A stretch of 64,000 bases of DNA, taken from the NCBI GenBank assembly GCA_903903735.1, contig CAIUZV010000267.1:1-64000 (forward strand), read 5' to 3'. The stretch is from an uncultured beta proteobacterium (GTDB lineage: Bacteria > Pseudomonadota > Gammaproteobacteria > Burkholderiales > Burkholderiaceae_B). A model generated the notes under the pieces. The model had not been told where the DNA came from, did no database searches, and saw only the letters and a list, made by a program, of their open reading frames with translations. Both the position numbers and the translations under genes were made by a program. This document shows positions 1-64,000 of the stretch, one piece after another (positions within the stretch are counted from its first letter, which is position 1; each line of letters begins with the position of its first letter).

Positions 1-1125
1 GTCCTCTATCAAATATTTTGTTGTTGTTATTGTGTTTTCTTTTCTAAACGATTCCTACCGAAATCTGCCGTTGTAAATCTTTTCCATAAATCAAAGAGAT
101 AGCTCAAAGTGATAAGAAGCTAACAAAAATCTTTGCTCTTTGTATTTACAGCGTCGTGTTAAAACGACGCTTAAAACACGCTACACGCTGTTCGTGTCGT
201 TCGTTGTGTCGTTTGTATAGCGAACACATAAAAACTGCTTAAACGACTGATTTGAGCTATTGCTGTACGAATTTATGTTGTTTGTGCGTAAAAATCGCTT
301 TTTTATTGAAAATTACGCACAAGCGTACAGAGTTTGTACAAGTCCGCAAAGCTCTGCTGGTATTGGCATTAAGGGCTGCGAAAAAGTGCTGTGAAGTACT
401 TATCGTTTTGAAGTGGTGATTTTTGACCGATATGAGTATTACGCAAGTAATACTTTAAGAATGAACAAGTTCGTTCGCTCTTTCGCTTTCGCTCATCGCA
501 GTTTTCTTCTTCTTTTATTTTTGAATGATTGATTTTTATTTCTTTACTAGGAAGCTCAAGCCACGCTCTATTACGAGCGTAGCGATAGCTAATCTTTACT
601 GAGGATTATCAACTGATATAGACACAACTTGATTTAACAAGATAAGGTAGGTTTTGCTATCACCTTTTATGTGCTCGTCTAACGCAACAACACTACAGCC
701 TATATCAGTAGCTTTGTAGTGTGTTTGTGGGTTTGATTGTGGCAGTCCCACTCACTTTCAGCCTATACATTTGTATTTGCTTACATTCGCATATCACTAT
801 GCTACTAACCATTACAGCATCGCAAACGCTTCTACACATTGGTGTGGCATTTAAGGCATCTAACTTATTAGGTTAGGTAGTGCGATACAGCGAATAATGA
901 GCAACTCAATTGCTTACCGTCTCACATCAGAACGGATTTCGCAGCACTATTACATTCGGCGTGCCAACCTTAATCTCATTTGTACATTTATTTATCTGCG
1001 TGATAAGAGCTGATAAACAAAAGTGGCTTTTTATTTGGTGAGATTGGTAAAACAAGTCAAATTGGTTGTTCGATGTACAAAGTTGAACTTATTGTGTGTA
1101 TATCGAATACACATAAGGACAGCAA

Positions 1126-1566
1126 ATGACAACTTTTTCCGCACTAAAACTAACCGCAACTAAAAAGCCATCGCAAGTACCGCAAGTACAACAGCGACGC
1201 TTCAAACTCTCTAAACGATTGTGGGAACAGATTGAGTTAGCTAAAGCAGAGCAAAGCGGTACAGCATTTAGCGTACAGAAGTTTCGCAGCTATACGGATA
1301 AAGAAAGTGGAATACGCAAACAGATTGAAACGAATAAAAGATTGAAGGCGTGGTGGTTTATTGGCGATAACGGCAAGTTAGCAATAGCAGTCCGCTACGG
1401 TGCGAAAGTATTGGAGTTGGCAAAAGGAAAGTATGCGATTGAGATTGCGAGTGCTAATGAATTAGTACCTACACTACAGATTATTAAATCGGCAGTAGAA
1501 AACGGCGAACTCGATAGTGCGATTGATTATGCCGCTAACAAACTGCGTAGTGGATTTGCTAAATGA
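1126..1566 (+). CDS. Small hypothetical protein, DUF6641-like (from memory)
   Basis: 146-aa ORF with AAGGA ribosome-binding site and a 7-bp-arm palindrome just upstream; sequence style recalls DUF6641 proteins. Confidence 0.65.
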   Translation: MTTFSALKLTATKKPSQVPQVQQRRFKLSKRLWEQIELAKAEQSGTAFSVQKFRSYTDKESGIRKQIETNKRLKAWWFIGDNGKLAIAVRYGAKVLELAKGKYAIEIASANELVPTLQIIKSAVENGELDSAIDYAANKLRSGFAK

Positions 1567-1706
1567 AAAAATATAAGTTGTGGGTACGCATAAAAGGTTC
1601 GCAAACAGCATTTACTCTTATATTCGCTCAAAATGGTTTAGCAGCTAAGTCATTAGGCGAGGCGCAGTATGGCGTAGGTAATGTGTTGAGTTTTAAAGAG
1701 GTGTGA
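1563..1706 (+). CDS. 47-aa hypothetical protein MKKYKLWVRIKGSQTAFTLIFAQNGLAAKSLGEAQYGVGNVLSFKEV
   Basis: ATGA overlap with the stop of the 1126..1566 ORF; not in the supplied ORF track because of length. Confidence 0.5.
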   Translation: MKKYKLWVRIKGSQTAFTLIFAQNGLAAKSLGEAQYGVGNVLSFKEV

Positions 1707-1727
1707 ATTGGGTTGCGTAAATATACA

Positions 1728-1919
1728 ATGCGCTTTTATGAATTTGCTACTAAGTCAATCAAACCAAAGCCACCTCTTACGCCCGCACAGGCCAAAATCA
1801 ACGCTCTTAAACAAAGTGTTGAAAACAGCCGTCGCCAATTACAAGCGGAGCGTGAAAGACAGCGACGACAGCGTGAGGCAGAACGAACACGAAAGCAACT
1901 ACAGAAACGCTACGCATAA
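1728..1919 (+). CDS. Small basic coiled-coil-like protein
   Basis: MRFYEFATKSIKPKPPLTPAQAKINALKQSVENSRRQLQAERERQRRQREAERTRKQLQKRYA; follows the 47-aa ORF closely. Confidence 0.5.
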   Translation: MRFYEFATKSIKPKPPLTPAQAKINALKQSVENSRRQLQAERERQRRQREAERTRKQLQKRYA

Positions 1920-2185
1920 GCGTACAAAGTTCGTACAAGTCTGTAGAGGCACGCTGTATAACGCTCTGCGGGACTCAGATAAAAGTAGTCGTTTGAATCA
2001 AAATCGTAGGGTATTTGGCGGTTTCTGCGTAATAAAAAAATCTTTGCGAAAAGACTGAGAGGCATAGTTGAAATGCTATCTAAATACTTTTTTACAGCGT
2101 TGAAAAAAATAACAGCACACGCACAAAACTTTTCATCTACGCTGTATGTCTTTGATAACAAAAGAAACGAGGACGGTCAATCAGA

Positions 2186-2231
2186 GTTGAAAATCCTTGT
2201 GTCGGTGGTTCGATTCCGCCCCGGGCCACCA
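2186..2231 (+). pseudogene. tRNA-Phe(GAA) 3' fragment (anticodon arm to CCA), probable att repeat
   Basis: gttgaaaatccttgtgtcggtggttcgattccgccccgggccacca; no matching 5' acceptor/D-arm upstream. Confidence 0.75.
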
Positions 2232-2239
2232 AAATCAAG

Positions 2240-2270
2240 CGCCCAACTGTTCTCAGTTGGGCGTTTTCGT
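2240..2270 (+). terminator. Rho-independent terminator, likely the original tRNA terminator
   Basis: CGCCCAACTG ttct CAGTTGGGCG followed by TTTTCGTTTT. Confidence 0.8.
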
Positions 2271-2553
2271 TTTGGCGACCCCCAGACTGTGCGGGGCCCG
2301 GCGCAACTCTACGTGTGCCATACCCCTCCAGCATCCGAGGCGGTAATGCCCCCCAAATCTCATACTCCGCTCTCTCTTCTCAGAAAACTTTTGCGAACAC
2401 TGACGATGTGGCACACGCAAAACGCCTTTCACGGCAATAGCTTATGCGTGTGTCGGATAGAAGGGTTTGCAATGTCGCTTGCAGGTGCTGACCACAAAAA
2501 TTTGATAGCCGGTTTAGCTTCGCCACACGCCATACTGATAATATTTAACCGGT

Positions 2554-3084
2554 TTGAGTAGCGAAAGGGCTGAAATGTTTGGTTTTTCAAAGAAGCTAGA
2601 TCCCAACGAGCTGGTCAATGGCGAGTTTGGAAAGACCGCTGCAGGAGCGATTCAAGACTTGGTTCAGCATTTTTCGTCGCTGCCTGGCTGGGATGCTGTT
2701 GAGTACGATATTTATGAACTCGTTTGGATGACTGGTTTCTTGTCGCATGCGACTTTGGAAAGAAGCAGAGCAAAGCTCGAGCCAAAGAACATGAATGCTG
2801 TCGGTACTGGGGTGGCTGTAAAAATCTGCCAAAGCCTTGCTGAGGGTGAGTTTGATAACGACATGCTGCAGTGGTGCTTGAAGTCGTATGCCAAAAGAGC
2901 TGCCGATTACTCGTATGCACTGAGCAAGACCGAGTTTGCTAGAGACCCTAAAAAGTTAGCAAAGATGTTTTTCGAGAACGCCCAATCCAATGAAATTAAA
3001 AACTTCAGTGGACTTGATGTGCACTACGCCAATTTTGAGCGTGCGATTGAAAAAATAATTTCTAAGCTTACCGCTGCCCTCTGA
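2554..3084 (+). CDS. Hypothetical protein
   Basis: 176-aa ORF, chromosomal-type codon usage. Confidence 0.5.
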   Translation: MSSERAEMFGFSKKLDPNELVNGEFGKTAAGAIQDLVQHFSSLPGWDAVEYDIYELVWMTGFLSHATLERSRAKLEPKNMNAVGTGVAVKICQSLAEGEFDNDMLQWCLKSYAKRAADYSYALSKTEFARDPKKLAKMFFENAQSNEIKNFSGLDVHYANFERAIEKIISKLTAAL

Positions 3085-3103
3085 CGCTGCAATGAGGAGT
3101 TAG

Positions 3104-4048
3104 TTACTCCTTTGCACAAGGCATCGAATAAAGCCCTTGCCGCTGCACAGTGACTACCAACTCTCGATACGCCATCAACGGACGATCGGCACCCAGTTTT
3201 CCTTTGTCACGAGCCTTCACCTTGAACACATCAATAGGCTTGTCACTGTTCAAGCCTGCACGCTCCATGATGCGTTCGGCTCGCATCGGCTCACCCTTGA
3301 ACGACCAAAGCGACTCGAACACGGAGGCCTGTGCCTCGGTGAGGTTGATGTGGCCATGCTCTGGTAACAGCACCGAGCGGAAGTCGTCGGTAAAGGGGCC
3401 GTAAACCGGTTTAGCGGGCTCACGTTGCGTTTCTGTGGAGCGCTGGCCCTGTGGGGCGATAAAGGAAATGCCGTCGCCGTAAAAGGCGAACCGCTCCTGA
3501 ATTGGGAGCCACTCGATGTCTGGCGCAAATGGGTGGGCAGTCTGGTCCATCGGCTTGGGTGTGATGACCCGCAGGCTCGCACCCTTGACTCGGAAACCAT
3601 CCAAGATCTTAGGCGCGCGCACAAGGGTGGAAAGGTTCCGAGCCAGAATGACCGGCCCCTGCCTAGCATCTCCCAGCCGCCAAATGCCTGGGCCAACCTG
3701 ATCAATGCCGTCGCGGCTGTTGATCTCCAATGCCAAACGCAGCTTCTGGCGCAGCCATTCCTCGTTGAGCGCGACCGCAGCAAGATCCTGTGGCTCGATC
3801 TGGACGGGGCCGCATTCGGGGCATTGGCAAAGTCTGCCGCCCTTGCCATCAGCGACGACTTGCCCTCGGTGCAGGTTGCAGTATGGGCAAAGTACGTATT
3901 GCTGATTGACGGCAGCAGGCTTTATGGCGGAGCCAAGCAGAGTGCATGCAGCGAGCTCGTGAGGCGACAGGGCAGACCGAAAAACTGGCGTCCCCTCAGC
4001 GAACAATCTGCACACCAAGGCCCAAGCATGATGTGCAGTCATAGTCAC
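3104..4048 (-). CDS. Hypothetical protein with N-terminal CPYC/CPEC zinc-ribbon-like motif
   Basis: VLCPYCNLHRGQ...CQCPECGPVQIE; 4-bp overlap with the upstream gene. Confidence 0.65.
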   Translation of the reverse strand: MTMTAHHAWALVCRLFAEGTPVFRSALSPHELAACTLLGSAIKPAAVNQQYVLCPYCNLHRGQVVADGKGGRLCQCPECGPVQIEPQDLAAVALNEEWLRQKLRLALEINSRDGIDQVGPGIWRLGDARQGPVILARNLSTLVRAPKILDGFRVKGASLRVITPKPMDQTAHPFAPDIEWLPIQERFAFYGDGISFIAPQGQRSTETQREPAKPVYGPFTDDFRSVLLPEHGHINLTEAQASVFESLWSFKGEPMRAERIMERAGLNSDKPIDVFKVKARDKGKLGADRPLMAYRELVVTVQRQGLYSMPCAKE

Positions 4049-5289
4049 TCCTGGAAGGCGGGCTCAGACTGAAACGCATCTTCGCCGGGCTGCTGCTCGG
4101 TAGCACTGAGCGTTTGACCTGCATCAAGAATGCCAAGGGTGACCAGGTAGCTCTCGAGTTGCGCCTGCATCTTGGCGTCGAACTTGTGAAGGTTCAGTCG
4201 GCCTTTGCGGGTGATCTCGATGGTGATGACCTTCGATCGCATCTTGCCTGGCTCGGGTGGGTAGTAGAGGTTGATGTGCGCCGAGTTGATCTGCCAGTTA
4301 CGCTTGAGTGGGTTTTCGTTGGGGAAGGACTCGGCGATCAACTCAGTCACGCACTGCTGGTCGCTTGATGCGGTTGCTGTGCATTCGACCTTGAGGTCGC
4401 CGTGGGGGCTGAGCAGCGTGAGGGTTTTGACTTGCAGCGCCATGAACCCGTCGGTGGTCAATGCCTGGGGCACATCGAAACCCAGCCGCAACGCAGACAA
4501 GTCAAGAGTGGGTGGTTTGATGCGGTGGGCATCGACCTTCGTGCCCAGCAGATGTTCGGCGAAAGCCTCCAGCATCATGGTGTGGTACTTGACTCCACCC
4601 TTGACCAAGGTGCGTGCGACTCCGGTCTTGGCCGAGTACTCCAGCACCATGTGAATGTTGGGGTTGCCGACACGTCTGGTCAGATTCGAACCTTCGAACT
4701 CCAGACGCAGCATCGCCAGGTCCTTGACGTGAACGGTCAGCAGATAGACATCGGGGGAGCGCTCGAGCACGTATGCCACGCTCCCGTCGCCACACTGCAA
4801 CTCCTTCTGATAGAACGCCGAGATGGCTTGACGCATGCCGAGCATGGCGGCATCGGAGGTGTTGGGCTTTCGCTTGACGCCCAGATCGTTTTGCTGAGCC
4901 TGTGTGCCATGGCGCTCAAAGAAGTCCACATCCCCGGCCAGATCGAAGAGCTCGGGGTGGTTCACGTATAGCCAGAACGAGCGATGGATGTCACTTTGGT
5001 TGGCAACGAGCCCCATCAGGGCTGCACCGTTTTGCCTGGCCACCTGAAACATTGCTTGTTTGCCCGCCGCATCCCCGAGTCCAACGCTTGCCATGAGTTT
5101 GGCAATGAGTTGGTCGCGGGCGATCTCATCGGGCCATGACCGGATGGCCTCAATCACGGTCTGGGTGACCTCTTGACCATCAGACCAGGAGAGATCATCT
5201 GGCAACGGCAAGCCGTTGGCCGCCAGAAAGCTCTGCAAGGTGGTGTCTACGGGCAGCTCCAGCAGCACATCGACAAAGGTTTTTTTCAT
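4045..5289 (-). CDS. Hypothetical protein, divergent from the XRE regulator
   Basis: Start MKKTFVDVLLELP at 5289 with AAGGA upstream. Confidence 0.7.
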   Translation of the reverse strand: MKKTFVDVLLELPVDTTLQSFLAANGLPLPDDLSWSDGQEVTQTVIEAIRSWPDEIARDQLIAKLMASVGLGDAAGKQAMFQVARQNGAALMGLVANQSDIHRSFWLYVNHPELFDLAGDVDFFERHGTQAQQNDLGVKRKPNTSDAAMLGMRQAISAFYQKELQCGDGSVAYVLERSPDVYLLTVHVKDLAMLRLEFEGSNLTRRVGNPNIHMVLEYSAKTGVARTLVKGGVKYHTMMLEAFAEHLLGTKVDAHRIKPPTLDLSALRLGFDVPQALTTDGFMALQVKTLTLLSPHGDLKVECTATASSDQQCVTELIAESFPNENPLKRNWQINSAHINLYYPPEPGKMRSKVITIEITRKGRLNLHKFDAKMQAQLESYLVTLGILDAGQTLSATEQQPGEDAFQSEPAFQE

Positions 5290-5368
5290 TTTCTTGGTCC
5301 TTATGAAATGTCGGTGTTCTGCGTGCATGGGATGCTGGCGCTGGCCGACGGGTGGTAAACAGATACCC

Positions 5369-5478
5369 CGTCAAAGTAAAGTGGCGAGATACAGCGTAAT
5401 TGTGTCCCGCTTATTTCCGCTTGTCAAACTACGTAGAACATCCGGGTGTTTATGTATCTCAGTGCTATACTTTAAGGC
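5369..5478. promoter_or_regulatory. Divergent promoter/operator region with inverted TGTATCTC-N4-CT(A/T)TACTTT elements
   Basis: TGTATCTC at 5453-5460 (+) followed by TGCTATACTTT; TGTATCTC in minus orientation at 5393-5386 followed by CTTTACTTT. Confidence 0.55.
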
Positions 5479-5505
5479 TGACTTGATTCAGACAGGAGCT
5501 TTTCC

Positions 5506-5853
5506 ATGGCATCGACCTTAGGAGCGCGGTTACGGCGTTTGCGAGAGGCCAAAAAGCTGACGTTGCAGCAAGTGGCTGACGCAGTTGGCTGTACCAAGGC
5601 GTACATCTGGGAACTAGAGATGAAGGAGGGTCAACGGCCTTCCGCAGAACGAATTAACCTGCTGGCCAAGGTTCTGGGGGTCACGATGGAGGACCTCATG
5701 AACGAAACCAATGAGCAAGTGCCACAGGCCTCTGTTGAAGACGTGGCGTTTTTTCGTCAGTACGCAGGCATGACGGAAGAAGAAAAGCAGCGCTACCAGC
5801 AAGCCCTCAAATTGATGTTCCCAACGGCGGGGCAAGAGGAAACCAAGAGTTGA
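5506..5853 (+). CDS. XRE-family HTH transcriptional regulator
   Basis: LGARLRRLREAKKLTLQQVADAVGCTKAYIWELEMKEGQRPSAERI. Confidence 0.9.
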   Translation: MASTLGARLRRLREAKKLTLQQVADAVGCTKAYIWELEMKEGQRPSAERINLLAKVLGVTMEDLMNETNEQVPQASVEDVAFFRQYAGMTEEEKQRYQQALKLMFPTAGQEETKS

Positions 5854-6764
5854 GTGACAGTGCTCAACTGACCCCAAGCAAAGCGGCCAACACAATCCTG
5901 CGATGGATTCGTGTTGCGAGCGGAGAGACGGCTGCCTTCACAGATCTCGACATGGTTCGAGAAGGGTTACCTGGGACGCCTTATGGCGAAGGTGTAAAGA
6001 TCATTAAGCCACCGATGGCTTCCCCAGTTAGAAGCTCTGAGGGGATGCTGGTTTGCAACCCGGACGATCCAACTGAGTGGGGCATCTTCGTCAATGAAGA
6101 TTCAAGCCCGGAGCGTCGGCGATTCACGATCGCCCATGAGCTCGGACACTTCGTGCTGCACCGAGCTAAGCGGCGCACCTTCAACTGCGACAAGGCCGCT
6201 GTGCATCTCAGCTTGGAAAGCGCAGGTGTCATCGAGCGCGAGGCAGATGAATTTGCCAGCAACCTTTTGATGCCCGGCGATCTGCTGCGTGAGCGGATCA
6301 CAAGTCAGGAAGTTGACCTGCACCTGCTCAGTGGACTTGCGAAAGCATTCGGTGTTTCGTTCGAAGCCTTGTGTATCCGGTTCATCAAGTACACAGAGAA
6401 GCGCGCCATTTTGCTGCACTGGGACAACGGGTTCCTCAAATATGAATGGCGCAGCAGAAGTGCCGTGCTGAGCAACACACGCATTCGTAGAGTCAGTGAT
6501 CCGGTTGAGCCGCTGCGCAATACCGTCGCAGCAGATGAGAGCATTGCTCAAGAGTGGAATGGCATTGATATGGCTGCCACAACATGGTGTGTTGGTGAGG
6601 AACCGTACATGAAGTTGCAGGAGTTCAAGCACAGTTACGGTGGTCGTGACCGTGTTCTGACATTGCTGATCCTTGAAGATGCCGAGCCCCGCCGATGGGA
6701 TAACTCTTGGAACGATCAACGCTCCTTCGATAGCTATGACAAGTTCATGGGGAACGATCAATGA
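5850..6764 (+). CDS. ImmA/IrrE-family metallopeptidase
   Basis: FTIAHELGHFVLHR zinc motif; overlaps the XRE gene by 4 bp (TTG start). Confidence 0.9.
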   Translation: MSDSAQLTPSKAANTILRWIRVASGETAAFTDLDMVREGLPGTPYGEGVKIIKPPMASPVRSSEGMLVCNPDDPTEWGIFVNEDSSPERRRFTIAHELGHFVLHRAKRRTFNCDKAAVHLSLESAGVIEREADEFASNLLMPGDLLRERITSQEVDLHLLSGLAKAFGVSFEALCIRFIKYTEKRAILLHWDNGFLKYEWRSRSAVLSNTRIRRVSDPVEPLRNTVAADESIAQEWNGIDMAATTWCVGEEPYMKLQEFKHSYGGRDRVLTLLILEDAEPRRWDNSWNDQRSFDSYDKFMGNDQ

Positions 6765-7147
6765 CGACCATTTTGTTCACGTCCAAATCGGGTCAGCAGT
6801 ACGACATTGATGTCACCGATGGATCCGAAATCCTTGTAACAAAAGACGGGAAGAAGTGTGGGTCCATCCTGTTGAGCTACCGTGAATGTGATGACGCTGA
6901 TCACTACCACATCACCAACTTGGGGTTAGAGGGTTGCAAGCGGCAAGGCGTGGGGCGTCAATGTCTAAAGCTGCACAAGGAAATATTTGGTGCGCCATTG
7001 ACCGCTGGCTCTAGCCATAGTGGAAAGCAGGACGATGGAAGTCATCTCACAGGTGACGGACCGGGCTTCATCGAGAAGATGCGCGAAGAAGGAATCGTCT
7101 GTCGCGAGCGAAATTACGACGACCCCCGCGATTACGAGTTCGAATAA
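6761..7147 (+). CDS. Small GNAT-like protein
   Basis: GLEGCKRQGVGRQCLKLHKEIFG resembles an acetyl-CoA loop; 4-bp overlap with the ImmA gene. Confidence 0.5.
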   Translation: MTTILFTSKSGQQYDIDVTDGSEILVTKDGKKCGSILLSYRECDDADHYHITNLGLEGCKRQGVGRQCLKLHKEIFGAPLTAGSSHSGKQDDGSHLTGDGPGFIEKMREEGIVCRERNYDDPRDYEFE

Positions 7148-7248
7148 CAAGAGGACTTTGCTCGTCCTCTACTCACCTCCACGAAAGCAGTTACTAGGAG
7201 GGGCTATGACCCATAGCATGACAAGCGTTTTCTACAGGAACGCTGACC

Positions 7249-7458
7249 ATGCACAACAACGAACAAATCTCTAATTTCAGGGCTGGCGCAGGCCCTCGAC
7301 ACCCGCAACAAGAAGTCGTCGATCTGATCGCAGTGGCCCTGTTGCGACTGCGCGAAGCTGAATCATCTGCGCAGAAACCTTCACCTATTAGCGACAGTAG
7401 GACGGTTTCGCTTGGCTTCGCTGGCCAGAAGAGCGTGAATGCAAACACCGATCACTAA
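7249..7458 (+). CDS. Hypothetical small protein
   Basis: 69-aa ORF immediately upstream of the DUF2924 gene. Confidence 0.45.
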   Translation: MHNNEQISNFRAGAGPRHPQQEVVDLIAVALLRLREAESSAQKPSPISDSRTVSLGFAGQKSVNANTDH

Positions 7459-7472
7459 GAAGGAGTTTGCGA

Positions 7473-7940
7473 ATGACGACACACGCACAACAATCAAAAA
7501 CGGTATCGATTGCGGCGCAAATTGCGCAGCTTCCGCACCTGCCCATGCAGAACATTTGGGCGATGTGGGACACGCATTTTGATGAACGCCCTCAGCACCA
7601 CCATCGCACCTGGTTGGAATCCCGCCTTGCCTACAAGATCCAAGAGAAGGCCTTTGGCTCTCTCAAGCCGACCACCCGTAGAAAGCTGGAGGAAATCGGC
7701 GAAACAGGTTTACTTCCCAAGCGATTGCAAGGTGACGCAGATCGCCTTCTTCCCGGCACTATGCTCAGCCGCTTCTTTGATGATCAAGAGCACAAGGTGG
7801 TCGTGCGTGGGGTGCGCGACTTCGAATACCGTGGCCAGCGGTTTAAGAGCTTGTCGGCGATCGCTCGATTGATCGCGGGGTGTCCGTGGTCGGGTCCTGC
7901 GTTCTTTGGATTGAAGTCCACCAAGAAGGAGGCCGCATGA
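7473..7940 (+). CDS. DUF2924 domain-containing protein
   Basis: Sequence style and adjacency to a serine recombinase match the DUF2924 family (from memory). Confidence 0.75.
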   Translation: MTTHAQQSKTVSIAAQIAQLPHLPMQNIWAMWDTHFDERPQHHHRTWLESRLAYKIQEKAFGSLKPTTRRKLEEIGETGLLPKRLQGDADRLLPGTMLSRFFDDQEHKVVVRGVRDFEYRGQRFKSLSAIARLIAGCPWSGPAFFGLKSTKKEAA

Positions 7941-9355
7941 GAACCTCCCGCACAGCAGTGGCAAGCACACCGTCGATCATCCCCAAAAAGCGATGCGCCA
8001 TCTACACACGCAAGTCGACCGACGAAGGTTTGGACCAGGAGTACAACAGCCTGGAGGCACAGCGCGATGCAGGTCTTGCATTTGTGAGCAGCCAACGTCA
8101 TGAAGGTTGGCTGGCGCTGGATGACACCTACGATGATGGTGGATTCTCTGGCGGCAATATTGATCGCCCTGGACTCAAGCGCCTGATGGCTGACATTGAG
8201 GCCAGAAAAATTGATGTGGTGGTGGTCTACAAGATCGACCGTCTCACGCGCAGCCTGCCTGACTTTGCCAAGCTGGTTGAGGTTTTCGATCGCAACAACG
8301 TCTCGTTCGTCTCGGTCACACAGCAATTCAACACGACCACTTCGATGGGGCGGTTGACGCTCAACATCCTGTTGTCCTTTGCGCAGTTTGAACGCGAGGT
8401 CACGGGCGAGCGTATTCGAGACAAGATCGCAGCCAGCAAAGCCAAGGGAATGTGGATGGGTGGAACACCCCCACTGGGTTACGACGTGGTCGACCGAAAA
8501 TTGATAGTCAACGAGCGAGAGGCGAGCTTGGTTCAGGACATCTTTCGTCGGTATGCAGAGCACGGATCCGCAGCGCGCCTTGTGCGTGAGTTGGATATCG
8601 AAGGTCACAGCACAAAATCTTGGATCACTCAATCCGGCCAGCACCGTGCGGGCCGACCCATTGATCAGCACTACCTATTTTTCCTGCTACGCAATCGCCT
8701 GTACCTTGGTGAGATCAATCACAAGGGCGAGTACTTCCCGGCGCAGCACACCAGAATCATTTCGCAGGAGTTGTGGGATGGCGTGCAAGCATTCGTGAAC
8801 AAGCGAAAGCAAGGTCCAAGAGAGCGCAGGGATGAGTACCCGGCGTTGTTGGGTGGCTTGTTGTTTGCGCCCGATGGGCAACGGATGATTCATCATTACA
8901 CCAAGAAAAAGAATGGACGCATGTATCGGTACTACGTGCCGTACTTGGAAAAGAGACGCAGCGCAGGCGCAACGCAAGATGGAAACGGAAAAAGTATCGG
9001 TGCGCTTCCAGCTGCCGAGATTGAGGCCGCAGTGTTGAGCCAGATCGAACTGGCGCTGATGGAGCCGGAGGCATTGATTGGTGTCTGGCGGTCATGCCTG
9101 CAGCACAGTGCCGGAGCCGATCTTCAAGAGGACCAGGTGGTGGTGTCGATGCGAAGGATTGCCGATGTCTGGAAGCAGTTGTTCCCGGCAGAGCAGCAGC
9201 GCGTTGCCCAGCTGCTCATCGAGCGAGTGGACTTCAGGGACGGTAGCCTGGACATCCATTGGCGTGAAGATGGTTGGGTTGGGCTGGATCCAAGCATCGT
9301 GGCGCACCCCTATGTGGAAGAGGCAAAAGAGTATGCAGCTGAGGTGATGGCATGA
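7937..9355 (+). CDS. Large serine recombinase (resolvase/invertase N-terminal + recombinase domain)
   Basis: CAIYTRKSTDEGLDQEYNSLEAQRDA...VVVYKIDRLTRS...FAQFEREVTGERIRDKI. Confidence 0.95.
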   Translation: MRTSRTAVASTPSIIPKKRCAIYTRKSTDEGLDQEYNSLEAQRDAGLAFVSSQRHEGWLALDDTYDDGGFSGGNIDRPGLKRLMADIEARKIDVVVVYKIDRLTRSLPDFAKLVEVFDRNNVSFVSVTQQFNTTTSMGRLTLNILLSFAQFEREVTGERIRDKIAASKAKGMWMGGTPPLGYDVVDRKLIVNEREASLVQDIFRRYAEHGSAARLVRELDIEGHSTKSWITQSGQHRAGRPIDQHYLFFLLRNRLYLGEINHKGEYFPAQHTRIISQELWDGVQAFVNKRKQGPRERRDEYPALLGGLLFAPDGQRMIHHYTKKKNGRMYRYYVPYLEKRRSAGATQDGNGKSIGALPAAEIEAAVLSQIELALMEPEALIGVWRSCLQHSAGADLQEDQVVVSMRRIADVWKQLFPAEQQRVAQLLIERVDFRDGSLDIHWREDGWVGLDPSIVAHPYVEEAKEYAAEVMA

Positions 9356-9825
9356 CGACAGAGGCTTATCAAGGAAACCCAAGGTTGCGCAATGTGCGGA
9401 TTGAAGTGGGTGGGACAGCGCGTCAAATCATGGATGGCACGCAACGTGTGACGATGGTCCCGCTGACGATCCGCCGCAAACAAAACCGCAAGCTCTTGAC
9501 CCCACCGTCGGGCTCCAGTGCGAACGTCATGTCAGGCGGCATGGACATTCCGATGATCAAAACGCTGGGCAAGGCGTTTTATTGGCAGCGCTTGCTTGAT
9601 GAGGGCAAGTACGCTACTGCGACAGATCTTGCTCGTGCTTTCAAGCTGGAGCCGGGTTGGGTTGCGGAGGTCCTGCGCATGGCGAATTTGGCTCCTGACA
9701 TCATTGAAGCCATCCTGGATGGTTCCCAGCCACGACATCTGAATTTGCAGACGATCCGTGGACGGCATGAGTCCATGCCACGCGACTGGGAGGAGCAAAA
9801 GAGGCTGCTGGCCTTTATCGCCTAA
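9352..9825 (+). CDS. Recombinase-associated hypothetical protein
   Basis: 4-bp overlap with the recombinase; HTH-like segment ATATDLARAFKLEPGWVAEVLRMANLAP. Confidence 0.65.
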   Translation: MTTEAYQGNPRLRNVRIEVGGTARQIMDGTQRVTMVPLTIRRKQNRKLLTPPSGSSANVMSGGMDIPMIKTLGKAFYWQRLLDEGKYATATDLARAFKLEPGWVAEVLRMANLAPDIIEAILDGSQPRHLNLQTIRGRHESMPRDWEEQKRLLAFIA

Positions 9826-9843
9826 AGCGGAAATCCACCCCCC

Positions 9844-9870
9844 AACGGCGAGCACTTTGCTCGCCGTTTT
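9844..9870 (+). terminator. Rho-independent terminator
   Basis: AACGGCGAGC actttGCTCGCCGTT TT: perfect 10-bp stem. Confidence 0.85.
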
Positions 9871-9885
9871 CATTTGTGGCGGGTC

Positions 9886-9943
9886 ATTGGCGAACCAGAA
9901 GTTTCCGAGTGGTTCGCCAATCGGTCCCTCGTATGTTCGCCAC
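9886..9943. promoter_or_regulatory. Probable operator cluster
   Basis: ATTGGCGAACCA-N12-TGGTTCGCCAAT perfect inverted repeat plus a third half-site TGTTCGCCAC at 9934. Confidence 0.55.
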
Positions 9944-9993
9944 CCGAAATCTCCAATGACACCTGTTCCTCAACAACGTCAAAGGAGTACTTC

Positions 9994-10257
9994 ATGCCAG
10001 CAACGGCAACCTCACTCACCAGATCGACCCAAGAGGCGATCAACACCCTGTCACCCGGAGATCGCCGGGTGCTCAACGAAAACGAACTGGCTCAGCGCTG
10101 GGGCATCAGCCCCAAAACACTTCAGCGCTGGCGCTGCGAAGGTCGTGGCCCCAAGTACCTGAAATTGTCTAAGCGCGTAAGTTATGCGCTCGAGATGATT
10201 TTGGATTTCGAGAAGAACGCTCTGCACGTTTCGACGTCTGAGCGCGCGACGGCTTGA
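9994..10257 (+). CDS. Helix-turn-helix (excisionase/MerR-like) DNA-binding protein
   Basis: LNENELAQRWGISPKTLQRWRCEGRGPKYLKLSKRVSYALE. Confidence 0.8.
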   Translation: MPATATSLTRSTQEAINTLSPGDRRVLNENELAQRWGISPKTLQRWRCEGRGPKYLKLSKRVSYALEMILDFEKNALHVSTSERATA

Positions 10258-10270
10258 AGGGAGGACAGAG

Positions 10271-10750
10271 ATGAACGACTTGTCCATTTTCCCTGCCGAC
10301 ATCGCTGAGATGTCTGTTTCCCAGCTAGCCAACCTGCCTGCGCAGCAACTGGTGGAGGTCGATACCAATTTGGATCAGGCCATTGCCTGGCTCAAAGCTG
10401 CTCGCACAAAACTGGATGGCGCTCTGGACCAACGCTTCGGTACGCAGGGCCGCGAGAGCCTAAACGCTTCAGGGCGTGATTTCGGAACCGCACACGTCAA
10501 AGCCGATGGCTTGAACGTGAAGTTCGATCTGCCCAAGAAAGTCTCCTGGGATCAGAAGAAGCTCAAGACCATTGCCGAGCGCATCGTCGCCTCTGGCGAA
10601 GCAGTTGAGAGCTACCTCGACGTCAAGTTGTCGGTGCCTGAATCCCGGTACACGAACTGGCCCCCTGCATTGCAGCAGCAATTCGCCGACGCCCGCACGG
10701 TCGAGGCAGGCAAGCCCTCTTTCCATATTTCCCCTGAATCGGAGGTCTGA
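10271..10750 (+). CDS. Phage hypothetical protein
   Basis: 159-aa ORF in the replication operon. Confidence 0.65.
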   Translation: MNDLSIFPADIAEMSVSQLANLPAQQLVEVDTNLDQAIAWLKAARTKLDGALDQRFGTQGRESLNASGRDFGTAHVKADGLNVKFDLPKKVSWDQKKLKTIAERIVASGEAVESYLDVKLSVPESRYTNWPPALQQQFADARTVEAGKPSFHISPESEV

Positions 10751-10752
10751 TC

Positions 10753-11502
10753 ATGAATCAGCAACTTGCTCCATTTGATTTCGAAGGCCGCCAAGTACGC
10801 ATCATCACCGATGCACAAGGTGAACCATGGTTTGTAGCAGCCGATGTGCTGTCGACGATCAGCCTTGATCGTAAGGCGCTTGAACGTCTTGATGACGACG
10901 AAAAGGGTGTGAACTCAATTCACACCCCTGGTGGCATTCAAGAAATGACCACGGTCAACGAACCCGGTCTTTATGCCCTCGTGCTTGGTAGCCGAAAAGC
11001 CGAAGCCAAACGCTTTAAGCGTTGGGTCACGCATGAGGTTCTGCCCGCCATCCGCAAGACCGGCTCTTATGCAGTGCCAGCGATGGCTGCATTGCCCGCA
11101 CCTACTCAAGACCGAGTTACCTCACTGCTTCTGATTGGTCAGGCAGTGGCCAAGGTGCCAGGGGTGAAGGCTGGCATTGCCATGGCGGCTACGCTGACCT
11201 GCATCCATGAGAACACCGGACTGACCATCGAGACCTTACGTCGCGCGCTGCCTGCAGCCAACGAGCCGATCTGTTCCTTGAATGCCACGCAACTGGGCAA
11301 GCTGGTCGGGCTGTCTGCCAAGACAACCAATCTGCGCTTGGCCAACCTGGGACTTCAGGTACGCAACGAGCGCGATGAGTGGGAACTGACCGAGCCTGGT
11401 GAGGCGTGGGCGGAAGCAATGCCTTACTCACGCAATGGACACAGCGGCTACCAGATCCTCTGGAATCCGAGCGTTGCTCAAGAACTGCGTGAGGTGGCGT
11501 GA
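10753..11502 (+). CDS. Bro-N domain phage antirepressor
   Basis: FDFEGRQVRIITDAQGEPWFVAADV...EPGLYALVLGSRKAEAKRFKRWVTHEVLPAIRKTGSY. Confidence 0.92.
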   Translation: MNQQLAPFDFEGRQVRIITDAQGEPWFVAADVLSTISLDRKALERLDDDEKGVNSIHTPGGIQEMTTVNEPGLYALVLGSRKAEAKRFKRWVTHEVLPAIRKTGSYAVPAMAALPAPTQDRVTSLLLIGQAVAKVPGVKAGIAMAATLTCIHENTGLTIETLRRALPAANEPICSLNATQLGKLVGLSAKTTNLRLANLGLQVRNERDEWELTEPGEAWAEAMPYSRNGHSGYQILWNPSVAQELREVA

Positions 11503-12320
11503 TGGGACTTCCAATCATTACCGCCGACCAACGCATGCGCGAGAAAAAGGGCGTGAAGCTGGTTCTGCTCGGCAAGAGTGGCATCGGAAAAACCACCCAG
11601 CTAAAGACACTGCCTGAAGACAAGACCTTGTTCGTTGATCTTGAGGCGGGAGACCTCGCTGTCAAAGACTGGCGCGGTGACTGCGTTCGACCAACCACTT
11701 GGCCAGAGTTCCGCGACCTGGTCGTGTTCTTGGCCGGACCCAATCCTGCGCTGCCTCCTGAGGCTCCGTATTCGCAAGCGCACTACGCGCATGTATGCGA
11801 ACAGTTCGGTGACCCTGCTCAGTTGGCCAAGTACGACTGCTACTTCGTCGACAGCATCACAGTGCTGGCGCGTTTGGCGCTCATCTGGGCGAAGACACAG
11901 CCGCAAGCAGTTTCTGACCGTACAGGCAAGCCAGACACCCGTGGTGCGTATGGATTGCTCGGCTCAGAAATGCTGGGTGCCCTCATGCACCTGCAGCATG
12001 CACGTGGGAAGAACGTCGTGTTTGTGGCCATCCTGGATGAACGACTGGACGACTTCAACCGCAAGGTGTTTGTCCCGCAGATCGAAGGCTCCAAGACAGC
12101 AGCTGAGTTGCCTGGAATCGTCGATGAAGTTGTGACGCTGGCCGAGATCAAGGCCGAAGACGGTGCGTCCTATCGCGCGTTCGTCACGCACACGCTCAAC
12201 CCCTATGGCTTCCCTGCCAAAGACCGTTCGGGCCAGCTCGAAATGCTCGAACCCCCAAACCTGCTCGCACTCATCGAAAAGTGCGCTGCTGCAACCCAAC
12301 CTCAAAACAACAAGGAGTAA
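11502..12320 (+). CDS. Phage AAA-family nucleotide-binding (RecA-like) ATPase
   Basis: VLLGKSGIGKTTQLKTLP Walker A; LFVDLEAGDLAV; CYFVDSITVLARL. Confidence 0.88.
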   Translation: MGLPIITADQRMREKKGVKLVLLGKSGIGKTTQLKTLPEDKTLFVDLEAGDLAVKDWRGDCVRPTTWPEFRDLVVFLAGPNPALPPEAPYSQAHYAHVCEQFGDPAQLAKYDCYFVDSITVLARLALIWAKTQPQAVSDRTGKPDTRGAYGLLGSEMLGALMHLQHARGKNVVFVAILDERLDDFNRKVFVPQIEGSKTAAELPGIVDEVVTLAEIKAEDGASYRAFVTHTLNPYGFPAKDRSGQLEMLEPPNLLALIEKCAAATQPQNNKE

Positions 12321-12323
12321 ACC

Positions 12324-12947
12324 ATGTCCGCTTGGAACGATTTCAACGATGCCGAACAACAACAATCTTTTGACCTGATCCCCAAGGGCACGGTGGCTCC
12401 GGTGCGCATGACGATAAAACCCGGTGGCCACGATGATGCGGCACAGGGCTGGACCGGTGGCTATGCAACTCAGAGCTTTGAAACCGGAAGCATTTTTCTG
12501 GCCTGTGAATTCGTGATCTTGGACGGTGAATATGCCCGTCGCAAGATGTGGTCGAACGTCGGTCTGCTGAGTAACAAAGGTCCTGCGTGGGGAAATATGG
12601 GGCGCACTTTCATCCGTGCAGTGCTCAACTCCTCGCGCAACATCTCGCCGCAAGACAACTCCGCCCAAGCGGCAGCGGCGCGTCGCATTCAAGGTTTTCA
12701 TGAGCTCGATGGCATTGAGTTCATGGCCCGCATCGATGTCGAGAAGGACGGTCGCGGGGAATTGCGCAACGTGGTGAAGATCGCGGTGGAACCTGGTGAA
12801 CCCGGCTACTCGTCCTCGGGAGCACCAGCAGTTCAGCGTCCTGCTGCCACCTATCTAGCCCCTCCCGCCAGCAGCGCTCCAGTCAACAGTTCTGCAGCTC
12901 AGGCTCAACGCGCACCTGTCTCGGGCAAGCCGAGCTGGGCTCAGTAA
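12324..12947 (+). CDS. Phage protein, possibly ssDNA-binding-like
   Basis: Position between the AAA protein and nuclease; Pro/Ala-rich C-terminal tail. Confidence 0.5.
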   Translation: MSAWNDFNDAEQQQSFDLIPKGTVAPVRMTIKPGGHDDAAQGWTGGYATQSFETGSIFLACEFVILDGEYARRKMWSNVGLLSNKGPAWGNMGRTFIRAVLNSSRNISPQDNSAQAAAARRIQGFHELDGIEFMARIDVEKDGRGELRNVVKIAVEPGEPGYSSSGAPAVQRPAATYLAPPASSAPVNSSAAQAQRAPVSGKPSWAQ

Positions 12948-12956
12948 GGGGGGTTA

Positions 12957-13442
12957 ATGAAATGCTGGGTCTGCAACAGACAGGCCCGGGGTTTCGGCCA
13001 CACCGACAACCGTCATGGTGTGGGCAATCCCCGGCGCTACCCAATCGACTGGGTTTTCTGCTCGAAAAAATGTCAGGACGTCTTCCATGCGATGTACGGG
13101 AACTGGCAGCGCGTGCTCGATGGGCGAATCGATATCAAGGAGGTCAACATGATCGATCCCTCTGATATTGAACTGGCCTCAATGAAGAAGTGCCTCAAGG
13201 CATTCGGAGAGTCAGCTGGCGAGATTGGTTTTGCCAAACCCCTGGGAGATTACTCGGAAGAAGAAGCTCTGCGCGTCATCGATGCCATCGTGACGTGCTG
13301 GACCGAAGCCATGCTGGCGCACCACGAGCAGTCGAAGTTTCCACCTGTGCGAGGAATGCAGCCAACGCCCGACCCTCTGGCACACCCGTTTGCCGACATG
13401 GAGGATGACTTGCCCTGGGTGGTGGAAGGAGAGAAGAAATGA
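12957..13442 (+). CDS. Cys-containing phage hypothetical protein (DUF6511-like)
   Basis: MKCWVCNRQARGFGHTD...WVFCSKKCQDVFHAMY. Confidence 0.6.
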   Translation: MKCWVCNRQARGFGHTDNRHGVGNPRRYPIDWVFCSKKCQDVFHAMYGNWQRVLDGRIDIKEVNMIDPSDIELASMKKCLKAFGESAGEIGFAKPLGDYSEEEALRVIDAIVTCWTEAMLAHHEQSKFPPVRGMQPTPDPLAHPFADMEDDLPWVVEGEKK

Positions 13443-14185
13443 TGGACTTCAATTCCTCCTCCAGCATCTCGGGTCAGGTCAGCGCGCTGATCGATGCGGG
13501 ATTGCAAAAGCGTCAAGCTGAGCAGCGCCCACGAACTTACCTCGGGGCGTCCCGTTTGGGTGTCTCCTGTGAGCGGGCATTGCAATACGAATTTGCAAAG
13601 GCACCCGTAGATCCAGGACGTGAGCATCCTGGTCGACTGCTTCGAATTTTTGAGCGCGGCCATCTATCTGAAGACAGCATGATCCAGTGGCTGCGCGATG
13701 CAGGGTTCGATCTGCGAACCACCAAAGCCAATGGTGAGCAGTTTGGCTTTGCTGCGCTCGATGGCCGCTTGGCTGGACACATCGACGGCGTGATTGTTGG
13801 CGGTCCCGATGGCTTCAAGTATCCCGCTTTGTGGGAGAACAAGTGCCTCGGCTCAAAGTCGTGGCGCGATCTTGAGAAGAACAAGCTGGCCATCTCCAAG
13901 CCGATTTATCACGCTCAGGTGGTGCTTTATCAAGCCTATCTAGAGCTGCATGAGAACCCTGCGGTTTTCACGGCTGTGAACGCCGACACCATGGAGATCT
14001 ACACCGAGCTCGTGCCCTTTGATGCGGCATTAGCGCAACGCATGTCAGACCGTGCGCTCAAGGTGATCTCTGCAACCGACGCGGGCGAACTGCTCGTTCG
14101 CGCCTATCAAGACCCCACTCATTTTGAATGCCGGATGTGCGCATGGCAGGACCGGTGCTGGAGACAAAGCAATGACGGACGTTAA
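13439..14185 (+). CDS. PD-(D/E)XK superfamily phage nuclease
   Basis: LAGHIDGVI...YPALWENKCLGSKSW...ECRMCAWQDRCW. Confidence 0.75.
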   Translation: MMDFNSSSSISGQVSALIDAGLQKRQAEQRPRTYLGASRLGVSCERALQYEFAKAPVDPGREHPGRLLRIFERGHLSEDSMIQWLRDAGFDLRTTKANGEQFGFAALDGRLAGHIDGVIVGGPDGFKYPALWENKCLGSKSWRDLEKNKLAISKPIYHAQVVLYQAYLELHENPAVFTAVNADTMEIYTELVPFDAALAQRMSDRALKVISATDAGELLVRAYQDPTHFECRMCAWQDRCWRQSNDGR

Positions 14186-14399
14186 TCAAATTCTCACCGA
14201 AAGACTGGTCGATGCACGCGAGGCAGCGTACTGCTTGAAAGTGCCCATCTACCTGCTTACCCATCCCAAAGAGCGCCAGCGCCTTGGCTTGCCCCACTAC
14301 CGCGTCGGCAAGATGGTTCGCTTCAAGGTGAGCGAGTTGATGGCTTGGATGCAAGCGAAGGCAGAAGAAGAGGCGAAGGGAGAGTCCTCGGATGCTTGA
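14172..14399 (+). CDS. Small excisionase/HTH-like protein
   Basis: LVDAREAAYCLKVPIYLL...LPHYRVGKMVRFKVSELMAWM. Confidence 0.65.
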   Translation: MTDVNQILTERLVDAREAAYCLKVPIYLLTHPKERQRLGLPHYRVGKMVRFKVSELMAWMQAKAEEEAKGESSDA

Positions 14400-16662
14400 T
14401 TTCAATGACAACGACTCAACTGCGCCAAAAGACACAGACGTCACTCGTGAGCAGTTGCGTGCGTCGCTGATCGACCGCTTGGAATCGGTGCTGAGCACTT
14501 TGTTTCCGGCTGGTAAAAAGCGGCGCGGCAAATTCCTGATGGGGGACGTCTTGGGCAGCCCCGGCGACAGCCTGGAGGTTGTCCTTGATGGTGAGAAAGC
14601 TGGACTCTGGACCGATCGCGCCACGGGCGACGGCGGAGATGTCTTTGGTTTGATTGCTGCTTACCTTGGGGCAGACGTTCAATCCGACTTTCCTCGGGTG
14701 CTTGACTATGCGGCTGATCTGGTTGGTCAGGCAGTGCCTACCCAATCCCGTAAAGCCAAGAAGGAAGCTCCGGTCGACGAGTTGGGACCAGCTACGGCCA
14801 AGTGGGATTACTTTGACCCCGCCGGTCATCTGATCGCAGTGGTCTATCGCTATGACCCGCCCGGGGGCAAGAAGGAGTTCCGTCCATGGGACGCCAAGCG
14901 TCGCAAGATGGCTCCACCCGATCCTCGCCCCCTGTTCAACCAACCGGGATTGGTCATTGCCGAGCGAGTGATCTTGGTTGAGGGTGAGAAGTGTGCGCAG
15001 GCATTGATTGCCGCAGGCATCACAGCCACGACTGCCATGCATGGAGCCAACGCTCCCGTGGACAAGACAGACTGGTCACCACTTACTGGCAAATCCGTTC
15101 TGATCTGGCCCGACAGAGACAAGCCAGGCTGGGAGTACGCCATGGCGGCGGCGCAAGCTGTCCTGGATGCGGGTGCGCATTCCTGCGATGTGCTCTTGCC
15201 ACCCGATGACAAAGCTGATGGCTGGGACGCTGCCGATGCACTGGCCGAGGGCTTTGATGTGACCACGTTCATTGCCTCTGGGCCGCGCATGTGCGTGAAG
15301 ACTACCAAGGCCATGACGTCGCAGGACGCCACGGTCTGGGCGACCGATGATGCATTGACGCTGGCGTTCACGTCTCGCTATGCAGACGAGTGGCGCTATT
15401 GCGCGGCTTGGGGGAAGTGGTTGGTGTGGACTGGTTGCCGCTGGCAGCCCGATGAGACCTTGATGTCCCATCACCTCATTCGCGCCATCTGCCGTGAGGC
15501 CGCACTCAAAGTGGACTCGCATCGCCTGGCGGCCAAGTTGCTCGCCAGTAGCACAGTGGGTGGTGTCGATCGCATGGCCAGGTCCGATCGCCGCCATGCA
15601 TCCACCACTGAGGAGTGGGACGCAGATCTGTTCTTGCTCAACACCCCCGGTGGTGTGGTGAACCTCAAGGTGGGCGTCACGCGTCCGCACGACCGTGCAG
15701 ACCGCATGACCAAGATTGCGACGGCCACCCCAAAGGGTGACTGTCCGCAGTGGAAAGCGTTCTTGAACGACGTGACCGGCGGAGACCTGCATTTGCAGGA
15801 GTACTTGCAGCGCATGGCGGGCTACTGCCTGACCGGGGCAACCAGTGCCCACGCTTTGTTCTTCCTTTACGGGACTGGTGCAAACGGCAAGTCGGTGTTC
15901 GTGAATACCTTGGCCAGCATCTTGGGCGACTACGCCACGAGCGCACCCATGGACACCTTCATGGATGCCCGAGGCGATCGTCACCCGACTGATCTGGCTG
16001 GACTGCGCGGCGCACGCTTTGTGGCATCCGTTGAAACCGAGCAAGGCAGGCGCTGGAACGAGTCGAAGGTCAAAGCTATCACTGGTGGTGACAAGGTGTC
16101 TGCACGCTTCATGCGACAGGACTTCTTCGAGTACATCCCGCAGTTCAAGCTGCTGATCGCAGGCAACCACAAACCATCGATTCGCAACGTGGATGAGGCG
16201 ATGAAGCGGCGTCTGCACTTGATCCCCTTCACGGTAACGATCCCGCCAGAGAGGCGTGACGGCAAGCTGACCGAGAAACTGTACGCGGAGCGTGACGGTA
16301 TTTTGGCCTGGGCTGTCGAAGGGTGTCTCGCGTGGCAACGCGATGGCTTGCGTCCACCCGAGTGCGTGGTCTCGGCAACCGAGGAGTATTTCGAAGCGGA
16401 AGACGCCCTGGGTCAATGGATCGAAGAGCGCTGCATTTTGAGCAAGACCCATCGCGAAGGCGTATCGGATCTGTTCACTGATTGGCGCGAGTGGGCAGAG
16501 CGTGCTGGCGAGTACGTGGGCTCAATCAAGCGGTTCTCAGAGCTGATGTCGACCCGCAAGTTCGAGAAATGCCGACTGCATGGCGGTGCACGCGCAATCG
16601 CGGGCATCAGTCTACGACCTAAGCCTCATAGCGGTGGCGGCTACCCATACCGAGACGATTGA
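14392..16662 (+). CDS. P4-family phage primase/helicase (Toprim-like + D5/SF3 helicase)
   Basis: FFLYGTGANGKSVFVNTLASILGDYATSAPMDTF; LIAGNHKPSIRNVDEAMKRRLHLIPF. Confidence 0.93.
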   Translation: MLDFNDNDSTAPKDTDVTREQLRASLIDRLESVLSTLFPAGKKRRGKFLMGDVLGSPGDSLEVVLDGEKAGLWTDRATGDGGDVFGLIAAYLGADVQSDFPRVLDYAADLVGQAVPTQSRKAKKEAPVDELGPATAKWDYFDPAGHLIAVVYRYDPPGGKKEFRPWDAKRRKMAPPDPRPLFNQPGLVIAERVILVEGEKCAQALIAAGITATTAMHGANAPVDKTDWSPLTGKSVLIWPDRDKPGWEYAMAAAQAVLDAGAHSCDVLLPPDDKADGWDAADALAEGFDVTTFIASGPRMCVKTTKAMTSQDATVWATDDALTLAFTSRYADEWRYCAAWGKWLVWTGCRWQPDETLMSHHLIRAICREAALKVDSHRLAAKLLASSTVGGVDRMARSDRRHASTTEEWDADLFLLNTPGGVVNLKVGVTRPHDRADRMTKIATATPKGDCPQWKAFLNDVTGGDLHLQEYLQRMAGYCLTGATSAHALFFLYGTGANGKSVFVNTLASILGDYATSAPMDTFMDARGDRHPTDLAGLRGARFVASVETEQGRRWNESKVKAITGGDKVSARFMRQDFFEYIPQFKLLIAGNHKPSIRNVDEAMKRRLHLIPFTVTIPPERRDGKLTEKLYAERDGILAWAVEGCLAWQRDGLRPPECVVSATEEYFEAEDALGQWIEERCILSKTHREGVSDLFTDWREWAERAGEYVGSIKRFSELMSTRKFEKCRLHGGARAIAGISLRPKPHSGGGYPYRDD

Positions 16663-16788
16663 ACCAAACCATGGTGACGGATTTGACAGTCTTACTGATT
16701 AACCCCTCACGCGTGCGCGCACACACACGATAGAGGAATAACCGTGAAACCTGTCCAACCCGTCACCCGATCAAATTCTGGAGACGAA

Positions 16789-17262
16789 ATGAACACGACG
16801 ATTCTTGCCCTGGACTTGGGCACAACGACTGGCTGGGCCTTGATGGATGCAGACGGTCAGATCACAAGCGGCAGCCAATCCTTCAAGCCTCAACGCTTCG
16901 AAGGTGGTGGCATGCGATTCCTGAAATTCAAACGCTGGCTTACAGACGTGAAGCAATGCACCACAGGCATTGACCTGGTCGTGTTTGAAGAAGTACGCAG
17001 GCATGTGGGTGTGGATGCTGCCCATGCATACGGTGGCTTCATGGGTCAACTGACAGCCTGGTGTGAGCACCATCAGATCCCCTACGAAGGCATACCGGTC
17101 GGCACGATCAAGAAGCACGCAACCGGCAAGGGCAATGCAGGCAAGGAGGACATGATCGCGAGCGTTCAAGCACGCGGCCACCAACCTGCAGACGACAACG
17201 AAGCAGACGCAATTGCACTGGCCTACCTGGCTCGCGATCGTCAGACGACACAGGAGGTGTGA
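16789..17262 (+). CDS. RuvC-like Holliday junction resolvase
   Basis: ILALDLGTTTGWALMD...VVFEEVRRHVG...DDNEADAIALAYLA. Confidence 0.85.
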   Translation: MNTTILALDLGTTTGWALMDADGQITSGSQSFKPQRFEGGGMRFLKFKRWLTDVKQCTTGIDLVVFEEVRRHVGVDAAHAYGGFMGQLTAWCEHHQIPYEGIPVGTIKKHATGKGNAGKEDMIASVQARGHQPADDNEADAIALAYLARDRQTTQEV

Positions 17263-17263
17263 G

Positions 17264-17470
17264 ATGAAAGTCCCAGCACAACCGTATCGCTGCGCTCTTG
17301 GAAAAGTGCAGCCTGTCGTGACCGATCTGGATGCTGTCAAGCGTTCAGGCTGGCGTGAGCAACACATCCTGGTCGTGTCAGATCAAGACGAGCGACTGGA
17401 CTTCCTCGAGCGTGAGTTCATTCGCCGCATTGGTGAACGCCTCTATGGTCCAGGAGGCAAGCATGGCTAA
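17264..17470 (+). CDS. Hypothetical small phage protein
   Basis: MKVPAQPYRCALGKVQPVV...; compact operon position. Confidence 0.55.
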   Translation: MKVPAQPYRCALGKVQPVVTDLDAVKRSGWREQHILVVSDQDERLDFLEREFIRRIGERLYGPGGKHG

Positions 17471-17882
17471 GACGATCACCATCTGGACGGTTGACGATGT
17501 AGCCGCACGTTTTAGCGATGCAGCGCACACGTCGTATCGCCTGCCACCTGTGCGAGTTCAGGGGTATGCCAGCCCCTGGATGAGCTTGGCCATGCAAGTG
17601 CCCAATCGCTACCCTGATCCCGAACGTGTTTACCGCCCCATGCCACCCGGTCCTGAAGCAGTGGAACGCATGCTTGAGACCATGCGCTGGGTTCAGTGGT
17701 TGGAGGAAGAGCAACGCCATCTAGTGTGGATGCGGGCCAAGCGTTACGAGTGGCATCAAATCGGCAGACGCTTTGCTTGTGATCGCAACACTGCAGCCAG
17801 GCGTTGGAAGAAGGCAATGCAACTGGTGGCCGACAACCTCAACGGGTCATTCAACTCATGCGCGGAAATTGGCGTGAATTGA
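17463..17882 (+). CDS. DUF6362-like phage protein (HTH-like C-terminus)
   Basis: IWTVDDVAARFSDAAHTSYRLP...YEWHQIGRRFACDRNTAARRWKKAMQ. Confidence 0.7.
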   Translation: MAKTITIWTVDDVAARFSDAAHTSYRLPPVRVQGYASPWMSLAMQVPNRYPDPERVYRPMPPGPEAVERMLETMRWVQWLEEEQRHLVWMRAKRYEWHQIGRRFACDRNTAARRWKKAMQLVADNLNGSFNSCAEIGVN

Positions 17883-18143
17883 TTGGAATGGTGGCGTGTG
17901 TGGGTGCATCTGAGGCAATGAGCGACTTTACCCGGTGCAGCATTTCGAGCCATTTGAGCGTACATTTTCAGCTATGGTGTGGAAAGGAGTGCAGGCCACT
18001 CCCTCCATACAAATTTCTGGGTCCTTCCTTGCCAAATCCCTATGCGGGGGGCAAAGGCCCGAGATTTCGATAGCGACAGATTGAAAAACCGGGTTTGCAG
18101 TTCGCACCGGGTTTGCACCCCCCCCTCACCCCCCAAGGACTTT

Positions 18144-19409
18144 ATGACTCCCGAGATCAGAATGATCGCGGTGGATTCGCTCATCCCTTATGCGCGAAAC
18201 GCCCGCACACACAGCGACGGCCAGGTGGCTCAGATCGCTGCATCCATTGCCGAGTTTGGGTTCACCAACCCGATCCTGTCGGATGGCGAGCGCGGAGTGA
18301 TTGCTGGGCATGGCCGTTTAATGGCGGCTCGCAAGCTGGGTCTCACAGAAGTGCCTGTGATCGAGTTGGCGCACCTGACGCCCACCCAGAAAAAGGCCTA
18401 CATCCTGGCCGACAACCGGATTGCCGAAAACGCAGGCTGGGATGAAGAGCTTCTGAAATTGGAACTGGCTGAGTTGCAGGCTGCCGAGTACGACCTGGAA
18501 CTGATGGGCTTCAGCGATGAGGAAATCGACAAGCTGCTCAACGGCGATGAACAAAACGATGGTCTGACCGACGAAGACGCAGTACCGGAAACCCCAGTAG
18601 AACCGACCTCAAAGCCGGGCGACCTGTGGATCCTCGGCAACCATCGCTTGCTTTGCGGAGACTCCACGGTCCTGACGGACGTGGAGCGCCTGATGGATGG
18701 CCAACTGGCTGACATGGCTTTCACCGATCCACCCTACAACGTGGACTATGGCAACAGCGCCAAGGACAAGATGCGAGGCAAAGACCGACGCATCCTCAAC
18801 GATGCCTTGGGTGATGGCTTCTACCAATTTCTCTATGACGCCTGCGTCAACCTGCTGGTGGTTACCAAGGGTGCGTGCTACGTGTGCATGAGTTCATCGG
18901 AGCTGCACACCTTGCAAAAGGCCTGGCTGGATGCTGGCGGCAAGTGGTCGACTTTCGTGATTTGGGCCAAGAACACTTTCACGCTGGGCAGAGCTGATTA
19001 CCAACGCCAGTACGAGCCGATCTTGTACGGCTGGAAGCAGGGCACCGATCACTTCTGGTGTGGCGACCGAGACCAGGCTGATGTCTGGTTCTACAACAAG
19101 CCGCGCGTCAACGATCTGCACCCGACCATGAAACCAGTCGAGCTGGTTGAGCGAGCCATTCGCAATTCGTCCAAGAGCCGCGATGTCGTTCTAGATCTAT
19201 TTGGTGGCTCCGGAACTACTTTGATTGCGTGCGAGAAGACGGGGCGTCAAGCTCGGTTGATTGAACTGGATCCGAAGTTCGTCGACGTGATCGTCAAACG
19301 CTGGGAAGACTACACCGGCAAGAAAGCCGTTCGAGAAAACGGTGGCTCAGAACTGGAGCAGGCACCACAGGCCAATGAGCAAGAGGCGGTGGATCAGGCG
19401 CAGTCTTGA
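18144..19409 (+). CDS. DNA methyltransferase with N-terminal ParB-like domain
   Basis: ParB-like VDSLIPYARNARTHSDGQVAQIAASIAEFGFTNPIL; MTase motifs DPPYNVDYGN and DLFGGSGTTLIACE. Confidence 0.93.
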   Translation: MTPEIRMIAVDSLIPYARNARTHSDGQVAQIAASIAEFGFTNPILSDGERGVIAGHGRLMAARKLGLTEVPVIELAHLTPTQKKAYILADNRIAENAGWDEELLKLELAELQAAEYDLELMGFSDEEIDKLLNGDEQNDGLTDEDAVPETPVEPTSKPGDLWILGNHRLLCGDSTVLTDVERLMDGQLADMAFTDPPYNVDYGNSAKDKMRGKDRRILNDALGDGFYQFLYDACVNLLVVTKGACYVCMSSSELHTLQKAWLDAGGKWSTFVIWAKNTFTLGRADYQRQYEPILYGWKQGTDHFWCGDRDQADVWFYNKPRVNDLHPTMKPVELVERAIRNSSKSRDVVLDLFGGSGTTLIACEKTGRQARLIELDPKFVDVIVKRWEDYTGKKAVRENGGSELEQAPQANEQEAVDQAQS

Positions 19410-19771
19410 TCAATTCCGCTTTGGATCACAAACCCGGTGAGGTATGGCAGCCCTTTGGGGATGCCGTAGCTGCGCTGAGTCAAGCGCCCAATTTTCCAAC
19501 TCATCCATTTCACTACGGCCTTAGCGACGGCCTTGTGCATGTCATGGCTATTCAATAAGGCGTCTTGCACCGAATCGGCGAAGTGACGGCCATGGCTGCT
19601 ATCCAGAAACACGCGGATAGATTCAAGCGGCTCACCGGTGGCATTGGATATTTGCGCCATGGCAATGGGCCAGGCAATGCTGGCGTGTCCGCCCATAGTT
19701 CCCCAAAAGCCCCACGACTCGTTTTCAGAGGCGGGGATTTTGACGAAGTCATTTGCTTGTGAAGATCGCAT
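19394..19771 (-). CDS. Hypothetical phage protein
   Basis: 125-aa ORF, minus-strand block 19394-20876. Confidence 0.5.
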   Translation of the reverse strand: MRSSQANDFVKIPASENESWGFWGTMGGHASIAWPIAMAQISNATGEPLESIRVFLDSSHGRHFADSVQDALLNSHDMHKAVAKAVVKWMSWKIGRLTQRSYGIPKGLPYLTGFVIQSGIDQDCA

Positions 19772-19774
19772 GGC

Positions 19775-20134
19775 TCAACCCAATCGTGCAACGTAGCGTG
19801 GGTAATCCCCGCCAGATGGATCGATGAACAGGTAGGGGCGACCGGGCGCTTGAACTTGGACGCATAAGCGCCCTTGTCCCAAGTAGCCGCCCTTGCCCTT
19901 TAGCCAGTCGCGCGACTTGAAGAGGTTCATCGCGAATCCGTCGAACTCTTCGGGTTCCATCTCACGGATCTCGGTGACGTAGGCGATGTAATCGCCGCTG
20001 CCTGCGATGTCGTTGATGTCGCTGGGTTTGCGTCCGAAGGGCAAGCGGATGCTCAGCTCTTGAACCTCCATTTCCTGGCCGTCGAAATTCACGGTCAAGG
20101 GTTTGCATTCGATGTTGAGGGTGATGTTTTTCAT
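19775..20134 (-). CDS. Hypothetical phage protein
   Basis: Start MKNITLNIECKPLTVNFDGQEMEV at 20134. Confidence 0.65.
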   Translation of the reverse strand: MKNITLNIECKPLTVNFDGQEMEVQELSIRLPFGRKPSDINDIAGSGDYIAYVTEIREMEPEEFDGFAMNLFKSRDWLKGKGGYLGQGRLCVQVQAPGRPYLFIDPSGGDYPRYVARLG

Positions 20135-20141
20135 GTGAGCC

Positions 20142-20588
20142 TCAGTCGATGCGGTAGGTGCGTTGTTGGCCATCGGTTTTCTCAGAAGCGATGCTCAAGC
20201 CGAGCTTCTTTTTCAGGGCTCCGGCCATGCAGCCCCTGACCGTGTGCTGTTGCCATCCGGTGGCCTCAACCATCTGCTCGAGCGTTGCCCCCTCCGGACG
20301 CTGGAGCAATTCGATCAGCGTGGCCTGCTTGGTGCCCTCTCGTTTGGAGGGTGTTGCCTTGGCTTCGATCGCAATGCCAAGGGCGCTGCGCCCTGCGTCT
20401 GTGATTGCAAATCGCGTGGTGCCGTCCTCGGCTTGGCTGTGGGCGGCAATGAGATTGGCGTTGGCCAGGGATGTCAAAACCTTGAGCCGCGCACCCCCTT
20501 TGAGATTGGCCGGGAATTCGGTCAGCAAGCGCTCTGGATGCTGGGCCGCTGCGGTGAGCAGATTGGTTTGGGTTTCGGAGAGTTTCAT
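20142..20588 (-). CDS. DUF3489-like protein
   Basis: KREGTKQATLIELLQRPEGATLEQMVEATGWQQHTVRGCMAGALKKKLGL. Confidence 0.85.
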   Translation of the reverse strand: MKLSETQTNLLTAAAQHPERLLTEFPANLKGGARLKVLTSLANANLIAAHSQAEDGTTRFAITDAGRSALGIAIEAKATPSKREGTKQATLIELLQRPEGATLEQMVEATGWQQHTVRGCMAGALKKKLGLSIASEKTDGQQRTYRID

Positions 20589-20642
20589 GGTTTTTCCTTT
20601 AAAAAAATGGTGATGTGATGAACGCTTCATTCCGCTCGCTTA

Positions 20643-20876
20643 TCAAGCGATTTCTGAATCTTTTTTATTCCCCTGTTGCTTCTTCGTCTGCGCCTGCAGG
20701 CCAGCCTGATAAGCCGCTTGCAGAGCAGCCTCAATCCCCCAAACCGACACGTCGTGAAAGTCCAGCCGGTCCGAATGCTGCGTCTGCAGCGTCTGGACAA
20801 AAAGGTGCTCGCGTGCGATCTGCTCTAAAAGGCAAGAAGGCGCGTTGATGGCGTTGGTGGTTTTCTTGTGGTTCAT
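20643..20876 (-). CDS. DUF6900-like small protein
   Basis: LLEQIAREHLFVQTLQTQHSDRLDFHDVSVWGIEAALQAAYQAG. Confidence 0.75.
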   Translation of the reverse strand: MNHKKTTNAINAPSCLLEQIAREHLFVQTLQTQHSDRLDFHDVSVWGIEAALQAAYQAGLQAQTKKQQGNKKDSEIA

Positions 20877-20965
20877 GCGGCGCTCCAAAAAACGTTGATT
20901 GATGACCGTATGAACGCTTCATTTCCGAACAACATCAAGTCAATTTCTTAGCCAGACTCTTTCAC

Positions 20966-21523
20966 TTGGGTATGACCGATCGACTCTCAATTCGGGCCTA
21001 TGCGCGCCACCGAGGGGTGTCCGATACGGCGGTGCGCAAGGCCATCGAGGCCGGGCGGATCACCCCCAACGCAGACGGCACGATCAATGCGGCGCAGGCC
21101 GATGCTCAATGGAGCAAAAACACAGATGCCACGCAGCAGCGGGGCAAACACAAGCCCGTCTCCAATGAGGCGATTGCGGGAATACGGGAAACGCTGGGTG
21201 AATCAGCGGGCGCGTTTGAACCCAAAGGCGGTGGCACCACCTTGCTGCAGGCCAAGACCGCCAATGAGGTGCTCAAGGCGCAGACCAACAGGGTGCGACT
21301 CGCCCGCCTCAAAGGCGAGTTGGTCAATCGTGACCAGGCCGTTGCACACGTTTTTAAGATGGCACGCGCCGAGCGCGATGCTTGGTTGAACTGGCCTGCG
21401 CGAGTAGCTGCGCAGATGGCCGCTGACCTCAATGCCGATGGGCATACCTTGCATGTGCTGCTGGAAAAAGCCGTGCGCAATCACTTGATCGAACTGGGCG
21501 ATTTGGCTGTTCGATTGGACTGA
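20966..21523 (+). CDS. Terminase small-subunit-like (Nu1-type) DNA-packaging protein
   Basis: RLSIRAYARHRGVSDTAVRKAIEAGRI; directly upstream of the GpA terminase. Confidence 0.75.
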   Translation: MGMTDRLSIRAYARHRGVSDTAVRKAIEAGRITPNADGTINAAQADAQWSKNTDATQQRGKHKPVSNEAIAGIRETLGESAGAFEPKGGGTTLLQAKTANEVLKAQTNRVRLARLKGELVNRDQAVAHVFKMARAERDAWLNWPARVAAQMAADLNADGHTLHVLLEKAVRNHLIELGDLAVRLD

Positions 21524-21562
21524 GCCCTGATTGGGGCTTGAGGCTTTACGGAATGCAGGAAT

Positions 21563-23503
21563 GTGTTGGAACACTATGACGGATTTGATGCCATCGCTGA
21601 AGCGTGGCGCGAGGGGCTCACCCCCGACCCACTGTTGACAGTGTCTGAATGGGCAGATCAGTACCGAGTGCTCTCGGGAAAGTCGGCCTCGGAGCCGGGC
21701 AAGTGGCGAACCAATCGCACGCCTTATCTCAAGGAGATCATGGACTGTCTCTCGCCAACATCACCCGTCGAGCGGGTGGTGTTCATGAAAGGCGCGCAGG
21801 TCGGCGGCACAGAGTGCGGCAACAACTGGATTGGCTATGTCATCCATTTGGCCCCTGGTCCCATGATGGCTGTTGCGCCGACGGTCGAGATGGCCAAGCG
21901 CAACTCCAAACAGCGGATTGATCCACTGATCGAAGAAAGCCCGACGCTCTCTAGTTTGATCGCACCCGCACGGGCGCGCGATTCTGGAAACACCATCCTG
22001 GGTAAAGAGTTCCGTGGCGGCGTGCTGGTGATGACAGGCGCAAACAGCGCCGTGGGTCTGCGCTCAATGCCAGTGCGCTATTTGTTTCTCGACGAAGTTG
22101 ACGGCTACCCGGGTGACGTTGAAGGAGAAGGTGATGCGATTGCACTGGCTGAGGCTCGAACCCGAACCTTTGCACGCAGAAAGATTTTCATCGTCTCGAC
22201 GCCAACAATTTCTGGAACGTCGCGCATTGAGCGCGAGTACGAGCAAACAGACCAGCGACAGTTCATGGTCCCGTGCCCGCACTGCGACCACGAACAAGTC
22301 TTGGCTTTCGAACGATTGATCTGGGAAAAAGGACTGCCCGAGACGGCGCACTACAAGTGCGAGTCGTGCGAGCAGCCCATTTACGAATACCAAAAGACCG
22401 AGATGCTCGAGCGAGGACGGTGGCAGTCATCGATTCCGGATTACGTTGGCAAAACTGTGGGGTTTCACTTGTCCAGCTTGTACAGCCCGGTGGGTTGGCG
22501 CAGTTGGGCTGACATCGCTGCAGCCTGGGAAGCGGCGCAAGGATCTGCAACTGCCTTGAAAGCATTCAAAAACACAGAGCTGGGCGAGACCTGGGTCGAG
22601 CAAGGCGAAACCCCCGAATGGGAGCGTTTGCTGGAGCGACGTGAGGACTACCGAATCGGCACCGTCCCACTGGGGGCGGCTTTGCTGTGCGCCGGGGTGG
22701 ACGTTCAGAAGGACCGCATCGAGGTTTCAGTCTGGGCATTCGGTCGGGGCAAAGAGGCGTGGCTGGTTGAGCACCGAGTGCTGGCCGGTGACACCTCCCG
22801 CGATACGGTCTGGCAGCGGCTTCGTGAAATGCTCGATGAGTCCTGGACGCATGCGTCTGGGGTGCAGTTACGTCTGAGTCGCATCGGCCTGGATACAGGA
22901 TATGCCACCCAAGAGGCCTATGCCTTCGTACGCAAGATGCGTGACTCTCGGCTGCTACCCATGAAGGGTGTGGCCCGTGGTGCTGCACTTGTCGGGTTGC
23001 CGACCGCTGTGGACATGACTGCGGGCGGCAAGAAGCTGCGCCGGGGCGTTCGTGTCTATTCAGTTGTTGGTGGCATTGCCAAGCTGGAGTTCTACAACCA
23101 TCTGCGCAAAACCATGGAAGTGACCGAGGACGGTGAGATCCTGTATCCCGCTGGGTACGTCCACTTGCCCAAGGTCGATGTCGAGTTCGTGCAGCAGTTG
23201 TGTTCAGAGCAATTGGTCACGCGCAGAGACCGCAACGGTTATCCAGTGCGTGAATGGCAAAAGATCCGCGAACGCAATGAGGCACTTGATTGCTACGTTT
23301 ATGCACGGGCAGCAGCGAGCCTAGCTGGTCTTGACCGATACGAGGAGCGGCATTGGCGCGAATTGGAAAAACCTCTAGGTGTTACAGGGCCACCTGAAGA
23401 CGCCCAATCAACCAAGCAAGAAGCCACCCCCAGCGGTGGCTTTGTTGTTTCTAAAGGACCACAACGCGGTAGGCGCTTGATTCGCAGCCGGTGGATGAAC
23501 TGA
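21563..23503 (+). CDS. Phage terminase large subunit (GpA family)
   Basis: VVFMKGAQVGGTECGNNWIGYVIH...PVRYLFLDEVDGYPGDV. Confidence 0.96.
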   Translation: MLEHYDGFDAIAEAWREGLTPDPLLTVSEWADQYRVLSGKSASEPGKWRTNRTPYLKEIMDCLSPTSPVERVVFMKGAQVGGTECGNNWIGYVIHLAPGPMMAVAPTVEMAKRNSKQRIDPLIEESPTLSSLIAPARARDSGNTILGKEFRGGVLVMTGANSAVGLRSMPVRYLFLDEVDGYPGDVEGEGDAIALAEARTRTFARRKIFIVSTPTISGTSRIEREYEQTDQRQFMVPCPHCDHEQVLAFERLIWEKGLPETAHYKCESCEQPIYEYQKTEMLERGRWQSSIPDYVGKTVGFHLSSLYSPVGWRSWADIAAAWEAAQGSATALKAFKNTELGETWVEQGETPEWERLLERREDYRIGTVPLGAALLCAGVDVQKDRIEVSVWAFGRGKEAWLVEHRVLAGDTSRDTVWQRLREMLDESWTHASGVQLRLSRIGLDTGYATQEAYAFVRKMRDSRLLPMKGVARGAALVGLPTAVDMTAGGKKLRRGVRVYSVVGGIAKLEFYNHLRKTMEVTEDGEILYPAGYVHLPKVDVEFVQQLCSEQLVTRRDRNGYPVREWQKIRERNEALDCYVYARAAASLAGLDRYEERHWRELEKPLGVTGPPEDAQSTKQEATPSGGFVVSKGPQRGRRLIRSRWMN

Positions 23504-23712
23504 TGACGACCTATACCAAAGAGCATGCACAAGCGCTGCGAGAAGCCATTGCCAGTGGTGAACATCGGGTGACGTACGACGGTAAAACGATCGAGTACCG
23601 AACTGTTTCCGATCTCAAACTGGCCTTGGCAGAGGTAGAAGCCGCGCTGGCATCCGACAGCGGCAAAACCAAGACCCGTCAAATCCGGGTCACCACATCT
23701 AAAGGGTTCTGA
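23503..23712 (+). CDS. gpW-like head-tail joining protein
   Basis: MTTYTKEHAQALREAIASGEHRVTYDGKTIEYRTVSDLKLALAEVEAAL. Confidence 0.85.
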   Translation: MTTYTKEHAQALREAIASGEHRVTYDGKTIEYRTVSDLKLALAEVEAALASDSGKTKTRQIRVTTSKGF

Positions 23713-23713
23713 C

Positions 23714-25216
23714 ATGGCCTTTTGGAAAAAACTCACGGCCTATGTGGGCTGGAATTCCGTTCACGAGGCTGCTGGCTCAGGTCGCAGGTCTCGTGTTTGG
23801 AATCCTGGTGATCCGGGAGCTGTCTCGGCGATGCTGGCCACGGGCAACCAACTGCGGGTCAAGTCTCGGGATCTGGTGCGCAGAAACGCCTGGGCGGCCA
23901 ATGCGGTCGACAGCTTTGTCTCCAATGCCATCGGCACGGGGATCAAGCCGCAATCCTTGGTGGATGACCCCAAGTTCCGGGAGAAGGTTCATGCGCTGTG
24001 GTGGCAGTGGGTGGAGGAAGCAGACAGCAACAACCTCACCGATTTCTACGGCCTGCAGTCACTTGCATGTCGGGCGATGGTTGAGGGTGGCGAATGCCTG
24101 ATCCGCATCCGCAATCGACGGCAGGAAGATGGCCTGAGTGTGCCGATCCAGTTGCAGATTCTGGAGCCCGAGCACCTGCCTTTGAACCTGAACACGATCA
24201 GTGCATCGGGCAACCAAATCCGTAGCGGCATCGAGTTTGATGCCCTTGGGCGTCGGGTTGCCTACCACCTGTACCGCGAGCATCCGGGTGATCCGAGCTT
24301 GACGGTCAATGGCAACGATCTGGTGCCAGTCCCAGCTGAGGAGATCGTCCATCTGTTTCGCCCCCTGCGACCTGGACAGATTCGCGGAGAGCCCTGGCTA
24401 TCGCGGGCCTTGGTCAAGCTCAATGAGCTCGACCAGTACGACGACGCAGAGTTGGTTCGTAAAAAGACGGCGGCCATGTTCGCTGGCTTTATCACGCGTC
24501 AATCACCCGAAGACCAACTGCTGGGCGAAGGTGAAGCGGATGAAATGGGCGTGGCCATGACGGGTTTGGAGCCTGGCACCATGCAAGTCCTGGAGCCTGG
24601 TGAGGACGTGAAGTTTTCTGATCCGACGGATGTCGGTGGCTCGTATGCGGAATTCCTGCGGGTGCAGTTTCGCGCAGTCGCTGTGGCCATGGGCATCACC
24701 TACGAACAGTTGACCGGTGATCTGTCGGGCGTGAATTACTCGTCGATCCGCGCCGGTCTCCTGGAGTTCCGTCGCCGATGTGAAGCCATCCAGCATGGCG
24801 TGATCGTGCATCAGATTTGCCGCCCGATCTGGCGTGCATGGATGGATGCCGCAGTGCTCAGTGGCGCACTGACAGCGACAGGTTATGCCAAGAGCCGTCA
24901 GTCCGCCAGAGCGTGGCAGGCGGTGAAGTGGATCCCGCAAGGCTGGCAGTGGGTGGATCCCGAGAAGGAATTCAAAGCCCTCCAACTGGCCATTCGCTCC
25001 GGTTTGATGAGCCGCTCTGAGGCCATCTCGTCCTTTGGCTACGACGCGGAAACGATCGACAAAGAGATTGCGGCAGACAACGCCAGGGCTGATGCGTTGG
25101 GGCTCGTTCTTGATACGGACCCCAGGCAAGTGGCACGCAATGGTGCAACCAACTCGGCTGCTCCCTCGCTTCCCCCTGACTCACCAAGCGCGCCCTTGGT
25201 AGATCAGCAAATATAA
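23714..25216 (+). CDS. Phage portal protein (lambda gpB-like)
   Basis: LVRRNAWAANAVDSFVSNAIGTGIKPQ...GEPWLSRALVKLNELDQYDDAELVRKKTAAMFAGF. Confidence 0.95.
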   Translation: MAFWKKLTAYVGWNSVHEAAGSGRRSRVWNPGDPGAVSAMLATGNQLRVKSRDLVRRNAWAANAVDSFVSNAIGTGIKPQSLVDDPKFREKVHALWWQWVEEADSNNLTDFYGLQSLACRAMVEGGECLIRIRNRRQEDGLSVPIQLQILEPEHLPLNLNTISASGNQIRSGIEFDALGRRVAYHLYREHPGDPSLTVNGNDLVPVPAEEIVHLFRPLRPGQIRGEPWLSRALVKLNELDQYDDAELVRKKTAAMFAGFITRQSPEDQLLGEGEADEMGVAMTGLEPGTMQVLEPGEDVKFSDPTDVGGSYAEFLRVQFRAVAVAMGITYEQLTGDLSGVNYSSIRAGLLEFRRRCEAIQHGVIVHQICRPIWRAWMDAAVLSGALTATGYAKSRQSARAWQAVKWIPQGWQWVDPEKEFKALQLAIRSGLMSRSEAISSFGYDAETIDKEIAADNARADALGLVLDTDPRQVARNGATNSAAPSLPPDSPSAPLVDQQI

Positions 25217-25229
25217 AACCAGAGGACCT

Positions 25230-26624
25230 ATGAACCACATCTCGTCGATGCCGCATTTGGCATCGCGAATCTTTGGCACGCCCCTACTGATTCACCCCAG
25301 AAAACTGGATGTGATTCTCTCGGTGCTTGGCCCCCGCTTGGGAGTGGCCATGTCAGACGATTCGCAACAACTCATCAAGCACTTGGCTGCGCAGGCCCCG
25401 CCTGCCAATCCAACCTCGTTGACATCGAACATCGCAGTCATCAGCGTGTCCGGCACTTTGGTGCGGCGAGCGGCAGCGGTCGATGCGGCCTCGGGCCTGA
25501 CCAGTTACTCGGCCATCAGTGCGCAGCTTGCGCAGGCGGTTCGGGATCCTGCAGTCAATGCGATCTTGCTGGACATTGACTCACCAGGCGGCGAAGCCGG
25601 TGGTGCTTTTGATCTGGCAGACCAGATCGTGGCGGCTCGGCAGATCAAACCCATCTGGGCCGTTGCCAACGACGACGCATTCTCCGCAGCGTATGCCATC
25701 GCCAGCGCAGCCACCCGGGTCTATGTCACCCGAACCGGTGGTGTGGGCTCTGTTGGCGTGATAGCGCTGCATGTGGATCAGTCCCAGCGGGACGCCATGA
25801 GCGGGCTTCGCTACACGGCGGTGTATGCCGGGGATCGCAAGAACGACATGTCGCCTCATGCACCTTTGTCAACCGATGCGGCGCAAGCCCTGCAGGCCGA
25901 AGTGGACCGGCTGTATGGCCTGTTCGTATCGACGGTCGCAGCCAACCGAAACCTCTCAGTGCAAGACGTTCAAGACACCGAAGCCGGACTGTATTTTGCG
26001 CAAGACGCGATTGATGTCGGTCTGGCCGATGTGGTGGGGACGCTTGACGACGCACTGATTGCTCTGAGTGAAGAGCTCCAAACGAAAACGACATCCATCG
26101 CGCGAATTCAAGGTTCGGGCCGCAAGATGGGGATCTCCAAGCCCGGACCGTCCATGAAAAGGAGTGTTTGCATGCAAAACGATGCAACCCAAACTGCCGA
26201 TGGGCAGACCAACCAAGAAGAGCAACACCAACCAGCCGACCAGACGGGCACTGGGCCCGCACAAGATGGCGATGCTTCGCAAGTTGCAGGAAGCGAAGCT
26301 GGTGCACATGTGCACGCCAGTGCTGTAGCCCAAGGCCACGACATCAAGGCGGCCAGTGCCCAGGTGCTTGCCATTGCCGAGATGTGTCTTCTGGCGGGCA
26401 AGTCCGAGATGACGGCGGCACTGATCGAGCGTGGTGTCTCGGTTGACCAGGCACGCAAGGAGCTGTTGGCGGCCAAGGCCTCTGGCTCTCCCGAAATCTC
26501 CAGCCGCATCTTGCCCGAGGCAGGAACCCAAACCCAAGCCAAGCTCGAAGACAGCCCTGTCGTTCGTGCCGCGCAGCAGCGCGCTCAAAAGCAGCGTGAC
26601 GCAACGCAAGTCCCCCACCGTTGA
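25230..26624 (+). CDS. S49-family head maturation protease (lambda gpC-like)
   Basis: ILLDIDSPGGEAGGAFDLADQI...NDDAFSAAYAIASAATRVYVTRTGGVGSVGV. Confidence 0.95.
   Translation: MNHISSMPHLASRIFGTPLLIHPRKLDVILSVLGPRLGVAMSDDSQQLIKHLAAQAPPANPTSLTSNIAVISVSGTLVRRAAAVDAASGLTSYSAISAQLAQAVRDPAVNAILLDIDSPGGEAGGAFDLADQIVAARQIKPIWAVANDDAFSAAYAIASAATRVYVTRTGGVGSVGVIALHVDQSQRDAMSGLRYTAVYAGDRKNDMSPHAPLSTDAAQALQAEVDRLYGLFVSTVAANRNLSVQDVQDTEAGLYFAQDAIDVGLADVVGTLDDALIALSEELQTKTTSIARIQGSGRKMGISKPGPSMKRSVCMQNDATQTADGQTNQEEQHQPADQTGTGPAQDGDASQVAGSEAGAHVHASAVAQGHDIKAASAQVLAIAEMCLLAGKSEMTAALIERGVSVDQARKELLAAKASGSPEISSRILPEAGTQTQAKLEDSPVVRAAQQRAQKQRDATQVPHR
26172..26624 (+). CDS. Putative nested in-frame scaffold protein (Nu3-like)
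   Basis: Internal in-frame ATG at 26172 with AGGAG at 26160-26164 (7-nt spacing) inside the protease ORF. Confidence 0.6.
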   Translation: MQNDATQTADGQTNQEEQHQPADQTGTGPAQDGDASQVAGSEAGAHVHASAVAQGHDIKAASAQVLAIAEMCLLAGKSEMTAALIERGVSVDQARKELLAAKASGSPEISSRILPEAGTQTQAKLEDSPVVRAAQQRAQKQRDATQVPHR

Positions 26625-26636
26625 TAGGAGAACCTG

Positions 26637-27014
26637 ATGACTGCCATTACCAATGACCTTACCTTGGGCGACCTGCTCAAGTACGAAGAGGAAAACCTGT
26701 ACTCCCGTAACCAGGTCACAGTGGTTTCCGGACAAAACCTCAAGCTCGGGACCGTGATTGGTCGAGTGAGTGCGACCCAAAAGGTCAAAGCTCTCGACCC
26801 TTCGGCCACCGATGGTTCAGAGGTCGCCGCTGGCGTGGTGTTGCAAAGCATCGATGCCAGTGCCGCAGAAAAAACCAACGGCCTGATTGTTTCGCGCCAG
26901 GCCATCGTGGCCAATCACGCGCTGATCTGGCCAGCTGCCATCACCACGGAAGAAAAAACCGCAGCCATCGCTCAGCTCGAAGCGATCGGCGTCCTCGTTC
27001 GCCAAGGAGTCTAA
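26637..27014 (+). CDS. Head decoration protein
   Basis: Position between protease and capsid; VVLQSIDASAAEKTNGLIVSRQAIVANHALIWP. Confidence 0.85.
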   Translation: MTAITNDLTLGDLLKYEEENLYSRNQVTVVSGQNLKLGTVIGRVSATQKVKALDPSATDGSEVAAGVVLQSIDASAAEKTNGLIVSRQAIVANHALIWPAAITTEEKTAAIAQLEAIGVLVRQGV

Positions 27015-27017
27015 GCA

Positions 27018-28022
27018 ATGAACAATCCTTTCCAGTCCCCTGCGTTCTCGATGACGGCGCTCACCGCTGCCATCAACATCCTGCCAAACCAGTTCGGCAA
27101 GCTCGATCAGATCAACCTGATGCCTGCCCGCCCTGTGCGCTTTCGCCAAATTGCGGTGGAAGAGCGCAACGGTGTTCTGAACCTGCTGCCTACGCTGCCC
27201 GTCGGTGCCCCTGGTACGGTGGGCAAACGCGGTCGCCGCACGCTGCGCTCGTTCATCATCCCGCACATTCCTCACGACGATGTGGTGCTGCCCGAGGAGG
27301 TGCAAGGCTTGCGCGCCTTTGGCTCTGAAACCGACACTGAAACCATCGCGAATGTGATGGCCGAGCATCTGCAATCGATGCGCAACAAGCACGCCATCAC
27401 GCTCGAGCATTTGCGCATGGGCGCACTCAAGGGCGTGATCCTGGATGCGGACGGTTCGGTCCTCTACAACCTGTTCGATGAGTTCGGCATTGAGCCCAAG
27501 GAATTCAACTTCGCGCTGAACAACGAAAAAACCGATGTGAAGAAGAAGTGCCTGGATCTCAAGCGCTACCTTGAGCTCAACCTCAAGGGCGAGTACATGA
27601 CTGGCGTTCGCGTGCTGGTCTCGCCTGAATTCTTCGATCTGCTGACGGCTCATCCCAATGTGGTCAAGGCATATCAGTGGTACCAGGAGAGTCTGGCGCT
27701 GCGTGCAGACCAACGCACTGGTTTCACCTTTGCGGGCGTCACCTTCGAGGAGTATCTGGGCCAAGCATCCGATGTGGATGGCAATGTCCGCAAGTTCATC
27801 GCTTCTGGCGAAGGCCATGCCTTCCCCGAAGGCACGGTGGACACCTTTGCCACGTACTTCGCACCGGCTGACTTCAACGAGACGGTCAATACGCTGGGCC
27901 AGCCCCTGTACGCCAAACAAGAGCCTCGTGAATTTGGTCGCGGCACGGATCTGCACACGCAGAGCAATCCGCTGCCGATGTGCCATCGCCCTGGGCTCTT
28001 GGTCAAGCTCCTGGCCAGCTGA
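27018..28022 (+). CDS. Major capsid protein E
   Basis: RFRQIAVEERNGVLNLLPTLPVGAPGTVGKRGRRTLRSFIIPHIPHDDVV. Confidence 0.95.
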   Translation: MNNPFQSPAFSMTALTAAINILPNQFGKLDQINLMPARPVRFRQIAVEERNGVLNLLPTLPVGAPGTVGKRGRRTLRSFIIPHIPHDDVVLPEEVQGLRAFGSETDTETIANVMAEHLQSMRNKHAITLEHLRMGALKGVILDADGSVLYNLFDEFGIEPKEFNFALNNEKTDVKKKCLDLKRYLELNLKGEYMTGVRVLVSPEFFDLLTAHPNVVKAYQWYQESLALRADQRTGFTFAGVTFEEYLGQASDVDGNVRKFIASGEGHAFPEGTVDTFATYFAPADFNETVNTLGQPLYAKQEPREFGRGTDLHTQSNPLPMCHRPGLLVKLLAS

Positions 28023-28357
28023 TGCCACACGATCCGTTTGCCTTGGGTGTCAAACGGCTGTTCGCAAGTTTGGGATCCCCGGCGCAGTACAGCACTGTGG
28101 CTGGGGAGACCATCGAACTCAAGGTCATCAGCAAGGCACCGGATTCGGTACAGGAATTCGGCCAATCACATCTGGCGGTGACCTCGTATCGGTTTGACTT
28201 GCAAGCGGCAGATGTCGCCCAGCCTCAAGAGGGCGATCGCCTGACGTGGCGGGGTGTCATCTATGTCATTCAAGGCGATGCGCTGGTTGACCGTGATCGT
28301 TTGATCTGGACGGTGAGCGCCTATCCCTTGCCCGACTATCCAGCGACGGCGAGGTGA
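28022..28357 (+). CDS. Phage head-tail/neck hypothetical protein
   Basis: ATG at stop of capsid gene; compact morphogenesis operon. Confidence 0.65.
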   Translation: MPHDPFALGVKRLFASLGSPAQYSTVAGETIELKVISKAPDSVQEFGQSHLAVTSYRFDLQAADVAQPQEGDRLTWRGVIYVIQGDALVDRDRLIWTVSAYPLPDYPATAR

Positions 28358-29019
28358 GCATGAGCGTGCGACTACTGGCTGCCCTGCAAGGCGATCTCTC
28401 CAAGATGATGGCGCAGGAACTGAACTCGGCTCGTGTGGCGGTGACCACAGGCGTGCGAGAGGCGACGCAAGGGCTCAAGAGTGAATTGCGCTCGCAAATC
28501 GAAGGCTCTGGCCTGGGCGTGCGTCTGGCCAATACCTGGCGTGGGGAGGTGTACCCGAAGGGACGCCCCAGCTTAGGCTCGGCGGGGCTTGTGTACAGCC
28601 GAGCGCCTGTTGTCGTTGCGGCGCACGACCAAGGTGCGTTGATCCGTTCGAAAAATGGATTCTGGCTCGCCATCCCGCTCCCCGCAGCAGGCACTGGGCC
28701 ACGCGGCAAACGCATGACGCCTGGTCTGTGGGAGCGCATGCGCGGTCAACGACTGCGCTTTGTGTATCGCTCGGGCAAACCGTCGCTACTGGTAGCGGAC
28801 AACTTTCGGGCCAAAACAGGCAAGCGCGCAGGCTTCGCGGCAGCATCTGCCTCCGCTCTGAAATCAGGACGGGGGCTGACCACAGTCCCCATTTTCTTGC
28901 TGGTACCGCAAGTCCAACTCAAGAAGAAATTCGACATCGCCAGTGCAGCCCAGCGCTGGCAAGACAGGCTGATGGTCTTGGTCACGCAGTCGTGGTCAGA
29001 AGAAAGCGCGGACACATGA
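28354..29019 (+). CDS. DUF6441-like phage protein
   Basis: 4-bp overlap with the previous gene; position before tail completion gene. Confidence 0.65.
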   Translation: MSMSVRLLAALQGDLSKMMAQELNSARVAVTTGVREATQGLKSELRSQIEGSGLGVRLANTWRGEVYPKGRPSLGSAGLVYSRAPVVVAAHDQGALIRSKNGFWLAIPLPAAGTGPRGKRMTPGLWERMRGQRLRFVYRSGKPSLLVADNFRAKTGKRAGFAAASASALKSGRGLTTVPIFLLVPQVQLKKKFDIASAAQRWQDRLMVLVTQSWSEESADT

Positions 29020-29020
29020 A

Positions 29021-29467
29021 ATGACGATAAAAACCAGCCAACGAGAAGCGGCGCTGGGGGCTTTGTTCACGCTGTTGGACGGCCTTCCCCTGCAGCCTAG
29101 CGCCATACGCAGAAATTCATCTTTGCCTGAACGTCTCAGCGAGCACGCCATGGTGTTCCTGCGAGATGGGGACATGACTCAAGTCGACGTCACCTTGTCA
29201 CCTGTGACCTATTTGTGGGAGCACGCGGCAAGCATCGAAATCTATGTTGCACACCCCGAGGCCTCTGCCAGAGACGCGCGCATGGATGAATTGCTTCAGG
29301 CGCTGGGCACCTTAGTCTTGGCTGATCCGACCTTGTCTGGGCAGATCGATCACACCGAAGTGATGCCACCCAAATTTGAAGACGTCACACCCGAAGGGTC
29401 TGTGGGCATCAAGGCCTGCACGCTTGACGTGGTGATGCATTACGCGAGCAGCCATCCCTTGGCCTGA
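29021..29467 (+). CDS. Putative tail terminator/minor tail U-like protein
   Basis: Position immediately before the tail tube gene. Confidence 0.6.
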   Translation: MTIKTSQREAALGALFTLLDGLPLQPSAIRRNSSLPERLSEHAMVFLRDGDMTQVDVTLSPVTYLWEHAASIEIYVAHPEASARDARMDELLQALGTLVLADPTLSGQIDHTEVMPPKFEDVTPEGSVGIKACTLDVVMHYASSHPLA

Positions 29468-29501
29468 TCGCCCACAAACCTTAACTACCTGGAGATTCAC
29501 C

Positions 29502-30440
29502 ATGGCTCGTGCATATGGCGCGAACGCCAGCCTATTGGCTGCGTTTGAACCCACCTACGGAACCACACCGACTGGAGACTTTGGAAAAATTCCTTTTGTC
29601 TCCACCACCTTGGGCTCAGAACAGGGCTTGATTGCCAACGATCTGATTGGACTGGGACGAGACCCGAGTGCGCCCATTCGTGACGTGATCAAAGTCGAGG
29701 GTGACATCGTCATTCCCATCGATCTGCGCAACATCGGTATGTGGCTTAAAGCTCTCCTGGGCGGTCCAGTGAGCCTTGGAGACACTGCGCACACCCACAC
29801 CTTCGTTTCTGGCAACTCAGGTCTGCCGAGCCTGTCACTGGAGACGGGACTGCCGGACATCCCAGCGTACTTTTTGGCCTCTGGTGTGATGGCCAACTCG
29901 TTGCAGGTGAAGTTCGCCCGATCTGGCGCAGCGGATGCCACCTTGGGCCTCATTGCCCAAGGGGAGGTCAAGCGCACCGCCAGCGCAGACGTGACGCCCA
30001 CCACTTTGCCGATCACCCGCTTCAATCAGTTCCAAGGTTCGATCAAGAAGAACGGTCAGTCCCTGGGCAACGTGGTCGCTGCGCAGTTGACCTATTCGAA
30101 CAACCTGGCGCGTATCGAAACGATTCGCTCCGACGGAAAGATCGAAGGAGCCGACCCCACAGTGGCTAGCTTGACGGGCAACTTGGAGGTGCGCTTTGCG
30201 GATACGGAATTGATCGACGCCGCAACCAACAACACCCCGCTGGAGTTGACCTTCAGCTATGTCATTGACGCCACCAAGAGTCTGACTTTCATCGCGCATG
30301 AGGTCTACCTGCCAAAGCCCAAGCTCTCAATCTCTGGCCCCGGTGGCATTCAGGCCACCTTTGACTGGCAGGCTGCCAAGAACACCGCAGCCGGTCACAT
30401 GCTGACTGTGCAACTCGTCAATGACGTGGTTGCGTACTGA
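29502..30440 (+). CDS. Major tail tube protein
   Basis: ARAYGANASLLAAFEPTYGTTPTGDFGKIPFVSTTLGSEQGLI. Confidence 0.85.
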   Translation: MARAYGANASLLAAFEPTYGTTPTGDFGKIPFVSTTLGSEQGLIANDLIGLGRDPSAPIRDVIKVEGDIVIPIDLRNIGMWLKALLGGPVSLGDTAHTHTFVSGNSGLPSLSLETGLPDIPAYFLASGVMANSLQVKFARSGAADATLGLIAQGEVKRTASADVTPTTLPITRFNQFQGSIKKNGQSLGNVVAAQLTYSNNLARIETIRSDGKIEGADPTVASLTGNLEVRFADTELIDAATNNTPLELTFSYVIDATKSLTFIAHEVYLPKPKLSISGPGGIQATFDWQAAKNTAAGHMLTVQLVNDVVAY

Positions 30441-30455
30441 AACCAAGAGGCAAAC

Positions 30456-30806
30456 ATGCTCAAACTCAATCTAAAGCGTGAGCCGTATTGGCTCGACCTG
30501 GTCCAAGGCGTGCGCATCAAAGTCAAGCCTGCGACCACCGCACTGGTCATGGCAGCTCGCCATGCGGCAGCCCTGATCGATGGCAAAGACCACGCGGCAG
30601 CTGGAGAGCGAACCGCCACCCTGATTACCGAGCTGGCCAAGGCTTCTATCTTGGCCTGGGAGGGCGTGGGTGATGACAAAGGCAAAGCCGCAGCCGTCAC
30701 GCCTGACGGGATTGCTGCGCTCATGGAACTGTGGCCAGTGGCTGATGCCTTCGAGCGTGAATACCTGGCGGCGCTCTATCTCTTGGATGCTGAAAAAAAC
30801 GGCTGA
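30456..30806 (+). CDS. Tail assembly chaperone, zero-frame product (gpG analogue)
   Basis: 116-aa ORF between tail tube and tape measure, ending ...EKNG* at an A_AAA_AAC heptamer. Confidence 0.85.
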   Translation: MLKLNLKREPYWLDLVQGVRIKVKPATTALVMAARHAAALIDGKDHAAAGERTATLITELAKASILAWEGVGDDKGKAAAVTPDGIAALMELWPVADAFEREYLAALYLLDAEKNG

Positions 30807-31123
30807 AGGCCCGCACCGAATGGCACTTCGGTGGCGGCGCTACGTACTGCGGTGCATGCGAGACGACCTGTCCTGAGTGTCCGTATCAGGTGAACTCGCC
30901 GCAAACCGAAGAGGGCTGGCAGGCCCTCGCTTTGCTGGATGTCTGTTCATCCCAAGTGCGCGCAGTTCAAGGCGCAGTGCTGGGCATGGACTTCAGCGCG
31001 TGGATGTCTGCCAGCCAGGCACTGGATGCAGAGCCCGCTGCCATGACCCATTTCTTTCCTGCCATTGAGGCGGGCCTGACGCAAGCATTGAACAAATCAT
31101 CTCCGGACAACCCAAATGGCTGA
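30456..31123 (+). CDS. Predicted -1 frameshift fusion (gpGT analogue), 222 aa; join 30456..30800 and 30800..31123
   Basis: Slippery A_AAA_AAC at 30794-30800, 10-nt spacer, hairpin 30811-30837; -1 frame open to 31123. Confidence 0.75.
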
Positions 31124-33737
31124 ACGTAACCTATCGATTCGACTGGCTGTCATTGACGGCGGCAAAGTCAAAGCCGAACTGGCAGACGTAGGCGAAGCCG
31201 GAGAGCGATCGCTAAAAAAGATCGAGTCGGCATCGCAGCCTGCCACCAGTGGTCTGAAGTTGCTGTCGTCTGCTGCGAATGATGCCAAGTTTCAATTGCA
31301 GGCTGCGACTGATCGTCTCGGTATGCTCGGATCGGTACTCGGCAAACTAGGCCCTGCAGGACTGATCGCCGGTGCCAGCATCGCAGCACTCGGTGTTGGC
31401 ATGAGCGCCTTGGTCATGCCGGTGGCTCGGGTCGGCGACGAGTTCTTGAAGCTTTCGCAAAAGACTGGCGTTTCGGTTGAAGCGCTCACCGCGCTCGACT
31501 ATGCGGCCAAGCTGTCGGACGTCACCACGGAGGGACTGACCAAGGCCCTGCAAAAGCTCTCGGTCGCCATGTTCGAAACCCAAGTTAATGGTCAAGAGGG
31601 CAGCGCCGCCTTGAAGGCCTTGGGCGTCTCGGCCACGGATGCGCATGGACAAATCCGTCCGACCGAAGCCGTGCTGCTGGATCTGGCCGAAAAATTCGCC
31701 GACATGCCCGATGGTGCGGACAAAGCTGCACTGGCCATCAAGCTCTTAGGAAAGGAAGGTCTGGCAATCATTCCGTTCCTGAATCAGGGACGCGAAGGCA
31801 TCACGGCGCTGATGGAAGAAGCTCAACGCCTGGGTCTCGTGATATCCGAAGACGTGGCGCGGGCGTCTGAGGTCTTTAACGACAACCTAACCCGGCTGTC
31901 TGCCATTTTTGAAGGTGTGCAACGCCAGATCGGTGCGGCAGTAATTCCGATCTTGGCCGATTTCACCGAACAGATCGTACTGGCGCAGACCGAGACGGGT
32001 AGTTTCAGTAATGAGCTGCAACGCATCTCAGCCAACCGGGAGGCGACGATCACCTTTCTCGAGTCCGTGGCATCGGGACTGGCCTTCGTCGCCGAGTCTG
32101 CGGTACTGTTGAAACGCGTCATTGCCCAGCCCTTCGACAGTCTATCGGTGGTCGGCAAGGACATCGAGACCTGGTTCAAGAGTGACGTCTTGCGTTCGAT
32201 GAAGTCTATGGGCTACGACCCCAAGGTCATCGATGCGGAAATCACCAAGCTGCAAACAGCACGTGATGACTATGTCCGTGCCTCCAATGATCGGCTCTTC
32301 AACATCAATCAAAACCCTGGCTACGCCGACCGAGTCGCCAAGTTCTTTGACGAGCAGCGCCGCACTGTCCGCGTCATGGGCCAAAAACTTGTGCTCGACA
32401 CCGAGGCGCAGGCCAAGGAAGTCCAGGCGATCTACGACAAGTTCCTGCCGACGCTGCCGCGCAAGCCCAGCCTGACTCTGGATCTCTCCGGCTTCGAGAA
32501 ACCCAAGCCGGCAGAAAAGCTTAATGAGGGTGAAGCCTTCCTTAATCAACTGCGCTCACGTCTGACACGTGCGCAAGAGGGCGAGGCCGCTGAATTGCGT
32601 GCCCGCGCCCTGCAGATCGAAGCCAAGGGTTACAAAGGTGTTTCCGTCGAAGCCGAGAAATACATCCAGGTGCTGGAATCCATCGAGCGCCAGAAAGAGA
32701 AAGACAAAGTCTTTGAGGCCTACGAAAAGGAAGAGGCCAACGCCCGCAAGATCGTCGAGAACCTGATCGGCGGCAATCGCCAGCGGATTGAAGGTGTGCA
32801 GCTGCAGCGCGAGATGCTGGACCTGTCAGTGAGCGAACGTGCCATTCTGCAAACTCGCACCGAGATGGAAAAGTCTGCTGCCACCGCGCGAAAGGAAGCC
32901 GGACAGATCCAGGACGCAGCTCTGCGCACTCAGGCAATCGAAGCTATCAACGACGCCCTCGCGCGTCAGTTGCCGATCATCGAAAGTCTGGTTCGTGCCA
33001 ATGCCGATTACCAGCGTAGTGCTGAATTCGGTGCCCAATCAGCACTTCGGACCTACATCGAGGAGGCGACCAATGCCGCCAAGCAGGCAGAGCGGGCCGT
33101 CACGGGCGCATTCAAGTCCATGGAGGATGCACTTGCCCAGTTTGTGATGACTGGCAAGTTGGACTTCAACAGCCTGGCCAATTCCATCATCAGCGACCTG
33201 ATCCGAATCCAGATTCAGCGAACGATCACCTTGCCCCTGGCGAACTGGGCCATGAGCCTGTTCACGCCGGCGGCCAGCACCGCACTACCCCTAGGTTCGG
33301 GTGACCTGATGGGAGTGAACGCTAATGTCGCTCACAGCGGCGGTCTCTTGGGTATTGATGGGCTGCCATCTCGGCACGTTGATGGCGCTGTGTTCGCCGG
33401 GGCATACCGTTTTCACACTGGGGGGCTGGTCTCGGGCGAAGTGCCAATCATCGCGCGCCAGGGTGAGGCCGTCTTCACGCCGGGGCAGTTGCGTGCCTTG
33501 GGCGGTGCCGTGGCGGGCAAGCCCCAGGTCAATGTGGAAGTGAATGTGATCAATAGAGCCAGTGGGGTTGAAACCCGCATTGAGCAGCAACAGCAGCCCG
33601 ATGGCAGCACTCGACTCGATGTCATCGTAGAACAAATGGAAGCGCGTATGGCCCGGTCGATCTCGCAGGGTTCTGGATTGGCACCGACGCTGGAGCGACG
33701 CTATGGGCTGAATCCGGCCGCAGGAGCCATGCGATGA
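31116..33737 (+). CDS. Tail tape measure protein
   Basis: 873 aa; FLKLSQKTGVSVEALTALDYAAKLSDVTTEGLTKALQKLSVAM; C-terminal FKSMEDALAQFVMTGKLDFNSLANSIISDLIRIQIQ. Confidence 0.93.
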   Translation: MAERNLSIRLAVIDGGKVKAELADVGEAGERSLKKIESASQPATSGLKLLSSAANDAKFQLQAATDRLGMLGSVLGKLGPAGLIAGASIAALGVGMSALVMPVARVGDEFLKLSQKTGVSVEALTALDYAAKLSDVTTEGLTKALQKLSVAMFETQVNGQEGSAALKALGVSATDAHGQIRPTEAVLLDLAEKFADMPDGADKAALAIKLLGKEGLAIIPFLNQGREGITALMEEAQRLGLVISEDVARASEVFNDNLTRLSAIFEGVQRQIGAAVIPILADFTEQIVLAQTETGSFSNELQRISANREATITFLESVASGLAFVAESAVLLKRVIAQPFDSLSVVGKDIETWFKSDVLRSMKSMGYDPKVIDAEITKLQTARDDYVRASNDRLFNINQNPGYADRVAKFFDEQRRTVRVMGQKLVLDTEAQAKEVQAIYDKFLPTLPRKPSLTLDLSGFEKPKPAEKLNEGEAFLNQLRSRLTRAQEGEAAELRARALQIEAKGYKGVSVEAEKYIQVLESIERQKEKDKVFEAYEKEEANARKIVENLIGGNRQRIEGVQLQREMLDLSVSERAILQTRTEMEKSAATARKEAGQIQDAALRTQAIEAINDALARQLPIIESLVRANADYQRSAEFGAQSALRTYIEEATNAAKQAERAVTGAFKSMEDALAQFVMTGKLDFNSLANSIISDLIRIQIQRTITLPLANWAMSLFTPAASTALPLGSGDLMGVNANVAHSGGLLGIDGLPSRHVDGAVFAGAYRFHTGGLVSGEVPIIARQGEAVFTPGQLRALGGAVAGKPQVNVEVNVINRASGVETRIEQQQQPDGSTRLDVIVEQMEARMARSISQGSGLAPTLERRYGLNPAAGAMR

Positions 33738-33747
33738 GGAGGCTTGG

Positions 33748-34233
33748 ATGAATATCACTTGGCCCAACACGCTGCCACTGCCCCTGGTCGAAGGCTACGG
33801 CTTAACACCTCAAGAGGCGGTTTTGCGAACTGACATGGAGTCGGGTCCAGCACGCCAGCGACGTCGCTTTCGGCAAACGCCCACGCGCATCACCGTGCAT
33901 TGGTTGTTTTCCGAAACTCAGTTCGCCCTGTTTGAGGCTTGGTACAAGTACCACGCCAACGAGGGTGGTCAATGGTTCGAAATCAACTTGGTCGGTGGCC
34001 TCGGACTTTTGCCCCATGAAGCCCGCTTTACCCGTCAGTTTGAAGCTCAGTTGCGCTCAGCTAGGCGCTGGGACGTCAAGGGCGAATTGGAGATCCGTGA
34101 ACGTCCCACGCTCGATGAAGGCGCTCTCAACCTGCTGCTGGAGTTGGATGCGCAAGACATCTTCGGCATCGGTAGTGAACTGCACAAATTGGTTCACACA
34201 ACATTGCCGTTTCGCATGCCCGCCACTATTTAA
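33748..34233 (+). CDS. Minor tail protein
   Basis: MNITWPNTLPLPLVEGYGLTPQEAVLRTDMESGPARQRRRF; directly after tape measure. Confidence 0.75.
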   Translation: MNITWPNTLPLPLVEGYGLTPQEAVLRTDMESGPARQRRRFRQTPTRITVHWLFSETQFALFEAWYKYHANEGGQWFEINLVGGLGLLPHEARFTRQFEAQLRSARRWDVKGELEIRERPTLDEGALNLLLELDAQDIFGIGSELHKLVHTTLPFRMPATI

Positions 34234-34248
34234 ATACGGAAGTTCCCG

Positions 34249-34887
34249 ATGAGCCTACAAACAGATCTGCATGATGCCGTCACACGTGTGGCTGTCGACA
34301 GCGTGTTACTGCATACCATTGTGCATGGCAGCTCCCAGGAGACAGTGACCACCGGAGGTGGCGATGTCGTCACAGTGGCCAAGCTGCTCAATGATGCCGA
34401 TGCGCGCATCAATCTTGCAGCCCAAGGCCTTCTCGCCCGAAGCCAGTCAGCCGCACAGGATGCGCTGACCTCAGCGGAGTTGGCATCCAGTGAAGCCTAT
34501 CGTTCTCAGTCGGCGGCTAGCCAAGGCGTCGCGCAGTCGAATGCCATCTTGCAAGTGGTGCAGACCAGCGGTAACCAAATTCTGGTTGATGCCGAGGCTG
34601 TACTTCAGCAAGTCGTTGCTCGCTTGCTGGCTGTTGGCTTGCCAGATACCTTGACCGGTGCGCGGGGCAAGCTCTTGAAGGTCAAGATCGATGAATCTGG
34701 CTATGAGCTGGTGAACACTGCTGCATTGCCTCGTTTTTATGGATTCCAGTTGTCCAGCGACGGCTCGGAGTTGCTGCTCACTGAGGGACGAGAGAGTGGA
34801 TTTGATGCCCAGGTTTTTCTGTCTTGGAGCCTGGCTGAAGGTGTCACTTTTGTTATCCATGACAATGCGCTGGAGGTGCAACTATGA
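34249..34887 (+). CDS. Tail-tip/fibre-associated hypothetical protein
   Basis: Ala/Ser/Gln-rich coiled segment AQDALTSAELASSEAYRSQSAASQGVAQSNAIL. Confidence 0.6.
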   Translation: MSLQTDLHDAVTRVAVDSVLLHTIVHGSSQETVTTGGGDVVTVAKLLNDADARINLAAQGLLARSQSAAQDALTSAELASSEAYRSQSAASQGVAQSNAILQVVQTSGNQILVDAEAVLQQVVARLLAVGLPDTLTGARGKLLKVKIDESGYELVNTAALPRFYGFQLSSDGSELLLTEGRESGFDAQVFLSWSLAEGVTFVIHDNALEVQL

Positions 34888-36551
34888 ACCTCGATATCTC
34901 AGCGCTCGGTTATCGATGGTGTGGTATCTACTCCCCGTATCTCAGTTACCGCGATGGTGATGTGGTGTTCAAAGACGGTGGGGCCTGGGTGATCCGCCAC
35001 GGGCAACCGCAGCCTTTCTCGCTTGGTCAGCAAGACGCAGTGCTCAAGGGGCATTTGCTGACTGGTGGCGCTTCCGTTGGCGGCATCGGCAGTATGGTGC
35101 TTCACTCCAATGGGGTGGACGGCGTGGAGTTCCGTTTCATGGCTGACCGTAACGGCACGATTGCAACCACCCTCATGAACACAGATCGCGCCGCAGCCGA
35201 TTATCACAGCTCGAATTACTTCATGGCTGCTGTCATGAACGATGGTTCTGTCCGGGCATGGGGGCGCGCCATCTATGGTCAGCAGGGTACTGGCAATACC
35301 GGAGACATAGGCCGCACCTTCCCAGCTCGGGTGGCATTCCCACCTGGGACACCACGCATCGTGTCGGTGACCTGCTTGTGGGATGACACCTTCTTTATCG
35401 ATGCCGAGGGTGGACTTTGGCACGCCGGGGGAAACAGCGGCTATGGCTCACCGACGGCGAGCGCCAATCCGGTACCCCGACGCGTCAATGGGGTCGGCCA
35501 ATTGCCGGCCAACGCGGTGGTCAAACAGATGGTCACCGGCCATGACTGGTATGGCTACCGCATGCTCGCATGCCTGGATGCACAAGGCCGGGTCTATGTT
35601 TGGGGCGCCAATCAGCAGGGCAGTCTGGGCTTGGGCCACACCTCAGTGGTGACCTCGCCTCAACTAGTGCCCTTCACTGCGGACACCCCGATCAAAGCGG
35701 TGTTCCTGTCAGGCGGCACCTATGCCGCCAGTTACCTGATCGACACTGCTGGCAAATTATGGGTTGCCGGAGAAGCCAACTCTTGTGGCTTTGGCAGCGA
35801 CCAATACACGCACCGCCTTTGGATGCCTTGGGGCACAGAAAAGCGGGTTAAGAAAGTGTTCTGCTCCGAGTCAGATGCTCATTGGGTGGCGGGCAGCCAG
35901 TACTACCGCAGTTATGGCGTCATTCTCGAAGATGGCGCGCTCTACCGCTGGGGTCATGACAGCGGTCAGACCTCGGGGATCTGGGGAACTGGATACACGG
36001 GGGACATCTACACAGGCCACGCCCTGTTTCCCTACAAGGTTCTTGATGGCGTGGTCGATGCCTATGCAATCTCGGGTGGCTATGGCCGAACGTTAGCTTT
36101 GATGCAGGATGGCTCGGTGCGGCATACCGGCAATAACAACTATCACATCGGCGGTGGCACAGATCGAACGACTTGGGCGACCATCGGCGGCGACTTTCTG
36201 ACCCAAGTCACCAAACTGCGCATGTACGGCAGCAGCTATGGCTCATCGGCGATGGCACTTCGAGCTGATGGCAAAGCAGTGGGCTGGGGCATGGGTGGTG
36301 CTGGACAGTGCGGCAATGGCTACGCCGACTCTTCGAACACGCCCTCCCGCTTCGTTCTGATCGATCGACCGATTGTGGATTTCTCCCGTTCGGGAACGAT
36401 GGGTTGCGGCGAAGGCGGCGAGTACCACAGCGGGGCCTACCACTTCCTCACGACTGATGGCCAGGTCATGTCGACCGGCCACGGTCAATACGGACAGACG
36501 GGTGACGACGACAGCGACCATCGCTTCGCGCCCTCGCCGATCCTGTTTTGA
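34884..36551 (+). CDS. RCC1-repeat protein in the tail module (1)
   Basis: Repeated NDGSVRAWGRAIYGQQGTGN / AQGRVYVWGANQQGSLGLGH / GQVMSTGHGQYGQTGDD. Confidence 0.85.
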   Translation: MNLDISALGYRWCGIYSPYLSYRDGDVVFKDGGAWVIRHGQPQPFSLGQQDAVLKGHLLTGGASVGGIGSMVLHSNGVDGVEFRFMADRNGTIATTLMNTDRAAADYHSSNYFMAAVMNDGSVRAWGRAIYGQQGTGNTGDIGRTFPARVAFPPGTPRIVSVTCLWDDTFFIDAEGGLWHAGGNSGYGSPTASANPVPRRVNGVGQLPANAVVKQMVTGHDWYGYRMLACLDAQGRVYVWGANQQGSLGLGHTSVVTSPQLVPFTADTPIKAVFLSGGTYAASYLIDTAGKLWVAGEANSCGFGSDQYTHRLWMPWGTEKRVKKVFCSESDAHWVAGSQYYRSYGVILEDGALYRWGHDSGQTSGIWGTGYTGDIYTGHALFPYKVLDGVVDAYAISGGYGRTLALMQDGSVRHTGNNNYHIGGGTDRTTWATIGGDFLTQVTKLRMYGSSYGSSAMALRADGKAVGWGMGGAGQCGNGYADSSNTPSRFVLIDRPIVDFSRSGTMGCGEGGEYHSGAYHFLTTDGQVMSTGHGQYGQTGDDDSDHRFAPSPILF

Positions 36552-36593
36552 ATCTCTTGAATTTCATTTCCCTGTTTCTTGAAGGAGCGCTCC

Positions 36594-38240
36594 ATGGGAA
36601 CCGTTTCTCTGGGCAAAATTGCCTTTACCTGGCGCGGCGCATACGACGCCAGCGCCACCTACGCCCGCCAGGACGTGGTCGGCCACAACGGCGATAGCTT
36701 TGTATGCCTCGCCGATGCCACCACGGGCGTAGCGCCGCACGCCAACTCCCCGGCCTGGGATCTGTTTGCACAAGGCACCCAAGGGGTCTCGAGCCTGCCG
36801 GGGGAAGTCATCTACTTCGATGGCAACCAACTGGTCGCCTTACCTGTGGGCCAATCCGGGCAGGTGCTCACCATCGGCGCACAGGGCGTGCCGGTCTGGG
36901 CGACACCCGACGTGCGCTCAGGCACCAAGGCGCTGAGATTGCCAGAGAACGCCAGCAACACACAGCCCAATAGCTACCGCCAGTTCGGCCTCATCATGAC
37001 CGATGGCAGCATCCGCGCCTGGGGACGCAATGCCAACTGGAAGCTGGGCGATGGCACCACCTATGCACGTTCCTACCCGGCGCGTACCGCGTTTCCTCCC
37101 GGGTTTCCGGGGGCGGCCCAGCTCTATTACAGTCAGGACACCAACGGCTACTGCATCGACAAGAACGGGCAGCTGTGGGGCTGGGGCTATAACGGTTATG
37201 GCCAACTCGGTACAGGCAACACGACCAACCAGCCAGTGCCGTACAACATGAGCGCCAATGCCAGCAACTCAATTGCCGGAAAAACAGTGACCCAGCTGGC
37301 ACTGAATTGCGGTACCGAGGGTTACAACAGCACCTTGGTCCTGTGCAGCGATGGCACTGTGCATGCTTGCGGCTACAACGGTTATGGCCAGCTGGGCTTG
37401 GGCGATACCACCCAGCGCAACAACTTGGTGCAATTACCGGTACTCGCCGGCATCACCCAGATTGCCGCCGGGCGCGAGCGTTACACCGCCTATTACGCCG
37501 TCAAGAACGATGGCACCCTGTACTCGTGGGGATACAACGGCAACGGGCAGTTGGGGGACGGCAGCAGCAACCAGGCCAACGTCGCCATGCCGCGTGCGGG
37601 TGGCAGTCTCGCCGGTAAAACCATCGTCAAGGTGTTCGGGGCTTATGTTCATGCTTTCGCATTGGACAGTACCGGTGCCCTGCATGCTTGGGGCACCAAC
37701 GACTACGGTCAATTGGGAAACGGTAATCTTGCCAACCAGTTCACTCCGGTACAGGTGGCCACCAACGTAGTCGACGTTTACGCCGGCAGCTACGACTACC
37801 CGCTCACCTACCTCAAGAAAACCGACAAGACTTTGTGGGCCTGTGGCGCGGGCGCCTATTGGGGCAACGCCAACGGCAGCAACAGCGGCAACTTTGTGCA
37901 AGTGCCGGTGGGCAATACGGTGGTCAAGGCCGTGCACGGTGGCACCGGTTCCTACAACTATGGCGCCGCCTTATTGGAAAACGGCACCGTCTGCGCCTGG
38001 GGCTACAACGGCAATGGCGCGCTGGGACTGGGGGATGCCACCAACCGCAGCAGCGTGGAACTCGTGCGCATTGCGCAGCGCCGTGTGGTGGATCTCTCCT
38101 CCTACGGATCGAGCTCCGAGCAGGGCCTGGTGTTTCTGCTCGACGATGGCCAGGTGCTGGCCAGCGGCTATGCCGGTGAAGCGCAGTTACCCGAGGACGA
38201 CAGCGAAACCAGCTACGTGCCTTACCCAGTCATCCTCTGA
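36594..38240 (+). CDS. RCC1-repeat protein in the tail module (2), with N-terminal carbohydrate-binding-like segment
   Basis: WRGAYDASATYARQDVVGHNGDSFVCLADATTG N-terminus; repeated GTLYSWGYNGNGQLGDGSS-type blades. Confidence 0.87.
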   Translation: MGTVSLGKIAFTWRGAYDASATYARQDVVGHNGDSFVCLADATTGVAPHANSPAWDLFAQGTQGVSSLPGEVIYFDGNQLVALPVGQSGQVLTIGAQGVPVWATPDVRSGTKALRLPENASNTQPNSYRQFGLIMTDGSIRAWGRNANWKLGDGTTYARSYPARTAFPPGFPGAAQLYYSQDTNGYCIDKNGQLWGWGYNGYGQLGTGNTTNQPVPYNMSANASNSIAGKTVTQLALNCGTEGYNSTLVLCSDGTVHACGYNGYGQLGLGDTTQRNNLVQLPVLAGITQIAAGRERYTAYYAVKNDGTLYSWGYNGNGQLGDGSSNQANVAMPRAGGSLAGKTIVKVFGAYVHAFALDSTGALHAWGTNDYGQLGNGNLANQFTPVQVATNVVDVYAGSYDYPLTYLKKTDKTLWACGAGAYWGNANGSNSGNFVQVPVGNTVVKAVHGGTGSYNYGAALLENGTVCAWGYNGNGALGLGDATNRSSVELVRIAQRRVVDLSSYGSSSEQGLVFLLDDGQVLASGYAGEAQLPEDDSETSYVPYPVIL

Positions 38241-38253
38241 GCTGTGATCTCTG

Positions 38254-38796
38254 ATGCCCAACGCTGCTTTATCAGAAGCCATCAAGGAGGCCTACGCCAG
38301 CGCTCCCTCTGAACAGATCATCCTGCATACCCTGGAGTTGCGACATCCGGCCTTTGTCGATGAGATAGGGCAGCTGGTTGCTATTCGGGTGGTGCGCGAC
38401 ACCGGTGATCTGTGGGCTCGGCTGGAATCGCAAGCCCCGCTGCAAGCCGGGGAGCGAGTGCAATTCGTAGCCATGGGATTTGAGCTGGATTTGCCGCCAG
38501 TGGACACCATGCCCGTGCCGGAAATCACCGTGACGCTGGACAATGTTTCGCGAGAGATCGTGCGACATCTGGATGCGGCGGCCGAGTCTCAGTCGGTGAT
38601 TGAAGTGACCTACCGGCCGTATCTCTCGACCGACCTGGAGGGGCCGCAGATGGATCCGCCGATTCACCTGGTGCTGACCGAGGTCGAAGCCGACATCTTT
38701 CGAGTGACCGGGCGGGCGCGCATGCTGGACGTCGGCAACAAGGCCTTCCCCGGCATCAGCTACACCGCTAAAACCTTTCCGGGTCTGACCCGATGA
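38254..38796 (+). CDS. DUF1833-like phage protein
   Basis: LHTLELRHPAF...VEVTYRPYLSTDLEGPQMDPPIHL; position before the NlpC/P60 gene. Confidence 0.8.
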   Translation: MPNAALSEAIKEAYASAPSEQIILHTLELRHPAFVDEIGQLVAIRVVRDTGDLWARLESQAPLQAGERVQFVAMGFELDLPPVDTMPVPEITVTLDNVSREIVRHLDAAAESQSVIEVTYRPYLSTDLEGPQMDPPIHLVLTEVEADIFRVTGRARMLDVGNKAFPGISYTAKTFPGLTR

Positions 38797-39209
38797 ACCC
38801 GACACCCTATTGGGCGACCGAGCTCATCGGTCGGCCCTGGCACGCCGGTGCGCGTGGCCCGGATGCGTTTGACTGCTGGGGGCTGTTCCTCGCCATCCAG
38901 CGTGACCATTTCGGCCGAGACCTTCCGGAAATCCCCGTCAATGCCAACGACCTGCGCGCCGTAGTTTCAACCTTTCGCAGCCACCCTGAGCGTCAACGCT
39001 GGGCAGTGGTCGTGCAACCCGTCGAGGGAGATGCGGTGTTGCTTCGCCAATCCCGCCACCCCGTACATGTTGGTGTCTGGTTGGAGATTGATGGCGGTGG
39101 CGTGCTTCATGCAGTCAAGGATGCTGGTGTGGTCTTCCAAAAGCTACCCGATCTCCTGCTGCATGGGTGGCGCGTGGAAGGCTTTTACCGTTTTGTGGAG
39201 TCACCGTGA
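38793..39209 (+). CDS. NlpC/P60 (C40) tail-assembly peptidase
   Basis: GRPWHAGARGPDAFDCWGLFLAIQRDHFG; HPVHVGVWLE. Confidence 0.85.
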   Translation: MNPTPYWATELIGRPWHAGARGPDAFDCWGLFLAIQRDHFGRDLPEIPVNANDLRAVVSTFRSHPERQRWAVVVQPVEGDAVLLRQSRHPVHVGVWLEIDGGGVLHAVKDAGVVFQKLPDLLLHGWRVEGFYRFVESP

Positions 39210-41488
39210 CTGAAGTCAATCAGAGTGCAGTCATCATGCTGCGCAACCCCTTTAAGCCAAGCCAGCGCGAAGTAATGGTTGCCCACGCCAACCAAACCAT
39301 ACGCCAGTGGCTAGGCACCCAGGGCATTGACCAATTTGATCAACCTACCATTTGCATCAAGAACGGCAACCCAGTCTTGCGCGGTGACTGGGCTGTTACA
39401 CCCATTGACGGCGCAGTGATCTTTATCACCCTGCCGCAGGGCGGTGGAGGTGGCGGTGGAGGCGGTAAGAATCCGCTGCGCACAGTCTTGATGATTGCGG
39501 TGATGGTGGTAGCAACCGTCTACGGTGGACCCTTAGGCGCAAGCCTAGGTTTCAGCGGCAACCTGGCCACGGCCGTTGGTTCGGCCGTCATCATGACGGC
39601 TGGCTCGGCATTGGTCAGTGCGCTGGTTCCACTTCCCACGCCCAATATGCCTTCCTTTGCCGGGGCTGGGGGTGGTTTAGCCCAACCTTCGCCCACCTAC
39701 AGCCTGCAAGGTCAGGGAAACTATGCGCGGCTAGCGCAGCCCATCCCGGTTGTTTACGGTCGCCATCTGGTCTATCCGGATCTCGCTGCCACTCCCTACG
39801 GCGAATACCAGGGCAATGAACAGTTCCTGCATCAGTTGCACTGTATCGGTTTGGGTGAGTACGAGATCGAGCAGCTGCGCATCGAGGACACGCCGATCAC
39901 ATCTTTTGAAGAAGTGACCTTCCAGATCGTGCAACCGGGTAGCACTGTGACCTTGTTCAACCCAGATGTTGTTACCGCTCCCGAGGTCGCCGGTCAGGAA
40001 CTGCTGGCTGGCATCTGGACCGGGGGCTTTGCCATCAACCCGGCTGACAGCGAGGTTACGCAAATTGGCATCGATATCCTGCTGCCGCGAGGGCTGTATT
40101 ACGCGAACGACGCCGGAGGCTTGGAAGTCCGCAGTGCCAGCTGGCGTTTTGAAGCGCGGCCGATAGATGCAGAGGGCTATCTGCTGGGCGATTGGTTTCT
40201 CTTGGGAAGTGAGAGCATGAATGCCGCAACTACTACGCCGCAGCGACTGTCTTTCAAATACCCCGTCAGCTCGGGCCGCTATGAAGTACGTGCCACGCGT
40301 TTGGATAGCAAGGACACCAGTTCCCGTGTTGGGCACGAAGTGCTTTGGGGGGAAGCACGAGGCTATTTAGCCGGTGGTGTCACATACCCTGACAACGTCA
40401 CGCTGCTCGCCATTCGTATGCGTGCCACCGATAACCTGTCCCAGCGTTCCAGTCGGCTGATCAACTGCATCGTCACGCGCAAGCTTCCGGTGTGGTCGGC
40501 AAACTCTGGTTGGTCCTCAACGGTGACCAATCGATCGATCGCCTGGGCCTTTGCCGATATCTTGCGTGCCAGCTACGGTGCCAAACTGACCGATGCACGG
40601 ATCGATCTTGCTGCCTTGGCCCAACTCGATCAAGTCTGGACCGACCGGGGCGATCAATTTGACGGTGTTTTCGATCAGCAGGTCACTGTTTGGGAAGCCC
40701 TGACCAGGGTGGCTAGGTGCGGTCGGGCCGTACCTTTTCTGCAAGGCGGCATTGTTCGCCTCGTGCGGGATGAGGATCGAGCGTTACCAGTGGCACTCTT
40801 CAGTCCGCGCAACATCGTCAAGAACAGTCTCAAGATTCAGTATGTAATGCCGGGGGAAGAGACGGCAGATGCGGTGACGGTGGAGTTCTTTAGCAGTCGC
40901 ACGTGGAAGCCTGATGAAGTGACGGTGAGTCTTCCGGGCTCCAGCAGCACCAATCCGGCCAAGCTGCGGCTCTTTGGTTGCACTACCGAGGCCCATGCGA
41001 TCCGTGAAGGGTTGTATGTGGCTGCCGCCAACCGATACCGCCGTCGCATCATCACCTTACGCACCGAGTTGGAAGGTTTGATCCCCACCTATGGCGACTT
41101 AATTGCCATTGCCCACGATATGCCTAGTTGGGGGGTGGGTGGTGAAATCGTCGCCTGGGATGCCGACAACCAAATCGCCACCCTGTCTGAGTCCGTTAGT
41201 TTCATGGATGGTCAGCCGCATGTGATGGCGCTGCGCCGTCGCGATGGCGGTGTCAGTGGTCCGCATACGGTGATATCGGGCCGTGATTCGCAGCATGTGG
41301 TCTTTGAAAAGTCGCCTGACATTCCCGTCGAAATTGGACTCTCGTCCGAGCGCACCCACTTTGCCTTTGGAGTGGCTGAGCAATGGAGTCTGCTGGCCCG
41401 AGTGATTGCGGTTCGTCCGCGCGGGGAGCAAGTGGAAATCACCTGCGTGGCCGAAAACTCACTGGTGCATACCGCTGATCAATCCTGA
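39206..41488 (+). CDS. TipJ-like host-specificity/tail tip protein (gpI/gpJ-type)
   Basis: GTG start; MLRNPFKPSQREVMVAHANQTIRQWL N-terminus and large tip domain, last tail gene. Confidence 0.88.
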   Translation: MTEVNQSAVIMLRNPFKPSQREVMVAHANQTIRQWLGTQGIDQFDQPTICIKNGNPVLRGDWAVTPIDGAVIFITLPQGGGGGGGGGKNPLRTVLMIAVMVVATVYGGPLGASLGFSGNLATAVGSAVIMTAGSALVSALVPLPTPNMPSFAGAGGGLAQPSPTYSLQGQGNYARLAQPIPVVYGRHLVYPDLAATPYGEYQGNEQFLHQLHCIGLGEYEIEQLRIEDTPITSFEEVTFQIVQPGSTVTLFNPDVVTAPEVAGQELLAGIWTGGFAINPADSEVTQIGIDILLPRGLYYANDAGGLEVRSASWRFEARPIDAEGYLLGDWFLLGSESMNAATTTPQRLSFKYPVSSGRYEVRATRLDSKDTSSRVGHEVLWGEARGYLAGGVTYPDNVTLLAIRMRATDNLSQRSSRLINCIVTRKLPVWSANSGWSSTVTNRSIAWAFADILRASYGAKLTDARIDLAALAQLDQVWTDRGDQFDGVFDQQVTVWEALTRVARCGRAVPFLQGGIVRLVRDEDRALPVALFSPRNIVKNSLKIQYVMPGEETADAVTVEFFSSRTWKPDEVTVSLPGSSSTNPAKLRLFGCTTEAHAIREGLYVAAANRYRRRIITLRTELEGLIPTYGDLIAIAHDMPSWGVGGEIVAWDADNQIATLSESVSFMDGQPHVMALRRRDGGVSGPHTVISGRDSQHVVFEKSPDIPVEIGLSSERTHFAFGVAEQWSLLARVIAVRPRGEQVEITCVAENSLVHTADQS

Positions 41489-41510
41489 TCTGAACTTGAT
41501 TTTGTAACCG

Positions 41511-41545
41511 CCCGCCGAGGAGCAATCCCGGCGGGTTTCTTTTTG
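41511..41545 (+). terminator. Rho-independent terminator after the tail module
   Basis: CCCGCCG aggagcaatcc CGGCGGG tttcttttt. Confidence 0.75.
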
Positions 41546-41554
41546 GAGAAATGA

Positions 41555-41938
41555 ATGCCAGAACCGACAAGTAGTGGGGTTGCCGGAGCAGCGGTGGCCT
41601 ACAAGGCGCTCGGAGGAACGGCAGTCGCTGCTGCGAGTGGTGCCACCTTGGCAGCCGTGGTGGTCATGCTGATGACCCCGCCTCGAAACAAGCGAGAGTG
41701 GGCCGTTGGCCTGATCAGCACGGTGGTGTCCAGCATTGGCGGTGGCGCAATTACCGTCGAACACTTTGGGCTGCATCACTGGGCTTTCTCAACCTTGGGT
41801 CTGTGTGCCTTAGGAGGGTTGATCTTCGCCTGTGGTCTTCCAGGCTGGGCAATGGTGCGGTGGATTTTTAACTTCATCGATGACAAGCGCGACGCTTCCA
41901 TAGATAAGGTTGCCAAGGATGTAAAGGAGCTGCTATGA
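41555..41938 (+). CDS. Putative holin
   Basis: Several hydrophobic segments; upstream of endolysin and spanins. Confidence 0.7.
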   Translation: MPEPTSSGVAGAAVAYKALGGTAVAAASGATLAAVVVMLMTPPRNKREWAVGLISTVVSSIGGGAITVEHFGLHHWAFSTLGLCALGGLIFACGLPGWAMVRWIFNFIDDKRDASIDKVAKDVKELL

Positions 41939-42399
41939 AGCCGATGGAGTTCATCGCGTTGATCGGTTCTTCCGCTCAAGCTACAGCGAAGCGAACGGGC
42001 GTATTCGCCAGCATCACGATCGCGCAAGCGGCGCTAGAGTCAGGGTGGGGTGAGTCGGGTCTGGCTAAGGTGGGGAAGAACCTCTTTGGCATCAAGGCCG
42101 ATAGCCGTTGGCGGGGGGAGACCTTGATCTTGCAGACCAAGGAATTCATCCGTGGCCAGTGGGTTGTGATGCCTGCCAAGTGGCGCAAGTACGCCAGCTG
42201 GCAAGAGAGCATCGATGACCACGCTGCATTTCTCAAGCAAAACCCACGCTATCAGTCGTGCTTCCAATGTCTCAAGGCAGAGGCATTTGCACAGGCACTG
42301 GCCAAGGCCGGGTATGCCACTGATCCAGGCTATGCCGACAAGGTGATCAGTCTCATGAACCAGCACAAGCTGCAAGCTCTGGACGAGGGTACGTCATGA
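41935..42399 (+). CDS. Glucosaminidase-family endolysin
   Basis: ITIAQAALESGWGESGLAKVGKNLFGIKADSRW...YATDPGYADKVISLM. Confidence 0.92.
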   Translation: MKPMEFIALIGSSAQATAKRTGVFASITIAQAALESGWGESGLAKVGKNLFGIKADSRWRGETLILQTKEFIRGQWVVMPAKWRKYASWQESIDDHAAFLKQNPRYQSCFQCLKAEAFAQALAKAGYATDPGYADKVISLMNQHKLQALDEGTS

Positions 42400-42911
42400 A
42401 CTGGATCACACGTTTCCTGCTGGGCCACTGGGGCCTCATCTTGGGCGGGTTCTTGCTGCTCATGGCGCTGATTTTTGGCATCCAAATCGGACAAGCCCGA
42501 GTCCAGCGTGCCTGGGATGCCGAAAAGCAGCAGTCTGCATTGATTCAAGCAAAGCAAGAGCAACACGTTGCCGACACCCTTCATGCGCAACGAACCATCA
42601 ATCAAGAGATATCGAATGAATTTCAGACAAAAAAAGGCTTGTTGGCTGGCCTGCGGCCTGTTTTGCGTGGCGGTGATATCGGGCTGCGCATCCAGCCCAG
42701 CCAAGATCCTGTCTCCTTGCCCATCGTTTCCACCACTGCCACAGGAGTTGCGGCAGCCCCCGCCTACGCTGTACCTGATTCCGCAGGCCTTGCGACCGGC
42801 ATCTCCTGTGAGCAATTAGTCCGCGACGCTGCCGAAACCACCCTGATGGTTCTGGAGCTGCAGCAATGGCATGCCAGGCAGTCAGCGGCTGACGGCGCGC
42901 CCGCACCATAA
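42396..42911 (+). CDS. Rz: Rz-like i-spanin
   Basis: N-terminal TM HWGLILGGFLLLMALIFGIQIG followed by a coiled-coil region; contains Rz1. Confidence 0.8.
   Translation: MNWITRFLLGHWGLILGGFLLLMALIFGIQIGQARVQRAWDAEKQQSALIQAKQEQHVADTLHAQRTINQEISNEFQTKKGLLAGLRPVLRGGDIGLRIQPSQDPVSLPIVSTTATGVAAAPAYAVPDSAGLATGISCEQLVRDAAETTLMVLELQQWHARQSAADGAPAP
42616..42819 (+). CDS. Rz1: Rz1-like o-spanin lipoprotein nested in Rz (+1 frame)
   Basis: MNFRQKKACWLACGLFCVAVISGCASS lipobox; proline-rich SFPPLPQELRQPPP. Confidence 0.8.
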   Translation: MNFRQKKACWLACGLFCVAVISGCASSPAKILSPCPSFPPLPQELRQPPPTLYLIPQALRPASPVSN

Positions 42912-42929
42912 ACCTGTCATTGATACCTT

Positions 42930-42985
42930 AGACCCCGTCTTCTCTTTCCCAATTCCCATGGGTGCGACGAAGGCGGGGTCTTTTG
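42930..42985 (+). terminator. Rho-independent terminator after the lysis cassette
   Basis: AGACCCCGTCTTC ... GAAGGCGGGGTCTTTT. Confidence 0.75.
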
Positions 42986-43041
42986 TCGTTTCCGTCCAGA
43001 ATTGACTTGGCTTCTGCTCGAAACAGAGCGTTCATGCTGGC

Positions 43042-43959
43042 ATGCAAACCATAGACCCAGCTAAAACGCCCAGAATTCTGAGCAGTCAACAAGCCGCCGA
43101 CCGCATGGGCTTGCCGGTGCAGGCCCTCTACAAATTGCGCGATGCCGACGAGCGCCTCTCCATCTCGCAGACCGGTCTGCAAATCGGCTATCAGCTCGAA
43201 GACATCCAATCCTACGAGCGCAGCGAAATGCAGCTGCTGGTGGAAAAAACACTGGCCTCAGAGCGGCCCCTGCCATTGATTCGCGCCATGGCGCAGCTTC
43301 TGCGTGCGCCTGTGCTACCTGCGCAGGAAACACTCGAAAAACCGTCGGCCCAGTCGTCCAATCCTTCGCCGCAGCCGGAGTCACCGAAACCAGACGCCAA
43401 ACCCGCGTTAGTGCTTGCGGCTGAACCGCTGTCGGCGCAGGTGGCCATGGCCAGTCGCACGATGGATTGGTTTTTGGTGCGCAGCAAGCCGCGTCAGGAG
43501 GCGGTGGCGCTGACCAACCTGACTCGTCAAGGCTACGAGTCCTACTTGCCAATGTTCGCGGCAGAAAAAATAGTCCGGCGCAAACAGGCCATCGTGCAAG
43601 AGCCCATGTTCGCGCGCTATCTCTTTGTGCGGTTGGACACCACCGGGCAGGGGCAGAGCTGGAGCCCGATCCGTTCCACGATCGGAGTGAGTGAATTGGT
43701 CAGCTTTGGCAGTAAAGCGGCAAAGGTTGACGAGACCTTGATTGCCATGCTGCGAGAGCGAGAGGCATGGCAGTGCCAACAACCCAAATCCCTTTTTGCA
43801 TCAGGCGACAGCGTGGTCATCGCGGATGGTGCATTCGTCGGTCTGCAAGCGATCTACCAGATGAACGATGCCGAAGGCCGGGCCATGGTGCTGCTGGATC
43901 TGCTCAGCAAACCGGTGGCCATGAAGATCAACGCAGCCAATCTGCGCAAGGCGGGCTGA
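43042..43959 (+). CDS. NusG/RfaH-family antiterminator with ~140-aa N-terminal extension
   Basis: C-terminal part WFLVRSKPRQEAVALTNLTRQGYESYLPMF...FARYLFVRL...SWSPIRSTIGVSELVSFG; N-terminal SSQQAADRMGLPVQALYKLRD HTH-like. Confidence 0.88.
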   Translation: MQTIDPAKTPRILSSQQAADRMGLPVQALYKLRDADERLSISQTGLQIGYQLEDIQSYERSEMQLLVEKTLASERPLPLIRAMAQLLRAPVLPAQETLEKPSAQSSNPSPQPESPKPDAKPALVLAAEPLSAQVAMASRTMDWFLVRSKPRQEAVALTNLTRQGYESYLPMFAAEKIVRRKQAIVQEPMFARYLFVRLDTTGQGQSWSPIRSTIGVSELVSFGSKAAKVDETLIAMLREREAWQCQQPKSLFASGDSVVIADGAFVGLQAIYQMNDAEGRAMVLLDLLSKPVAMKINAANLRKAG

Positions 43960-44018
43960 ATGGTCATGAGATTGGTCGCTTTATGTCCACAACCCGGTCG
44001 AAATGGACTTGATAGCTC

Positions 44019-45611
44019 TTGGCCTTCGAAGCAAACATGTCCGAAACAAAAGAGCTCCGAGAGATCATGACCTTGACTGAAAAGCAAACCTTCCGCGCCG
44101 CCCAGTACGTGCGCATGTCCACCGAACACCAGCAATACTCCACACTCAACCAGGCCGACAAGATCCGCGAGTACGCCGACAAGCGTGGCATCGAGATCGT
44201 GCGTACATATGCCGATGACGGCAAGAGTGGCCTGTCCATTGGTGGTCGCGCATCGCTGCAGAAACTGATCGCCGATGTCGAATCGGGCAACACCGATTTC
44301 AACCTGATCCTGGTCTATGACGTCAGCCGCTGGGGTCGGTTTCAGGATGCGGACGAATCCGCCTATTACGAGTACATCTGCAAGCGCAAGGGCATCAGCG
44401 TTGCCTACGTCGCTGAGCAGTTTGAGAACGATGGATCTCCCGTCTCCACGATCGTCAAAGGCGTCAAGCGCGCCATGGCCGGCGAGTTCAGCCGCGAACT
44501 CTCGGCCAAGGTCTTCGCCGGCCAGTGCCGCCTGATCGAACTCGGCTTTCGCCAGGGCGGTCCGGCCGGCTTCGGCCTTCGCCGGGTGTTGATCGACCAG
44601 AGCGGCGCCATCAAAGCCACCTTGAAACCCGGTGAGCACAAAAGCCTGCAAACCGACCGGGTGATCCTGGTGCCGGGGCCGGCGCAGGAAGTGGCCACGG
44701 TCCACCAGATTTACCAATGGCTGGTCGAAGACGACTTACCACTGTCTGATATCGCCCAGCGCCTCAACGACATCCCCATCCACACCGATCTGGACCGCCC
44801 CTGGACCTACGGCACGGTGCGCCAGGTGCTGACCAACGAGAAGTACATCGGCAACAACGTCTATAACCGCCACTCCTTCAAGCTCAAGAAAAAGCACGTC
44901 GACAACCCACCGCAGATGTGGATTCGCAAGCAGGGTGCGTTCGAGGGCATCGTTCCGCTTGACACGTTTATGGCCGCGCAGGAAATTCTGACGGAGCGCA
45001 GCCGCCGTTTCTCCGATGAAGAACTGCTTGAACACCTGCGATTGCTCTACCAGGAGCGTGGGACGCTGTCGGGCCTGATCATCAACGAGGCGCCGGCCCT
45101 TCCCAGCGCCGCCACCTACATCCAGCGCTTCGGCAGTTTGAGCAAGGCGTATGAACTGGTCGGCTTCCGCCCAGGGCGGGACCTGGAATTCCTCGAGATC
45201 AACCGGCGTTTGCGCCAGCTCCATCCCGAAATCGTCGAACGCACCCAGCACACGATAGCTGAATTGGGTGGCGATATCTGGCGCGATCCACAAACCGACC
45301 TGCTGCATCTGAATCAGGAACTGGTCATCAGCCTGGTACTCGCGCGTTGTCAGCAACTGCCCAATGGCCTGCAGCGCTGGCGCATCCGCTTTGACCCCAG
45401 TCGCTACCACCCGGACATCACGGTGGCGGTGCGCCTCGACCCCGGCAATGCCACCGAGCTCGATTACTACCTGCTACCGCGCCTCGATCTGCCCAACCAG
45501 GAATTACAGGTCACAGCTAGAAACAGCGCGGAAATCGAATGCTTCCGCTTTGACGACCTGAACTTCTTCTACGGCATGTCCGAGCGGGAGCGTCTGCAAC
45601 GACGCATTTGA
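44019..45611 (+). CDS. Serine recombinase (second, divergent from 7937..9355)
   Basis: AAQYVRMSTEHQQYSTLNQADKIREYADKRG...LILVYDVSRWGRFQD. Confidence 0.93.
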   Translation: MAFEANMSETKELREIMTLTEKQTFRAAQYVRMSTEHQQYSTLNQADKIREYADKRGIEIVRTYADDGKSGLSIGGRASLQKLIADVESGNTDFNLILVYDVSRWGRFQDADESAYYEYICKRKGISVAYVAEQFENDGSPVSTIVKGVKRAMAGEFSRELSAKVFAGQCRLIELGFRQGGPAGFGLRRVLIDQSGAIKATLKPGEHKSLQTDRVILVPGPAQEVATVHQIYQWLVEDDLPLSDIAQRLNDIPIHTDLDRPWTYGTVRQVLTNEKYIGNNVYNRHSFKLKKKHVDNPPQMWIRKQGAFEGIVPLDTFMAAQEILTERSRRFSDEELLEHLRLLYQERGTLSGLIINEAPALPSAATYIQRFGSLSKAYELVGFRPGRDLEFLEINRRLRQLHPEIVERTQHTIAELGGDIWRDPQTDLLHLNQELVISLVLARCQQLPNGLQRWRIRFDPSRYHPDITVAVRLDPGNATELDYYLLPRLDLPNQELQVTARNSAEIECFRFDDLNFFYGMSERERLQRRI

Positions 45612-45657
45612 CACCGCCAGCCTTCAACTCATCACCCAACCAGAAAGGAACCCCGCC

Positions 45658-45708
45658 ATGACATCTCACCACCTTGATCCACACACCCACTGGAGGCCGC
45701 CATGCTGA
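45658..45708 (+). CDS. Possible 16-aa His-rich leader peptide MTSHHLDPHTHWRPPC
   Basis: AAGGA ribosome-binding site; stop overlaps the start of the downstream ParB-like gene (ATGCTGA). Confidence 0.4.
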   Translation: MTSHHLDPHTHWRPPC

Positions 45709-46601
45709 CCGGAATGCCAGAAACCGTCACCTTGATCCCGATTGCGCGGGTGGAGATCCTCAACTCCCGCGAACGTAATATGAAAATCTTCGAGGAGATC
45801 GTCGAAAACATCAAATCGATCGGCTTGAAGAAACCCATCACCGTCACCGAACGTCCGGGGGATGATGGAAATTCCAAGTACCTGCTGGTCTGCGGCGAAG
45901 GGCGTCTCAATGCCTTCCGCATCCTGGGCGAGACGCACATCCCCGCCCTGGTGGTCGACGTCAGCGATGAAGACGCCTTCATCATGAGCCTGGCGGAGAA
46001 CATCGCCCGGCGCGGCCACCGGCCCCTGGAAATCCTGGCTGACATCGAAATCCTGCGCAAACGCGGCTATGACGCCGATACCATCATCCACAAGACCGGC
46101 CTCTCGCCCAAGTACGTCAAAGACATCGTCTTCCTGCTTGACCAGGGCGAAGAGCGCCTGATCGAGGGGGTGCAGCGCGGCGCTATCCCCCTGACCACCG
46201 CTTTGGAAATCGCCCGCGCCAAGGACGACGACGAAAGCCTGGGCGGAATGCTCCAGGAAGCTTATGAGAACGGTCAGCTCAACCGGCGCCAGATCATCGA
46301 AACCAAACGGCTGGTGGAAAAACGCCAGGAACATGGCCCTGGCTCACCCAATCCTGGCCAGATCAAACCGCCCACCTCGAGCTACAGCCTGGTGCGCACC
46401 TACCAGCGCGAAGTCGAGCGGCAACGCAAGATGGTCCTCAAAGCCGAGCACGCGCACCAGCGCCTGCTGCTGGTGGTGCAAGGATTGAAGAAGCTGTATG
46501 CCGACGAGCACTTCGTCAACCTGCTGCGAGCCGAAGGCTTGGACACTCTGCCCAAATACCTTGCTGAGCGTATCGACAACCTGAATGGAGCCATTGCATG
46601 A
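45702..46601 (+). CDS. ParB/RepB-family protein
   Basis: LKKPITVTERPGDDGNSKYLLVCGEGRLNAFRILGETHIPALVVDVSDEDAFIMSLAENIARR. Confidence 0.85.
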   Translation: MLTGMPETVTLIPIARVEILNSRERNMKIFEEIVENIKSIGLKKPITVTERPGDDGNSKYLLVCGEGRLNAFRILGETHIPALVVDVSDEDAFIMSLAENIARRGHRPLEILADIEILRKRGYDADTIIHKTGLSPKYVKDIVFLLDQGEERLIEGVQRGAIPLTTALEIARAKDDDESLGGMLQEAYENGQLNRRQIIETKRLVEKRQEHGPGSPNPGQIKPPTSSYSLVRTYQREVERQRKMVLKAEHAHQRLLLVVQGLKKLYADEHFVNLLRAEGLDTLPKYLAERIDNLNGAIA

Positions 46602-47728
46602 ATCCCGCCACCAACACACAACGGGCACAACCCAACATTACGCCGATGTACCCCGGCATTCAGCAATCGGAAACTGATGACGGTCCCGATTTGCCGAAGG
46701 CCCCGCTCAACACCTTGCTTGGCTTCGACCTCGAGACCTACCAGATCCCGCTCGACACGTTGATGCCCAGCAAACGCATTCCGGACGGGGTGATGAGCAC
46801 CCGCAAGTACAAGCAGGTGGTCTCCTCCATCCACGAAATCGGACTCATCGAACCCCTGTCTGTGATCCAGCATGACCCGGCCAAATCGGAATTCATCCTG
46901 CTCGATGGCCATTTGCGCGTCCTGGCCTTAAAGGACCTCGGCGTGCACGAAGCCCCCTGCTTGCTGGCCAAGGATGACGAAACCTACACCTACAACCATC
47001 GGATCAACCGGCTCTCCACCATCCAGGAGCACTACATGATCCGCCGCGCCATCGATCGTGGCGTCAGCAAGGAACGTTTGGCCCGAGCCTTTGGCGTGAA
47101 CCTGAGTTCCATCAATCGGCGTATCAATCTGCTCGAAGGCATTTGCCCGGACGCGATAGCCCGTCTGCAGGACAAGCAGTTCACGCCCGACGTGACGCGG
47201 GTGCTGCGCAACATGAAAGCCGCCCGGCAGGTGGAGGCGGTGGAACTGATGGTGGCGAGCAACACCATCACCGTGGCCCATGCCGACGCCTTGCTCAAGG
47301 CCACACCGCCAGAGCAGCGCACCGACTTCAAACCCTCGGAGCGTGACAAGCAACTGGCCCCCATCGAGCAGATCGTCAAACTGGAAAAGGAAATGAGTCA
47401 GGTCCAGACCCAGTACAAAGACGCCGAGGAAAACTACGGCTCCGACCTGCTCAACCTGGTGGTGGCCAAAGGCTACTTGACCAAGCTGCTCGGTAACGAT
47501 GCCGTCAGAAGCTACATCACCCGGCACGAACCTGAAATCCTTGAGCATTTCGAATTGGTGGTGAATACGGTCAGCATGGAGGAGGCGGTGCAGCAGCAAC
47601 TCGAGGCCGATGGCGAATTCGAAGAGGACCCCGACAGCAACGACCAACCCACAGTAGAGAGCATGCCTACCAATTCCGAAAATGACAACGAAACCCTAGC
47701 CGCGGGAGACAGCACCGCCACCGAATAG
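46598..47728 (+). CDS. ParB/RepB-like (RepB C-terminal domain) partition-type protein
   Basis: IGLIEPLSVIQHDPAKSEFILLDGHLRVLALKDLG...RLARAFGVNLSSINRRINLLEGICPDAI; 4-bp overlap. Confidence 0.85.
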   Translation: MNPATNTQRAQPNITPMYPGIQQSETDDGPDLPKAPLNTLLGFDLETYQIPLDTLMPSKRIPDGVMSTRKYKQVVSSIHEIGLIEPLSVIQHDPAKSEFILLDGHLRVLALKDLGVHEAPCLLAKDDETYTYNHRINRLSTIQEHYMIRRAIDRGVSKERLARAFGVNLSSINRRINLLEGICPDAIARLQDKQFTPDVTRVLRNMKAARQVEAVELMVASNTITVAHADALLKATPPEQRTDFKPSERDKQLAPIEQIVKLEKEMSQVQTQYKDAEENYGSDLLNLVVAKGYLTKLLGNDAVRSYITRHEPEILEHFELVVNTVSMEEAVQQQLEADGEFEEDPDSNDQPTVESMPTNSENDNETLAAGDSTATE

Positions 47729-47761
47729 AAAAGCCAGTTGAAATGACCGATGGAAATGTCA

Positions 47762-47791
47762 TTGCCGAGCTGCACTACCGAGGGGTAAAAT
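47762..47791 (+). promoter_or_regulatory. Candidate sigma70 promoter for the second rfaH-like gene
   Basis: TTGCCG-N18-TAAAAT. Confidence 0.4.
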
Positions 47792-47823
47792 GCTAACAAT
47801 AAAGATAACCTTCGGAGGTGGCG

Positions 47824-48321
47824 ATGCACTGGTATCTCGTTCATACCAAGCCCAGACAGGAAAAGTGCGCCCTGGACAACCTCCATCGGCAGGGTTATCA
47901 GTGCTATCTCCCGACTCTCCCCTCAGAAAAACTCCGCCAAGGGCTGCTGACGGTGGCAGACGAGCCCCTGTTTCCGCGCTACCTGTTCATCCGACTGGGC
48001 ATGGGCGACACGGCCAAGAGTTGGGCGCCGATCCGTTCGACCAAGGGCGTCAGTCGTCTGGTCAGCTTCGGGATCGAACCCGCGCGGGTGGATGATGGTC
48101 TGATCGAACTTTTGCGAACACAGGAAGCGTCGGTGCAGACTGAGCCGGAGCGGCTGTTCAAGGCTGGCGAGCGCGTACGTCTGACAGAAGCACCGTTCGC
48201 TGGCATCGAAGGTATCTACCAAATGGCTGATGGCGAGCGTAGGGTCATGGTGCTGATCGAAATCCTGAGCAAGCCTGTGGCCGTGCGTGTCGCGCCGGTT
48301 AGTTTGCGTAAGGCGAGCTGA
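47824..48321 (+). CDS. rfaH: RfaH-family transcription antiterminator
   Basis: MHWYLVHTKPRQEKCALDNLHRQGYQCYLPTL...PLFPRYLFIRL...SWAPIRSTKGVSRLVSFG; SD CGGAGG. Confidence 0.93.
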   Translation: MHWYLVHTKPRQEKCALDNLHRQGYQCYLPTLPSEKLRQGLLTVADEPLFPRYLFIRLGMGDTAKSWAPIRSTKGVSRLVSFGIEPARVDDGLIELLRTQEASVQTEPERLFKAGERVRLTEAPFAGIEGIYQMADGERRVMVLIEILSKPVAVRVAPVSLRKAS

Positions 48322-48492
48322 CAAGCCCGCACCGTTTATTGCCTGTTTGGCAAAAACCCTTCTCAAAGTCATGACGGTGTGGCACAATTCCGTTCGTCCG
48401 TCGAACTTGCGGCAGCACCTTTTGCCACACTTTATTGCTCCGGACCTCCTGCTAAAACCAGCTGACCGCGCTTGCTGATCGTGAAACGGCAT

Positions 48493-48505
48493 GGCGGTAG
48501 CGTGC
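48493..48505 (+). promoter_or_regulatory. ops element (RfaH recruitment site)
   Basis: GGCGGTAGCGTGC, identical to the E. coli ops consensus as remembered; between rfaH-like and EPS operon. Confidence 0.88.
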
Positions 48506-48515
48506 CTGAATCACC

Positions 48516-48887
48516 TTGAGCCTCGTATCCCCACTTCAGAAATTGGCTGGTTTCCAAGAGGAAATCCAGTTCGAAGTTCTGCGCCGTTTGCATCAAACGC
48601 CCCAGGTAAGTCAGCGTGCGCTGGCCAAGGATCTGGGGGTGGGGCTTGGCACGATCAATTTCTGCTTTCAAGCCCTGGTTGAAAAGGGCCTGGTCAAGAT
48701 GCAGAACTTCAGCCAGAGCAAGAACAAGCTGCGTTATGCCTATTTGCTCACGCCGGCCGGGATGGCTGAAAAATCCAAGCTGACGGCGGAGTTTCTTAAG
48801 CGCAAAGTCGCGGAGTATGAAACGCTGCAAGCCGAAATTGAGTCTTTGAAAGCTGAGATAAACTCCTCGAAGGGTAGCTCAGAGTGA
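48516..48887 (+). CDS. MarR-family EPS-associated transcriptional regulator
   Basis: [55 protein letters not shown] start. Confidence 0.9.
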
Positions 48888-50050
48888 AAATCGCCATTGC
48901 TGGCACCGGCTATGTTGGACTGTCGAATGGCGTGTTGCTGGCGCAGCACAGCGAAGTGGTTTGTCTGGACATCCTTGCCGAAAAGGTGGCGATGCTCAAC
49001 CGCAGGGAGTCCCCGATCGAGGATGCAGAGATCGAAGACTTTCTGAAGCACAAGCCTCTCAACTTCCGCGCCACGCTGGACAAGCAGGAAGCCTATGTTG
49101 GAGCCGACTACGTCATCATCGCCACGCCGACCGATTACGACCCCGAGTCCAACTACTTCAATACCCGCTCGGTCGAAACGGTGATCCGCGATGTTTTAGC
49201 GATTAATCCGCAGGCCGTGATGGTCATCAAATCCACCGTGCCCGTCGGTTACACCGCCAAGACGCGCGCGGCCTTCGGTACTGACAACCTGATCTTCTCT
49301 CCCGAGTTCTTGCGCGAAGGGCGGGCGCTCTATGACAACCTGCATCCCTCGCGCATTGTCCTCGGCGAGCGTTCGGAGCGGGCCGAGACCTTCGCCCGGC
49401 TGCTGCAGGATGGAGCTATCAAGCAAGATATCCCCGTGCTGTTCAGCGACAGCACCGAGGCAGAGGCCATCAAGCTCTTCGCCAATACCTACCTCGCCAT
49501 GCGCGTGGCTTACTTCAACGAGCTCGATACCTACGCGGCGACGCATGGCCTCGATACCCGCCAGATCATCGAGGGCGTTAGCCTCGACCCGCGCATTGGC
49601 AACTTCTACAACAACCCCTCCTTCGGCTACGGCGGCTACTGCCTGCCCAAGGACACCAAGCAGCTTCTGGCCAACTATCGCGATGTGCCTCAGAATCTGA
49701 TTCACGCCATCGTCGAAGCCAACACCACGCGCAAGGACTTCATTGCCGCCGAGATCATCCGCCGCAACCCCAAGGTCGTCGGTGTCTATCGCCTGATCAT
49801 GAAGGCCGGTTCGGACAACTTCCGCGCGTCGAGCATCCAGGGCATCATGAAGCGAATCAAGGCCAAGGGCATCGAAGTCATTGTTCACGAGCCTGTGCTA
49901 AAGGAGGTGGAGTTTTACAACTCTCGCGTGGAGAACGACTTGGCGCGATTCAAACTCGAGGCCGACGTGATCATTGCTAATCGCAGTGCGTCAGCGCTTG
50001 CAGATGTCGGACATAAGGTGTTCACGCGCGATCTTTTCGGGGCGGACTAG
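48884..50050 (+). CDS. ugd: UDP-glucose 6-dehydrogenase
   Basis: [20 protein letters not shown]...[19 protein letters not shown]. Confidence 0.93.
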
Positions 50051-51066
50051 TGAGTCGATTGTTAATTACGGGTGGGGCTGGCTATATCGGTAGCCATTCC
50101 GCTGTTGTGCTATCAAAGATAGGTCATCAAGTAGTCCTGTATGACAACTTATCCAACAGCAGTCGTGCCGCCCTTGAAAATCTAGACCAAATCGTTGGGC
50201 AGCACATGCCTTTTGTGAAGGGTGATGTGCGCAACACCGAGTTGCTCGCATCTACGCTTGCATCCCACAGCATTGATGCAGTCATTCATTTTGCTGGGCT
50301 TAAGTCAGTTGGTGAATCTACCGACAAACCGATTGACTACTATGCCAACAACGTACAGGGCGCGATCAGCTTGCTTCAAGCCATGCAAATGCAAAGAGTC
50401 ACGACATTAATTTTTAGCAGCAGTGCTACTGTTTACGGCAATCCGCAGTACCTCCCTCTTGATGAGACTCATCCAACCAGCGCCACCAATCCTTACGGCC
50501 GCAGCAAGCTTCAAATCGAAGAGATGTTGCGAGACGTTGCAAAATCAGACCCGAATTGGCGGATTGCATGTCTGCGCTATTTCAATCCGGTAGGGGCGCA
50601 CGAAAGCAGCCTTATTGGCGAAAGTCCCACCGGCATACCCAATAACCTGATGCCCTATATTGTGCAAGTTGCTGCCGGCCAGCAAGCCACATTGAGCATT
50701 TTTGGTGACGATTACCCTACGCCTGATGGCACTGGTGTCAGGGACTACATCCATGTAATGGATGTGGCCGAGGGGCATGCTGCTGCATTGGATTTTTTGT
50801 CAAAAACCAATGGATGGCATGCTATCAATCTTGGAACAGGAAATGGTCGCAGCGTGCTTGAGATGGTCGATGCTTTTGAGAAGGCATCCGGCCGCAAAGT
50901 ACCGTACAGAGTGGTAGCGCGCCGCGTGGGTGACGTAGCGGAGTGTTACGCCAATCCTCATAAATCTGATCAATTATTAGGCTGGAAGGCTGCACGTAAT
51001 TTGGATGATATGTGCGCAAGTAGTTGGCAGTTTCATAAAGCGACTGGATTAGCAGTCTCTCAATAA
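50050..51066 (+). CDS. galE: UDP-glucose 4-epimerase
   Basis: LLITGGAGYIGSHSAVVLSKIGHQVVLYDNLSNSS...NPYGRSKLQIEEML. Confidence 0.95.
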   Translation: MSRLLITGGAGYIGSHSAVVLSKIGHQVVLYDNLSNSSRAALENLDQIVGQHMPFVKGDVRNTELLASTLASHSIDAVIHFAGLKSVGESTDKPIDYYANNVQGAISLLQAMQMQRVTTLIFSSSATVYGNPQYLPLDETHPTSATNPYGRSKLQIEEMLRDVAKSDPNWRIACLRYFNPVGAHESSLIGESPTGIPNNLMPYIVQVAAGQQATLSIFGDDYPTPDGTGVRDYIHVMDVAEGHAAALDFLSKTNGWHAINLGTGNGRSVLEMVDAFEKASGRKVPYRVVARRVGDVAECYANPHKSDQLLGWKAARNLDDMCASSWQFHKATGLAVSQ

Positions 51067-51191
51067 TATTTAATGCATTGCTTGATCTGCATTGAATCTA
51101 GTTAATTAAATAAATTATAAATGTAAGTAAAGAGCAAAAACATCTGGTAATTCATCCAAAAAAGATAAAAAAGTCAAATTCACCATTCATC

Positions 51192-52130
51192 ATGAATTCA
51201 AAAAATTATACCCATGCAATTATGTTTCATCATTTCCATGGGTTAGGGCATCCGCAGGTTCAGGGATCAATATCTGGAGTTGAATTTGAAGAAATGCTTG
51301 ATTGGCTCTCGAGCAGATTTACGATACTTTCAGCGCCCGTATACCTTGAAAAGCTTAAGAAAGAAAGCTTGCGTCCTACTGATATTTGTCTCAGCTTTGA
51401 TGATGCGCTTCTTTGTCAAGCTGAGGTAGCGGTTACAGTTTTAAATAAACGTAATATACAGGCATTTTTCTTTGTATATTCGTCCCCGCTTGTTGGCAAA
51501 CCCGACCCCCTAGAAATATACCGGTATTTTAGAACTGTTGAGTTTTCCGATATAGGTCAATTTTACAATGAGTTCTTCAAAGAGGCAGAGGGCTTGTATG
51601 ACGAATCAATTTTTGCTGCGAAACAAAGCTATGATTCAACGTCATACCTTAGCGCATTCCCGTTTTACAGCGAGAGCGACAAATGGTTCCGCTATCTGCG
51701 CGATCAAGTATTGGATAAAGAAAAATATGATTTTGTCATGAACCGTTTGATGGATCGATATAGATTTAATCAAAAAGAGGCATCGACAAAACTTTGGATG
51801 AATGATGATCATATTAGGCGGCTAAGCGAAGCCGGTCACATTGTGGGGCTTCACTCATACTCCCATCCAACAATGATTCATAAGCTTTCGAAGGAGCGAC
51901 AAGCTGAGGAGTACGTTGCAAATTTTGAACACCTTTCTTCGGTGCTGGGACATAATCCAATTGCGATGAGTCACCCCTGTGGAAATTATGGTGACGAAAC
52001 ATTAGATATATTAAAAAAAATGGGAATTGAGGTGGGTTTTCGTAGGGATAGTAGCGTAACGTCTATTACTTCTAATCTTGAGGTTCCAAGAGAAGATCAT
52101 GCAAACATCTTGAGGCAGATGAAACAATGA
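51192..52130 (+). CDS. Polysaccharide deacetylase-family protein
   Basis: ICLSFDDALLCQAEVAVTVLNKRNIQAFFFVYSSPLVG...VGLHSYSHPTMIHKLS. Confidence 0.85.
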   Translation: MNSKNYTHAIMFHHFHGLGHPQVQGSISGVEFEEMLDWLSSRFTILSAPVYLEKLKKESLRPTDICLSFDDALLCQAEVAVTVLNKRNIQAFFFVYSSPLVGKPDPLEIYRYFRTVEFSDIGQFYNEFFKEAEGLYDESIFAAKQSYDSTSYLSAFPFYSESDKWFRYLRDQVLDKEKYDFVMNRLMDRYRFNQKEASTKLWMNDDHIRRLSEAGHIVGLHSYSHPTMIHKLSKERQAEEYVANFEHLSSVLGHNPIAMSHPCGNYGDETLDILKKMGIEVGFRRDSSVTSITSNLEVPREDHANILRQMKQ

Positions 52131-52921
52131 AAATAACAGTTTTTACCAGCAATCAACCTAGGCATATTGCGTTGATTAAGCGGCTTGCTGCAATCTCAAC
52201 TCAGACGTTTGCTGTCCTCGAATGTAATACGGTGTTCCCGGGGGCGGTGGCTGACTTTATTAAAAAAACTGAAGTAATGCGGCAATATTTTGACAACGTA
52301 ATGCGCGCTGAAAGATATTTTTATGGTGATATCGGCTTTCTCCCGAATAACGTTCAGACGGTTTCTGTAAAAAGTGGCGATCTGAGTCAACTGAGCAAAG
52401 ATGTTCTTCTTGAGGCTCTCTCATCGGATTTGTATGTGGTTTTCGGGGCGAGCTACATTCGAGGTTGGCTTGTTGATTTTTTGGTTCAAAAAAAGGCAAT
52501 CAACATTCATATGGGAGTGTCGCCATATTATCGCGGTGCTGCTTGCAACTTTTGGGCTCTGTTCGATCAAAAACCTGAATATGTAGGGGCTACTATACAC
52601 CTCCTCTCAAAAGGGCTTGATAATGGCGAGATGCTTTATCATGCGCTGCCTACCTTGGCTGATGAGGACCCCTTTCTCTTTAGTATGAAGGCTGTGGAGG
52701 CGGCACAGATTTCGTTAGTGGGAAGGATTGAGTCGGGGGATTTATTCCGAATGAATGGAGTGCCACAGGATAAGAGTGTGGAATTAAGGTATACACGAAA
52801 TTCAGACTTCACTGATGAGATTGTTGCTGAATTTTTTTCTTTGGGCTTGAGTAATGCGGCGTTGGCTGAGCAATTAAAAGAGTCAAGAGAATATTCTCTT
52901 ATTTCACCATTCTATCTTTGA
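52127..52921 (+). CDS. Formyltransferase-family protein (sugar N-formyltransferase-like)
   Basis: INIHMGVSPYYRGAACNFWALFDQKPEYVGATIHLLSKGLDNGEMLYH. Confidence 0.85.
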   Translation: MKITVFTSNQPRHIALIKRLAAISTQTFAVLECNTVFPGAVADFIKKTEVMRQYFDNVMRAERYFYGDIGFLPNNVQTVSVKSGDLSQLSKDVLLEALSSDLYVVFGASYIRGWLVDFLVQKKAINIHMGVSPYYRGAACNFWALFDQKPEYVGATIHLLSKGLDNGEMLYHALPTLADEDPFLFSMKAVEAAQISLVGRIESGDLFRMNGVPQDKSVELRYTRNSDFTDEIVAEFFSLGLSNAALAEQLKESREYSLISPFYL

Positions 52922-52955
52922 GCAAAAAAATCTGAAACTTGGAAAGTTTAATGTA

Positions 52956-53894
52956 ATGATTGATTTAAATTTCAAATTTGTCGCATCCCATCGAGATGTG
53001 TATTTGCCCGCATTCCGTATTTTTTCAAGAAGGGTTAGTATTTCGCACCTTCTCCCTAAAGTTTCAAGATTAATTAATAGGTATTTATATCGTTTAGGTG
53101 TCGCATCGTGCCTCAATCGCTACGATAATTCATTTACCGTTTACTCATCCCGTGCGGATAAAAAGCTTTATCATGGATTTGGAGAAAATGATCTTTTCAT
53201 CAACTTTGGTTCCGGGGCATTTTTCCACAATAAATGGAAGAATTATGATTACCCAGGGCAGTCTATCTACTATAAGTGTTTGCAAGGTGCGGAGAGTCGC
53301 GACTTTTACGCAATAGACTTATGCGCTGATTCATTGGTCATTCCGGAAAAAGATGCTTCTGTCTCATTAATTTATTGCTCGCATACGCTAGAGCATCTAG
53401 AGGAGGCTTCAGCGAAGCATTTTTTAAAAGAATGTCATCGAATACTTAGGCCAAACGGAGTCATGCGTATTGCATTGCCAAATACCAGAAACGATGCTTA
53501 TTTTTACGACTGCTTGAGTCGACAATCGAAGTGTGTGGAAGAAATTAAGACTAATTATCTAATGAGCGCTGCCGGGCATATATTGTCTGATGCAAAACGC
53601 ATTGCAAAACACGAGATAGAAGAGCTGTTTCGAATGGCAGATAACGAGAGCAAAAGGTTCTTTGAGATTATGAAGGAGAAAGATAAGTCTGCTTCAAAAT
53701 TTGATGGCTCCAATCCGGAGCGGCATATTACCTACTGGGATTTTGAGGGGCTGATGGCTATTGCGGAGAAGATTGGGTTTAAATTCTTGGCTCCTGTTTA
53801 TCCGGGGGCATCAATGGCTGCGCCGTTTACAAATATTAATGTTTTCGATAATACGGAACCGCATCAATCATTCTACGCAGAAATAGTGAAATAG
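52956..53894 (+). CDS. Class I SAM-dependent methyltransferase
   Basis: FINFGSGAFFHNKWKNYDYPGQSIYY...VSLIYCSHTLEHLEEASAKHFLKECHRILRPNGVMRIALP. Confidence 0.8.
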   Translation: MIDLNFKFVASHRDVYLPAFRIFSRRVSISHLLPKVSRLINRYLYRLGVASCLNRYDNSFTVYSSRADKKLYHGFGENDLFINFGSGAFFHNKWKNYDYPGQSIYYKCLQGAESRDFYAIDLCADSLVIPEKDASVSLIYCSHTLEHLEEASAKHFLKECHRILRPNGVMRIALPNTRNDAYFYDCLSRQSKCVEEIKTNYLMSAAGHILSDAKRIAKHEIEELFRMADNESKRFFEIMKEKDKSASKFDGSNPERHITYWDFEGLMAIAEKIGFKFLAPVYPGASMAAPFTNINVFDNTEPHQSFYAEIVK

Positions 53895-53951
53895 GAATAT
53901 GCAATTTAGTTGGGTGGGTCTACTATTTCGGCTTGATCAAGCTGCTGTCTC

Positions 53952-54656
53952 ATGATCAAAAATCATCCGGTGCTTGCTCTGATTCCCGCCCGAGGCGGCT
54001 CAAAGGGCATTCCGCGCAAGAACTTGACCCCAATCGGGGGGCGTCCGCTTGTTGCATGGACGTTGAAGGCTGCGATCGGCTCGCAATGCATCGACCAGGT
54101 CTGGCTGTCTTCGGATGACGTCGAGATCCTCGAAGTCGGGCGAGTGCTTGGTGCCCACACGCTGCTGCGTCCGTGCGCATTCGCAAACGATACGGCCAGC
54201 GCCATGGTGGTGGTCGAACATTTCTTGGGTTCATTACCGGACGAAGTGGCTAAGCTCGACCCCTTCATTGTCTATTTGCAGCCAACGTCTCCCTTGCGTA
54301 CAGCAGCGCACCTCGACGCTGCTTTCGCGCAAATGGAAGCTCAAGGCGCCCACACGTTGATTAGCGTGGTCGCGGTGGAAACCTCACCCTTCAAGACCTT
54401 CAAGGTTGGCCGTGACGGTCGACTCCAGTCCTTGTTCGACGAGCAGCTTTCGAATGCCCGCCGCCAAGACCTGCCCAAGACCTTTACTCCCAATGGGGCG
54501 ATCTACATCTTTCAACGCTCCGAATTTCTCGCACACCGAGGCTTTCCATCGAACGGCAGCCTCCCATTTATCATGACCGCCGAGGACAGCATCGACCTCG
54601 ACTCGCCGGACGACCTCAATCGCTTGACGCATATTCTGGAGAACTCACGTGGCTGA
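53952..54656 (+). CDS. Acylneuraminate/nonulosonate cytidylyltransferase family
   Basis: ALIPARGGSKGIPRKNLTPIGGRPLVAWTLKAA. Confidence 0.92.
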   Translation: MIKNHPVLALIPARGGSKGIPRKNLTPIGGRPLVAWTLKAAIGSQCIDQVWLSSDDVEILEVGRVLGAHTLLRPCAFANDTASAMVVVEHFLGSLPDEVAKLDPFIVYLQPTSPLRTAAHLDAAFAQMEAQGAHTLISVVAVETSPFKTFKVGRDGRLQSLFDEQLSNARRQDLPKTFTPNGAIYIFQRSEFLAHRGFPSNGSLPFIMTAEDSIDLDSPDDLNRLTHILENSRG

Positions 54657-55692
54657 ATTTGAAATCGCCGGCCGTCGGATCGGACCGAATCTCCCACCCA
54701 TCGTCATTGCCGAAATTGGCATCAATCACGAGGGTTCGCTCGATCTCGCCATTGAAATGGCAGATGCCGCGATCGATGCGGGCTGCGAAATCGTGAAGCA
54801 TCAAACGCACATTGTTGAAGACGAAATGTCCAGCGAAGCCAAAGGGGTCATTCCCGGCAACGCGGATGTTTCGATCTACGAGATCATGGAGCGTTGTGCG
54901 CTCTCCGAAAGAGACGAATTCCGTCTGATGCAGCATGTTCAATCGCGTGGCGTCATCTTCATCAGTACACCGTTTTCGAGGGCTGCAGCCGAGCGACTGG
55001 CTAGATTCGATATCCCGGCATTCAAGATCGGATCGGGCGAGTGCAACAACTACCCCCTAGTCCGTTATGTCGCGCGCTTCGGCAAGCCGGTCATCATTAG
55101 TACTGGCATGAACTCCATCGAGTCTGTTCGCCCCTCGGTCGACATTCTTCGCAAGGCAGGCGTACCCTACGCACTGCTGCATTGCACGAACGTTTATCCG
55201 ACGCCGCCCGAGCTTGTTCGGCTCGGTGCAATGCAGCAGTTGCAGAATGCTTTTCCTGATGCAGTAATTGGCCTATCTGACCACACGACCTCCAACTACA
55301 CCTGTCTTGGAGCGGTGGCGCTGGGCGCCTCAATTCTCGAGCGTCACTTCACGGATCGAATGGACAGGCCCGGCCCGGACATCGTCTGCTCAATGGACCC
55401 ACAGGCGCTAAGCGACCTGATCCAAGGATCAAAGATCATTTTTTCCGCCCGGGGGGGAGAAAAGCGACCAATCGAGGCAGAGGCTCCAACCATCGCTTTT
55501 GCCTTCGCTTCGGTGGTTGCTACGGCTGACATTCAACCTGGAGAGATGTTGAATGAGGCTAACATTTGGGTCAAACGACCTGGAGGAGGAGATTTCGGTG
55601 TCCTTGACTACGATCAATTGCTTGGAAAAGTGGCCCAGAAATTAATTCGCAAGGGATTCCAGATTAAGGCAACCGACCTTGTGTGTAGTTGA
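54649..55692 (+). CDS. N-acetylneuraminate/nonulosonate synthase (NeuB family)
   Basis: PPIVIAEIGINHEGSLDLAIEMADAAIDAGCEIVKHQTHI; FKIGSGECNNYPLV; C-terminal SAF-like. Confidence 0.93.
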   Translation: MAEFEIAGRRIGPNLPPIVIAEIGINHEGSLDLAIEMADAAIDAGCEIVKHQTHIVEDEMSSEAKGVIPGNADVSIYEIMERCALSERDEFRLMQHVQSRGVIFISTPFSRAAAERLARFDIPAFKIGSGECNNYPLVRYVARFGKPVIISTGMNSIESVRPSVDILRKAGVPYALLHCTNVYPTPPELVRLGAMQQLQNAFPDAVIGLSDHTTSNYTCLGAVALGASILERHFTDRMDRPGPDIVCSMDPQALSDLIQGSKIIFSARGGEKRPIEAEAPTIAFAFASVVATADIQPGEMLNEANIWVKRPGGGDFGVLDYDQLLGKVAQKLIRKGFQIKATDLVCS

Positions 55693-56534
55693 TGCTTAGA
55701 GAAATGAGTGTTGTCGTCACCGGTGCATCAGGTTTTTTGGGTAAGCGAGTCGTCGAAGCCCTTCGTATCCGATCCGTGAATGTCTATCCAGTCGCAAGAA
55801 CACTAGAAGCAGGCATCTTTCATGTGGAGAATTACGATCAGGCGCCGTTAGCAGACGTACTAATCCATCTCGCGGAAGATCCGAATCGTGCGAGGGTGAA
55901 CGCCGCCGGTACAGAGTACGAGAAAGAGGTGCTCAGAACACTGGCTGTATTGCTGAATAAAGGCTACAAGACTGTTGTATATGCATCGTCGGCATTGCTG
56001 TATGGGGATAGATGCGTCGCACGCCACGGTGTGAATGATCCAGTTGAGGTGGTGGATACCTACACTAATGTCAAAAGGCAGGCGGAGCTTGCTGTCCTTC
56101 GGCATGAGCGTGGCGTGGTTGTGCGCTTGGCCAATCTTTATGGCCCAGGTATGTCTGGAACGAATGTTGTAAGCAAGATCCTAGGGCAGTTGGATAGTGC
56201 ATCGCCTATGCAAGTCTGGGATGACAGCCCCATTCGCGATGTGCTTTGGGTAGAAGATGCCGCCGCAGGTATTGTTAACATTGCGCTCCATGCTGAAAAG
56301 TCAGGAATATTCAATCTAGGAAGCGGCGAAGGAACTTCTATCGCAGCTTTAGCGCAATTGGCAATGAAATTGAGTGGGCAGGAAAGCAGGACGCTTGAAG
56401 TGACAAATCCGGGTAACGGCTCCTCGGTACTTGTACTGGATATCGATCAAACCACGCGTATTTGGGGCTGGCAGCCCCGTGTAACCTTACACGAAGGTCT
56501 GAGTAAACTTATTGAAAATGGGTCGCATGTATGA
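55692..56534 (+). CDS. NAD-dependent epimerase/dehydratase (SDR)
   Basis: VVVTGASGFLGKRVVEALR...VDTYTNVKRQAELAVLRHERGVVVRLANLYGPGMSGTN. Confidence 0.88.
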   Translation: MLREMSVVVTGASGFLGKRVVEALRIRSVNVYPVARTLEAGIFHVENYDQAPLADVLIHLAEDPNRARVNAAGTEYEKEVLRTLAVLLNKGYKTVVYASSALLYGDRCVARHGVNDPVEVVDTYTNVKRQAELAVLRHERGVVVRLANLYGPGMSGTNVVSKILGQLDSASPMQVWDDSPIRDVLWVEDAAAGIVNIALHAEKSGIFNLGSGEGTSIAALAQLAMKLSGQESRTLEVTNPGNGSSVLVLDIDQTTRIWGWQPRVTLHEGLSKLIENGSHV

Positions 56535-57751
56535 AAAAGAGAATCATCGCCGTCTTTACTGGGAACAGGGCCGAGTATGGACTTCAATATCCAATTCTTA
56601 AGGCAATCGATAAACACCCGAATCTCGACTACCGCCTCCTCGTATCGGGCGCCCACCTGGACTCAAACTTTGGGCGCACCCTAGATGAGATTCGTGATGA
56701 CGGCTTCCGTATCGAAGCCGAAATCAAGATTGAAATGGATGCTGATTCATTAATCGCTACGGCTCAGGCAATTGGCTCCGGTGTACTCGAGATTAGCAAA
56801 GCTCTGGCGAAGATCAAGCCGGATCTAATGATTGTGTATGCAGATCGTTTTGAGGGCTTGGCAGCGGTAATCGCGGCCAGCCAAACCAATGTGCCGACGG
56901 CGCATGTCGAGGGTGGCGACTTGACGGAGGGAGGAGCGCTTGATGACTCCGTGCGACACGCTATGACCAAACTCTCCCACCTGCACTTTACGACTAATGC
57001 CCAAGCAAGCAACCGCATCCTAGCCATGGGTGAGGAAGCCTGGCGCGTCCACACGGTCGGATTCCCCGCCATTGATCTGATCGCCGAGGGCCGCTTTGCA
57101 TCTCAGACGGAAATCGTGGAAAAGCTGAGCGTCGATCTGTCACGACCCTTGGTGCTTTTCACCCAGCACTCAGTCACTACCGAGTTCGACCGCGCCAGCG
57201 AGCAGGTATTGCCGTCGCTTGCAGCTATCGAAGCGCTGGCGGACAAGGGGGTACAAGTCATTCTGACCTACCCTAACAACGATGCCGGCGGCAAAGCCAT
57301 CATTGGTCAGTTGGAAGCGTTCAAGGAAAAGGCGGTTCCCGGCACGCAGGTGCATCGCTCGCTGGGCCGACACATTTATCACGGCGTCCTTGCGCTAGCT
57401 AGGAATCCGGGTATCCGAGTGACTTGCGTTGGCAACTCATCATCGGGGCTCAAGGAAACACCAGCATTTGGCTGTCCGACGGTCAATATCGGCTCTCGTC
57501 AGGAAGGTCGTTTGCGCGGCGAGAACGTCGTCGATGCAGGGTATGACAGCGCAGCCATCCAGGCGGCCATAGAGAAGTGTCTATTTGACGAACCCTTCCG
57601 TGCACTTAGCCGCGCAGCGCCCAACCCCTACTACCTGGGGGACGCCGGCCCCAAGATCGCCAACGTGCTCGCCTCCGTCCCCCTCGACCAAAAGATGATC
57701 CGCAAGAAGATGACGCTGCGTGGCGAAGCGCAGGACGGATGGTATCGATGA
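56531..57751 (+). CDS. UDP-N-acetylglucosamine-type 2-epimerase, hydrolysing (NeuC/LegG-like)
   Basis: IIAVFTGNRAEYGLQYPILKAI...THVEGG-type TAHVEGGDLTEGGALDDSVRHAMTKLSHLHF. Confidence 0.92.
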   Translation: MKKRIIAVFTGNRAEYGLQYPILKAIDKHPNLDYRLLVSGAHLDSNFGRTLDEIRDDGFRIEAEIKIEMDADSLIATAQAIGSGVLEISKALAKIKPDLMIVYADRFEGLAAVIAASQTNVPTAHVEGGDLTEGGALDDSVRHAMTKLSHLHFTTNAQASNRILAMGEEAWRVHTVGFPAIDLIAEGRFASQTEIVEKLSVDLSRPLVLFTQHSVTTEFDRASEQVLPSLAAIEALADKGVQVILTYPNNDAGGKAIIGQLEAFKEKAVPGTQVHRSLGRHIYHGVLALARNPGIRVTCVGNSSSGLKETPAFGCPTVNIGSRQEGRLRGENVVDAGYDSAAIQAAIEKCLFDEPFRALSRAAPNPYYLGDAGPKIANVLASVPLDQKMIRKKMTLRGEAQDGWYR

Positions 57752-58806
57752 CCGAAACGCCGTTGCAAATGGACGCACGGCTGGTCGATGCGGTCAATGC
57801 GATCGAGTCGACGCATCGACGCATCGCCGTTGTCGTCGATCAGGATCAGTGCGTCATGGGTACGCTGACGGACGGCGACGTCCGGCGCTGCCTCCTGCGC
57901 GGAGGGACGCTCGAAACACCGGCGGCTGAGGCCATGAACCGGAGGCCTATCACCTGTACGACGAGCAGCAGCGATGCGCATATTCTCGAGTTGATGAATC
58001 AGGGAAATATCGAAGCCCTGCCCTCGGTAGACGATGAGGGGCGCTTGGTCCGCCTCGTTCATATCACTGACATTTCGGATCCGCAGAGCCACTTCGATGG
58101 TCGCGCCGACTTTGCCTACGCAGTCATCATGGCCGGTGGCGAGGGCATGCGCCTGCGTCCCATTACGGAAACCATTCCTAAACCCATGGTGGATATCGGT
58201 GGGCTCCCGCTCATCGAACATCAAATCCGCCGCCTCATACGTGCCGGCATCCGGCATGTATATATCTCGCTCAACTACCTTGGACATGTGATCGAATCTC
58301 ACTTTGGAGACGGATCAGCTTTTGGCGTCAGAATTCGCTATCTGCGTGAAGATAGGAAGCTAGGCACAGCTGGCGCACTCACACTGCTGCCAGAAAAACC
58401 AGAGGCCCCAATTGTCGTCATGAATGGCGACATTTTAACAACGTGCGACTTCAATGGCTTGTTCGACTTTCATATTTCCCACGGTGCTGCGGTGACGGTA
58501 GGTGCCGTGGATTACCACGTCAACATTCCGTTCGGTGTCATTCAGTCGGAAGGCCCGCGCGTAACCGGGCTGGCCGAGAAGCCGTCGCAGCGATTCCTCT
58601 GCAACGCCGGTATCTACGCAGTATCGCCAGAGGCCCTCGACCTTCTGCCCGGTATGCAGTTCTGGAACATGACCGACATGATCGAGAGCTGTATTGCATC
58701 CTCGCGGCAAGTGGTGGTGTTCCCGGTTCACGAATACTGGAGCGACGTCGGCACTCCGGATGACCTAGAAAAGGCGCGTGCCTTTATCAGGGAGCGACCG
58801 CACTAG
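57748..58806 (+). CDS. CBS-domain sugar nucleotidyltransferase (PtmE-like)
   Basis: CBS-like IAVVVDQDQCVMGTLTDGDVRRCLLRG; YAVIMAGGEGMRLRPITETIPKPMVDIGGLPLIEH. Confidence 0.9.
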   Translation: MTETPLQMDARLVDAVNAIESTHRRIAVVVDQDQCVMGTLTDGDVRRCLLRGGTLETPAAEAMNRRPITCTTSSSDAHILELMNQGNIEALPSVDDEGRLVRLVHITDISDPQSHFDGRADFAYAVIMAGGEGMRLRPITETIPKPMVDIGGLPLIEHQIRRLIRAGIRHVYISLNYLGHVIESHFGDGSAFGVRIRYLREDRKLGTAGALTLLPEKPEAPIVVMNGDILTTCDFNGLFDFHISHGAAVTVGAVDYHVNIPFGVIQSEGPRVTGLAEKPSQRFLCNAGIYAVSPEALDLLPGMQFWNMTDMIESCIASSRQVVVFPVHEYWSDVGTPDDLEKARAFIRERPH

Positions 58807-58909
58807 CTCACCTTGAATAATCAGATCTGACTCGCAATTGGCGGCACTGGCTATCTCACTTTCTCATCTTCAAAGCTAGGCTTATCTAGAACTAATATAA
58901 CGTAAAGAA

Positions 58910-59917
58910 ATGAACATCATCGAAAATATTTCTGGGAAAACCGTAGCTGTTACTGGCGCTGACGGCTTCATCGGAAGTCACCTCTCCGAACTCTTAGTGC
59001 AATCAGGAGCTAGAGTCCGAGCACTGGTTTATTACAACAGCTGGAATGAATTGGGCTGGCTGGGCGATGCCCAACAGAGCCTCGTTGACCAGATGGAATT
59101 GGTCAACGGCGATATCCGGGATACCGAACTCATCCGCAAATTCGTCAAGGGTTGCGACTATGTCTTCCACCTGTCCAGCCTGATCGCCATACCCTACAGC
59201 TACGAGGCACCGCGGTCGTATATCGACACCAACGTAATGGGCGCAATCAATGTGCTGCAGGCCTGTCGCGACAGCGACTCTCTTACACGCCTCGTGCACG
59301 TCTCGACCTCCGAGGTTTACGGCACGGCCCAGCAAGTTCCGATTTCTGAAAGCCATCCGCTGGTAGGGCAATCTCCGTATTCCGCCAGCAAGATCGCCGC
59401 GGACAAGATGGCGGAAAGCTTTTATCTGTCCTTCGGCCTGCCCGTCGTCACCGCCCGCCCTTTCAACACATTCGGGCCGCGCCAGACCGCTCGCGCGGTG
59501 ATCCCGACAATTGCAAGCCAACTCGCTGCCGGCGCCAGCAAACTGACCTTGGGTGCGCTGCATCCGACGCGCGACTTTAACTACGCAACGGATACTGCCG
59601 CCGGCATGCTGGCATTAGGTTTATGCCCCGCGGCTGCAGGCAAGGTAGTAAATATCGGCTCAGGCGAAGAATGGTCGATCGGCGAGACCGCCAAGATCCT
59701 CTGCGAGCTGTCTGGCCGCGAGGTTGAAATCCAGACTGACGACAATCGCATCCGTCCGGAAAATAGCGAAGTATTTAGATTGCTGGCAGACAATTGCCTT
59801 ATCCACGAGCTAACGGGTTGGAAGAGTCGGGTGAGCTTTCGCGATGGGTTATCAAATACACTGGAATGGATTCAGCGAAACAAACACTTATTTAATCCCG
59901 AAAGGTATTCAAAATAA
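58910..59917 (+). CDS. NAD-dependent 4,6-dehydratase (LegB-like)
   Basis: VAVTGADGFIGSHLSELLVQSGARVRALVYYNSWNELGWL...PFNTFGPRQTARAVIPTIASQL. Confidence 0.9.
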   Translation: MNIIENISGKTVAVTGADGFIGSHLSELLVQSGARVRALVYYNSWNELGWLGDAQQSLVDQMELVNGDIRDTELIRKFVKGCDYVFHLSSLIAIPYSYEAPRSYIDTNVMGAINVLQACRDSDSLTRLVHVSTSEVYGTAQQVPISESHPLVGQSPYSASKIAADKMAESFYLSFGLPVVTARPFNTFGPRQTARAVIPTIASQLAAGASKLTLGALHPTRDFNYATDTAAGMLALGLCPAAAGKVVNIGSGEEWSIGETAKILCELSGREVEIQTDDNRIRPENSEVFRLLADNCLIHELTGWKSRVSFRDGLSNTLEWIQRNKHLFNPERYSK

Positions 59918-60114
59918 GTGAAGGCTTTATGAAACTGTTTCGTAAGTGGCAAATGTTCAAAAATAAAAATTTACGGGCATTGCCACTGATTTGGCTTATT
60001 ACTTGAAAATGCTCAATAAAAATCTGAAATCTACGAAAAGAAAAGTTTCAAGGTGTTTGGGTGAATTTCATTAAAAGTATGTCGACACTTGAAAAATCAA
60101 AATATTGAAAATCA

Positions 60115-61872
60115 ATGAATATATCAGCTGCCAGCAAATTGCTGGGTGAAATTTACCGTCTAGTTGAAAGTGGCAAGCAGTCGTTACTCCAAGTGGTTGC
60201 AATGGGCGCAGTCTTGGCATCTATTGATTTGCTTGGTCTATATTTGTTAGGAAAATTTGTCGCGATGACGGCAGCTTCCGAGTCTGCTCTGAGTTTGCAA
60301 GCCTTTGGTTGGTACCTACCGGTCTCATACGACAGAGCGGCAATTATTTTAGGCATTGTATACGTCGGCCGTGCTATTTTAGGTATTGGAGCTAATCATA
60401 AAATTAATCTTATAGCAGCAAATCTGGAGGCGGATCTTAAAGCAACTATTCTATTGCAATATCAAGTCATGCCATATGCTGAGAGGATGCGGCGTGGTAT
60501 TGGTGAAATGTCAGAGGCCGTAAGTGTATGGACCGCCAGTTTTGTCAGGGCAGTTTTTTCCCCTTTGTCTCGCTTTATTTCTGAATCGATTATTTCCATA
60601 ACCATCAGCGCGTATTTTTTATATTTATATCCCAAAGTGATTTTGTTTTTTTGTGTCTTGGCAGTCGTGGCGGTTATATCTTACGATATGTTAGTGAAGC
60701 GCAAAGCCAACGCAAGTGCTTCAGCATATCGTCAAGCTTCGACGCAGTTGTCGGAGGAGATTCAAAATACGTTGTCGGGATATAAAGAAATTATTGGGTT
60801 TGGTTTGCCTCGATTTTTTTCTAATAAAATTCATTCTAGTGCGAGGAAAATGTGTGGATCACTAGCCAAGGCAATTACCTTTGCGCAAGCTCCTCGTCTG
60901 GTGATTGAGGCGTTCCTAGTGGTCTGCGCTGTAGTTGTTTTGTGGGGCATGACCTATGTTGGGCGAGATGTTCGCGCTGAATTACCGAATATTGCAATGA
61001 TCGCTGTTGGAGTGATGAGAATTTCGTCTTGGTTCAGCCTTACGACAAGTATGCTTTCAAATATGAGGCTATATCGTCCAATAGTTTCATCGCTTGCGCT
61101 TGATTTGGGGGTTGGCGAGAACTCTTTCCTGGGACCCGCAGTTAAGCCGGCTAAGACAGTTGCATCGAGAGAAATGACTTATTTGTCGGCAGAAAATATT
61201 TCGTTTGCTTATGACGAAAATCGAAGAATATTCTCCGGATTAGATTTCAAAATTGAAGCAGGTGATCGTGTGGCAATCGTTGGACCTTCCGGCGCAGGTA
61301 AGACGACACTATTAGACGTAATGATGGGGCTAATAAAGCCTACGACGGGTGGCGTTACGGTACATATCTCAGATGGCAGCTCGCAGGGAAATTTATTGGG
61401 AATTGGTAGTTATCTTTCACAGTCAACCTTTATTCTCAATGATACCGTAAGGCGAAATGTGGCACTTGGCGTTCCAGATGAGGAGATTGATGACGAAAGA
61501 GTAAAGATGTCTCTTCGACGTGCAATGCTCCCAGAGTTCGCTGAAGAGATGGGCCTAGAACGAGTGCTTGGCAGCTCGGGGGCATTAATTTCCGGCGGGC
61601 AAAAACAGAGGGTTTCAATTGCTCGCGCTTTCTATTTCGGGCGAAGCGTTTTTTTATTTGATGAAGCTACAAGCGCATTGGACTTACAGACGGAGTTAGA
61701 GATTATCCGTGTGCTTTTTGACATGGGCCGGAATATCACTCTGATTGTCGTGACGCACAACCAAGATCTTGTGGCGAAATTTAATAAAAAAATTGAAATT
61801 ACCGCTGATTTTTCTGGAGTGGATACTTTGGCGTATCCGAACAAGGTCGGCCACTCATCTGGATTGCTGTAG
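60115..61872 (+). CDS. ABC transporter permease/ATPase (exporter type)
   Basis: VAIVGPSGAGKTTLLDVMMGLIKP; LISGGQKQRVSIARAFYFGRSVFLFDEATSALD. Confidence 0.93.
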   Translation: MNISAASKLLGEIYRLVESGKQSLLQVVAMGAVLASIDLLGLYLLGKFVAMTAASESALSLQAFGWYLPVSYDRAAIILGIVYVGRAILGIGANHKINLIAANLEADLKATILLQYQVMPYAERMRRGIGEMSEAVSVWTASFVRAVFSPLSRFISESIISITISAYFLYLYPKVILFFCVLAVVAVISYDMLVKRKANASASAYRQASTQLSEEIQNTLSGYKEIIGFGLPRFFSNKIHSSARKMCGSLAKAITFAQAPRLVIEAFLVVCAVVVLWGMTYVGRDVRAELPNIAMIAVGVMRISSWFSLTTSMLSNMRLYRPIVSSLALDLGVGENSFLGPAVKPAKTVASREMTYLSAENISFAYDENRRIFSGLDFKIEAGDRVAIVGPSGAGKTTLLDVMMGLIKPTTGGVTVHISDGSSQGNLLGIGSYLSQSTFILNDTVRRNVALGVPDEEIDDERVKMSLRRAMLPEFAEEMGLERVLGSSGALISGGQKQRVSIARAFYFGRSVFLFDEATSALDLQTELEIIRVLFDMGRNITLIVVTHNQDLVAKFNKKIEITADFSGVDTLAYPNKVGHSSGLL

Positions 61873-61873
61873 A

Positions 61874-63391
61874 GTGGGTGTTATTGTTTATATTCCAACT
61901 GGGCTCGCTTCACCAGAGCTCGAAATTTTGCTAGCAAAGGCGCAGTTTGCAATCAATGCAGGCGCAAGGACCACTGTTGTCACTTGTGCAGGGGGTGCGG
62001 GGTACGCTTGCTCATTGAATATCTATGGCTTGCGCTCGCTATGCAAGGTCTGCAAAAGCGTCACCAACCGGGGCGTGTCAAAGCTTCAAGGAGTTTACGA
62101 ACACGTACAGACGCCTACGATAATTTCGGTGCCGCCAAGGATTCGCGCTCGCGCGGCCCTTCTGATGACGCGTCAGGCAATCAAAGCCCACAGTTTTGAA
62201 GATGTCGATGTTGGTCAAGCCGCGTACGCTAGTTACATCGGACTATCGCGAGACCAAGATCTAGAGGGCCGCTTGGCTGGTTTCTCGCTAAACCGGCTCT
62301 TAGCCTCATCGGAGCAGCTGCTTCCGTGGTTCCGAGAGCTGATACGGACCCGCCAAGCAAAGCGTGTTGTTCTGTATAACGGTCGGCACAACCAATATCG
62401 CCCCTTGCTAAGGGCTGCGCAGCATGAGGGCGTTGAAGTTGATGTCATGGAATTTTCAGGTAGGGATTGTCAATGCGTCTATACCTATAACAATAATTTG
62501 CCCCAGATGCTCGATGTGCTCTATGCCTGTATAGAAGTCACTTGGAAAACATTTAGCGGCGATGTTGAGCAATGCTGCAGGGACTACTTTACCTTTAAGC
62601 GTACGGGCGTCGTTACGAACGGCGATCGGTCTTTCGTGCTTGGTCAAACCAAAGGGATGTTGCCGTCGGGATGGGATGCGACGAAGCACAACGTAGTCAT
62701 TTTCAATAGCTCCGAGGACGAATTTGCCGCGCTAGGCGGGGAGTACGATGAGACGATCTACTGTAGCCAGACCGAAGCAATCACACGATTATGTCAATCG
62801 GTGAGTGATGACCCGGATCTCGTGATCTGGCTTCGTATTCATCCGAATCTTTCTGGAGTCCTCTGGAGCTTCGCGCGGCGACTACTTCATCTGGAAAAGT
62901 TGCATCAGAATGTTCGCGTCATTCCCGGTAACTCGCCGGTGAGTTCTTATGATCTCCTTGACGCCTGTGACACCGCGCTAACCTTTGGCTCGACAATGGG
63001 GGTCGAGGCAGCTTATTGGGGTAAGCCCTCAATACTGGTAGGCCGCTTCATTCACGAGCGGTTGGGATCGCTCTATACGCCTAAGACGCACGAAGAAGTG
63101 GTGAGATTGATCCGGCAGCGAAATCTACCACCGCTTCCTTTAACGGGAGCGCTAAAGTTCGCCTTATTCTGGAGCAAAGGGGGGGGGGGGATACCACACT
63201 TTGAGGGTAATCGAGACAAGGGTTTTACCTTCAATGAATACAAAGTTACCAAGACGAATATTGAGACGGCAATTTATAAAATTGCGAAGTTAATCGAAAA
63301 AACTGTTCTTGGTTATCTTCTAAATTACGGTTTGGGTAAGACGCGTAGCCAAATGCGCGCAAATGTGACGAATGCATTATCTGATCGCTGA
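61874..63391 (+). CDS. Capsule/surface polysaccharide biosynthesis protein with internal G12 tract
   Basis: GTG start; GNSPVSSYDLLDACDTALTFGSTMGVEAAYWGKPSILVGR typical of capsule/CDP-glycerol transferase-like folds. Confidence 0.7.
   Translation: MGVIVYIPTGLASPELEILLAKAQFAINAGARTTVVTCAGGAGYACSLNIYGLRSLCKVCKSVTNRGVSKLQGVYEHVQTPTIISVPPRIRARAALLMTRQAIKAHSFEDVDVGQAAYASYIGLSRDQDLEGRLAGFSLNRLLASSEQLLPWFRELIRTRQAKRVVLYNGRHNQYRPLLRAAQHEGVEVDVMEFSGRDCQCVYTYNNNLPQMLDVLYACIEVTWKTFSGDVEQCCRDYFTFKRTGVVTNGDRSFVLGQTKGMLPSGWDATKHNVVIFNSSEDEFAALGGEYDETIYCSQTEAITRLCQSVSDDPDLVIWLRIHPNLSGVLWSFARRLLHLEKLHQNVRVIPGNSPVSSYDLLDACDTALTFGSTMGVEAAYWGKPSILVGRFIHERLGSLYTPKTHEEVVRLIRQRNLPPLPLTGALKFALFWSKGGGGIPHFEGNRDKGFTFNEYKVTKTNIETAIYKIAKLIEKTVLGYLLNYGLGKTRSQMRANVTNALSDR
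63179..63190 (+). repeat. Homopolymeric (G)12 tract in coding sequence
   Basis: Read directly: ...gcaaa gggggggggggg ataccac... Confidence 0.97.
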
Positions 63392-64000
63392 AAGCGTCGC
63401 TCTTAACCCTCATCTTGAAACAGCAGGTGAACTTGCGCTTCGATTTCGTGACGAGGGGCATGAAGTTAGTTTCACTTGGTTGGGTGACGACTTACCATGG
63501 TCCGACTGGTGTCTCCCGGCAGTTGCTCGGTTGCTCGGATGCTCACTAGAACGACGGGTGCGGCGATTTATGGGCTTGCTGGGACAAGAGGGGATCGTTG
63601 TTTACAATCAAGTGACTCCAAACGATGGGCGGCTTGGACGTGCCCTGATGTGGGCTGCAGATTTTCGCGGTGATACCGAGGCGCTGAAAAATTATCGCTT
63701 GGATTCGGCAAGGCTCGGGATGGGGGCTGTTTCGTCATTGATCTCTCTTCATGGAGACAGTCGATACCGCGCCGACCTGAATCAGGAAGAGGTGCATCAA
63801 TGTCTTGCAGCAGCGGCTCTGGTGTACGAGCGCGCTCGGTCGGTAATTGAGTGGGTAAGGCCAGACGTTGTTGTAACCTTTAACGGAAGGTTCGCAACAT
63901 CCAAACCAATTGTTGCCGCGGCAGAGGACTTTGGCATTCGGACGTTGCGTCATGAGCGAGGCAGCAACTTCCAGCGTTACGAAATTTTTGAAGACTCGGT
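63372..64000 (+). CDS. Surface-polysaccharide protein, truncated by window end
   Basis: Open frame MHYLIAESVALNPHLETAGELALRFRDEGHEVSFTWLGDDLPW... to the last base; absent from the ORF track because it has no stop. Confidence 0.7.
   Translation, partial: MHYLIAESVALNPHLETAGELALRFRDEGHEVSFTWLGDDLPWSDWCLPAVARLLGCSLERRVRRFMGLLGQEGIVVYNQVTPNDGRLGRALMWAADFRGDTEALKNYRLDSARLGMGAVSSLISLHGDSRYRADLNQEEVHQCLAAAALVYERARSVIEWVRPDVVVTFNGRFATSKPIVAAAEDFGIRTLRHERGSNFQRYEIFEDS

Follow-up and report, generated by a model that had tools for sequence, protein, structure and literature searches.

Predicted glycosyltransferase gene and surrounding glycan cluster

Towards its end, the window (the whole 64-kb stretch of DNA analysed here, from a metagenome-assembled genome, MAG, of an uncultured member of the Burkholderiales) carries a predicted GT-B glycosyltransferase gene of 505 codons (61874..63391, forward strand, as are the neighbouring genes and tract features given below). 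Its GTG start lies 1 nt after the stop codon of the upstream ABC-transporter gene; a TTG start at 61769, taken from a mechanical list of open reading frames, was rejected, since it lies inside that upstream gene and the orthologue alignment favours GTG 61874. The transporter itself (60115..61872) is of the PglK/MsbA type with a predicted function in glycan export or flipping. Further upstream, a set of nonulosonic-acid (legionaminic-acid-like) genes (53952..59917) comprises a PseF-like cytidylyltransferase, a NeuB-type synthase, an SDR, a NeuC-type epimerase, a CBS-nucleotidyltransferase and a LegB-like dehydratase. On the other side, a paralogous glycosyltransferase of 483 aa begins at 63372, overlapping the end of the first gene by 20 nt, and extends past the window end at 64000. 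Genes at 51192-53894 and 60115-61872 have a GC content of 40-44% compared to 50-58% in their neighbours, and this contrast suggests that parts of the glycan cluster were acquired from elsewhere. Additionally, a tailed-phage prophage is located at 7880-45611, just upstream of the cluster (itself beginning near 48.9 kb), with terminase, portal, tape measure, tail J, endolysin and serine-type integrase genes (the latter at 7880-9355 and 44019-45611) according to PHROGs. A sequence-only reading of this DNA had labelled the glycosyltransferase gene a surface-polysaccharide gene. The glycan part of this label stands, given the nonulosonic-acid genes, the ABC flippase and the adjacent glycosyltransferases; the product may belong to a polysaccharide, to LPS or to the glycan of a glycoprotein, and a surface- or environment-facing role is putative.

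A search of the PDB with a profile of 49 sequences found KpsC (E about 9e-6) and WbbB, and Foldseek with an AlphaFold model of the enzyme (mean pLDDT 90.7) returned UDP-GlcNAc 2-epimerases, KpsC and WbbB, with 6mgb at E 2.5e-7 and a TMt of 0.54. By structural and profile similarity the protein hence has a KpsC/WbbB-like GT-B fold. With the retaining beta-Kdo transferases KpsC (GT107) and WbbB (GT99), as well as with NCBIfam family BFO_1060, it shares this fold and a common C-domain signature, but identity is low (12-16%), TM-scores are modest (0.31-0.54), and the matches to PF05159 Capsule_synth (19.6 bits, cut-off 20) and NF046086 BFO_1060 (31.3 bits, cut-off 200) fall just and well below the respective curated cut-offs, so that neither these families nor GT99 or GT107 are claimed. 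Judging by its model, the protein is a GT-B enzyme and probably a glycosyltransferase near the CMP-Kdo transferases. Because PseF-like, NeuB-type, NeuC-type and LegB-like genes lie upstream, a CMP-nonulosonate is the natural candidate donor. It has been argued, however, that retaining Kdo-like enzymes may not readily evolve to use the common equatorial-C5 nonulosonates, which makes this donor tentative; a related pseudaminic-acid transferase has been described in the same study (PMC12887879).

The G12 tract and its reading frames

Exactly 12 G are found at 63179-63190 in the context AGC AAA GGG GGG GGG GGG ATA CCA CAC TTT, where they form codons 436-439 (Gly4) in frame. All four glycine codons are GGG, with none of the silent interruptions that would stabilise the repeat. 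The tract is the sole G/C run of at least 9 in the window, the runner-up being a C8 at 18118, and exceeds the length of 9 or more G/C taken as sufficient for slippage. According to Markov models (order 1-3) fitted to the genome's own contigs, 64 kb should contain 0.001-0.004 G runs of at least 12 and the whole 2.86-Mb assembly 0.05-0.2; two G12/C12 runs and one G10 run are observed in the assembly. When the peptide SKGGGGIP is back-translated with the codon usage of the locus, a G run of at least 12 arises in 0.35% of draws (probability 0.0035). The tract is unexpected by chance on both counts.

Gain of one G (G13) yields ...GGGGDTTL and a TGA at 63202..63204, a position read directly from the sequence (GAT ACC ACA CTT TGA, stop after four codons). 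Upon loss of one G (G11), 33 foreign residues are added before a TAA at about 63291..63293, as computed from the length of the G11 protein. In either OFF frame the last 66 native residues (440-505, codons at 63191..63391) are lost, and a length change by a single unit therefore alters the gene product. These results agree with the sequence-only reading, which had placed the tract in frame, predicted the two stops four and about 34 codons on, and estimated the loss at about 65 residues.

In the AlphaFold model, residues 440-505 form a beta-hairpin followed by a long terminal helix of 43 residues (462-504), and the G12-encoded segment is the link preceding them. Across the family at large, conservation is moderate over residues 440-460 and poor beyond 461, though the C-terminal motif is well conserved in the two orthologues described below. 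As the tract is located about 87% along the gene, near its 3' end, the catalytic core is made in every phase, including its best-conserved stretch (residues 261-403), which tempers the interpretation as a switch. It is likely, yet not certain, that activity is lost on truncation, with the catalytic core intact in the OFF products. Furthermore, the OFF stops fall 168 nt (G13) or 79 nt (G11) short of the point at which the overlapping next glycosyltransferase gene begins, and 79-168 bases would remain untranslated; hence, polarity on the downstream gene in the OFF states is possible.

Orthologues and other G/C tracts

Two orthologues were compared, one (L070) from a Bdellovibrio MAG (46% over 492 residues) and one (L071) from a Lake Lanier MAG (59% over 263 residues). 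The aligned segments are WIKGGVSIKYFEGDR..GFTFN in L070, WSRGGHAIPHFNGNR..GFDFN in L071 and WSKGGGGIPHFEGNR..GFTFN in the window. At the tract, KGGGGIPHFEG in the window corresponds to KGGVSIKYFEG (L070) and RGGHAIPHFNG (L071), with identical K/R-G-G-x-x-I spacing on both sides. On the DNA level, this site reads AAA GGA GGA GTA TCG ATC in L070 and CGG GGA GGG CAC GCC ATT in L071, and a G run is absent from it in both orthologues; no G or C run longer than 7 was found in the gene among the homologues examined. Because the orthologues keep the same frame and residue spacing without a run, G12 represents the functional ON state of ancestral length, in line with the initial view of this copy as ON. 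Distant paralogues hint at two extra residues before the motif, but the idea that the protein has grown compared with other family members was rejected, as the orthologues have the same spacing and no net insertion. On this alignment the tract is unique to this genome, its uniform GGG codons having arisen in this lineage, where G12 replaced two variable codons next to the conserved GG. Close homologues, in which other tract lengths might have shown, were found neither in 31 congeners nor in 400 genomes of the order. The next paralogous glycosyltransferase is located directly downstream in both L070 and L071 (the L071 copy being 47% identical to that of the window), and L070 also retains related ABC-transporter, formyltransferase, deacetylase and methyltransferase genes, a gene content that points to a module moving between lineages.

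The same comparison bears on two further explanations. In a draft MAG of 461 contigs and about 80% completeness, homopolymers are error-prone, and the real tract might be shorter or otherwise different from the assembled one. Such an error is very unlikely, as G12 is located inside an 80-kb contig and the assembled length preserves the frame and equals the orthologue residue count on both sides, which an erroneous length would achieve in one of three cases. Secondly, long homopolymers can cause polymerase slippage, and transcriptional or ribosomal slippage on G12 would make each cell produce full-length and truncated protein in a constant ratio, buffering a genetic switch. This is extremely improbable: a programmed site would be expected to be conserved, whereas the tract is missing from the orthologues, and the supporting case, discussed for Buchnera (PMC2831843), concerns poly(A) and not a G run.

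Across 32 genomes of the genus, G/C runs of at least 10 number 0-3 per genome and are mostly intergenic or in housekeeping genes, with G10 examples in carB and a cobyric-acid-synthase-like gene; a genus-wide G-tract phasome was rejected on these numbers. The longest run in this survey is an intergenic G15 in a near-complete genome (G014 C1:242123-242137; L055:6124-6138). In the genome studied here, a second clear contingency locus was not found. Its G10 (C209:14183-14192; L021:5184-5193) lies in frame at the 3' end of a second, PglK-like ABC-transporter gene adjoining a GT25 gene, and is a weak candidate for a switch, since shifts swap the last 19 residues for 6-10 others. A C12 (G000 C275:3698-3709; L020) forms part of the pyrimidine-rich leader of fumC, 43 bases ahead of the start codon; the run is C9 in one sister species (G016) and interrupted in another (G031). 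As lengths differ between sister species, such tracts do change length in this lineage, possibly with an effect on fumarase expression or by neutral drift, and G/C runs thus also grow here without an obvious surface switch. A mismatch-repair defect was considered as the cause and rejected: MutS is present, and MutL was not found, but the assembly lacks about 7.4 kb where its gene would be expected (matches cover the two sides only, one of them starting at the first base of a contig), which gives no sign of a deletion.

Neutral expansion is hence a serious rival to phase variation, albeit a rather unlikely one. A GG-rich stretch would have grown by mutation and slippage into an unstable tract without a selected switch, its OFF variants being counter-selected or harmless. 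The private nature of G12, the variable fumC leader, the genus-wide preference of long runs for intergenic sites (besides carB and the cobyric-acid-synthase-like gene) and the position at two non-conserved residues beside the conserved GG, where glycine may be tolerated, are consistent with it. Against it, the tract sits in a glycosyltransferase gene within an accessory glycan cluster, and in genes of this class tracts of this type are typically under selection; four uninterrupted GGG codons are also improbable under the local codon usage.

Proposed switch and comparison with known systems

The somewhat favoured reading is phase variation, with G12 as a slippage-prone coding repeat that switches a glycosyltransferase of the nonulosonic-acid/glycan cluster. 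DNA polymerase slippage at the tract would add or remove single Gs in this organism; 12 Gs would give the full 505-residue enzyme (ON), while with 13 or 11 Gs the protein would end 4 or 33 residues past the tract without hairpin and helix (OFF or impaired). As OFF translation would stop well before the overlapping next start, coupled translation of the downstream glycosyltransferase may fall as well. Cells of the population would then differ from one another in a single glycan-decorating step, presumably with a surface phenotype on which selection for switching could act. The 3'-end position, the few tracts in the genus and the lack of a second clear contingency locus in the genome count against a dedicated switch. 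A bolder version, in which a non-pathogenic, uncultured member of the Burkholderiales controls a KpsC/WbbB-like transferase of a nonulosonic-acid glycan by one 3' G tract and so toggles two adjacent glycosyltransferases via translational coupling, e.g. for bet-hedging against phages, is quite improbable. The kind of system is ordinary; host and enzyme are moderately interesting. If the tract is variable, it would place a contingency locus in the MAG of an uncultured Burkholderiales bacterium instead of in a host-restricted pathogen, link a KpsC/WbbB-like glycosyltransferase family to phase variation for the first time as far as the literature was surveyed, and provide naturally occurring ON and OFF forms with which to identify the sugar transferred by this KpsC-like family.

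Phase-variable LPS/LOS glycosyltransferases of Neisseria and Haemophilus are switched by repeat slippage and reversible frameshifts. They resemble the present case in combining a glycosyltransferase gene with a slippage-type repeat, but belong to different enzyme families, and their repeats are strain-conserved and experimentally proven. In the flagellin glycosylation locus of Campylobacter jejuni, Cj1295 and further genes likewise carry G/C tracts within a nonulosonic-acid glycan cluster, and their on/off state changes glycan structure; in contrast, the protein family is unrelated, the tract lies in the 5' region instead of the 3' region, and many tracts occur per genome (PMC3068675). Bordetella pertussis, also of the Burkholderiales, has such loci in bapC (coding, G9-G12), tcfA, BP3651 and the fim promoters, with G/C runs of the same length in coding or regulatory positions (PMC1891110). 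For these tracts of 9-12, variation was demonstrated within single cultures: G11 predominates in the coding tract of bapC, with nearly every isolate also containing G10/G12 subpopulations, and the BP3651 tract, where its length exceeds 8, differs between cells of a colony (PMC1891110). The Bordetella loci are autotransporter, fimbrial and envelope genes of a pathogen with measured variation, whereas the tract described here belongs to a glycosyltransferase of an uncultured MAG known from one assembly. By analogy, these precedents make instability of G12 likely, and since the tract is improbable by chance and Bordetella G/C tracts of 9-12 vary within cultures, its interpretation as a phase variation switch is plausible.
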